Below, one piece after another: positions 1 through 34,228 of a stretch of DNA of 34,228 nucleotides (within the stretch, counting starts at the first letter, position 1; every line of letters starts with the position of its first letter). This DNA comes from Reyranella massiliensis 521 (GTDB taxonomy: Bacteria; Pseudomonadota; Alphaproteobacteria; Reyranellales; Reyranellaceae). The stretch spans positions 1 through 34,228 of the forward strand of contig CAMAYC010000046.1 of NCBI GenBank assembly GCA_945862125.1. Direction: 5' to 3'. Position numbers and translations under genes: made by a program. Below the pieces are notes generated by a model. That model was given only the letters and a program-made list of their open reading frames with translations. It was not told the DNA's origin and did not search any database.

Positions 1-389
1 GTGTGGCCGCCGATGCTCGGCACGACTTCCGCGCTGAAAACCGCGCCCTTGGCCTGAACCGGCATGTAGGTGCTGTCGCAATGCCAGCCCATATTGCCTT
101 TGAGGATCTTCATGACGTCGTCGTTGTCGGCCTCGATGCGCAGAGAGCCATCCGACTTGACGTTGCTGATCGCCGCCATCTCGAACTCGAGCGGCCCGAA
201 GCGCTTGGCAAAGGCTATCTGTTCGGCGCGCTTCAGGTGCTGGTCGGGGAAAATGAGCAACGCGTATTCCAGCCAGGCGGCGTAGAGCTCGCGCCAGGTG
301 GCGTCGTCGAGTTCGGTCACCTTCACGCCCATCACCACGGCGCCGAACGATGTGTCGGCCAACGGTTGGATGCTGAGCGTGCGTGCCAT
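1..389 (-). CDS. TauD/TfdA-family Fe(II)/2-oxoglutarate dioxygenase (3' part beyond the window)
   Basis: The first 129 residues of a TauD/TfdA-type dioxygenase read leftwards off the window edge. Seen: a start ATG at 389 preceded by a strong GGAGGA ribosome site 7 nt upstream, an N-terminal part typical of the family (residues 40-66, ending AKRFGPLE), and the metal-binding GWHCDSTY block in which His103 and Asp105 form the HxD pair. The distal His and Arg lie outside the window. Members oxidise sulfonates, phenoxyacetates or other small acids using 2-oxoglutarate, Fe(II) and O2 in the cytoplasm; the substrate cannot be read from sequence. It diverges from the operon starting at 500, so the two may share regulation. 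A second, different TauD/TfdA gene lies at 10664. Confidence 0.88.
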   Translation of the reverse strand, partial: MARTLSIQPLADTSFGAVVMGVKVTELDDATWRELYAAWLEYALLIFPDQHLKRAEQIAFAKRFGPLEFEMAAISNVKSDGSLRIEADNDDVMKILKGNMGWHCDSTYMPVQAKGAVFSAEVVPSIGGH

Positions 390-445
390 ATCGGGTTCCT
401 CCATCGATCCCGGACGCTTGTGCGCCTCTGCCGGCAGTCTACCCC

Positions 446-475
446 TTGCCGCCTGGGAGGCCCAGCCCGTACCAT
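446..475 (+). promoter_or_regulatory. candidate sigma70-type promoter of the cupin/ferredoxin operon
   Basis: TTGCCG (446-451) and TACCAT (470-475) are separated by 18 nt, which predicts a start of transcription near 482, just before the AAGGGG ribosome site (485-490) of the gene at 500. The spacer contains the small palindrome CTGGG-AGG-CCCAG, which could bind a regulator. Both boxes deviate from consensus, so this is tentative. Confidence 0.35.
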
Positions 476-499
476 TCACGCAGCAAGGGGAACCCTTTC

Positions 500-1084
500 A
501 TGACCGTCTCCGACAAGCGAAACCGTGCCGCCGCGAAGCTGATGGCCGACGTCCACGCCATCACGGCGAAGGAAGGCATCACGCCCTCGGCGCTGCATGC
601 GCTCAAGCTGAAGCTGGTGGCGTTGGCGGCCAAGGCAGAGCTGTTTCCGCTCGCCGACTTCGCCATGCCGGTGGCCGAGGGCCGCAACCATCCGATTCTC
701 GTCGAGGACAATGACGGCCACGGCCTCTATCTCACGATCAGCCTGCCGGGAAAGGAAGCCGCCCCGCACGATCACGGCATCTGGTGCATCAATGCCGCCA
801 TCTCCGGCCGCGAACGCCACACGTTCTTCCGCCGCACCGACAATCTCGCCACGCCGGGCCGCGCCACGGTGGAGCAGGTAGGCGAGGTGATGGTCGAGCC
901 CGGCCGTGGCATGGCGATGGCTGATCACGACATCCACGCCACCGAAGTCGTGGGCGACAAGCCGGCGATCGGCCTCGCCCTCTACGGCTATGCCCTGGTG
1001 CGTTTTCCGTCGGTGTCCTGGTACGTTCCGCAATTCAATTCCGTCCGGACGACGCCATCGCGTCGCCACGCGGCGATGGCGTGA
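500..1084 (+). CDS. cysteine dioxygenase-like cupin protein
   Basis: A 194-residue single-domain cupin resembling cysteine dioxygenase/3-mercaptopropionate dioxygenase-type thiol dioxygenases. Seen: His90 and His92 in the APHDHGIW block and His146 in ADHDIHA, which match in spacing the three-histidine iron site of the family (His86/88/140 in the mammalian enzyme). The ATG at 500 has an AAGGGG site 9 nt upstream; longer in-frame starts from 383 lack one. It is the first gene of a tight operon with a ferredoxin, a ketopantoate-reductase-like enzyme and an HCCA-isomerase-like protein. Inferred role: oxygenation of a small thiol or related substrate in the cytoplasm. The family also contains uncharacterised cupins, so the substrate is open. 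Confidence 0.8.
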   Translation: MTVSDKRNRAAAKLMADVHAITAKEGITPSALHALKLKLVALAAKAELFPLADFAMPVAEGRNHPILVEDNDGHGLYLTISLPGKEAAPHDHGIWCINAAISGRERHTFFRRTDNLATPGRATVEQVGEVMVEPGRGMAMADHDIHATEVVGDKPAIGLALYGYALVRFPSVSWYVPQFNSVRTTPSRRHAAMA

Positions 1085-1092
1085 GCGCCGGC

Positions 1093-1395
1093 ATGGCCCG
1101 TACTCCAAAGTCGCATCGTCTGACGATCGCCAACACCCGGCAAACCATCGACTGTGCCGCCAACCAGACCGTGCTGGAGGCCGCTCTCGCCGCCGGAATA
1201 GACTTTCCCTTTGCCTGCGCCACGGGCAATTGCGGCACCTGCACCTGCCACCTGGATGCAGGCAAGGTGACCCTGTTGCCGCGCGGCGACGCCTCGCTCA
1301 GCCCGCAGCAGATGAAGGCAGGGCAGACGCTCGCCTGCCGTGCCCGACCGCGCAGTGACCTCACTGTTACCTGGTTGAGCCGGGCCGGCAGGTAG
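1093..1395 (+). CDS. plant-type 2Fe-2S ferredoxin
   Basis: A small (100-residue) ferredoxin. Seen: the cluster motif C-x4-C-x2-C (CATGNCGTC) followed about 31 residues later by a fourth cysteine in LACRARP, exactly the plant-type [2Fe-2S] pattern; an extra cysteine sits two residues after the third ligand. An alternative GTG start at 1081 would overlap the upstream stop codon (GTGA) and add four residues; neither start has a convincing ribosome site, which suggests translational coupling to the cupin gene. It resembles the ferredoxin modules of Rieske-oxygenase reductases and probably carries electrons to an oxygenase, yet no reductase or oxygenase alpha subunit is visible in this operon. Confidence 0.9.
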   Translation: MARTPKSHRLTIANTRQTIDCAANQTVLEAALAAGIDFPFACATGNCGTCTCHLDAGKVTLLPRGDASLSPQQMKAGQTLACRARPRSDLTVTWLSRAGR

Positions 1396-1406
1396 AGGGC
1401 CTATCG

Positions 1407-2393
1407 ATGCGTATTTGTGTGTTTGGCGCAGGCGCCATCGGCGGCAACTTCGCCGCGCGCCTGTCGGCGGCGGGCAACGAGGTCTCGGTGGTGGCGCGCG
1501 GCGCGCATCTCGATTCCATCCGCGCCCGCGGTCTCACGCTCTTGTCCGGCGACAAGCGCATCGTGGCGCCAGTCCGCGCCAGCGACCGGCCGGCCGATCT
1601 CGGGCCTCAGGACGCGGTGCTGGTGACCATGAAGTCGTCGGGCCTCGCGGTGTTGGCGGAAAATGTCGGCCCCTTGCTGCGTCCCGATACGCCGGTGGCG
1701 TTCGTGCAGAACGGCGTTCCCTGGTGGTACGGCCACGGCCTCGCCGCGTCCCGCCCGCCGGCGCCCGATCTGTCACGGCTCGACCCCGGCGGGGCGCTGG
1801 CCAAGGCCGTGGGCTTCGATCGCGCCGTCGGCGCCGTCGTCACCTCGTCCAACCACGTCATGGAGCCCGGCGTCGTGCGCAACGTCTCGCCCGATCGCAA
1901 CACGCTCTGGGTGGCCGAGACCGACGATCGCGCGAGCCCGCGCATCGATGCCCTGCGGGCGGCGCTGGTGGCGGCCGGCATTGCCTCGCCCGCCACGCGC
2001 GATATCCGCTACGACATCTGGCACAAGCTGATGGCCAATCTCACCGGATCGACGGTCTGCCTTATCCTGGGCCAGCCCACCACGATCCAGAAGACGGCCG
2101 AGATCAATCGGCTCTGTCGCCGGGCGCACGCCGAGGCCCTGGCCGTGGCGGCCGCCCACGGCGTCGTGCTCGACGACAGTCCGGAGCAGCGCTACGGCCC
2201 GAGCCGCGTCTATCCCGATCATCGCCCGTCGATCCTGCAGGATTATGAACTGGGCCGTCCGATGGAGATCGAATCCATTGTCCGGGCGCCACTGGCTTTT
2301 GCGCGTAGCGCCGGCATCGAGACGCCGACGCTCGACGCCATCGAAGCGCTCAGTGTCAGCATGGCAATCTCGAAAGGACTCTACGCGCCATGA
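1407..2393 (+). CDS. ketopantoate reductase family protein (2-dehydropantoate 2-reductase-like)
   Basis: A 328-residue NADP-dependent 2-hydroxyacid dehydrogenase of the ApbA/PanE family. Seen: the Rossmann GAGAIGG at residues 7-13, a QNGV block at 101-104, the WHKLMANL block whose Lys207 corresponds to the catalytic lysine, and SILQDYELGRPMEIES near 275-290 containing the substrate-binding Glu. AGAGGG lies just upstream of the start. It follows the ferredoxin by 11 nt and overlaps the next gene by 4 nt. The family includes true pantoate biosynthesis enzymes (panE) and many catabolic relatives. Its place in a cupin/ferredoxin/isomerase operon favours a catabolic 2-keto acid reductase over coenzyme A synthesis, so no gene symbol is given. 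Confidence 0.88.
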   Translation: MRICVFGAGAIGGNFAARLSAAGNEVSVVARGAHLDSIRARGLTLLSGDKRIVAPVRASDRPADLGPQDAVLVTMKSSGLAVLAENVGPLLRPDTPVAFVQNGVPWWYGHGLAASRPPAPDLSRLDPGGALAKAVGFDRAVGAVVTSSNHVMEPGVVRNVSPDRNTLWVAETDDRASPRIDALRAALVAAGIASPATRDIRYDIWHKLMANLTGSTVCLILGQPTTIQKTAEINRLCRRAHAEALAVAAAHGVVLDDSPEQRYGPSRVYPDHRPSILQDYELGRPMEIESIVRAPLAFARSAGIETPTLDAIEALSVSMAISKGLYAP

Positions 2394-3040
2394 CCCTCGG
2401 CTACGATCTATACTGGTCGTTCCGCTCTCCCTATTCGTATCTGGTCACGCCACGTCTGGTCGCCCTGGAGAAAGACTACGACGTCAAGGCCAACGTCCGC
2501 GTGGTCTATCCGATCGCGGTGCGCCAGCCGGACTTCTTCTCCAACAGCGACCCTCTCTGGTTCACCTACTTCCTGCGCGACGTGTTCCGCAGCGCCGAGT
2601 ATCTCGGCCTGCCGTTCTCCTGGGCCTCGCCCGATCCGGTGCTGATGGACCCCGCGACGCGCACCTATCCCAAGGAGCAGCCTTACATCCATCGTCTGAC
2701 ACGTCTCGGCCAGGTGGCGACCGAGCGTGGCAAGGGGTTGGCCTTTCTGAACGAAGTCAGCGGCACGATCTGGAGCGGCAAGGTCAAGAACTGGCATGAG
2801 GGCGACCACCTCGCGCGCGCCGCCGAACGCGCCGGGCTCGACCTCGCCGAGATGGACGCCATGGTCGCGGCGGAACCCGAGCGGCTCGACGCCATCATTG
2901 CCGCCAGCCAGGAAGCCCAGCGCGTGGGCGGGCACTATGGCGTGCCGTTGATGGTTTTCGATAGCGAGCCGTTCTTTGGGCAGGATCGTTTCGATCAGCT
3001 CAAATGGCGGATGCTGCAGAAGGGCCTGGTTAAGCGTTAG
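2390..3040 (+). CDS. DsbA-family / 2-hydroxychromene-2-carboxylate isomerase-like protein
   Basis: A 216-residue thioredoxin-fold protein of the kappa-GST/HCCA isomerase group. Seen: N-terminal SFRSPYSYL, in which Ser13 takes the place of the catalytic residue, an alpha-helical insertion domain, and the C-terminal cis-proline loop GVPLMVFDSEPFFGQDRF characteristic of the family. There is no CxxC, so it is not a disulfide oxidoreductase. Family members use glutathione as cofactor in isomerisation steps of aromatic breakdown. Its ATG overlaps the stop of the upstream gene (ATGA), so the two are coupled. Its stop overlaps, tail to tail, the stop of the EmrA gene on the other strand (3037-3040). 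Confidence 0.87.
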   Translation: MTLGYDLYWSFRSPYSYLVTPRLVALEKDYDVKANVRVVYPIAVRQPDFFSNSDPLWFTYFLRDVFRSAEYLGLPFSWASPDPVLMDPATRTYPKEQPYIHRLTRLGQVATERGKGLAFLNEVSGTIWSGKVKNWHEGDHLARAAERAGLDLAEMDAMVAAEPERLDAIIAASQEAQRVGGHYGVPLMVFDSEPFFGQDRFDQLKWRMLQKGLVKR

Positions 3041-4125
3041 GGCTTCGGCGCCTGTGAATCGTTGGCTTGCGCCGGCTTGCCGCTGAAGAACTGCGCTACG
3101 TCGCCGAGGCTGCGCTGGCGGCCGGTGTCGATGCTCACTGTCGCGGTCATGCCGGCGCGCAGCGGCGGTTCGCCCTGATGCGGCAACACGCGCAGCTTGA
3201 CCGGAAGGCGCTGCACGACCTTGACCCAGTTGCCGCTGGCATTCTGTGGCGGCAGGATCGAGAACTCGGCGCCGGTTGCCGGGCTCACGCTTTCGACCAC
3301 CGCCTCCCAGGCCGAGTCGGGATAGGTGTCGAGCACGATGCGCGCCCGCTGGCCGACGCGCACATGTGTGAGTTCGGTTTCCTTGAAATTCGCCTCGATC
3401 CACGGCCGGCTGAGCGCCACCACGGCGAACAGTGGCGTCGACGCCTTGACCTGTTCGCCGCGCTGGACGCGGAGGTTCACGACCACGCCATCGACCGGGG
3501 CACGCACCGTCGTTCGTGCGACGTCGAGCGCGGCGCGCTCGCGGGCGGCGGTCTTTTCGCGCACCATCGGATGCTCGTCGGCCGGCAGCTCGGGATTGCC
3601 GTTCAGCGCCGTCAGCACGCGCCGCAGTTTTTCCTTCACCGACGTCACGCGGTCGGCCGCGGTGCGCATGTCGTTCTGTGCCTCGTCGCGCTTGCTGGCG
3701 GAGAGGATGCCCTTGGTCGCCAGCTCCTCCTGGCGTTGCCACTGGCGCTGGGCATAGGCTGCCCGCGATTCGGCGTCGGCCAGTTCGCTCATGACCTCGC
3801 GCCAGGCACCGCGCAGGCTTTCGACATGCGCGCGTGCGGTGTCGAGTTCGGCTTCGGCACTGTCGAGCGCCAGCCGGAACGGCCGGGTCTCGAGGGTCAG
3901 CAGCGTATCGCCGGTCGAGACGGTGGCATGATCGAGCACCGGCACGCGGCGGACAGTGCCGGCCACCTCCGGCGCGATCTGCACGATGTGCGCCTTCACA
4001 TAGGCGTTCTCGGTGACGACGAAGCGACCGCCCGACAGCCACCAGTAACCCGCACCGACGGTGGCAATCACCGGCAGAACCACCAGCAGGACGAGGCGCC
4101 GCAGCGCCAGGGGACGGCGGCTCAT
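3037..4125 (-). CDS. emrA: EmrA/HlyD-family membrane fusion protein of an efflux pump
   Basis: A 362-residue periplasmic adaptor. Seen: an N-terminal membrane anchor (about residues 11-30), the lipoyl/barrel entry VTENAYVKAHIVQIAPEVAG, a long alpha-helical hairpin rich in Glu, Arg and Ala (about 85-165), the second lipoyl half (VRAPVDGVVVNLRVQRGEQV), and a beta-barrel section with WIEANFKETELTHVRVGQ. This order is standard for EmrA-type adaptors that link an inner-membrane MFS pump to an outer-membrane channel. Its ATG overlaps the stop of the marR gene (ATGA), so the two are one operon; the probable pump partner is transcribed divergently from 4719. No TolC-like gene is present. Confidence 0.92.
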   Translation of the reverse strand: MSRRPLALRRLVLLVVLPVIATVGAGYWWLSGGRFVVTENAYVKAHIVQIAPEVAGTVRRVPVLDHATVSTGDTLLTLETRPFRLALDSAEAELDTARAHVESLRGAWREVMSELADAESRAAYAQRQWQRQEELATKGILSASKRDEAQNDMRTAADRVTSVKEKLRRVLTALNGNPELPADEHPMVREKTAARERAALDVARTTVRAPVDGVVVNLRVQRGEQVKASTPLFAVVALSRPWIEANFKETELTHVRVGQRARIVLDTYPDSAWEAVVESVSPATGAEFSILPPQNASGNWVKVVQRLPVKLRVLPHQGEPPLRAGMTATVSIDTGRQRSLGDVAQFFSGKPAQANDSQAPKP

Positions 4126-4619
4126 GACGCGGCGGCGCGGGAGGGGCGCGGGGGAGGGGCCTCGGCCGCGCCGGCATCGTCGGCGCCGACCATCGTTTGC
4201 AGCTGCTCCTTCACGCGCGCCGCCAGTCCGGTGAAGCGGGCGCGCTCCAGCGGCGACAGCGGTGTCAGCGCATCATCCACGGTCGACTCGGCGATCGCCC
4301 ACATGCGGGCGTGGACTCGCCGCGCTTCCTGCGTGAGGTAGAGGCGCTTGACCCGGCGATCGCCGGCGTCGCCGCGGCGTTCTACCCAGTGGCCCTTTTC
4401 CATGCGGTCGATCATGCGGCCGGCGCTGGCACGATCGACCTCGAGCATGTCGGCGAGTTCGGTCTGGCTGGCGCCAGGGCGGCGGTAGAGCCGTGACAGT
4501 ACCAGCCATTGGGCGCGGGTGAGGCCCAGGCTGCGCACACGGCGGTCGAACACCGTGCGGATCAGGCGCGCCACGTCCGACAGCACGTAGCCGATATAGC
4601 CGTCGTCGTCCGGGCTCAT
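4122..4619 (-). CDS. MarR-family transcriptional regulator
   Basis: A 165-residue MarR protein. Seen: a winged helix-turn-helix spanning about residues 34-97 with QTELADMLEVDRASAGRMID as recognition helix region and the wing DAGDRRVKRLYLT, flanked by dimerisation helices. Such proteins repress drug-efflux genes and release DNA upon binding small phenolic or lipophilic ligands. The gene is followed with a 4-nt overlap by emrA and diverges from emrB; the palindrome at 4690-4707 is a likely operator for both directions. The C-terminal 20 residues are Ala/Pro-rich and probably disordered. The start ATG has no clear ribosome site. Confidence 0.93.
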   Translation of the reverse strand: MSPDDDGYIGYVLSDVARLIRTVFDRRVRSLGLTRAQWLVLSRLYRRPGASQTELADMLEVDRASAGRMIDRMEKGHWVERRGDAGDRRVKRLYLTQEARRVHARMWAIAESTVDDALTPLSPLERARFTGLAARVKEQLQTMVGADDAGAAEAPPPRPSRAAAS

Positions 4620-4678
4620 CGGTGTGCCATTGCGGGGTGCGCCATCCCGGGGCGCGCCTGCTCAGGTCGCAGGGAGGG

Positions 4679-4708
4679 TTGGTTCGACATTGTTGCCTAG
4701 GCTACAAT
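4679..4708 (+). promoter_or_regulatory. candidate promoter of emrB (first efflux system)
   Basis: TTGGTT (4679-4684) and TACAAT (4703-4708) are 18 nt apart and fit a sigma70-type promoter. Transcription would begin near 4715, only about 4 nt before the ATG at 4719, and no ribosome site exists in front of that ATG; the mRNA is predicted to be essentially leaderless. The -10 box lies within the palindrome at 4690-4707, so a bound MarR dimer would block it. Confidence 0.5.
4690..4707. promoter_or_regulatory. probable MarR operator (18-bp near-perfect palindrome)
   Basis: The 18-mer TTGTTGCCTAGGCTACAA reads the same on both strands apart from one base pair per half (8 of 9 arm positions match). 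It sits between the divergent marR-emrA and emrB genes and overlaps the predicted -10 box of emrB. Size, symmetry and position are those of a MarR-dimer operator. Binding by the neighbouring MarR is inferred. Confidence 0.6.
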
Positions 4709-4718
4709 AGCCTTGGCC

Positions 4719-6278
4719 ATGAGTTCAAGCGCCCCCTCTACCGTCGCGTCCGGCGCCGCTCCCGGCGTCGACGCCCACCCCAGCGAATCCTATTCGCTGG
4801 GCCGCCGGGTGATGATCCTGGTGGCGGTCGTGCTGGGCTCGACCCTCTACGCCACCACGCTGCTGATCGCCTCGACGCTGTTGCCGCAGATGCAGGGCAC
4901 CATGTCGGCGACCCAGGACGAGATCGCCTGGGCGATGACCTTCAACATCCTGGCGACCGCCGTGTGCACGCCGATGACCGGCTGGCTGGCGGCCCGCTTC
5001 GGCCGGCGCGAGACGATCAGCTGGTCCGTGTTCCTGTTCACCGTCACCACGTTCTTCTGCGGCGCCGCCGATTCGCTCGAGTCGCTGGTGTTCTGGCGGG
5101 TCCTGCAGGGCGGGCTGGGCGCGCCCGTGATCCCGCTGTCGCAGACCATCCTGCTCGACAGCTTCCCCAAGCGGCAGCAAGGGTTCGTCACGTCGATCTT
5201 CGGCATGGCGGTGGTGATCGGCCCGGTGATCGGTCCCACCCTGGGCGGCATGCTGTCGGAACTCTACAGCTGGCGCTGGGCCTTCTACATGATCGTGCCG
5301 GTCGGCTTCCTGTCGTTCGCCGGCCTGCGGCTCACTTTGCCCAACGACAAGCCGGCCGGCCGCACGGCCCTCGACTGGACCGGCTTTCTCTCACTGTCGG
5401 TCACCATCGCCTGCATCCAGCTCGTGCTGTCGCGCGGCCAGCGGCTCGACTGGTACGACTCGACGGAGATCGTGCTGGAGAACTTCATCGCCGTGCTGGC
5501 GTTCTGGGTCTTCATCGCCCACAGCCTCACGGCACGGCAACCGTTCCTCAACCTGCGCCTGTTGCTCGACCGCAACTATGCGCTCGGCCTCGTGCTGGTG
5601 CTGATCTACGGCATGCTGAACTTCACGCCGATGGTCCTGCTGCCGCCGCTTCTGCAGCAGCACGCCGGCTTCCCCGACCTGCTGATCGGCGAGATCGTGG
5701 CCGCCCGCGGCGCCGGTGCCGCGCTGGGCTTCTTCCTGGCCATCTTCGTCGGCCGCATGGACCCGCGCATCGGCCTGATCGGCGGCTTCTCGCTGCAGGT
5801 AATCTCGGGCCTGTGGCTGATGAGTTTCGATCTCAATGTCGGCACCAATGCGCTGATGGCCAACAGCTTCGTCCAGGGCATCGCCATCGGCGTGATCTGG
5901 GTGCCGCTCACGCTCGTGACCTTTTCGACCGTCGGCGCCGCCAACCTGGCCGAGGGCACGGCGGTCTATCACCTGCTGCGCAACATCGGCTCCAGCTTCT
6001 TCATCTCGATCTGCGTCGCCGAGATCGTGCGCGCCACGGGCGCCAACTACGGCCGCATGGTCGAGCTGGTGAATCCCTACAACAAGACGCTGGCCTTGCC
6101 CTGGGTGACCGGCGGCTGGGATTTCGACACGGTCCAGGGACTTGCCCGCCTGTCGAAGGAGATCAACCGCCAGGCGGCCATGCTGGGCTATATCAACGCC
6201 TTCGGCTTCTACACTTTGTGTTCGGCGCTCGCGATTCCGTTGATCCTGCTGATCGGCCGCCGCGCCAGGGCGGCCTAG
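4719..6278 (+). CDS. emrB: EmrB/QacA-family (DHA2) MFS multidrug efflux transporter
   Basis: A 519-residue inner-membrane proton-driven drug exporter. Seen: about 14 hydrophobic segments, motif A (GWLAARFGRRET), the antiporter motif C GPVIGPTLGGMLSE in helix 5, and YSWRWAFYMIVPVG typical of the DHA2/EmrB branch. The ATG at 4719 is preferred to a TTG at 4713. It diverges from marR-emrA, an unusual arrangement because emrB normally follows emrA; the shared operator at 4690-4707 would keep the two halves co-regulated. The substrate is not evident; EmrAB pumps export hydrophobic uncouplers and antibiotics in E. coli. Confidence 0.93.
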   Translation: MSSSAPSTVASGAAPGVDAHPSESYSLGRRVMILVAVVLGSTLYATTLLIASTLLPQMQGTMSATQDEIAWAMTFNILATAVCTPMTGWLAARFGRRETISWSVFLFTVTTFFCGAADSLESLVFWRVLQGGLGAPVIPLSQTILLDSFPKRQQGFVTSIFGMAVVIGPVIGPTLGGMLSELYSWRWAFYMIVPVGFLSFAGLRLTLPNDKPAGRTALDWTGFLSLSVTIACIQLVLSRGQRLDWYDSTEIVLENFIAVLAFWVFIAHSLTARQPFLNLRLLLDRNYALGLVLVLIYGMLNFTPMVLLPPLLQQHAGFPDLLIGEIVAARGAGAALGFFLAIFVGRMDPRIGLIGGFSLQVISGLWLMSFDLNVGTNALMANSFVQGIAIGVIWVPLTLVTFSTVGAANLAEGTAVYHLLRNIGSSFFISICVAEIVRATGANYGRMVELVNPYNKTLALPWVTGGWDFDTVQGLARLSKEINRQAAMLGYINAFGFYTLCSALAIPLILLIGRRARAA

Positions 6279-6343
6279 ACCCCTTTCGGTGTCCCAGCGC
6301 CATGCAGGGCGCGCGTTGCAGCCTGACGGGGAACGCGGGGGTG

Positions 6344-6363
6344 ATCGTTGGCATGCTAATGAT
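6344..6363. promoter_or_regulatory. probable operator upstream of second marR gene (20-bp palindrome)
   Basis: The 20-mer ATCGTTGGCATGCTAATGAT is an imperfect palindrome centred on GCATGC with 8 of 10 positions matching between arms. It overlaps the predicted -35 box (TTGGCA, 6348-6353) of the second efflux operon. A MarR-type autorepressor site is the likely explanation; the sequence differs from the operator at 4690-4707, which suggests the two regulators are not interchangeable. Confidence 0.5.
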
Positions 6364-6377
6364 TTCAGTCCTATTAT
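6348..6377 (+). promoter_or_regulatory. candidate promoter of the second marR-emrA-emrB operon
   Basis: TTGGCA (6348-6353) and TATTAT (6372-6377) are 18 nt apart. Transcription would start at about 6384, exactly at the A of the marR start codon, and no ribosome site lies upstream of that codon, so a leaderless mRNA is predicted. The AT-rich stretch around 6370-6383 stands out from the GC-rich surroundings. Confidence 0.5.
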
Positions 6378-6383
6378 TTTTTG

Positions 6384-6878
6384 ATGACATCCAATGACGA
6401 CCCGTCCTACCGGCTGGGGCTCGCCCTGGCCGAGGTTTCCCGGATGTGGCGGCATGTGCTCGACGCCCGCCTGAAGCCGCTGGGCCTGTCCACGGCGCGC
6501 TGGGTGGCGCTGGTCAACCTGTCGGCGCATCCCGAGGGGCTGACGCAGAACGCCCTCGCGCTACGGGTCGGCATAAAAGGCTCAACCCTGGTGCGCCAGC
6601 TCGACCAGCTCGAGGCCGACGGCTGGGTCGTGCGCCGCGCGCAGCCTGGCGACCGCCGCGTCAAGCGCGTGTTCCTGACTCCGAAGGCGCGGCCGGCGCT
6701 GGCATCCATCTCCGCTGTTGGCCGCGGCCTCCGGCGCGAACTCCTGCGCGACAGCAGCGAGGCTGAAATCCGCGCCTGCGTCCGCCTGCTCGGGCGGCTG
6801 AAGACGCGTCTGCAGCCGCTGGCGGATCCTCTCGCAGCCGAGAGCCGCGTTCCACCGCGGCTTGTCGCGGCCGAGTAG
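6384..6878 (+). CDS. MarR-family transcriptional regulator (second efflux operon)
   Basis: A 164-residue MarR-type repressor. Seen: winged helix-turn-helix with EGLTQNALALRVGIKGSTLV as the DNA-reading helices and QPGDRRVKRVFLTPKA as the wing, flanked by helical dimerisation segments. ATG at 6384 was chosen over TTG at 6381 because it coincides with the predicted transcription start. It is followed after 4 nt by emrA and then emrB, so this is a classical self-regulated marR-emrA-emrB operon; the palindrome at 6344-6363 is its likely operator. It is clearly related to, but diverged from, the regulator at 4122. Confidence 0.93.
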   Translation: MTSNDDPSYRLGLALAEVSRMWRHVLDARLKPLGLSTARWVALVNLSAHPEGLTQNALALRVGIKGSTLVRQLDQLEADGWVVRRAQPGDRRVKRVFLTPKARPALASISAVGRGLRRELLRDSSEAEIRACVRLLGRLKTRLQPLADPLAAESRVPPRLVAAE

Positions 6879-6882
6879 CTCC

Positions 6883-8067
6883 ATGGACCAATCCATTTCG
6901 CCGTCCACGTCGTCGACGGCCCCCGAGACCAAGCCCGACGCTCGCGTTGGGGCCCTGCCGCGCCGGCGCCAGTGGGCGACCGGCCGCGGCCGTGCGCTGC
7001 TCCGTCCGCGCACCTTTGTCGTTGCCGCGGTCCTGTTGATCGCGCTCGCCTATGGCGGTCGCGAGCTCTACATGCGCTTCACCCACGTCTACGAGTACGA
7101 CGCGCGGGTGAGCGCCGACATCGTGACGATCTCCAGCCGAGGCGATGGCTGGGTGGTCGACATGTCGGTGCGCGAGGGCATGCACGTCGAGGCCGGTCAG
7201 GTGCTCGTGCGCGTCGACGACCGCATCGCCAGGCTGAAGGCCGACGGGCTGCGTGCGCAGATCGAGGGCATCAGGGTCGAGCGGTCGCGGCTGCGCGCCG
7301 AGCGCAAGCTCGACCAGAACCAGGCGGATGCGCAGATGCGCACGCGCATGTCGAACGTGACGGTGCGCGAGAAGGCCCTGGGCGCCCTGCGCGCCGATCT
7401 CGATTTCGCCAAGTTGGAGCTCGACCGCAGCCGTGCGTTGTTTGCCACGCGGGTCATCAACGAACGCCAGCTCCAGATGGCCCAGGCGGCGGTGACCAAG
7501 CTCGAGATCCAGATCCTGCAGCTCCAGGCCGAGCATCAGCAGGCCGAGGGCAGTCTCGACGAGGCCCGCGTCGGCCACGACCGGCTGGGCGTGATCGATG
7601 CCCAGATCGAGGCCCTCACGCATCAGGTCGCCAATCTCGCGGCCCAGCTCCACCAGCAACTCGTCGATGTCGAGGACCGCACCATCAAGAGCCCGATCCC
7701 GGCCGTGATCGACCGCACCTTCGTGCTGCCGGGCGAATACGTTGCCGCCGGCCAGCGCATCCTGCTGCTGCACAATCCCAAGGAAGTCTGGGTCGAGGCC
7801 AACATCAAGGAAACGCAGGTGAGCCGGCTGAAGCTCGGCCAGTTCGTGCATGTTTCCGTCGATGCTTTCCCCAACGATAAGTTCACCGGCAAGGTGGCGC
7901 GCATCGGCAGCGCCACCATGGCCCGCTTCGCGCTGATCCCGACGCCCAATCCCTCGGGCAACTTCACCAAGATAACCCAGCGCGTGGCGGTGAAGATCGA
8001 CATGGTCGAGATGCCGAAGCAACTCGCGCCCGGCATGATGGTCGAAGTCGACATTGACGTCCGTTAA
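6883..8067 (+). CDS. emrA: EmrA/HlyD-family membrane fusion protein (second efflux system)
   Basis: A 394-residue adaptor with a longer cytoplasmic tail than the one at 3037. Seen: a Pro/Arg-rich N-terminus, one membrane anchor (about residues 43-62), EYDARVSADIVTISSRGDGW opening the lipoyl/barrel domain, a long Arg/Glu/Gln-rich coiled-coil hairpin (about 105-250), the second lipoyl half, and VWVEANIKETQVSRLKLGQ in the barrel. ATG at 6883 follows the marR stop by 4 nt; a TTG start at 6862 is possible but would overlap marR. The 3' end overlaps the following emrB gene by 14 nt. It probably couples that pump to an outer-membrane channel encoded elsewhere. Confidence 0.92.
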   Translation: MDQSISPSTSSTAPETKPDARVGALPRRRQWATGRGRALLRPRTFVVAAVLLIALAYGGRELYMRFTHVYEYDARVSADIVTISSRGDGWVVDMSVREGMHVEAGQVLVRVDDRIARLKADGLRAQIEGIRVERSRLRAERKLDQNQADAQMRTRMSNVTVREKALGALRADLDFAKLELDRSRALFATRVINERQLQMAQAAVTKLEIQILQLQAEHQQAEGSLDEARVGHDRLGVIDAQIEALTHQVANLAAQLHQQLVDVEDRTIKSPIPAVIDRTFVLPGEYVAAGQRILLLHNPKEVWVEANIKETQVSRLKLGQFVHVSVDAFPNDKFTGKVARIGSATMARFALIPTPNPSGNFTKITQRVAVKIDMVEMPKQLAPGMMVEVDIDVR

Positions 8068-9682
8068 CGAACCCCTGCGCGGGGGGGCACTTCCGGGCGT
8101 CCCCTACCAGAACGCCGCCTACCTCGCCGAGCGCTATGGACCGGCCTACCGCTGGCTGGTCACGATCACCGGCATGGTGGGCGTCGTGTCGATGGTGCTG
8201 GCGATGACCACGGTCAACGTGGCGGTGCCCGACGTCATGGGCGCCTTCGGCATCGGTCAGGACAAGGCGCAGTGGATGTCGTCGGCCTATATGGCCACGA
8301 TGACCGCCGGCATGCTGCTGAACGCCTGGATGTCGGGCGTTCTGGGCGAGCGCCGCACCTTCATCGGCGCGCTGTTCTTCTTTTCGGCCGGCGCACTGCT
8401 GGGCGGCATGGCGCCGAACGAGGATGTGCTGATCTTCGCCCGCATCCTCCAGGGTTTCAGCGCCGGCATCGCCCAGCCGCTGGTGATGGCCACCATCTTC
8501 ACCGTCTTCCCGGCCGAGCGGCGCGGCTCCGCGATGGGCATCTTTGGCCTCGGCGTCGTGTTCGCGCCGGCGATCGGCCCGACCCTGGGCGGCCTGATGA
8601 TCGAGTACTTTTCCTGGCGCTATGTCTTCTACATCTCGCTGCCATTCTGCGGCATCGCGGCCCTGATGGGCGCCTTTTTCATGCCGACCCGGCCGCTGGC
8701 GCGCGAGATCCCGCCGTTCGACTGGTTGGGCTTTGCGCTGCTCTGCGTCGGCCTGTGGGGCTTGATGACCGGCATTGCCGACGGCCAGCGCGAAGGCTGG
8801 TCCTCCGACGTCATCGTGGTCCACCTGGTGCTGGGCACCGCCGCCGCCGTGGGCTTCGTGCTGTGGGAGCTCTACACGCCGCGCGCACTGCTCGACATGC
8901 GCATCTTCGCCAATCTCGAGTTCGCCTCGGCGGCGGTGATCGCCTTCATCTTCGGCGCCGGCATGATGGGCTCGACCTACGTCATCCCGGTGTTCGTCCA
9001 GACCATGATCGGGTTCACGCCGCTGTTGGCCGGCCTGATGATGATGCCGGCCGGGCTGATGCTGGCCGTCATCTTTCCGCTGGCCGGGCGTCTCTCGGAC
9101 GCGATGCCGGCTTCGTTCATGATCATCGGCGGTCTGATACTGTTTGCGGCTGGGTTCGCCCTGATGGTCACGGCCGATGCCGATACGACGTTCTGGACAC
9201 TGGTCGGCATGGTGATGGTCTCGCGGCTGGGCCTCGGCTTCATCAACCCCAGCCTCAACGCCACCGCGCTGAAGGCGCTGCCGGCCGACAAGGTCCGCCA
9301 GGGCGCCGGCGTGGCCAACTTCATGCGCCAGCTCGGCGGCGCCTTCGGCATCAACCTGATCGTGGCCTTCTTCGAGGTCCGAACGCGCTTCCATGCCGAT
9401 GCGCTGACCGCTACCCAGGACTGGGGCAACCGCACCACCGAGCGCCTGCTGTTCCAGATGGAGCAGCTCATGCAGCGCTCGGGCCTGCCGTTCCAGCAGC
9501 AGAAGGCGGCGGCGCTGGAGTTCCTCGGCCAGATGGTGAACGCCCAGGCCCAGATGCTGGCTTTCTCCGACACGTTCATCGTGATTGCCATCGTGGCGCT
9601 GCTTGCGCTGATCCCGGCCGCGTTGCTGTCGCGTTCGCAGCAGAAGAGTCCGATGACCCGCCTGGCGCTGGGGCGGCGCTAG
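8054..9682 (+). CDS. emrB: EmrB/QacA-family (DHA2) MFS efflux transporter (second system)
   Basis: A 542-residue transporter with about 14 membrane segments. Seen: MTTVNVAVPDVMGAFG in the first helix region, motif C-like GVVFAPAIGPTLGG, FSWRYVFYISLPFCG, and a long periplasmic loop near the C-terminus (about residues 455-500). The only start that gives the full first loop is the TTG at 8054, within the end of emrA, so translation is probably coupled; the next in-frame ATG is about 40 residues later and would shorten the cytoplasmic N-terminus. Its stop overlaps tail to tail with the ABC permease gene (9679-9682). Exported substrate unknown. Confidence 0.92.
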   Translation: MTSVNEPLRGGALPGVPYQNAAYLAERYGPAYRWLVTITGMVGVVSMVLAMTTVNVAVPDVMGAFGIGQDKAQWMSSAYMATMTAGMLLNAWMSGVLGERRTFIGALFFFSAGALLGGMAPNEDVLIFARILQGFSAGIAQPLVMATIFTVFPAERRGSAMGIFGLGVVFAPAIGPTLGGLMIEYFSWRYVFYISLPFCGIAALMGAFFMPTRPLAREIPPFDWLGFALLCVGLWGLMTGIADGQREGWSSDVIVVHLVLGTAAAVGFVLWELYTPRALLDMRIFANLEFASAAVIAFIFGAGMMGSTYVIPVFVQTMIGFTPLLAGLMMMPAGLMLAVIFPLAGRLSDAMPASFMIIGGLILFAAGFALMVTADADTTFWTLVGMVMVSRLGLGFINPSLNATALKALPADKVRQGAGVANFMRQLGGAFGINLIVAFFEVRTRFHADALTATQDWGNRTTERLLFQMEQLMQRSGLPFQQQKAAALEFLGQMVNAQAQMLAFSDTFIVIAIVALLALIPAALLSRSQQKSPMTRLALGRR

Positions 9683-10566
9683 GCTTCATTTCCCCGTCTG
9701 GAGATGCCGCGGAGGATGAAGGCCGCGGCCACCGCCAGGATCGGCACCATGAACAGTGCGATGGTGGCGCCCATCGGGAGATTGCCGCCCAGGATGCCGG
9801 TGTAAAACGCCGCTGTGCCCAGCACCTGGGTTGCGCCGAGGGGGCCGCCGCCGGTCAGCATGGACACGATCGTAAAGCCGGCGAAGGTGGTGATCAGGGA
9901 GTAGAGCGCGGTGATGCCGATGACGTTGCGCATCATCGGCAGGGTCACGTACCGCAGGCGCTGCCACCAGGTGGCGCCGTCGACCCGCGCCGCCTCGTAG
10001 AGTTCCTCGGGCACCGACTTCAGCGACGCCAGGTACATGACCATGAAGAACGGCGCGCCGAACCATACGGTCACCAGGACGACGCAAAAGCGAGCCCAGC
10101 CGGCCTCGCCGAGCCAGAAGACTCGGCTGAAGCCAAAATGCTCGAGGCCCCAGTTGAGGGCGCCGAAGGACGGCTCGAACAGCAGCCGCCAGCCGAGCAT
10201 GCTGAGCGCCGCCGGGATCACCCAGGGCACCAGGAGCATGCCGCGCCACTTGCGCTGACCTTTCGTCGGGATGTTGTGCACGAAATGGGCGACCGCCATG
10301 CCGATGATCGCGCTGAGGGCGACGGCGATGATGGCATAGAGGCAGGTCTGGATGACCACCATCCAGAACCGCTCGCGGTTGAGCAGGAAGGCGAAGTTGG
10401 CGAACCCGACGAACTTGGTCGCTTTCCTGTCGAGCATCGAGAGATAGATCGCAAAGCCCGCCGGATAGGCCACGAGCGCGGCGATCAGCGTCAGGAGCGG
10501 CAGGGTCATCAGGAAGGCGAGGGTCGATTTGCGCCGCATCAGCTTGCGCAGGCTGCCGCGGCTCAT
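9679..10566 (-). CDS. ABC transporter permease, MalF/UgpA-type (carbohydrate uptake class), without partner genes
   Basis: A 295-residue inner-membrane permease of the binding-protein-dependent sugar-type importers. Seen: six predicted membrane helices and the EAA loop EELYEAARVDGATWWQRLRY, which docks onto the ATPase. Start ATG at 10566 is chosen because of a weak purine-rich site; an ATG at 10587 adds seven residues. No solute-binding protein, second permease or ATPase is present in the surrounding 10 kb, although such importers need all of them. It is flanked by an efflux gene and a TauD-type dioxygenase, which diverges from it and might use the imported compound. It may be a relict of a larger operon or may work with subunits encoded elsewhere. 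Confidence 0.9.
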   Translation of the reverse strand: MSRGSLRKLMRRKSTLAFLMTLPLLTLIAALVAYPAGFAIYLSMLDRKATKFVGFANFAFLLNRERFWMVVIQTCLYAIIAVALSAIIGMAVAHFVHNIPTKGQRKWRGMLLVPWVIPAALSMLGWRLLFEPSFGALNWGLEHFGFSRVFWLGEAGWARFCVVLVTVWFGAPFFMVMYLASLKSVPEELYEAARVDGATWWQRLRYVTLPMMRNVIGITALYSLITTFAGFTIVSMLTGGGPLGATQVLGTAAFYTGILGGNLPMGATIALFMVPILAVAAAFILRGISRRGNEA

Positions 10567-10663
10567 GGGTTCTCTTGCGCCTTCCATTACGGGATGGGGA
10601 GCATATCATGGAAACTCAGGGCGGCCTGCCTCCGTGCATCCGCCGCCAGGAAGGGAGCGCCTC

Positions 10664-11539
10664 ATGACCGTCACCATCACGCCGCTCACCCCCGGCTTCG
10701 CCGGCGAAGTCGGTGCGATCGATCTGCGGCAGGTCCATGATCGCCAGTCGCTGGAGGCGATCCGCGCCGGCATGGACAAGTACGCCGTGCTGGTGTTCCG
10801 CGACCAGGATTTTTCCAACGAAGAGCAGCTCGACTTCGCCCAGCGCTTTGATGGCACGCTGCATGCCAGGACGTCCTCCTCGGCCATCGGCAGCAACCGG
10901 TTCGGCAACGAGGCGATCGCCGACGTTTCCAACGTCGACAAGGAGGGCAGGATCCGGGACGCGAACAACCGCATGCGCGCCTCGTCGGTCGCCAACCGCC
11001 TGTGGCACACCGATGCCTCGTTCGTCGATCCGCCGGGCCGCTACTCCATGCTGTCGGCGCGGGTGGTGCCGCCGGTGCGGGCCGATACCGAGTTCGCCGA
11101 CATGCGCGCCGCCTACGATGCGCTCGACGCGGAGACCCGCGCCACGATCGAAGGGCTGCGCGTCTATCACTCCATCGTCTATTCGCGCCACGTGCTGGGC
11201 TTCGACTTCAGCCCGGAAGAGGCGGAGAAACTGAAGGGTGCCGTCCATCCGCTGGTGCGCACCATCCCGACCTCGGGCCGTCGCGCCCTCTACCTTGCCT
11301 CGCATGCCGAGCATGTCGTCGACTGGCCGGTGCCGGAGGGAAGGCTGCTGTTGCGCGACCTCACCGACCACGCCACGCAGCCGCAATTCCTCTATCGCCA
11401 CATCTGGCGGCCGCATGATTTCGTGATCTGGGACAATCGCTGCACGATGCACCGCGCCCGGCCGTTCGACGACAAGATCCATCGCCGCGAACTGCGACGC
11501 ACCACGTCGCTCGACCTGCCGCTGCCGGTCCAGGCCTAG
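10664..11539 (+). CDS. TauD/TfdA-family Fe(II)/2-oxoglutarate dioxygenase
   Basis: A complete 291-residue member. Seen: family N-terminus with YAVLVFRDQDFSNEEQLDFA, the metal triad His115/Asp117 (LWHTDASF) and His263 (CTMHRARPFD), and an Arg at 274/275 for 2-oxoglutarate. The ATG at 10664 has a strong AGGAAGGGAG site; in-frame codons upstream do not. Overall it resembles the TfdA branch (2,4-D dioxygenase-like) more than taurine dioxygenase, but the substrate is not predictable. It differs from the truncated relative at 1-389. It diverges from the orphan ABC permease. Cytoplasmic. Confidence 0.92.
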   Translation: MTVTITPLTPGFAGEVGAIDLRQVHDRQSLEAIRAGMDKYAVLVFRDQDFSNEEQLDFAQRFDGTLHARTSSSAIGSNRFGNEAIADVSNVDKEGRIRDANNRMRASSVANRLWHTDASFVDPPGRYSMLSARVVPPVRADTEFADMRAAYDALDAETRATIEGLRVYHSIVYSRHVLGFDFSPEEAEKLKGAVHPLVRTIPTSGRRALYLASHAEHVVDWPVPEGRLLLRDLTDHATQPQFLYRHIWRPHDFVIWDNRCTMHRARPFDDKIHRRELRRTTSLDLPLPVQA

Positions 11540-11549
11540 GCGGCGTCGA

Positions 11550-11918
11550 TCAGCAGCGCGGGGCGGTGCGGGTCCTGTAGCCGTCGTAGTACTGGCTGCC
11601 ACAGGCGACCTGCTGTTGGACCACGTCGTCGCGATAGCCGTTCTGGCCGCGGTTCATGACCGTCACCGTCGTGTAGCGCTGCTGATTGGCGTAGCCGTAG
11701 CCGTAGTTCGGCGCCGGCTGCACATAGCCGTAGGCCGGCGCATAGCCATAGGCTGGAGCAGGCGCGGGACTATAGTAGCCGCTGTTGTACTGGTTGCCGT
11801 AGGCCGCCGCCGTCGGCTGATAGTAGCCGCGCGGTGCGGCATTGCCGTCGTCGACGCACGCCGCCCCGGTGAGGCCGATACCCACGACGAGCAGCAGTTT
11901 CGGAAACAGCTTCAACAT
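11550..11918 (-). CDS. small Tyr/Gly/Pro/Ala-rich secreted lipoprotein, function unknown
   Basis: 122 residues. Seen: an N-terminal signal peptide (KLFPKLLLVVGIGLTGAAC) with a plausible lipobox ending at Cys21, then a low-complexity region (about residues 28-82) built from repeated AYGYAP, PAYGY and NYGYGY-like units rich in Tyr, and a C-terminal part with two cysteines (in VACGSQYYDG and at the last residue). The ATG at 11918 has a GGAGGA site; an upstream start at 11957 lacks one. The Tyr-rich stretch resembles disordered cell-envelope proteins of alphaproteobacteria. It faces the TauD gene tail to tail. No function can be assigned. Confidence 0.75.
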   Translation of the reverse strand: MLKLFPKLLLVVGIGLTGAACVDDGNAAPRGYYQPTAAAYGNQYNSGYYSPAPAPAYGYAPAYGYVQPAPNYGYGYANQQRYTTVTVMNRGQNGYRDDVVQQQVACGSQYYDGYRTRTAPRC

Positions 11919-12091
11919 CTCGGTTCCTCCACGCCAGGAAGGTTTGAACGCTCCCAACGCACGCCATCATTCTGTCCTTCTCAAGACGGACAACGGCCGG
12001 AGGATCGAATTGGTTCCCGTCTGGCGCTCCGGCGCGCTTTGACTCCGGAGGGACCGCCAACTAGCCTTTTGGCCAGAACCAGGGGAGAGCG

Positions 12092-12325
12092 ATGACTCGG
12101 ATGCCCTCGGAACAACTCACGAAAGCTCTCGGCCGCGCGGTTGCCGCGGTTTGGGGAGATCTACCGGCCAGCGTGCAGCATGAGCTGTTCGAATCGGCGG
12201 TACGATTGTCGGGCGCTGGCGCCCGCGAGCAGCTGGCCGTCTTCCTGCATCATCGGCACCCCCGCACGATCGACGGTGGAACGCCGGCGCGTGCGGTGCC
12301 CGAGCCGGATAGTCTGGGCGGGTAA
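12092..12325 (+). CDS. small conserved hypothetical protein (77 aa)
   Basis: A 77-residue soluble protein with a good GGGGAGAG site ahead of ATG 12092. Seen: two amphipathic helices (LTKALGRAVAAVWGDL and VQHELFESAVRLSG) followed by AREQLAVFLHHRHPRT and a C-terminal PEPDSLGG. Proteins of this length and pattern ending in PEPDSLGG are familiar as small hypotheticals in Bradyrhizobium-like alphaproteobacteria (recollection, not a search). No catalytic motif or membrane segment. It stands alone upstream of the oxidoreductase gene. Confidence 0.65.
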   Translation: MTRMPSEQLTKALGRAVAAVWGDLPASVQHELFESAVRLSGAGAREQLAVFLHHRHPRTIDGGTPARAVPEPDSLGG

Positions 12326-12418
12326 CGCCTCGTCCGGCGGAGCCGGGAAGTGACCGCTTTCCGCCGACGACGTACAACAGTCCCGACACGAAACGGCAAA
12401 GGGGCTGCGGTCACGGGT

Positions 12419-13393
12419 ATGAAGAACGACAGCGTAGCGATCGGCATCATCGGCGCCGGCATCATGGGCGAGCGGCTGCTCAACGCGATCCTCCAGCAGG
12501 ACCCCGCGCTGGTCCACGCCTGCGGCATCTGGGATCCCGCGCCTCAGGCGATACAGCGCATGGCAAAGACATTTCCCCAGGTGCCGCGCCTGGCCGATGC
12601 GGCTGCCGTGATTGCTGCGAGCGACTGCACCTACATCGCCTCGCCCCCGGCCTCGCATCTGTCGCACGCCCGCGCGGCGCGGGCGGCCGGCAAGAGCGTT
12701 TTCTGCGAGAAGCCGCTGTCGGTCGATGTCGCCGATGCGCGGGCGTTCGTGGCCGAGGCCGGCAATCGCGGCGCGGTGAACTTTCCCTTCGCCTCGTCGC
12801 CGGCCGTGGCGACGATCCGGCGCTGGATCGAGAGCGGCGAGATCGGCACGCCGCGGCGCATCGCGATCGAGGTGGGCTTCGCCAGATGGCCGCGCTCCTG
12901 GCAGATGGACGCGGCGGGCTGGCTGGACCGGCCAATGCAGGGCGGATTCACCCGCGAGGTCGTCTCGCATTTCCTGTTTCTATCGCGGCGGCTCGTCGGG
13001 CCCTTGCAGGGCCTGAGCGGCGGCAAGGCGTCGTTCCCAGAAAAAGGTAAATCCGAACGCCGCATCGAAGCAACATTGAAGGCCGGCGACCTGCCGGTCG
13101 CGCTTGCAGGCGCGGTCGGCGAGACGGCGAAGGATGATCACAACATCTGGAGGCTTGAAGGCGACAAGGGCGCGGTGCGGCTCTGCGACTGGTCGATCGC
13201 CGAGCGGCGCGGGGCGGACGGGACCTGGCAGCCGGCGCCGGATGCCTTGCCTCAGGAGCAGGCGCGGCCGCTGGCGCTCAGGCGCCAGCTCGAAGGCGTG
13301 GCCAAGCTCGCCCGTGGCGAGCCGCATCACCTGGCGACGCTGGCCGATGCCCTCAACGTCCAGGAAATCGTCGAAGCCATTCTCGCCGGCTGA
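12419..13393 (+). CDS. Gfo/Idh/MocA-family NAD(P)-dependent oxidoreductase
   Basis: A 324-residue dehydrogenase. Seen: N-terminal Rossmann motif GAGIMG (residues 12-17), the family signature CEKPL with Glu97-Lys98-Pro99 (Lys is the active-site base), NFPFASSPAV after it, and a C-terminal sheet domain with GGFTREVVSHFLFL. Members oxidise sugars, inositols or reduce biliverdin-like compounds; the substrate is not clear. ATG 12419 was preferred because the Rossmann fold begins right after it; a GTG at 12350 with a GGAG site is a real alternative and would add a basic 23-residue extension. It ends 3 nt from the convergent gene at 13397. Confidence 0.88.
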   Translation: MKNDSVAIGIIGAGIMGERLLNAILQQDPALVHACGIWDPAPQAIQRMAKTFPQVPRLADAAAVIAASDCTYIASPPASHLSHARAARAAGKSVFCEKPLSVDVADARAFVAEAGNRGAVNFPFASSPAVATIRRWIESGEIGTPRRIAIEVGFARWPRSWQMDAAGWLDRPMQGGFTREVVSHFLFLSRRLVGPLQGLSGGKASFPEKGKSERRIEATLKAGDLPVALAGAVGETAKDDHNIWRLEGDKGAVRLCDWSIAERRGADGTWQPAPDALPQEQARPLALRRQLEGVAKLARGEPHHLATLADALNVQEIVEAILAG

Positions 13394-13396
13394 GCC

Positions 13397-13708
13397 CTAA
13401 CGAAGCTGCCCGAGTTTCGTCCGCTCGAAGCTCCGGCGCAGTTCCGCCGTCGACAGCAGCGCGTATCCCGACGGTACCGTGGCCAGGTCCTGGGGCGAAC
13501 GATGCTCAGCCGGCGTCTCGGCCAAGCTGAGCCGTGCCTCTCCGGTGGCATAGTCCCCGGCCTTCAGGCTGGCGAGCGCGCGCACCAGATACTCGCCGGC
13601 AAAGTAGTCCGGCTGTTCTCCGCTCGCCTCACAACCGGCGATGAAGGCTTCGATGCGCTCTTCCAGGTGGCGGCGCGCCGCGTCGGGCGCGTGGGGCGGC
13701 AGGGTCAT
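13397..13708 (-). CDS. hypothetical protein (103 aa), helical
   Basis: A soluble 103-residue protein without recognisable family. Seen: an acidic, Ala-rich helical body with DAARRHLEERIEAFIAGC, a segment DYFAGEYLVRALASLKAGDY that looks like a TPR-like helix pair, and a basic C-terminus (RRSFERTKLGQLR). ATG 13708 was chosen; GTG starts at 13741 and 13738 would lengthen it slightly. It is convergent with the oxidoreductase gene. No membrane segment, signal or metal motif. Confidence 0.55.
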   Translation of the reverse strand: MTLPPHAPDAARRHLEERIEAFIAGCEASGEQPDYFAGEYLVRALASLKAGDYATGEARLSLAETPAEHRSPQDLATVPSGYALLSTAELRRSFERTKLGQLR

Positions 13709-13842
13709 GACGGAATAAAAAGCCTCACAGGATGTCACCACTCTAGCTCATGTAGCCGTCGGCGTGGTGATGGTCTGCGACCGGTCTTCTTCGAAGTCCT
13801 CGCGCGCGTCCATGTTGCTGCTGGCGGCGGTTCCAACCCGCA

Positions 13843-13858
13843 AGCAAATCCGTTTGCT
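13843..13858. repeat. perfect inverted repeat upstream of the DUF1295 gene
   Basis: AGCAAA (13843-13848) and TTTGCT (13853-13858) form perfect 6-bp arms around TCCG, 46 nt ahead of the start at 13904. It lies in a 195-nt gap (13709-13903) that otherwise shows no clear gene. A regulator site or a small hairpin in the 5' leader are both possible. Confidence 0.4.
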
Positions 13859-13903
13859 GAACTGTGCGTATGAAGGACAGGCAAGTTTCCGACAGGACCC
13901 GGG

Positions 13904-14701
13904 ATGATCATCGTCGTTGTCTGTTCCGCCGCTGTGGCGTTGGCGCTGCTCATGACGGTCGCGTGGGCCGTGCAGCTTCGGACCGGGCAGTCTGGCTGGA
14001 TCGACGCTATCTGGTCGTTCGCCGTTGGCGTGGTAGGCGCCGCTGCGGCTCTTGTCCCGATCGCAGGGCAGGAGGGCCTGACGGCGCGGCAGGCGCTGGT
14101 CGCCGCCTGCGTGTTTGCCTGGTCGGTGCGGCTCGGCCTTCACATCGTGCGACGAACGCTGAGAGGTGGCGACGACGCCCGCTACCAGGCCTTGCGCGAG
14201 GAGTGGGGTGCGAATTTCGTCCTCCGCCTGTTCCTTTTCCTGCAGGTCCAGGCGGCGGCAGCGCTCGTGCTGGTGATCTGCGTTCTCGCCGCCGCCCGCA
14301 ACACCGCGCCGCTCGGCTGGGGCGATGCCCTCGGTCTCGCCATCCTGGCCGTTGCGGTTCTCGGCGAAGCCGCCGCCGACGCACAGCTGGCCCGGTTTGC
14401 AGGCTCGTCCAGCGCGAAAGGCGCGGTTTGCGAAATCGGTCTGTGGCGCTACTCGCGCCATCCCAACTACTTCTTCGAGTGGCTGGCGTGGCTTTCCTAT
14501 CCCGTGATCGCGGTCGGCCTGCCTGCCGCCAACTTCTACGGACTGATCGCGCTCATCGGCCCCGCGATGATCTACTGGCTGCTCGTCCATGTGTCGGGCA
14601 TTCCGCCGCTCGAGGCGCATATGTTGAAGTCACGCGGGGCGGCGTTTGCGGACTACCAAAGGCGGGTCAGCGCGTTCTTCCCCGGTCCGCGAAATGCGTA
14701 A
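13904..14701 (+). CDS. DUF1295 family membrane protein (steroid 5-alpha-reductase-like fold)
   Basis: 265 residues with about six to seven hydrophobic segments. Seen: the family hallmark GLWRYSRHPNYFFEW (about residues 180-194), an Asp-containing SGWIDAIWSFAVG near the N-terminus and a C-terminal SGIPPLEAHMLKSRG. DUF1295 proteins belong to the ICMT/steroid-reductase superfamily and probably act on lipid-like substrates with a nucleotide cofactor in the membrane. Genes of this kind often accompany ECF11/ChrR photooxidative-stress loci. The downstream gene overlaps its end by 8 nt. No TGATCC-type site was found in front of it. Confidence 0.88.
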   Translation: MIIVVVCSAAVALALLMTVAWAVQLRTGQSGWIDAIWSFAVGVVGAAAALVPIAGQEGLTARQALVAACVFAWSVRLGLHIVRRTLRGGDDARYQALREEWGANFVLRLFLFLQVQAAAALVLVICVLAAARNTAPLGWGDALGLAILAVAVLGEAAADAQLARFAGSSSAKGAVCEIGLWRYSRHPNYFFEWLAWLSYPVIAVGLPAANFYGLIALIGPAMIYWLLVHVSGIPPLEAHMLKSRGAAFADYQRRVSAFFPGPRNA

Positions 14702-15260
14702 GATCACCCAACGTCTTGCGGCCTATATCCACTCCGACGACCCCCTTGCAGCCGCCAGCAACCTGATCGCCCTTGTCGTCGCGATCAATCAGCCGTTCTT
14801 TCCGCTCTCGATCCACTGGCTGGTCGGCAACGACCATGGCGCGTCTTATGTCACCCTTCTCTCGACGCCCTTCTTCCTGGCCGTGCCCGCCATCACGCGC
14901 CTGTCGTCGCTGGCCGGGCGCGCGATGCTGCCGCTGGTTGGCATCGTCAACACACTGGCAAGCGCCCAGGCCCTGGGCGCTGCTTCGGGAGTCGAGCTGT
15001 TCCTCTTCCCCTGTGCGATGATCGCCGGCATGTCGCTGCGCCAATCCGAACGCGTCGTCATGCTGGGGATCATCGGGCTGGCTCTTGCCGGGTTCGTGCT
15101 GCTGCACGACAGAGCGGTCGCCGCGAGCACGCTGTTCTCACAGGTTGAGTATGCGAACTTCGTCTCGCTCAGCGTCTGGTCGGTGGCAGCCCTGATCGCG
15201 TTTGCGGCATTGCGCTATTCCAGCGCGCTGGCGCAATCAGCCCCGCCGCCCCAGCGTTGA
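14694..15260 (+). CDS. hypothetical integral membrane protein (188 aa)
   Basis: About five to six membrane segments cover most of the 188 residues, preceded by a short polar N-terminus (RKITQRLAAYIHSDDP). No family recognised. The ATG at 14694 lies inside the end of the DUF1295 gene, so the two are translationally coupled and probably work in the same membrane process. A longer reading from 14646 would overlap DUF1295 by more than 50 nt and is unlikely. The 3' end overlaps the convergent DUF2177 gene by 24 nt. Confidence 0.7.
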   Translation: MRKITQRLAAYIHSDDPLAAASNLIALVVAINQPFFPLSIHWLVGNDHGASYVTLLSTPFFLAVPAITRLSSLAGRAMLPLVGIVNTLASAQALGAASGVELFLFPCAMIAGMSLRQSERVVMLGIIGLALAGFVLLHDRAVAASTLFSQVEYANFVSLSVWSVAALIAFAALRYSSALAQSAPPPQR

Positions 15261-15647
15261 TGCTGCGAGGTAGCCCGCCGTCGCGACACAGGCTGTCAGG
15301 AATGTGCCCCAGCCCATATCGACGATCGTCACTGCTACCGGCCAGGTTTTCAACGTCGCCTGATTGGTGAGATCATAGGTGGCGTAGCAAAAGAAGCCGA
15401 ACAGCGCGCCCTTGCCTGCCGCTGAGGACCAGCGCCCGGTCACGAGCGCGGGCTTGATGGCAAAGATCACGATGCCCGCGACATAGAGCACATAGAACAG
15501 GATCGCCGGACCAGGTCGGAAATCCGGCAACAGGATGTCGCCCAGCAGCGGCCGATAAAGCAGGTCCGCGGAAACGCTCAGCCAGACCGCGTCCAAGGCC
15601 AGCATTGCCGCGGCCGCCGCAGCGTAGGCCGCCAATATCGTCTTCAT
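15237..15647 (-). CDS. DUF2177 family membrane protein
   Basis: 136 residues, four membrane segments. Seen: LDAVWLSVSADLLYRPLLGD in the first part, AILFYVLYVAGIVIFA, and the typical YATYDLTNQATLKTWPVAVT and VDMGWGTFLTACVAT blocks, all matching my recollection of the DUF2177 pattern. ATG 15647 is chosen because a GAGG site lies 10 nt upstream; the ATG at 15656 directly abuts that site. DUF2177 genes commonly neighbour DUF1295, SDR and ECF sigma genes in alphaproteobacteria. Biochemical role unknown. Confidence 0.88.
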   Translation of the reverse strand: MKTILAAYAAAAAAMLALDAVWLSVSADLLYRPLLGDILLPDFRPGPAILFYVLYVAGIVIFAIKPALVTGRWSSAAGKGALFGFFCYATYDLTNQATLKTWPVAVTIVDMGWGTFLTACVATAGYLAASTLGRRG

Positions 15648-15734
15648 CGAATGCATACCTCGTTTCTCAGCTTGGACTGTCGGCGCGAAGCATCACCGGG
15701 TCCCTCGTCCGCGCTGGCACCAGGGGCGGGATCG

Positions 15735-16466
15735 TCACCACGGCACCGCTTCGCCGCGATGGTCGAAAAAGCCACCGCTGCTGCCGGCGCTCAGGCGGTC
15801 GATCGTATCGAGCAGACGGTCGGCCGCCTGCTCGGTGGTCTGGACCTCCAGACCCGACTTTACGAAGGGCGCCGAGAGGGGCGTGGCTACCGTGCCGGGA
15901 TGCAGCGCGACGCAGAGCGCCCCTGGCCTGGTTCTGCCTAGTTCTATGGCTGCCGTGCGCATGAGCTGATTGAGCGCTGCCTTCGAGGCCCGATAGCTGT
16001 ACCAGCCACCCAACCTGTTGTCGCCAATGCTGCCGACCCGCGCTGACAGCGTGGCGAACACCGACTTCCCCTGGCGCGGCAGCAACGGCAGAAAATGCTT
16101 CATTAGCAGGGCCGGGCCGATGGCGTTCACGGCAAAGGCCCTTGCCATGTGAACAGGATCGAGGTCGCGCCAGCTTTTCTCTGGGGCAAATCCGTCCATG
16201 TGAAGGAAGCCGGTGGCATCGATCACCAGCCGCACTTCGGCTCCGAGGTTCTGAACATGACGCACCGCCTGGGCGATACTCTCCTCGTCGGTGAGGTCGA
16301 GGGGCGGGGAGCTGCGGCGTCCCAGCCCCAGCGCCGCACAGAAGCGGGGTTGAGTCTCGAGACGGCCGAGCAGTGCCTGTCCAATGCCGCCAGACGATCC
16401 GACGACGACGGCCAAGCCGCCCGAGGGGAAGGCATCGGACCCCTTGTAAATGTCTTTGTTCTGCAC
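15735..16466 (-). CDS. short-chain dehydrogenase/reductase (SDR)
   Basis: A 243-residue classical SDR. Seen: cofactor motif GSSGGIG (residues 23-29), and the catalytic set Asn114, Ser141, Tyr158 and Lys162 (YSYRASK). An Arg rather than Asp after the second strand (LGRR, 48-51) favours NADPH. The reading frame is open up to 16532, but a promoter-like site at 16471-16500 predicts transcription beginning close to the GTG at 16466, so this start is preferred and the mRNA would be nearly leaderless. It diverges from GTP cyclohydrolase and is the likely counterpart of the SDR genes found in ECF11/ChrR regulons. Substrate unknown. Confidence 0.85.
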   Translation of the reverse strand: MQNKDIYKGSDAFPSGGLAVVVGSSGGIGQALLGRLETQPRFCAALGLGRRSSPPLDLTDEESIAQAVRHVQNLGAEVRLVIDATGFLHMDGFAPEKSWRDLDPVHMARAFAVNAIGPALLMKHFLPLLPRQGKSVFATLSARVGSIGDNRLGGWYSYRASKAALNQLMRTAAIELGRTRPGALCVALHPGTVATPLSAPFVKSGLEVQTTEQAADRLLDTIDRLSAGSSGGFFDHRGEAVPW

Positions 16467-16470
16467 GTTG

Positions 16471-16500
16471 CTGTTACGCGGGCACGCGCCGAACGGTTCA
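16471..16500 (-). promoter_or_regulatory. candidate ECF11-sigma promoter of the SDR gene
   Basis: On the minus strand TGAACC (16500-16495), 18 nt, then TAACAG (16476-16471). It has the same layout as the TGATCC-N18-TA sites at 18296, 19316 and 21134, with one mismatch in the -35 box. Predicted transcription start about 16464. Confidence 0.5.
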
Positions 16501-16555
16501 ATGCAATGTCCCGTTTGCACCTTTCGTCGCACGACGACAGAAAGAGGGCCTCACA

Positions 16556-16585
16556 TCATCCAAGCGCATCGCGCCACCGTAGGGC
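16556..16585 (+). promoter_or_regulatory. candidate ECF11-sigma promoter of folE
   Basis: TCATCC (16556-16561), 18 nt, then TAGGGC (16580-16585). One mismatch to the TGATCC box shared by neighbouring sites. Predicted start near 16592, giving a 27-nt leader containing the AAGGA ribosome site of the gene at 16619. Weakest of the five sites. Confidence 0.4.
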
Positions 16586-16618
16586 TAGAGCTTGAATGGA
16601 ATAGCCCAAGGACCAGCC

Positions 16619-17242
16619 ATGAACATGATCGTCAAGAAAAGCGACCTGGCCGCCGGCAACGATGGCGAGCGTCCGTCGCGCGACGCGGCGGAACAGGCCG
16701 TGCGCACCTTGATCCGCTGGGCGGGCGACGATCCCGATCGCGAAGGCCTCGTCGGCACGCCCGATCGCGTGGTGCGGTCCTACGAGGAATTCTTCGCCGG
16801 CTACGATCAGGACCCACGGGAAATCCTGCAGCGGACCTTCGAGGAAGCCGAAGGTTACGACGAGATGGTCGTCCTGCGCGACATCCGGCTCGAGTCCCAT
16901 TGCGAGCATCACATGGTGCCGATCATTGGCCGTGCGCACGTCGCCTATCTGCCCGACAGGCGCGTCGTCGGCATCAGCAAGCTGGCGCGGGTGGTCGAGA
17001 TCTATGCCCGACGGCTGCAGATCCAGGAGAAGATGACGGCGCAGATCGCCAACACGATCGAAGAGGTCCTGCGGCCGCGGGGCGTGGCCGTGGTGGTCGA
17101 AGCCGCGCATCAATGCATGACAACGCGCGGAATCCACAAGGCCGGGGTCACCATGGTGACCAGCCGGATGCTCGGTGCTTTCCGTGACAGCGGCGAAACG
17201 CGGCGCGAGTTCCTCGGCATGATCGGCCGACCCCAGGCCTGA
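16619..17242 (+). CDS. folE: GTP cyclohydrolase I
   Basis: A 207-residue type IA GTP cyclohydrolase, which converts GTP to 7,8-dihydroneopterin triphosphate, the first step to tetrahydrofolate and other pterins. Seen: the zinc ligands Cys95 and His98 in SHCEHHMVP and Cys166 in AHQCMTTRG, plus [14 protein letters not shown] and [22 protein letters not shown] 16619 has an AAGGA site at good spacing; a TTG at 16592 lies at the predicted transcription start. The gene sits in the photooxidative-stress island and diverges from the SDR; a plausible reason is supply of the folate chromophore of DNA photolyase, which belongs to such regulons in Rhodobacter (inference). No photolyase gene is in the window. 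Confidence 0.95.
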
Positions 17243-17246
17243 GGCG

Positions 17247-17543
17247 TTACGTCCGCCGGGCGACGTCCCTTATGTCGCCTTCCGGTATGGCCTGCCGGGC
17301 TCGGCTGTAGGAGCCGACGGCATGCCGGCCGAGCGGACTTATCGGAGGCCTGAAGCGCAGCGTGGTCCCCAGCTGCGTCTCGACGATGTTCAGAATTTTC
17401 GTTGCATATCCCCGACGCCGAAATGCCGGACTGACGAACAGGTACTCGATCTCGCCCGAAAGATCGTAAAGGCAATAGGCGATCGTGGAGTTCAAGTCCG
17501 TGATCGTGACGATGCCGTCGGCATGGCTGACTCGGGGCTTCAC
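17247..17543 (-). CDS. minimal GNAT-family N-acetyltransferase-like protein
   Basis: A 98-residue GNAT domain. Seen: EIEYLFVSPAFRRRGYATKI, which contains the acetyl-CoA pyrophosphate loop R-x-x-G-x-A of motif A, preceded by two short strands. It is shorter than usual GNAT proteins (about 140-170 residues): the region N-terminal of motif A is only about 30 residues. The GTG start at 17543 overlaps the stop of the DCC gene (GTGA), so translation is coupled; the open frame continues far upstream but only as a shadow of that gene. It could be a functional minimal GNAT or a truncated one. Third gene of the operon beginning at 18270. Confidence 0.6.
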   Translation of the reverse strand: MKPRVSHADGIVTITDLNSTIAYCLYDLSGEIEYLFVSPAFRRRGYATKILNIVETQLGTTLRFRPPISPLGRHAVGSYSRARQAIPEGDIRDVARRT

Positions 17544-17932
17544 CCTCTTGGCCCCCGCACTTCCCTGGACAAGGCCATCGCCTGCAGACGAGGACGAAGC
17601 TTCAGGAAGATGCCGTAGGTCTGGTCGAGCGACCAGGCGAAGGGTTGGATCTCGAATATCTTGGCCAGCCATCGGAACCGCGGCAGCTGTTTCCAGATCA
17701 GGGTGAATGCTCTGCCGCCCGACACCAGACTTCCGTCGGCATCCCGCACGGTGAATCGTGCGAGTGCCTCTTCCCGGGCCAGACCCGGCGCGACCTCCAA
17801 GGTCTCGACGCCGCTGATATCGACCCAGCAAACCCGGGCGGCGCCATCCTGGCGCCGATAGAAGCCGATCTCGCGAGCACACAGAGGACAGGCGCCATCG
17901 TAGTACGCGCTGGGTCTATCGCCTTCCGGCAT
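17540..17932 (-). CDS. DCC-family (DUF393) thiol-disulfide oxidoreductase-like protein
   Basis: 130 residues. Seen: the family signature YYDGACPLCAREIGFYRR with a CxxC pair (Cys15, Cys18) directly after Asp-Gly, and GRAFTLIWKQLPRFRWLAKI further on. The DCC family (named for its conserved D-C-C) is predicted to have a thioredoxin-like fold and redox activity. The start ATG 17932 follows the upstream gene by about 35 nt, so both probably share the promoter at 18296-18325. A redox protein fits an oxidative-stress regulon. Partner unknown. Confidence 0.88.
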   Translation of the reverse strand: MPEGDRPSAYYDGACPLCAREIGFYRRQDGAARVCWVDISGVETLEVAPGLAREEALARFTVRDADGSLVSGGRAFTLIWKQLPRFRWLAKIFEIQPFAWSLDQTYGIFLKLRPRLQAMALSREVRGPRG

Positions 17933-17967
17933 GTTCTTGAAGAGGCTTTACCGTTGCGGATTCGATG

Positions 17968-18270
17968 CTAGCCGCCCCAGACATCGTCATAGCGGGCGGT
18001 GCCATCCTTCAGGGGATAGTGGCGATAGGTGCGATAGCCGGTCGCCTTGGACGCCCGCCTGAAGACCAGGCCCGTGACGACAATGCCGGCCACGACCAGC
18101 ACATGGAAGACGATGAGCTCGCCGTACCAGATCCACGCGCCGGCGCTCAGGCAGAAAATGTTGGTCCACATGATGCTGAGAAACAGCATGAGCTGGAATC
18201 GCTGAGCCGGGGGGAGGTTGCGCAGGGGATTGACGTTCGAATCCATGATGGACCGGTAGAGGGAAATCAT
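17968..18270 (-). CDS. small membrane protein, two predicted helices
   Basis: 100 residues. Seen: a polar N-terminus, two membrane segments (about residues 28-48 and 55-77: FQLMLFLSIMWTNIFCL and IVFHVLVVAGIVVTGLVF) and a basic, aromatic cytoplasmic tail (YRTYRHYPLKDGTARYDDVW). The ATG at 18270 has a GGAG site 7 nt upstream; an upstream start at 18288 lies at the predicted transcription start. It leads the membrane protein/DCC/GNAT operon under a TGATCC-type promoter. No named family recognised. Confidence 0.75.
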   Translation of the reverse strand: MISLYRSIMDSNVNPLRNLPPAQRFQLMLFLSIMWTNIFCLSAGAWIWYGELIVFHVLVVAGIVVTGLVFRRASKATGYRTYRHYPLKDGTARYDDVWGG

Positions 18271-18295
18271 TTTCTGCTCCTGGGGCACACTGGAT

Positions 18296-18325
18296 TGAAT
18301 ACGCCTCGCGTGCGGCGGCGGATCA
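18296..18325 (-). promoter_or_regulatory. candidate ECF11-sigma promoter of the 18270-17247 operon
   Basis: On the minus strand TGATCC (18325-18320), 18 nt, then TATTCA (18301-18296). Identical -35 hexamer and spacing to the sites at 19316 and 21134. Predicted start near 18289, leaving a 19-nt leader that contains the GGAG ribosome site of the gene at 18270. Confidence 0.6.
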
Positions 18326-18386
18326 TGACGCCTGAGTGCGACACAGCATCACCCTGCGCGCCGGAGGACTTGTTGGAGAAGAGCCG

Positions 18387-18408
18387 CGACACCAGTTCGA
18401 AGGTGTCG
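18387..18408. repeat. inverted repeat cluster upstream of the HIG1-like gene
   Basis: CGACACC (18387-18393) and GGTGTCG (18402-18408) form perfect 7-bp arms around AGTTCGAA, whose TTCGAA is itself palindromic. Directly downstream GTGTCG-AC-CGACAC (18404-18415) reuses the right arm in a second palindrome. The cluster ends 27 nt or less before the start at 18435 and could be an operator or alternative hairpins in the leader. Confidence 0.45.
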
Positions 18409-18434
18409 ACCGACACGTCGACATGGAGTGGTCC

Positions 18435-18647
18435 ATGACCCTTGCAAATATTCTTTTCGTTCTCGTTCTTGTCTCCGGACTGGCGACGCTGGTGATCCTG
18501 TTCGTGGGCGTCCTTTCGATGGGCCGCGATCAGGCGGAAGAGACGGTCGGGGCGAGCCGCAGCAATCGTCTGATGGTGTGGCGCGTGCGCCTTCAGTTGA
18601 TCACCGTCCTGCTGATGCCTCTGTGGTATCTCGCCAGCCGCGCCTGA
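18435..18647 (+). CDS. HIG1-domain-like small membrane protein
   Basis: 70 residues with two membrane helices (about 4-25 and 52-67) joined by a basic loop. Seen: SNRLMVWRVRLQ at residues 43-54, which resembles the QRRQ-type motif of the hypoxia-induced HIG1 domain. Bacterial HIG1-like proteins are thought to associate with respiratory oxidases (family knowledge; role here inferred). ATG 18435 follows GGAG at a 6-nt spacing; a longer frame starting at 18336 lacks a ribosome site and would add an unlikely polar extension. The terminator at 18674-18698 follows. Confidence 0.7.
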   Translation: MTLANILFVLVLVSGLATLVILFVGVLSMGRDQAEETVGASRSNRLMVWRVRLQLITVLLMPLWYLASRA

Positions 18648-18673
18648 TGCGGGTCCATGGGACGTAGACAACG

Positions 18674-18698
18674 AAAAAGACGCCCCGCAGGGCGTCTT
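18674..18698 (-). terminator. rho-independent terminator between HIG1-like and fasciclin genes
   Basis: AAGACGCCC (18677-18685) and GGGCGTCTT (18690-18698) form a perfect 9-bp stem with a 4-nt loop. On the minus strand the stem is followed by a run of five T, so it terminates the fasciclin transcript about 105 nt past its stop. On the plus strand the tail is less U-rich but the hairpin could also end the HIG1 transcript. Confidence 0.85.
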
Positions 18699-18802
18699 CC
18701 TCGTTGGACTCTGTCGTGTCAGCTACCGAAAGTTGTATCGGAGGCCCGCGACGGCACGGACAAGTGTACGCCGCGCCGCGCGGGACCGGTCTACGGATTG
18801 GC

Positions 18803-19285
18803 TTACTTCGGGATCAGCACGGTATCGATCACGTGGATGACGCCGTTGTCGGCCGCAACGTCGGCAGTCACGACCTTGGCGCCGTTGACGGTCACGCCGC
18901 CCATCGTCGCATCGACCATGACCATCTCGCCCTGGACCGTCTTCGCATCGGTCTTCTTGCCGGCGAGGGCCGAACTCATGACTTTTCCGGGCACCACGTG
19001 GTAGGTCAGGATTTTGACCAGCTGGGCCTTGTTCTCGGGCTTCAGGAGGTTTTCGACCGTTCCGGGGGGAAGCTTCTTGAAGGCTTCGTCGGTCGGCGCA
19101 AAGACCGTGAAAGGACCGGTGCCTTTCAGGACGACGACGAGATCGCCCGCCTTCAGGGCGGCAGCCAGCGTGTTGAACTGACCGGCCTTCACCGCCGTAT
19201 CGACGATGTCCGCCGCATTGGCGTTGACGGATGCGAGCGAGATCAGCGCGCCGGCGGCAAGGCCGACAAAAGTCTTACGTAACAT
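18803..19285 (-). CDS. secreted fasciclin (FAS1) domain protein
   Basis: 160 residues: a signal peptide (about 1-25, cut after ASVNANA-A) followed by one complete FAS1 domain. Seen: [19 protein letters not shown] (the H1 box), [14 protein letters not shown], and the C-terminal [13 protein letters not shown] box. FAS1 proteins act in cell adhesion or envelope processes; bacterial single-domain forms are often induced by oxidative stress. ATG 19285 has a GGAGG site; the frame is open upstream to 19324 but lacks another site and crosses the predicted promoter. Transcribed from the TGATCC-type promoter at 19316-19345 and ended by the hairpin at 18674. Confidence 0.95.
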
Positions 19286-19315
19286 TGCAGGGACCTCCAG
19301 TTGGTTGATGTGCAG

Positions 19316-19345
19316 CTGATACACGTGTCGTCGTCGTCTGGATCA
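19316..19345 (-). promoter_or_regulatory. candidate ECF11-sigma promoter of the fasciclin gene
   Basis: On the minus strand TGATCC (19345-19340), 18 nt, then TATCAG (19321-19316). Predicted start near 19309, 24 nt ahead of the ATG at 19285, with the GGAGG ribosome site in between. Confidence 0.6.
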
Positions 19346-19475
19346 CTGCGAGGCCGAAGATTCGACACAACCGCTGGATGTCATGTTGCGATGCAGGTCG
19401 GGGCCCGCGTCGATGCCTCTTGTTTGCTCCTGGCTCATGCGCATCTTCAATCCGAAGTCCGCCGGCGTGACGTCG

Positions 19476-19670
19476 AACCTTCCTTCAGGGAGAACGATTG
19501 CCCGACCGGGAGTTCTTACGAACGGCCGGCGAACCGGGCGCTACAGGATCCTGGGCGAGCCTTCGGAGTGGCGTAACGGGATCATATCCCGCGCGGACGT
19601 CGCCGATTTCCTGGTTCGGCAGATCGAGGACCGGACATGGCTGCGCAAGGCGCCCGTGCTGGTCAACTGA
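19476..19670 (+). pseudogene. 3' remnant of an NAD(P)-binding (NmrA/SDR-like) oxidoreductase gene
   Basis: The 550-nt stretch 19286-19834 contains no intact gene. Within it, 19476-19670 encodes the tail of an atypical-SDR/NAD(P)-binding protein: RTIARPGVLTNGRRTGRYRI, then IISRADVADFLVRQIEDRTW and RKAPVLVN up to a stop. These are the conserved C-terminal blocks of that family (TIxRPGxL and SRADVAxFL). No Rossmann N-terminus or convincing start exists upstream, where a fasciclin promoter is found instead. The gene appears truncated by deletion. It is assigned from family pattern memory only. Confidence 0.55.
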
Positions 19671-19772
19671 CGGCCAAAGCGTCGGGACGCTTCTGCGCGG
19701 CCCGTCAACGACGCCGGGATGAATGGTCCGGTGAGGAATTCAGACCACGACGAATGCCGTCCCAGGCAAGGT

Positions 19773-19836
19773 ATCGGGAAGTCTACCGGATTATTGTCTG
19801 CAGCATGCACAGCCTGCCGGGGTAGACTTCCCCGAT
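19773..19836. repeat. long inverted repeat spanning the start codon of the ECF sigma gene
   Basis: GGGAAGTCTACC (19776-19787) and GGTAGACTTCCC (19821-19832) are perfect 12-bp inverted copies 33 nt apart; flanking ATC (19773-19775) and GAT (19834-19836) extend the stem to 15 bp with one bulged C. The AUG of the sigma factor (19835-19837) is at the foot of the right arm. In RNA this would hide the start codon; in DNA it could be a regulator site. There is no Shine-Dalgarno sequence in front of that start. Confidence 0.6.
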
Positions 19837-20389
19837 GCTGTCCGCCGACGATGCTGCCGATCTGATCGAAGCCGTCGCGTCGCGGCAGGACCGTGCTGCT
19901 TTCGCCAACCTGTTCCGGCATTTCGCGCCCCGGGTGAAGGCTTTCATCATGCGTGGCGGCACGGATGCAGAGGCCGCTCAGGAAGTCTCCCAGGAAGCCC
20001 TGATCATGGTGTGGCGGAAGGCTGCCAGCTTCGACCGGAGCCGGGCGTCGGCCGCCACCTGGATCTACACCATTGCCCGCAACAAGCGGATCGATCTGCT
20101 GCGCCGCCGCGCCCGGCCGATCGACACCGAGGACTGGCTGGTCGTCTATTCGCCCGAAGAAGAGGACGCCGGCAAATCCGTCCTGGCGGGACAGACGTAT
20201 ACCCGCGTGAAGGAGCTCTTGGGCGGCCTGCCGACAGATCAATCGGTGGTGATCCAGAAGGCGTTTTTCGAGGATAAGACGCACACGGTCATCGCCGACG
20301 AAATGAAGCTGCCCCTGGGTACGGTAAAGTCGCGCATTCGCCTGGCTCTGAGGCGCTTGCGGCAGGAATTGGAGAAAGACGAGTCATGA
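19835..20389 (+). CDS. rpoE: ECF-family RNA polymerase sigma factor (ECF11 / RpoE-type)
   Basis: 184 residues. Seen: region 2 with LFRHFAPRVKAFIMRGG, DAEAAQEVSQEALIMVWRKA and RASAATWIYTIARNKRIDLLRR (promoter melting/-10), a short acidic linker, and region 4 with LPTDQSVVIQKAFFEDKTH and the helix-turn-helix MKLPLGTVKSRIRLALRRLR (-35 recognition). Pairing with a ChrR-like anti-sigma through a 4-nt overlap identifies it as the photooxidative-stress sigma of Rhodobacter type, released when singlet oxygen or organic peroxides are sensed. Five sites of the form TGATCC-N18-TA near it are likely targets. Its own promoter was not recognised; the long inverted repeat over its start suggests added control. 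Confidence 0.93.
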   Translation: MLSADDAADLIEAVASRQDRAAFANLFRHFAPRVKAFIMRGGTDAEAAQEVSQEALIMVWRKAASFDRSRASAATWIYTIARNKRIDLLRRRARPIDTEDWLVVYSPEEEDAGKSVLAGQTYTRVKELLGGLPTDQSVVIQKAFFEDKTHTVIADEMKLPLGTVKSRIRLALRRLRQELEKDES

Positions 20390-21039
20390 GCCGCCATATC
20401 GCCCCCGACGAGCTGTTGCTGGACTATGCCGCGGGCGCGCTACCCGACGGGCCTGCACTGGCGGTGGCGCTGCATGTGGCGCTCGACCCGGAGGCCCGGC
20501 GCGCGGCCGACCGGCTGAACGCCGTCGGCGGCGCCCTGATGGAGGGCGAGGCCGGGGTCGCGCTCGACGATACCGCCCTGGAGCGGGCACTGGCCCGGCT
20601 CGACCAGGCAGCGGTCGAGCCGCGGGCTTTGCCGGCGCCGCGGCGTCCCGGCTTCGACTGGGCGCCGCCCCCTCTGGCGCCCCATATCCATCCCGGCATG
20701 GGCTGGCGACGCATCCTGGGCCAATTCGACGAGATCCGGCTCGACGTGCCGGGCGATGCCTATCGGGTGTCGCTGCTGCGGCTCGAGCCAGGGCGCGGCC
20801 TGCCCGAGCACAAGCATGCCGGGTACGAGTACACGGTCTGTCTGCAGGGCGGCTATACCGACGCGACCGGCAGCTACGGCGTGGGTGACTTCGCTGTCGG
20901 CCCGGGCGGCCAGCGGCACGAACCGATCGCCGATCCGGGCGAGCCCTGCATCGCGCTGATCGTGGTCGAGAAGCCGATCGTGCTGACCGGGCCGTGGGGC
21001 CGGTTGTTAAATCCGCTGGTGAGCCGCGGCGTTATCTGA
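20386..21039 (+). CDS. chrR: ChrR-like anti-sigma factor with cupin domain, lacking the N-terminal CxxC
   Basis: 217 residues, coupled to the sigma gene by ATGA. Seen: N-terminal anti-sigma domain (about 1-85) with His4 and His30, and C-terminal cupin (about 95-200) with His142, His144, Glu148 (EHKHAGYEYTVCLQG) and His178 (GQRHEP). These four match the spacing of the zinc-binding cupin residues of Rhodobacter sphaeroides ChrR (141/143/147/177). The anti-sigma zinc site there uses His6, His31, Cys35 and Cys38; here the two cysteines are replaced by Asp34 and Ala37 (HVALDPEARR). The protein probably still binds the sigma factor, but with altered or no zinc in that domain. The only cysteines left are at 152 and 188, in the cupin domain. 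Confidence 0.9.
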   Translation: MSRHIAPDELLLDYAAGALPDGPALAVALHVALDPEARRAADRLNAVGGALMEGEAGVALDDTALERALARLDQAAVEPRALPAPRRPGFDWAPPPLAPHIHPGMGWRRILGQFDEIRLDVPGDAYRVSLLRLEPGRGLPEHKHAGYEYTVCLQGGYTDATGSYGVGDFAVGPGGQRHEPIADPGEPCIALIVVEKPIVLTGPWGRLLNPLVSRGVI

Positions 21040-21133
21040 CGCGGCGATCGGCGGGCAGCTGGTCGAACCTCTGGATTGCCGCCGTTCCGGACGTTCTTAC
21101 GTCTGAAATTTGGCCCAGATCGACTCTTGGCAA

Positions 21134-21163
21134 TGATCCGCGTGGTCACGTGCGCCGTAACTT
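21134..21163 (+). promoter_or_regulatory. candidate ECF11-sigma promoter of the DUF6134-like/SOUL genes
   Basis: TGATCC (21134-21139), 18 nt, then TAACTT (21158-21163). It is the best match in the window to the R. sphaeroides RpoE promoter pattern as I recall it. Predicted start near 21170, immediately before the GGGAG ribosome site of the gene at 21181. Confidence 0.65.
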
Positions 21164-21180
21164 GGGCAGGGAGTTCGCTC

Positions 21181-21828
21181 ATGCATCGTCTCATTCTCGC
21201 CATGCTGCTGCTGGCAACAGGTTCAACCGTGGCTTCCGCTGCGGAGGATTTTCCCTATGGCTCCTCGCTGTCCTTTACCGCCGTTCGTAATGGCCAGACG
21301 ATCGGCCATCACAGCCTGACATTTCAGAAGAACGGCGCGCAGCTCACAGTTTCGACGGCAATCGACCTTGCCGTGAAATTCATGGGCGTCACCGCCTATC
21401 GCTATACGCACCGCGCGCAGGAGGTCTGGACCGGCGATACTTTCCAGGGGCTCACGGCACAGACCGACGATGACGGAAAGAAACATGCCATCCAGATTCG
21501 GCGGGATGGAGCGGCCCTGATCATCGAACGCAACGCCGATGCCGTCCGCACGACCCTGCCGCCGCAGCTCCTGCCTTCGACCCATTGGAACATCCGGCAG
21601 GTCCGGCAATCGGCGCTGGTCAACACCCAGACTGGCACGGAAGCCCGTGTACAGGTTGCCGTGCTCGGCCGGGAGACGATCAGGACCGCGAGTTCCTCGA
21701 TCGATGCAACGCGTTACCGCTACACCGGTGACTTGGTGATGGACCAGTGGTTCGACGATGCGGGCCGCTGGGTAAAGACCTCCTTCACCGCGTCCGACGG
21801 GTCGACTGTCGAATATGTGCTGAAGTAG
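21181..21828 (+). CDS. secreted DUF6134-like protein
   Basis: 215 residues with a signal peptide (MHRLILAMLLLATGSTVASA). The mature part is all-beta, with SSLSFTAVRNGQTIGHHSLTF, an EVWTGDTFQGLTAQTDDDG block, THWNIRQV and a C-terminal YRYTGDLVMDQWFDDAGRWV; this pattern is that of the DUF6134/DUF3108-like periplasmic beta-barrel proteins of unknown function. ATG 21181 was selected: the frame is open back to 21076, but a TGATCC-type promoter at 21134-21163 and a GGGAG site support this start. It follows sigma/chrR by 141 nt and probably shares its transcript with the SOUL gene 56 nt downstream. Confidence 0.72.
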   Translation: MHRLILAMLLLATGSTVASAAEDFPYGSSLSFTAVRNGQTIGHHSLTFQKNGAQLTVSTAIDLAVKFMGVTAYRYTHRAQEVWTGDTFQGLTAQTDDDGKKHAIQIRRDGAALIIERNADAVRTTLPPQLLPSTHWNIRQVRQSALVNTQTGTEARVQVAVLGRETIRTASSSIDATRYRYTGDLVMDQWFDDAGRWVKTSFTASDGSTVEYVLK

Positions 21829-21884
21829 CCGCGACGACCGGCTGGTTGAGCAGCATCGTCCACCGTGGAATCGGATTCTCTTAA

Positions 21885-22517
21885 ATGTGGCAAGCGATCT
21901 CCTACTACGGCGCATTGGCGATTCAATCGCTGGTCGGAGTGGTTGGTATCCGCCTCTATGAGGAACCGCGCTTCGATATTGTCGGCAGCTTGAAAAACGG
22001 CATCGAGATCCGCCGCTACGATCCTCGTCTCGCGGTGGAGGTCGAAATTGCTCAGGTCGGCGATGCGGGACGCGACGAGGCTTTCCGTCTCCTCTTCGCT
22101 TACATCGCAGGTGCCAACAGAACATCAGCCTTGGCGAACGAACGGGTCGCCATGACCGTTCCCGTCGAAGTTCGTGTCGGGGAACGCATCGCGATGACCG
22201 TTCCGGTCCAGGTCATTGACCCCGGCGCAGCCGGCGCCATGCGGTTCTATTTGCCCGCGAAGTTCACCCGCGACACTGCCCCGGCGCCGACAGACGCTCG
22301 GGTGAGGCTGGTCGCAACTCCGATCGAAACGATCGCGGTCTTGCGGTATTCCGGTTCCGGCGCGGATGGCCCGCAGCGCTGTCGCGAACTGGTCGCAGGT
22401 CTGCCGGGATCGCCGTGGCAACCCGTTGGGGAGCCATACACTCTGAGCTACGACGCTCCATTCACTTTGCCTTTTGCGCGCAGGAACGAGGCCGCGGTCC
22501 GCGTCTTCTCCCCCTGA
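21885..22517 (+). CDS. SOUL-family heme-binding protein
   Basis: 210 residues. Seen: an N-terminal hydrophobic segment (WQAISYYGALAIQSLVGVVG) that may anchor or export it, EPRFDIVGSLKNGIEIRRYDP (the family opening), RVAMTVPVEV and RIAMTVPVQV repeats of the MTxPV motif, and a terminal SYDAPFTLPFARRNEAAVR matching the closing YDPPWTPPFLRRNEV-type box. SOUL proteins bind heme or other tetrapyrroles; in a singlet-oxygen regulon it may sequester photosensitising porphyrins (inference). No ribosome site is seen before the ATG, consistent with coupling to the upstream gene. Confidence 0.9.
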   Translation: MWQAISYYGALAIQSLVGVVGIRLYEEPRFDIVGSLKNGIEIRRYDPRLAVEVEIAQVGDAGRDEAFRLLFAYIAGANRTSALANERVAMTVPVEVRVGERIAMTVPVQVIDPGAAGAMRFYLPAKFTRDTAPAPTDARVRLVATPIETIAVLRYSGSGADGPQRCRELVAGLPGSPWQPVGEPYTLSYDAPFTLPFARRNEAAVRVFSP

Positions 22518-22613
22518 TCGCTTCGGGCGACCGGCTTGCGACGCCGCCCCGGACAGGTTTCCGGACAGAACGCGCTAAATTCAGGCGTCTCTAAATATCG
22601 AGGGAAGGCTGTG

Positions 22614-22646
22614 AAAACACGGCATCGAACCGCCGTCCGGGCCGTG
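22614..22646 (-). terminator. weak rho-independent terminator after the outer-membrane protein gene
   Basis: CACGGC (22618-22623) and GCCGTG (22641-22646) pair around a 17-nt loop; on the minus strand the stem is followed by TTTT (22617-22614). It lies 27 nt past the stop at 22673. Short stem and large loop make it tentative. The rest of the gap 22518-22672 shows nothing clear. Confidence 0.35.
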
Positions 22647-22672
22647 AAAGACCATCAAGGATATTGCCCGCG

Positions 22673-23437
22673 CTAACGGCTCCCGCCGCCCAAAGGAAAC
22701 TGCACATTGAAGCCGGCATAGACCTGAAATGTCGGGACCCCCTCGCCATTGCGGATTGCCGCATATTGCGGTTCGACGAAGAGATTGAGGATCCGGCCGT
22801 GGGGCAGTGCGAGGGTCCGTCCGAGGCCGATGCCGACGGGCACCACCGTGGTGCGGTGCGCGAGGTCGAACGACACGATGCCGCTCGAGCGCAGGTAATA
22901 GCCGTTGGCGAGATTGTAGAAGAGCAGGGGTTGCAGCTGGATCGTCTGCGCCTGGCGGTCGAACGACTGCTGGTAGGAGATGAAGCCTGCGGTCAGGCCC
23001 CAATGGTGACGCGCGCTCACGATGCCCTGGCCACCCAGCTGCCACTTCGCGTCGCCCAGCGCCGGGCTCGACGCTGCAGGCGCCACCGCCAGCGGCCCGA
23101 CGCCGACCCGGACATTGTCGATCGTATGGACGAAGAGATCGAAGATCGTGATATCGCCGATGCCGGTCGCCGACCCGTTCGGCCCCCAGGCGCTGGCCAT
23201 CACCGGCAGCGTTATGCGGGCGAACTGCGGCAGGCCGAACGCTTCGTGCGGTAGAACCCCGCGGACATTCAGCTGGTCGGCGCCGGTTCCGGTCTGGCCG
23301 TTGAGGAAGGGCTGGACATAGTTCTGGACCTGCACCGCCCCCAGGGGCGTCAGCGGATCATTGCTGACGTTCTGGTCGCTATCCTGCGCGGCGGCGGCGG
23401 CCGGCAGCGCAAGAAACGCCGCGAGCAGCCACCGCAT
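22673..23437 (-). CDS. putative outer-membrane beta-barrel protein
   Basis: 254 residues with a clear signal peptide (MRWLLAAFLALPAAAAAQ). The mature part alternates short hydrophobic/aromatic strands with Gly/Asn turns (WQLGGQGIVSARHHWGLTAG, FYNLANGYYLRSSG) and ends with YAGFNVQFPLGG, like barrels of the phenol-degradation MetA-type or other transporter-like outer-membrane families. ATG 23437 is preferred over a GTG at 23467. It comes right after 3-hydroxybutyrate dehydrogenase on the same strand (33-nt gap), so it may be the last gene of the operon starting at 26193. Role in transport is only suggested. Confidence 0.65.
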   Translation of the reverse strand: MRWLLAAFLALPAAAAAQDSDQNVSNDPLTPLGAVQVQNYVQPFLNGQTGTGADQLNVRGVLPHEAFGLPQFARITLPVMASAWGPNGSATGIGDITIFDLFVHTIDNVRVGVGPLAVAPAASSPALGDAKWQLGGQGIVSARHHWGLTAGFISYQQSFDRQAQTIQLQPLLFYNLANGYYLRSSGIVSFDLAHRTTVVPVGIGLGRTLALPHGRILNLFVEPQYAAIRNGEGVPTFQVYAGFNVQFPLGGGSR

Positions 23438-23470
23438 CAGTCGTCTATGTCCAAATCGTCGATGCACGCC

Positions 23471-24253
23471 CTACTGCATGAACCAGCCGTGGCTGACGAC
23501 GGCCGACTGGCCACTGTGCACTGTGTTCCGGGCGGCGGCATAGAACAGCACGGCATCGGCCACGTCGTCGGTGGTGGTGAACTGGCCGTCGATCGTGTCC
23601 TTCAGCATGACGTTCTTGATCACGTCGGCTTCGGAGATCTTCAGTTCCGCGGCCTGCTCGGGAATCTGCTTTTCCACCAGCGGCGTACGCACGAAGCCCG
23701 GGCACACGACGTTGGACGAGACGTTGAACTCCGCGCCTTCCTTGGCCAGCACCTTGGAGAGGCCGATGAGGCCGTGCTTTGCGGTGACATAGGGTGCCTT
23801 GAGCTTGGAAGCTTCCTTGGAGTGCACCGAGCCCATGTAGACGACGCGGCCGTACTTGGCGGCGTACATGTGCTTCAGGCAGGCCTTGGTGGTGAGGAAG
23901 GCGCCGTCGAGATGGATCGACAGCAGCTTCTTCCAGTCGGCGAACGGGAAGTCGACGATCGGCTTGACGATCTGGATGCCGGCGTTGCTGACCAGGATGT
24001 CGATCTTGCCGTACTTGGCCATGGTGTCGGCCACGCCCTTCTCGACCTGGGCCTCGTCGGTCACGTTCATGGCGACGGCGAAGGCATCGCCTCCCTTGGC
24101 CTTGATCTCGGCCGCGGTCTTGCTGGCGGCATCGAGGTTGAGGTCGGCGATCACCGGGATGCCGCCTTCGGCTGCGAGGCGGAGGGCGATTTCCTTGCCG
24201 ATGCCGCTGGCGGCGCCGGTGACGATGGCAACTCTTCCTGTGAAACGTGACAT
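23471..24253 (-). CDS. bdhA: D-3-hydroxybutyrate dehydrogenase
   Basis: A 260-residue SDR of the 3-hydroxybutyrate dehydrogenase type, interconverting acetoacetate and (R)-3-hydroxybutyrate with NAD. Seen: TGAASGIG (12-19), the SNAGIQ block (89-94), catalytic Ser142, Tyr155 and Lys159 (APYVTAKH), and the long helical insertion [20 protein letters not shown] characteristic of this enzyme, ending in SHGWFMQ. AAGGA precedes the ATG. It lies 30 nt downstream of acetoacetate decarboxylase, so the two act on the same metabolite, acetoacetate, in polyhydroxybutyrate breakdown. Confidence 0.92.
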
Positions 24254-24283
24254 GACTCGATCCTTCTTTGTCTCTGTGGCGGA

Positions 24284-25039
24284 TTATTTGGCGAGATAGT
24301 CGAACACAACTTCACCCAGACCCAGCGTCAGGTCGGTGACGTAGTGGGTGGCCGAAAGGACCTCGCGGACGGGCAGGCGGTTCACGTCGCACATGGCGTG
24401 GTCGAAGAACTGCAGCGCGGCCGGGCCTGCCCATGCGCCCTTCAGCGTCACGTCCTTGCAGTAGTAACGGACCAGCTCGCAGATGCGCGGTGTGCCATCG
24501 ACGTGCGGGATGATCTTGATCATGAAGGCGGGCTTGGCGAGGCCCGCCAGGATCGGCGCTGGATCGATCTCGCGATGCTTGTAGCCCATGGTCGCCGTGA
24601 CGCAGAGCACCGAGCCGTAATGCAGGGTGCCGAGCAGTGTCTCGCTCTCGTGGCTCACCTTGGGCGTGGCGAGCTTCTTGGGGAAACCCCAGATCTCGCG
24701 GCCGCCGGCGATCGGTGAATTGTCGTCGAGGTACATGGCGTGGACGTAGCCGCCTTCCTGCACCACGCCGTCCTTGCCCGTGAAACGGACGGGGATCACC
24801 TGGCCGGTCTCGGTGTAGTCGCCGAAGCCGGTCGAATCGGGCATGCGGATGAATTCGTAGTTCACCGTGTCGCCGAGCGGCTCCAGCGGCTCGGGCACGA
24901 CCGACCTCAGGCGTTCGGGGTCGGTGCGGTAGCTGATGACGATGAATTCGCGGTTGTAGAATTTGTAGGGCGGTCGCGGATACGCCGGATCGTTGAGCGG
25001 CATCGCGAAGGCGTTCTTGCGGACATCGGCTATTTTCAT
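24284..25039 (-). CDS. adc: acetoacetate decarboxylase
   Basis: A 251-residue enzyme converting acetoacetate to acetone and CO2. Seen: [14 protein letters not shown], where Lys121 aligns with the Schiff-base Lys115 of the Clostridium enzyme and Lys122 with its neighbour Lys116; REF at 30-32 and YEFIR at 61-65 supply the usual Arg and Glu residues. A GAGG site lies 7 nt before the ATG. Its start overlaps the patatin gene (ATGA) and it is followed by 3-hydroxybutyrate dehydrogenase, forming a ketone-body operon. Some family members act on other 3-oxo acids, so the precise substrate should be taken as likely. Confidence 0.93.
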
Positions 25040-26193
25040 CGTTTGGCCTCCTCGCGGCCCTGCCGGGCGAGATCGAAGGTGAATACGCCATCGGCGCTTT
25101 GCGGGCGCTGAAGAACCTCGGGATGGCGGAGCGTGTTGATCATGTCGTCGTAGCCGGACTTCCAGTGTTCTTCCATCGTCCGGCGCGAGAATTCGTAGTC
25201 CTTGGACGCGCCCTCGTACTTCTTGGCGTGATAGATCAGATGGATGATGTTGTAGACCTTGGTGTCGGCCTCCTGTGCGAGGATCTCGGCCTCGGGTGAC
25301 TGGCGTACCTCACCCGGCATTTGTGCCAAAAGCTTGGCCGCGGCGCGCCGCACCGCCTGCATCCTGCGGAACTGGTCGGTGCCGGCGCGGGTGCGGCTCG
25401 AATAGCGGATGTCCTTCTGTCGCACGTCGACTTCGATCATATCGCGCGGCAGCTCGCCGCTGGCGCTCCACAGGTCGACCTGGAAGGCGAGCGTGTCCTG
25501 GCGCGGCCGGGCATCGAGCACCCATTGCAGCGGCGTGTTGGAGACGATGCCGCCGTCCCAGTAGAACTCGCCGTCGATCTCGGTAGCGGGAAAGCCCGGC
25601 GGTAGCGAGCCGCTGGCCACGACATGGGCGGTGGCGATCTTGTGCGTCTTGTTGTCGAAATAGGCGAAGTTGCCGGTCCTGACGTTGGTGGCGCCGACGC
25701 TGAAGCGGGTCTCGCCCGCATTGATCCGGTCGAAATCCACCAGGCTCTCGAGCAGCGTCTTGAGCGGCGAGATGTCGTAGAAGCTGAGGTTCCCGGGATT
25801 GCCGGCCGGCGTGAAGATCGGCGGCGGAAAGCGCGGCTTGAAGAAGCTGGGTGCGCCCATCAGCATGATGCCCAGGGCGCGCCACTGGTTCACGATCTGG
25901 TGCTGCATGTCGTTCTGGATCGTGAGTCCCGGCATGTAGGGGATGCCGAGGGGCGGGGCCGTCACCGCCTCCCAGAAGGCACGCAGCTTCTCGACCCGCT
26001 GCTCCGGCGGATTGCCGGCGATCAGCGCCGAATTGATGGCGCCGATCGAGATACCGGCGACCCAGTCCGGGTGGAGATTGGCCTCGGCCAGCGCCTGGTA
26101 GGCACCGGCCTGATAGGAGCCCAGCGCGCCGCCGCCCTGGAGGAGGAGCGCGATGCGCTCGAATTCGGGGCGCGTTGCGGGCTTGGAATTCAT
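25036..26193 (-). CDS. patatin-like phospholipase with DUF3734 C-terminal domain
   Basis: 385 residues. Seen: the oxyanion loop [20 protein letters not shown], nucleophile motif GISIG with Ser49, and the dyad Asp213 in [11 protein letters not shown]; the C-terminal third (about 265-385, with [19 protein letters not shown]) corresponds to DUF3734. Such proteins hydrolyse acyl esters. In alphaproteobacteria they are regularly found with acetoacetate decarboxylase and 3-hydroxybutyrate dehydrogenase, and may act on polyhydroxybutyrate granules or lipids (inference). ATG 26193 has an AAGGAG site; the frame is open further upstream without one. First gene of the operon; the 176-nt gap to 26370 holds the divergent promoters, not resolved. 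Confidence 0.92.
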
Positions 26194-26369
26194 GGTGTGT
26201 CTCCTTCGCAGCGGAACCGCCGCGGCGATGACTTCTGACCTGCCGTCTACGCGACGGCAATGACGATTCCGCAATTTCCGGACCGATCCGGGCGCGTCAC
26301 TTCCTCGCCATCAATATATTTGCACGATATTGTGTACATTAGGGTGGTGGGATCTATCCGAGAGGGCGC

Positions 26370-27902
26370 ATGGAGGAAGAGTTCGACGGGTACGTCACCG
26401 CAACTCCCTATACTCACGTCTACTACCCCGAGAGTTCTCCGGCGTTTCTACAACTCGCGACGTTCAATCGATCCGTCCCGTTTCCGTCTTCCCGTCCGTT
26501 GCGCTACCTCGAACTCGGGTACGGCAACGGCATCTCGCTCAATATTCATGCCGCTGCCAGCCCCGGCAACTATTGGGGCGCCGACATAAATGTGGCGCAC
26601 GCGGCCACGGCGAACTCGCTCGCGGCGGCCTCCGGATCGGGGTTGAGGGCGCTGACCTCGTCCTTCGAGGAGCTGCTGGAACGCCCCGACCTGCCCCAGT
26701 TCGATGTCATCACCGCTCTTGGTGTCTGGTCGTGGGTTTCCGACGCGAACCGCAAGACGATCGTCGAGCTGTTGCGCCGCAACCTCGTCGAGGGCGGCCT
26801 GTTTTGCATGAGCTCGATCGCCTTGCCGGGATTCGGAGAACTCGTGCCGCTTCAGCGCCTGCTTCGGCTCAACCTGAAAAGCGACGCCATCCCGGGAACG
26901 ATTTTCGAAAAGCTCGACACCGGTATCGATCTGGCAATGGCACTCCAGAAGGCAGGCAGCCGATTTCTTGCTGAAGATTCGTTCGCCGGGCGCAAACTCA
27001 TGACAATGAAGACCGCCGACCGAGCCTATCTCGTTCATGAGTATCTTCACGAGCATTGGAAGCCGACACTATTCGCCGATACGGCATCCCAGTTGCAGAC
27101 AGCAGGACTGCAGTTCGTCGGCTGCGCCAGACCTCTGGACCAGTTCGACGAGCTGAATTTCCGCCCCGAAGCGCTGGAGCTGCTGGCTTCCGTCGACGAC
27201 CCCTGGCTTCGCGAGACGGCCAGGGACTTTCTGCGATCCGGACATGTCAGGCACGACGTCTACATCAAGCGGAACGAAGCCCTGCAGGGACAGGCCCTTT
27301 CCCGCCCCGCACTCGATCTCGAGTTCGTCCTGTGCGTTCCCACGTCGATGGCACGCGCGCGAAATATTACGACGCCCGTCGCCAAGCTTGGGTTTGGCAT
27401 GCCGCCCTTCCGGGACATCCTCGATGCTCTCGGCGAAGGACCGCTCCGGTCTTGGCGTCTCGATGAGCTGATCGGCAGAGTGTCGGCGGGTGGAATCGGG
27501 GAGAAGGAGCTGCTGCGCGCATTGATGATCCTGATCGACGCCGAGATCGTTGCGCCCGCCCAACCGGCCGCGCGCGTCGTCGAAGCCGCGGCGGCCTGCT
27601 CGAGGCTGAATGCGGACATCCTGCGCCGATCCCTGACCGACGGCAGGATCCAGGCCCTCGCCTCCCCTGTCACGGGAGGCGGGGTGACTGTTTCCAGGAT
27701 CCAGCAGCTCTGCCTTCTTGCCTTGCGGCAGGGAGCGGGCTCGCCGAAGCAGTTGGCGGAATTTGCCTGGAAGGCGATCGACGCGAGCAGCGACGACCGG
27801 CCGGAGGACCGTCCGACGGCGGCACATGTTCTCCGGGAAGTGTTGTACTTCTCCCAGCGCTTGCCGCATCTCACCGCGCTGAAGCTGGCGGATGACGTCT
27901 AG
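26370..27902 (+). CDS. class I SAM-dependent methyltransferase with methyltransferase regulatory domain
   Basis: 510 residues. Seen: YVTATPYTHVYYPESSPAFL (family N-terminus), SAM-binding motif I YLELGYGNGISLNIHAA (about 46-62), the GVWSWVSDANRKTIVELL block, then a helical regulatory domain (about 215-300) and a winged-helix-like C-terminal part with cysteine-poor sequence. This architecture (methyltransferase plus PF10119-type regulatory domain) occurs in proteins of unknown substrate near oxygenase or peptide-modification genes. GAGAGGG sits before ATG 26370. Its stop overlaps tail to tail with the first oxygenase gene (27899-27902). It might methylate a product of the neighbouring cluster; this is not proven. 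Confidence 0.87.
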   Translation: MEEEFDGYVTATPYTHVYYPESSPAFLQLATFNRSVPFPSSRPLRYLELGYGNGISLNIHAAASPGNYWGADINVAHAATANSLAAASGSGLRALTSSFEELLERPDLPQFDVITALGVWSWVSDANRKTIVELLRRNLVEGGLFCMSSIALPGFGELVPLQRLLRLNLKSDAIPGTIFEKLDTGIDLAMALQKAGSRFLAEDSFAGRKLMTMKTADRAYLVHEYLHEHWKPTLFADTASQLQTAGLQFVGCARPLDQFDELNFRPEALELLASVDDPWLRETARDFLRSGHVRHDVYIKRNEALQGQALSRPALDLEFVLCVPTSMARARNITTPVAKLGFGMPPFRDILDALGEGPLRSWRLDELIGRVSAGGIGEKELLRALMILIDAEIVAPAQPAARVVEAAAACSRLNADILRRSLTDGRIQALASPVTGGGVTVSRIQQLCLLALRQGAGSPKQLAEFAWKAIDASSDDRPEDRPTAAHVLREVLYFSQRLPHLTALKLADDV

Positions 27903-28528
27903 GCGTCGGCGCTGAATTTGAATGCTACCGACAGTCTGGATTCGAAGCAGGTCCGCGAGGGCACGCCGCCACGGTGCAGGACGTCGCCCGCGAATATCAG
28001 GATGCGTCCCGGCTTCGGCGCAACGGCATAGTAGGCTTCGCCGCCGCCATCATAGAAGATGGTCTCGCCATGCCAGTTCTCGTCCCAGTGGGTATTGGCA
28101 AAGTAAAGCGCCGTCACGCCGGGAACCCAGTCGACATGGGCGTGCTGAAGATCGCCGTAGGGGTGATTGTTGATGTGGACGCGCCGAAGCGCGAGTTTCC
28201 CTCCCGGGAAGAGTTCGTTCGTCTTCGCCACGACGTGATCGTGCCAGGTCCGGAGGAACGGATTCGACGTCAGATCGTCGAGCGAGAACTCGTGCTTCCA
28301 GTGACGCACGCCCTTCGTGGCGTCGGTATCGTAGTCGGAGCGCGTGAAGCCCTGCCGGTTGAGAACCTCGAAGAGCATTCGAACGAAATCCGGCCTGAAC
28401 ATGCCATCGACGACGAATAGCGGGCGGCCATCGAGATCGCGCTCCCGAACGTGGATGTCGTTGTCTGCGATCAAGAATCTTTCCTCGTCCATTGTCCGGC
28501 GGCGGGTGCATGCGGCGTCCCCGACCAT
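27899..28528 (-). CDS. Fe(II)/2-oxoglutarate oxygenase, prolyl-4-hydroxylase-like (first of four)
   Basis: 209 residues from ATG 28528 (AGGA site, 5-nt spacing); an ATG at 28492 would give 197 residues and is also acceptable. Seen: HAHVDWVPGVTALYF with the HxD pair, a double-stranded beta-helix core (WHGETIFYDGGGEAYYAV), PGRILIFAGDVLHRGG with the distal His, and an Arg in ESRLSVAFKF that would bind 2-oxoglutarate. The family hydroxylates protein or small-molecule substrates in the cytoplasm. It lies between a methyltransferase and three other oxygenases. Confidence 0.85.
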   Translation of the reverse strand: MVGDAACTRRRTMDEERFLIADNDIHVRERDLDGRPLFVVDGMFRPDFVRMLFEVLNRQGFTRSDYDTDATKGVRHWKHEFSLDDLTSNPFLRTWHDHVVAKTNELFPGGKLALRRVHINNHPYGDLQHAHVDWVPGVTALYFANTHWDENWHGETIFYDGGGEAYYAVAPKPGRILIFAGDVLHRGGVPSRTCFESRLSVAFKFSADA

Positions 28529-28645
28529 TTTCATCCTGGTGCCGCAGTGTAGCAACAGTAGCCAGGGCACGAAGCCGTCAGGCGCCGGAAATCACCCTCA
28601 TTTCTTCCTTGCCGGACGACGGGGCGCCGCCGGAGACTGGACGCC

Positions 28646-29257
28646 ATGCGGGACCCATCTTTCCGTGCCGGGCGGTTTCTGCCTCATCGCGTCATTTCGT
28701 GCTGGCTGGGCGAGGAACGGGCGGAGAGCCTGCTGTCCTACGCCCTGGCGGAGGAAGCCCGGTTCAAGCCGACGAAGGTGAGCGACGACGGCAAGGGACT
28801 GTACGACCCCACGGTTCGCAAATCATCGGTACTGAAGGACTTGGGTCCTTTCGCCGAAATCCTGCGCGAGAAGGCGTTGGCGCTACAGACCGATCTCGAG
28901 GCCGCCTTCGGCATGGGCCACACGCCCACGAAGAGCACGCAGATCGAGCTGGTCGCGCATGGCGATGGCGGCTTCTATCAGCCGCACATCGACACTTTCA
29001 CCGGCGGCGAATTCACCCCCGGCGACAGCCGGCGCCTCAGTCTGATCTATTACCTCCATCGTCGGCCTCGGCGATTCGCGGGGGGCCGACTGCGCCTCTT
29101 CGAACTGGGTGGCCAGCAGACGATCGACGTCGATCCGGCACATGACAGTCTGCTCGCTTTCCCGTCTTTCGCGAGCCACGAGGTCGAACTGGTCTCCTGT
29201 CCCGGCGGGAGCTTCGCGGACAGCCGCTTCGCGGTGAATATCTGGCTCAACGGCTGA
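28646..29257 (+). CDS. Fe(II)/2-oxoglutarate oxygenase, prolyl-hydroxylase-like (second of four)
   Basis: 203 residues. Seen: FYQPHIDTFTG with His114 and Asp116, RRLSLIYYLHRRPRRFAGG (a typical P4H strand followed by an Arg-rich turn), FPSFASHEVELV with His178 and FADSRFAVNIWLNG with Arg194; all four ligands of a 2OG oxygenase are present. Sequence differs from the oxygenases at 27899 and 29296, so this is not a recent duplication. The upstream gap (28529-28645) separates it from a divergent oxygenase gene. Substrate unknown; protein or peptide side chains are typical of this branch. Confidence 0.87.
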   Translation: MRDPSFRAGRFLPHRVISCWLGEERAESLLSYALAEEARFKPTKVSDDGKGLYDPTVRKSSVLKDLGPFAEILREKALALQTDLEAAFGMGHTPTKSTQIELVAHGDGGFYQPHIDTFTGGEFTPGDSRRLSLIYYLHRRPRRFAGGRLRLFELGGQQTIDVDPAHDSLLAFPSFASHEVELVSCPGGSFADSRFAVNIWLNG

Positions 29258-29295
29258 CGTCACCGAACCGGCGAAGCCGTTCGCGGTCCCGACGG

Positions 29296-29745
29296 CTAGA
29301 TCCTGGTATTCCAGGGGTTCATGCTGACGGCCATCCTGACGCCCGTGAACGTCGATACGCCATGCGATATTCCCGGAGAGAACATGACCAATCTGTTCGT
29401 CTTCGGGAAAAGCCTTATGTCGTCGGTGTAGAGTTCGCCGCCGTTCATGTTGTCGACCAACGGATAGTAGACGGCGCTGCACTGCGGGAAGACCAGGATC
29501 TTCTTCTCGGCATACAGCCTCTCATCCTTGTCGAGGTGCCATCCGGGATTTTCCTTGTTGGACCACATTTCGTAGCCGACGATGCTTTCCAGATCGAAGT
29601 GAACCCGGCACACGTCGAGTATCTTTTCCTGGATCGGATTGGCGCCGAGATCGTACCATTTCTCGCCGACGCCATAGTCGAACGCGGCGAATGCCCGGAC
29701 TGTCGCGCTGTCGAAGACATCATCGAGAATAATGAATTTATCCAT
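29296..29745 (-). CDS. small Fe(II)/2-oxoglutarate oxygenase (third of four)
   Basis: 149 residues, short for the family, but with a complete active site. Seen: GWHLDKDERLY with His70 and Asp72, VYYPLVDNMNGGELYTDD, SPGISHGVSTFTGVRMAVSM with His128 and Arg137. It lacks the N-terminal helices seen in larger prolyl hydroxylases. The start lies 44 nt downstream of the stop of the phytanoyl-CoA-type oxygenase gene, on the same strand, so the two probably form one operon. Compact enzymes like this are known in natural-product pathways (inference). No ribosome site better than AGG is visible. Confidence 0.8.
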   Translation of the reverse strand: MDKFIILDDVFDSATVRAFAAFDYGVGEKWYDLGANPIQEKILDVCRVHFDLESIVGYEMWSNKENPGWHLDKDERLYAEKKILVFPQCSAVYYPLVDNMNGGELYTDDIRLFPKTNRLVMFSPGISHGVSTFTGVRMAVSMNPWNTRI

Positions 29746-29789
29746 CGGCCTACCAGGATTTGACGTTCGCGGCGGCGGCGCGACGGCGA

Positions 29790-30572
29790 TCAGCGGACGT
29801 GGGCAAAGAGACTCTGCCGGTCTTCGGGAACCCGTGCGAGGAAATCACCGTCGAACACAAGGCGTGGCTGCGTCGCCTTCACGAAGTTGATGGTATCTTG
29901 GTACCAGCGCCGCGCATAGGTCGCGTAGAGTATCGGTCGATGGACCTCGGAGCGGTTGGCCGTGCCGCCATGAAAAAGTCTGAAGTCCCAAAGGGCGCAC
30001 GATCCCACGGGTATCTGCGGCGCTTCCGGCGCCGCCTGCTCGTCACGCTCCCTCCAGCGATGGCTGCCGGGCCAGATGGCGGTAGTTCCATGGACGTCGT
30101 TCATGTCTATCAACGGCATCACAAGCGTCAGCGCATGTGCCGGAAGTATCGGCGAAATCGCCGCATCGAACAGCAAGCGGCCGTCGCGGTGGATGTGCTG
30201 TGCCCTGGCGCCCGGCAGCGATATGACCGCGCCGAAGCTTTCGAGGATGGCGTCCAGGTCGAGCGCCTTGCGCACCACGGCGACGACGAAGGGATGCGCG
30301 TAAACGAGAGGGTCGCCGAAGGCGCCTGAAAGGTCGATCGGCACCATGAAGCGCCGGTTGCCGACTTTCCTTGTGTCCTCAAGTTCCTGATTCTGCAGAT
30401 ATTTCGTGTAACGCCGGTTGAATTCGAGATTCATGTCTCGAACTTTGTCTTCCGGGAGCACATGATCGAGGATTGCATAGCCATTCTTGACGAGGCAATT
30501 ATAGGCTTGCTGAACTTGCTCCGACTTGGCGAGGTCCTCCGTCGACAAGCCACGGCAGTCGAACCTCATCAT
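29790..30572 (-). CDS. phytanoyl-CoA dioxygenase (PhyH) family oxygenase (fourth of four)
   Basis: 260 residues. Seen: N-terminal CLVKNGYAILDHVLPEDKV typical of the PhyH family, QHIHRDGRLLFDAA with His128 and Asp130, GTTAIWPGSHRW, DFRLFHGGTANRSEVHRP with His201 and Arg212. PhyH enzymes hydroxylate lipids, amino acids or natural products with Fe(II) and 2-oxoglutarate. Tandem ATGs at 30572 and 30569 have no clear ribosome site; the open frame extends to a TTG at 30698, which would overlap the divergent kinase gene and is not preferred. It diverges from the kinase/lasso operon and leads an operon with the oxygenase at 29296. Confidence 0.86.
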   Translation of the reverse strand: MMRFDCRGLSTEDLAKSEQVQQAYNCLVKNGYAILDHVLPEDKVRDMNLEFNRRYTKYLQNQELEDTRKVGNRRFMVPIDLSGAFGDPLVYAHPFVVAVVRKALDLDAILESFGAVISLPGARAQHIHRDGRLLFDAAISPILPAHALTLVMPLIDMNDVHGTTAIWPGSHRWRERDEQAAPEAPQIPVGSCALWDFRLFHGGTANRSEVHRPILYATYARRWYQDTINFVKATQPRLVFDGDFLARVPEDRQSLFAHVR

Positions 30573-30660
30573 GGCTGCCGAGTGGCTTTTTGCACGATCA
30601 TGGTGGTGGCTTCCGGATGAAGAGACATAGTCCGTCCCCTGAGTGGCGGCGGAAAGTTCA

Positions 30661-31692
30661 GTGCCCCAATTTGAAGCGGATTTGAAGGTGTTTGCCAAGT
30701 TTTCTGAGAAGCACGGCGACCGGGATGTTCCGGCGGCAGGCCGCTATCGGCACGTCGTCTATGGCATCGTGGTGGAAAGCGAGTTCCGGTTGAATTCGGT
30801 CGACGAGGTTTCGGTTGGCGCGTCGGAAGGGAACTCGGATGTGTCGATCAGGGTACGTTTCGGATCGGCCGACTATTTCCGCGGCAAAACGGACGGGCTG
30901 CCGGAGGATTTAGACGACTGGATTCGGCATGTCGTGCTGGCGGATGGCAGCGTCTATGTGAAGGTCGATGGTGTTTTCGAAACCGTCATCTCTCCGGACG
31001 GTCGATCCGTCGTCTGCGCGCGGCTGGGCAATGCTGACCAAAGATCGTTCGAGGCGAATTTGATGAACTTCGTCTTCAGCACTGCACTCACGTTGCGGGG
31101 CGAGGAGCCGCTCCATGCGACGGTCCTCGACCTCGACGGACGCGCCATCGGCTTGCTGGGCTGTAGTGGCGCCGGAAAGTCGACCCTTGCCGCGTTTCTG
31201 ATCGCGCAGGGGGCGGAGTTGGTCACCGACGACATGCTGCGGCTGACCTTTGCCGACACTCTGGCCTTTGCCCATTATGGGCCCCATCGACTCAAACTCT
31301 TCGACGAACCTGCCCAGCGGTTCTTGCCGGGAAGAGTGAGCGACGGCCACTTCAATCCGCTCAGCGGCAAGATCATGATCCCCCCGCATGACATGGTGCG
31401 CCCCCGTCGCGAGCCACTCCGGCTTGCGGCGCTGTTCTGCCTCGACGAGCTGCACGAGCAGCCAGCGTCCGACGCGGTATTCATGCGTCGGCTTGCCGGC
31501 AACGACCTGCTGCAGACGCTGACGTCATCGGCCATGAACAAGCGGTATTGTGCTCCCGAGCGATTGATGCGGCAGTTTCGGTTCGCCGAGCGCTTGGCGC
31601 ACACTTTGCCGGTTTACGCGCTGAACTACGCGAGACGCTATACGCTGCTGGACCGGGTCGGCGAGGAAATCCGCCGACTGGTTCACCCATGA
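30661..31692 (+). CDS. HprK-like serine kinase of a lasso-peptide-type cluster
   Basis: 343 residues. Seen: an N-terminal domain of unknown fold (about 1-140) with YGIVVESEFRLNSV, then an HPr-kinase-like domain: LHATVLDLDGRAIGLLGCSG, Walker A GCSGAGKST (Lys173), and VTDDMLRL with Asp190/191. HprK-like kinases of this sort occur in lasso-peptide gene clusters; characterised ones (e.g. PadeK, and SyanK of Sphingobium) phosphorylate a C-terminal Ser of the precursor. GTG 30661 (with GGAAAG) is chosen; GTG 30643 is an alternative. Its stop overlaps the next start (ATGA). Regulatory HPr kinase itself is less likely because no HPr/PTS gene is nearby. Confidence 0.83.
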   Translation: MPQFEADLKVFAKFSEKHGDRDVPAAGRYRHVVYGIVVESEFRLNSVDEVSVGASEGNSDVSIRVRFGSADYFRGKTDGLPEDLDDWIRHVVLADGSVYVKVDGVFETVISPDGRSVVCARLGNADQRSFEANLMNFVFSTALTLRGEEPLHATVLDLDGRAIGLLGCSGAGKSTLAAFLIAQGAELVTDDMLRLTFADTLAFAHYGPHRLKLFDEPAQRFLPGRVSDGHFNPLSGKIMIPPHDMVRPRREPLRLAALFCLDELHEQPASDAVFMRRLAGNDLLQTLTSSAMNKRYCAPERLMRQFRFAERLAHTLPVYALNYARRYTLLDRVGEEIRRLVHP

Positions 31693-32138
31693 GACGCGTT
31701 GCGGCATTCCTTGCCCTGCCGGGCAGCGATCGGTTCCTGCTGCTCGAGGCTTTTGCGACCATCGCCGCGGTCCGCGTCGCTCTCCACCTGACCTCTGTCG
31801 ATCGATTGCGTTCCTGGGCTGCGCGCGTGAAACCGGGAACAGGATCGGTCGACAGAATTTCCTGGGCCGTCCGCGTGGCATCCCGCCTGCTGTCTGGCAC
31901 AACGTGCCTGGGCTCGGCGCTTGTTCTGCAGCGTCTTCTCTCGATGCAAGGCCACGCCTCCGAACTTCACATCGGCGTCGCCAAGCAGGACCAGCGCTTT
32001 GCCGCTCACGCCTGGGTCGTCTGCGAAGGCCGGATCCTCATGGGCGACGACGAGCACGACGGCTACACGCGGCTGCTAACCTGGAAATCGGCGGAATCGT
32101 CAGATTTGCCTGCCCCTGCCAAATCCGATCCGGGCTGA
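31689..32138 (+). CDS. lasso peptide biosynthesis B2 protein (transglutaminase-like protease)
   Basis: 149 residues of the Transglut_core3 family, the leader-peptide protease of split-B lasso peptide pathways. Seen: GTTCLGSALVLQRLLSMQG with catalytic Cys73, LHIGVAKQDQRFAAHAWVVCEG with His107, and an Asp (120) right after GRILMGD. The conserved AHAWV block is a hallmark of B2 proteins. Coupled to the kinase by ATGA and followed after 2 nt by the cyclase gene. The C-terminal 20 residues are polar and likely disordered. Together with B1 it should cut the leader from a precursor peptide. Confidence 0.88.
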   Translation: MRRVAAFLALPGSDRFLLLEAFATIAAVRVALHLTSVDRLRSWAARVKPGTGSVDRISWAVRVASRLLSGTTCLGSALVLQRLLSMQGHASELHIGVAKQDQRFAAHAWVVCEGRILMGDDEHDGYTRLLTWKSAESSDLPAPAKSDPG

Positions 32139-32140
32139 GA

Positions 32141-33916
32141 TTGTTCGCCGCCGTTCTCAACTTCGACGGCACACCCGTTGACCCCCAAGAGCTCGCCGGC
32201 GCCGGCGATGTCGTCGAGATCGTTGGTCGATCGCGTCGAGTCGCTTTCATTTGCTCACGGCCGGAACCCGAAGCGGCCGGCGAGGAGTCATGCGGCATTC
32301 AGAGCCTTGGCGGCCGATACTGGATCGTGGGCCGCATCCGGCTCGACGCCGGCCGCGAGCTCCGGTCGCGGTTGGCAGCCCGACTCGGAAGCCGACCGGA
32401 TGCAATCTCCGATCCGCTGCTCTGCCTGCACGCCTATGCGGCGTGGGGTGAAAACTTCGTCGACTTTCTCGCCGGCGATTTTTGCTTTGCCCTTTGGGAC
32501 GACGAACGAAGCCGCCTGATCTGCGCGCGCGATCAGCTGGGCGTGCGCTCGCTGTTTCATGCCGAGGCTGGAAATTCCCGGTTCGTCGGCGATTCGCTCG
32601 ACTGGATCGTTTCCCACGCCCCAGCCGACCGGGACCTCGACGACTACTGGATTGCCGATTTTCTCAGCGGCGGGCACAGCCTCGATTTCGATCGAACGGT
32701 CTACCGGCACATTCGTCGGATTCCGCCGGCCCATGTCCTGACATTTTCCGACGGTGGCGCGAGCGTCCGCAGATACTGGCGGCTGGAGATCGGCGAACCG
32801 CTCCAGTATCGCGACCGCCGACAGTATAGCGAGCGGTTCCTCGAGTTGATGTCCCGAGCGCTGGCCGACCGCCTGCCTGCCGGCAGGGTGGGCATTTCGA
32901 TGAGCGGCGGTCTCGATTCAACGACGCTGGCGGCCTGCGCCGTGCGCAGCACGGGCGACGCGTCGCGCGTGCTGGCGGAGTGCATCCACTACGAGAGGTT
33001 GATGCCGGACGACGAAAAGCACTTCAGTTCGCTCGCCGCTCGACACCTGGGCATAGAGTTGCAGTTCAGGGCCGCTGACGACCTTACCTACGATCCGCAG
33101 TGGCGCTCGCGCGAGATCGGCAGTGCCGAGCCGTCCCTGTCCATCATCTGCGCACACCCCAATCGCATCGCGGGTCGCGAACAGGCGGGCAGGGCGCGTG
33201 TCTGGCTTCATGGTGAGGGGCCCGACAATGCCCTCGTCTTCGAGCGTGGGCCCTACTTTTCCTGGCTGCTGCAACGTCGGGACTGGCCGCGGATCGCCGA
33301 AGCGGCCTGGCTTTACGTCGCGGCAAAAGGCTTCAAAGGTTGGGCCGAGACTTTGCGGCGCTATGTCGGGCGACGCGCCGTCGTTCACGATCCGGGCGTA
33401 TTGCCATCGTGGCTCGACCGGACCCTCGTGGACCGTCTGGACCTCGCGGAACGCATGCGCAGCGCCGACGCACCGAGGGAGCCTCGTCACCCTTGGCATC
33501 CGCGCGCCGTTGTCTGGTTCGGCGATCCCGTCTGGCAGAGTGTCTTCGCCGATTTCGATTTCGAGGAGTCGCTGGCGCCGATCTTCTGGCGTCATCCCTA
33601 TCTCGACCTCCGGGTGCTGGAATTCATGTTGTCGGTGCCACCTGTGCCGTGGGCGAGGGAAAAGTTGCTGCTGCGCGAGGCCATGCGCGGCGTGCTTCCC
33701 GAGCCGATACTCGCCCGCCGGAAAACGCCGCTGGCGGAGTCACCGCGCGTGCAGCCTATTCGAACGCATGGTCTTCCCGGATTGTCGCGGAACGATCGGT
33801 TGAGCCGGTATGTCGACATCCGCGCCCTGCCGCTCGAACCGCCTCCCGATCCCGGCCTCGATCGGCTGATTGCCGTTCATGCGCTCGATCACTGGCTGAC
33901 CCAGCGTGCATTGTAA
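32141..33916 (+). CDS. asparagine-synthetase-like lasso cyclase (C protein)
   Basis: 591 residues. Seen: an N-terminal glutaminase-like domain (about 1-210, including GDFCFALWDDERSRLICARD and GVRSLFH) and a C-terminal ATP-pyrophosphatase domain with SMSGGLDSTTLAACA (Ser255-Ser260, the AMP-forming loop) and a PxxWAREKLLLREAMRGVLP helix. True asparagine synthetases begin with a catalytic Cys2; here the start reads FAAVLNFDG without it, as expected for lasso cyclases, which activate an Asp/Glu side chain rather than use glutamine ammonia. TTG 32141 is used because no ATG exists nearby. It lies between B2 and B1. Confidence 0.85.
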   Translation: MFAAVLNFDGTPVDPQELAGAGDVVEIVGRSRRVAFICSRPEPEAAGEESCGIQSLGGRYWIVGRIRLDAGRELRSRLAARLGSRPDAISDPLLCLHAYAAWGENFVDFLAGDFCFALWDDERSRLICARDQLGVRSLFHAEAGNSRFVGDSLDWIVSHAPADRDLDDYWIADFLSGGHSLDFDRTVYRHIRRIPPAHVLTFSDGGASVRRYWRLEIGEPLQYRDRRQYSERFLELMSRALADRLPAGRVGISMSGGLDSTTLAACAVRSTGDASRVLAECIHYERLMPDDEKHFSSLAARHLGIELQFRAADDLTYDPQWRSREIGSAEPSLSIICAHPNRIAGREQAGRARVWLHGEGPDNALVFERGPYFSWLLQRRDWPRIAEAAWLYVAAKGFKGWAETLRRYVGRRAVVHDPGVLPSWLDRTLVDRLDLAERMRSADAPREPRHPWHPRAVVWFGDPVWQSVFADFDFEESLAPIFWRHPYLDLRVLEFMLSVPPVPWAREKLLLREAMRGVLPEPILARRKTPLAESPRVQPIRTHGLPGLSRNDRLSRYVDIRALPLEPPPDPGLDRLIAVHALDHWLTQRAL

Positions 33917-33971
33917 CGCGGTAGCGCCGGGGGTAACGTGCCGGTCATCGATGACACCAGGGACATTTCAT

Positions 33972-34228
33972 ATGCTAGAGCCCTCGACAGTCGTGAAAAA
34001 AACCTCAAGCCAGGTTTCCTGCGTCCTCAACGACGAGGTCGCCGTACTGAATGTCGATCGCGCCCTCTATTTCGGGCTGCAGGGTGTCGGAGCACATATT
34101 TGGGACGCCCTGGAGCAGGCCCGGTCGGTCTCCGACATTTGCGACGATGTCGTGGCCCATTTCGACGTTGCCCCGGAAACCTGTCGCGACGATGTGACCA
34201 AATTCCTCGCGAGCATGCATGAGGCGGG
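33972..34228 (+). CDS. PqqD-like RRE protein (lasso peptide B1), 3' end beyond the window
   Basis: The first 85 residues of a PqqD-family recognition-element protein. Seen: VSCVLNDEVAVLNVDRALYF, LQGVGAHIWDALEQARSVSD and ICDDVVAHFDVAPETCRDDV, which follow the winged-helix PqqD pattern (LYFxLNxxGxxIWxxL). Such proteins bind the leader peptide and deliver it to the B2 protease. ATG 33972 has an AGGGA site 8 nt upstream; the gap from the cyclase (33917-33971) shows no gene. In most split-B clusters B1 is next to B2; here C lies between them. The gene and perhaps a precursor continue past the edge. Confidence 0.88.
   Translation, partial: MLEPSTVVKKTSSQVSCVLNDEVAVLNVDRALYFGLQGVGAHIWDALEQARSVSDICDDVVAHFDVAPETCRDDVTKFLASMHEA

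What the first reader, a model, noticed from the sequence alone, without database searches (positions are those of the whole stretch)
30661..34228. Kinase-containing lasso-peptide-type cluster with order kinase-B2-C-B1
Four overlapping or closely spaced genes encode an HprK-like kinase, a B2 transglutaminase-like protease, an asparagine-synthetase-like cyclase and a PqqD-like RRE. This set defines a lasso peptide pathway with a phosphorylation step. The gene order, with C between B2 and B1, differs from the usual adjacent B1-B2 layout as I remember it, and the host seems not to be a typical sphingomonad producer.
Basis: partly seen in the sequence, partly recalled or inferred. Interest (0 to 1): 0.82.

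Follow-up and report, generated by a model that had tools for sequence, protein, structure and literature searches.

The report
Reyranella kinase-tailored lasso peptide cluster
This is a real gene cluster for making a small knotted peptide that is probably phosphorylated, in a bacterium of the genus Reyranella; it belongs to a known kind but has its own conserved gene order and lacks both known phosphorylation sites, which points to a new one.

Summary
Confirmed and extended. The window (a whole contig) ends inside a lasso-type cluster: HprK-like kinase K (30643-31692), peptidase B2 (31689-32138), cyclase C (32141-33916), RRE B1 (33972 on). Its last 149 bases are the first 149 of another contig of the same genome, which completes B1 and carries the missing precursor A (core SAGKSKGPDGGKGKSPRRTG, Thr at -2, Asp9), a nucleotidyltransferase-like N, and an ABC transporter. 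The genus is Reyranella. Order K-B2-C-B1-N recurs in 20 non-redundant Reyranella-type loci (18 assigned to the genus, 2 in unnamed MAGs) and in 0 of 31 other four-gene loci, where B1 and B2 are adjacent in 30.

K+N lasso clusters are known (pseudomycoidin, Bradymonas bsf), so this is a new variant of a known kind. What seems new: the core has neither published kinase acceptor (C-terminal Ser; Ser3). Instead all 32 collected Reyranella-type precursors share a tail Thr, which I predict is phosphorylated and perhaps glycosylated. A PhyH-like Fe/2OG oxygenase often lies divergently beside K. Some genomes carry extra C-containing sets but only one detected K and B2. Product, threading and acceptor are inferred, not shown.

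The parts
30643..31692 (+). K, HprK-like lasso-peptide kinase (start codon uncertain, 30643-30745)
   Evidence: (H158, G173, G178, K179, S180, D196, D197, K243 invariant in 25 sequences)
31689..32138 (+). B2, transglutaminase-like leader peptidase (Cys73, His107 invariant in 23 sequences)
32141..33916 (+). C, asparagine-synthetase-like macrolactam cyclase (TTG start; SGGLDST motif; no Cys at the N-terminus)
33972..34228 (+). B1, PqqD-like RRE, cut by the contig end; completed to 91 aa on contig C219 (L008:1-168)
   Evidence: Precursor A (L008:317-490), N (L008:565-1725) and ABC transporter D (L008:1722-3440, minus) follow there, outside the window
29790..30587 (-). PhyH-like Fe(II)/2-oxoglutarate oxygenase, divergent from K; predicted tailoring enzyme
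   Evidence: HxD...H kept in 17 of 19 sequences, this one included; found in 17 of 37 genus genomes, within 200 bases of K in 15, about 1 kb from a K fragment in G010, at a contig edge in G009
29296..29745 (-). OG2, weak 2OG-Fe(II) oxygenase relative (under Pfam cut-off), candidate accessory tailoring gene
   Evidence: also in L043, L049, L059, L060
28646..29257 (+). OG3, 2OG-Fe(II) oxygenase, candidate accessory gene
   Evidence: also in L059
27899..28570 (-). OG4, FlmC-related 2OG-Fe(II) oxygenase (under that family's cut-off), candidate accessory gene
   Evidence: also in L043, L049, L059, L060
26370..27902 (+). Methyltransferase with MethyTransf_Reg domain, candidate accessory gene
   Evidence: also in L040, L041, L044, L049, L059, L061, L065

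Best explanation
A Reyranella RiPP cluster for a lasso-type peptide with a tailored tail. B1 binds the YxxPxL leader of A. With its help K phosphorylates the linear precursor, most likely on the conserved tail Thr (Thr19 of core SAGKSKGPDGGKGKSPRRTG). N then adds a sugar or nucleotide to that phosphate. B2 cuts after Thr(-2)-Gln(-1). C activates Asp9 with ATP and joins it to the amino group of Ser1, giving a 9-residue ring, presumably threaded. D exports the product. The PhyH-like oxygenase probably hydroxylates a core residue before cyclisation. Shown here: the genes, catalytic motifs, precursor motifs, conserved order and linkage. Inferred by analogy with paeninodin, pseudomycoidin, bsf and canucin: each enzymatic step. 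Inferred from conservation alone: Thr as acceptor.
For: Genes and families. Window and C219 share 149 bases found nowhere else in the genome. Precursor: Y(-17), P(-14), L(-12), T(-2), D9, the published B1-recognition spacing (PMC10368454 passages). In 32 Reyranella-type precursors: T(-2) 31, D9 28 (D10 in 4), tail xT[RGSN] 32, while C-terminal Ser is in 5 and residue 3 is Gly in 25. Of 21 tails without TGRGG, 21 have Thr in the last four residues; shuffled mean 8.4, 0 of 20,000 as high. An objective rescan with no condition on -2 or tail gave 33 hits in these loci: two look like chance, the other 31 all have T(-2) and a tail xT[RGSN]. K keeps H-G-G-GKS-DD with the spacing published for BsfK. 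K is in 22 of 37 genus genomes, all among the 24 with C.
Against: No product, transcript or assay. C and K fall under the curated cut-offs of the closest NCBIfam models, B1 under those of the narrow lasso RRE models, and the precursor passes none. The window core tail has no F/Y/W/M/I/L to act as a plug, so threading is doubtful. Outside this lineage the tail Thr is looser: Thr in the last five residues in 34 of 55 hits, shuffled mean 23.6. K-less sets (L042, L046, L047, L063) keep the tail Thr too. No precursor was found between B1 and N in L043, L045, L052 or L053.
Confidence: 0.72

Rival explanations
1. The product is an unthreaded branched-cyclic peptide (lariat without a knot), because the Gly/Lys-rich tail has no bulky plug residues.
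For: The window tail has no F/Y/W/M/I/L; 12 of 32 Reyranella-type tails, the window's included, have none, counted from core residue 11.
Against: B1, B2 and C are the lasso set, and I recall no unthreaded natural product of such a set; Arg17/Arg18 or a modified Thr19 could serve as plug; the other 20 of 32 tails do hold such residues.
Confidence: 0.2
2. K acts on a different core residue (ring Ser/Thr at positions 1, 4, 5 or 8), and the conserved tail Thr serves another purpose such as export or target binding.
For: [quoted passage not shown] Ser/Thr is common at core positions 1 (16 of 32) and 5 (14 of 32); sets without K keep the tail Thr.
Against: No single position from 1 to 10 carries Ser/Thr in more than 16 of 32 precursors, against 32 of 32 for the tail Thr; the K-less sets lie in genomes that hold a K elsewhere.
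Confidence: 0.3
3. A linear polyphosphorylated peptide (LPP-like) pathway rather than a lasso pathway; C and B2 are relics.
For: K, N, RRE and transporter are part of the LPP core set in Bacillota (passages of PMC13381572).
Against: B2 and C are open with conserved catalytic residues, keep company with K across 20 loci, and the precursor has T(-2) and D9; LPP clusters use an SpI-type peptidase and no cyclase.
Confidence: 0.05
4. The 2OG oxygenases and methyltransferase upstream are unrelated neighbours, not tailoring genes.
For: PhyH was not found at E <= 1e-30 in 8 of 24 genomes with C; OG2, OG3, OG4 and the methyltransferase occur only in subsets.
Against: PhyH sits divergently within 200 bases of K in 15 of the 17 genomes that have it; the other two are inside a cluster (G010) and at a contig edge (G009).
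Confidence: 0.35

Closest known systems
Pseudomycoidin (psm, Bacillus pseudomycoides; PsmK, PsmN), known to me through passages of reviews PMC9266682 and PMC8498205
   Same: Lasso set plus HprK-like kinase and nucleotidyltransferase-like gene; phosphate plus hexose on the tail
   Different: Acceptor is a C-terminal Ser, absent here; different phylum; no PhyH partner mentioned in the passages
bsf of Bradymonas sediminis (PMC10368454, passages)
   Same: A, B1, B2, C, D, K, N; kinase motif with the same spacing; B1 assists the kinase
   Different: Ile(-2), Gly1-Asp8 ring and Ser3 acceptor; here Thr(-2), D9, and Gly3 in the window and 25 of 32 precursors
Paeninodin / ThcoK / SyanK (reviews only; the JBC and Chem Sci originals I tried are not held)
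   Same: HprK-like kinase acting on a lasso precursor; SyanK is proteobacterial
   Different: C-terminal Ser acceptor; here C-terminal Gly with Thr before it
B1-B2-C-K(-N) loci of Acidobacteriota, Cyanobacteriota and others found here
   Same: Same genes, and in several a similar core style (xVGxxGxxDGG with a late Thr)
   Different: B1 and B2 adjacent before C, K after C
Soil metagenome BGC 482.1 (PMC9064862, passages)
   Same: Kinase gene beside B2, then C and A genes downstream
   Different: Order B1-kinase-B2-C-A; the kinase is annotated as aminoglycoside-phosphotransferase family, not HprK
Canucin hydroxylase CanE (review PMC9266682, passages)
   Same: Fe/2OG enzyme tailoring a lasso precursor with help of B1
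   Different: From Streptomyces; here the enzyme is PhyH-type, substrate unknown
Linear polyphosphorylated peptides, LPP (PMC13381572, passages)
   Same: K, N, RRE, transporter
   Different: No cyclase and no B2 in the LPP set; SpI peptidase instead

Membership tests
Lasso peptide biosynthetic cluster | B2 transglutaminase-like peptidase with Cys-His | tested here: met
   NF033537 over cut-off; Cys73 and His107 invariant in 23 sequences
Lasso peptide biosynthetic cluster | RRE (B1) of the lasso type | tested here: met
   PqqD Pfam over cut-off; best solved relative TbiB1, E 5.4e-11; below the cut-offs of the narrower lasso_PqqD models
Lasso peptide biosynthetic cluster | Asparagine-synthetase-like cyclase | tested here: met
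   Asn_synthase over cut-off; best NCBIfam hit lass_lactam_cya but under its cut-off, 182 against 525
Lasso peptide biosynthetic cluster | Precursor with YxxPxL leader, Thr(-2), Asp/Glu at core 7-9 | tested here: met
   L008:317-490: Y(-17), P(-14), L(-12), T(-2), D9; no NCBIfam precursor model over cut-off
Lasso peptide biosynthetic cluster | Threaded lariat product | not testable with these tools
   needs MS, NMR or ion mobility
Phosphorylated (paeninodin-type) lasso peptides | HprK-like kinase with intact H / GxxGxGKS / DD | tested here: met
Phosphorylated (paeninodin-type) lasso peptides | C-terminal Ser acceptor | tested here: not met
   window core ends in Gly; C-terminal Ser in 5 of 32 Reyranella-type precursors
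Bradymonas bsf type | Ser/Thr at core position 3, Ile/Val(-2) | tested here: not met
   Gly3 and Thr(-2) in the window; Ser/Thr at 3 in 2 of 32, T(-2) in 31 of 32
Phosphoglycosylated lasso peptides (pseudomycoidin type) | Nucleotidyltransferase-like gene in the cluster | tested here: met
   L008:565-1725, PF14907 1.4e-54; not compared with PsmN itself
Phosphoglycosylated lasso peptides (pseudomycoidin type) | Hexose on the phosphorylated residue | not testable with these tools
   needs expression and MS
LPP (linear polyphosphorylated peptides) | No cyclase and no B2 (SpI peptidase instead) | tested here: not met
   B2 and C present beside K; I did not search for SpI

The most novel reading that the evidence does not exclude
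In this lineage the kinase and nucleotidyltransferase make the mechanical lock: a tail without bulky residues is threaded through the ring, and the phosphorylated (and glycosylated) tail Thr is the plug that keeps it there. One K and one B2 then serve several cyclase-precursor sets in a genome, so one kinase/peptidase pair locks a family of basic peptides.
Probability: 0.12. Interest if true: 0.78.

Novelty: new variant of a known kind. Interest (0 to 1): 0.45.

Why it matters
Lasso kinases described in the passages read here use the C-terminal Ser or Ser3. A coherent family whose precursors mostly lack both but all keep a tail Thr gives a direct test of where such kinases can act, and whether the modification has a structural role in a tail without plug residues. 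It also ties a PhyH-type oxygenase to lasso clusters and gives natural cases in which one peptidase and one kinase may serve several cyclase sets. Two relatives are named strains by their record titles (Reyranella massiliensis 521, R. aquatilis KCTC 52223); no precursor was found between B1 and N in the R. massiliensis cluster, so R. aquatilis is the better one to try.

Tried and rejected
Chimeric assembly as the cause of the odd order: rejected, since the order recurs in 19 other non-redundant loci. A second precursor in the same genome: only weak hits. No relative of C in viral contigs; in plasmids 5 records, under 30% identity. Promoter and terminator scan of 30450-30800: nothing. B2 has no solved relative by sequence or profile. 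The careful cyclase tree did not finish, so the tree cited is the quick one, and the kinase tree did not run. The class survey of K found 38 of 385 genomes at E <= 1e-15, with at most 6 candidates per genome scored; of the 35 outside the genus I fetched one stretch each from 19. None of the 19 shows K-B2-C-B1, though several lack some of the four genes in the stretch. Foldseek hits for the kinase rank PEPCK above HPr kinase; I take this as the shared fold, not as function. First precursor statistics were off by one residue; one search replaces them. Only the bulky-residue counts are used (from core residue 11). A count on 24 other-phylum precursors picked by eye (Thr in the last five in 17) was replaced by the objective rescan (34 of 55), which is weaker. 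Searches in print for Reyranella with lasso (4 papers), Reyranella with RiPP clusters (1), lasso with phosphothreonine (4) and lasso with phytanoyl or Fe/2OG (2) gave listings with nothing on this cluster by title and abstract start; I did not open those papers.
Full report
What was claimed. All of this holds as far as sequence can tell.

Anatomy in the window. K 30643-31692 (start uncertain), B2 31689-32138 overlapping it by ATGA, C 32141-33916 from a TTG, B1 from 33972 to the end. B2 is over the curated cut-off for lasso B2, B1 over that for PqqD, C over that for Asn_synthase; K matches the HPr kinase C-terminal domain below cut-off. With a 25-sequence profile K hits HPr kinases at 1.3e-9. 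Its predicted structure (mean pLDDT 86.9) matches the PEPCK/HPr-kinase fold, PEPCK ranking first. K residues H158, G173, G178, K179, S180, D196, D197 are invariant and G176 nearly so; the spacing equals that reported for BsfK, H148-G163-G166-G168-K169-S170-D186-D187 (passages of PMC10368454).

Beyond the window. The window is the whole contig C46. Its last 149 bases equal the first 149 of contig C219 and occur nowhere else in the genome. C219 completes B1 (91 aa; nearest solved relative TbiB1). Then come, in the same direction, precursor A (317-490) with AAAGAGG upstream and N (565-1725, NTP_transf_5 1.4e-54), and on the other strand an ABC transporter (1722-3440). The join is not proved by reads, but B1, A and N in this order in relatives support it.

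Precursor. MDAQSTKNDSPHDPSSAKKPYVAPVLVQWGTLRDMTQ / SAGKSKGPDGGKGKSPRRTG. Y, P, L and T sit at -17, -14, -12 and -2, the spacing stated in PMC10368454, which suggests the cut and puts Asp at core 9. NCBIfam lasso precursor models match below cut-off only.

Host. Contigs of same-genus relatives match by length those of Reyranella aquatilis KCTC 52223, Reyranella massiliensis 521 and other Reyranella records. The window's own record is unnamed.

Conservation. C was found in 24 of 37 genus genomes, own included (E <= 1e-20). K is in 22 of 37, all among those 24. B2 is strong in 22 of 37, one per genome; there is also a contig-edge fragment in G006 and a weak hit in the C-less G023 (which scored 114 candidates of 129-337 per genome, so further copies could be missed). 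One search tallied 108 loci plus the window. K-B2-C-B1-N on one strand appears in 27 loci plus the window. In L043, L045 and L060 oxygenase genes lie between K and B2. Six further Reyranella-type loci (some duplicates) are K-C-B1-N without B2. Among loci outside this type with all four genes on one strand, 31 in all, none has the order; B1 and B2 are adjacent in 30, and 25 are B1-B2-C-K with or without N. A further genus genome (G393) also has the order; of 19 other alphaproteobacterial K stretches none does. In the quick cyclase tree the 13 Reyranella-type rows plus a Methylocystaceae and a Porphyrobacter locus, both with K before B2 and C, form a group with SH-aLRT 100, inside a multi-phylum set.

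The acceptor question. In the passages I read, lasso kinases act on a C-terminal Ser (PadeK, ThcoK, SyanK, PsmK) or on Ser3 (BsfK), and LppK on Ser3 of a linear peptide. I collected 32 Reyranella-type precursors: 22 chosen by eye from the short frames between C and N, 10 by a pattern that itself asks for T/I/V at -2 and an acid near 7-9; L089, a near-copy of L059, was left out. Of 32, T(-2) 31, D9 28, D10 4, C-terminal Ser 5, Gly3 25, Ser/Thr3 2, tail xT[RGSN] 32. Of 21 without the TGRGG form, Thr lies in the last four residues in 21, against a shuffled mean of 8.4 (0 of 20,000). An objective rescan (Y/W(-17), P(-14), L-like(-12), a Gly near -8, an acid at core 7-10, nothing asked of -2 or tail) gave 33 hits in these loci; two do not resemble lasso precursors and look like chance, the other 31 all have T(-2) and tail xT[RGSN]; it missed L051 and L057. 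Elsewhere it gave 55 hits, a few evidently chance: T(-2) in 51, Thr in the last five residues in 34 (shuffled mean 23.6; 6 of 5000 as high), Ser or Thr there in 47. These sequences are related, so shuffles overstate independence. Beside alphaproteobacterial K genes outside the genus, 6 of 7 plausible precursors that I picked by eye end in Ser. I therefore predict the tail Thr as acceptor, at about even odds or a little better. Against it: sets without K keep the Thr too, though the genomes of L042, L046, L047 and L063 (G015, G029, G035) hold a K elsewhere.

Oxygenase. A PhyH-like Fe/2OG enzyme (29790-30587, minus; nearest solved relative kanamycin B dioxygenase, 5.8e-13) lies divergently beside K. 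At E <= 1e-30 it occurs in 17 of 37 genomes: within 200 bases of K in 15, in G010 about 1 kb from a K fragment, and in G009, which has no detected C, at a contig edge next to OG2. Eight of 24 genomes with C lack it at that threshold. HxD and the distal His are kept in 17 of 19 sequences, the window's included; one L043 copy and the L060 copy have lost both His. Fe/2OG hydroxylation of a lasso precursor with B1's help is known for CanE. Substrate and site here are unknown.

Shared enzymes. G015 has three C loci, G029 and G035 two each, but one detected K and one detected B2 each. L042 and L047 carry C-B1-A-N (B1 broken in L047), L046 C and A, L063 C and two A. In G005 and G028 the K locus lacks B2, and a lone B2 lies on another contig with none of the searched lasso genes in the fetched 15 kb. 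So B2, and in the first three genomes K, would have to work in trans. This is inferred.

Assessment. The cluster is real and, if the join holds, complete across two contigs; it is a new variant of a known kind. The order is a conserved lineage trait but has no mechanistic meaning by itself. The testable novelty is the acceptor residue and the possible role of its modification in a tail without plug residues.

Noticed in passing
L043 (one of two PhyH copies) and L060 (about 7720-8859): PhyH relatives that have lost the metal-binding His residues, so probably inactive oxygenase paralogues kept in the cluster; in L060 it lies between K and B2.
   Followed up: partly
L042, L046, L047, L063: Extra cyclase-precursor sets without K and B2 in genomes with one detected K and one detected B2 elsewhere.
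   Followed up: partly
L059, L062, L069, L084, L087, L089: K-C-B1-N loci with no B2 between K and C; in G005 and G028 a lone B2 sits on another contig.
   Followed up: partly
L052, L053, L043, L045: Clusters with no recognisable precursor between B1 and N.
   Followed up: no
L040 2534-2752, L041 12827-13310: Additional precursors lie upstream beyond the methyltransferase gene, far from the main A gene, with the same core pattern.
   Followed up: no
L134, L139, L119: Loci of other phyla with two precursors side by side after C.
   Followed up: no
window 23471-26274: Short-chain dehydrogenase, acetoacetate decarboxylase and patatin genes in a row mark the likely left border of the cluster.
   Followed up: no
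L005 / L009 (G000 contig C60): A second asparagine-synthetase-like gene in the genome scores against the lasso cyclase model, below cut-off; neighbourhood not studied.
   Followed up: no
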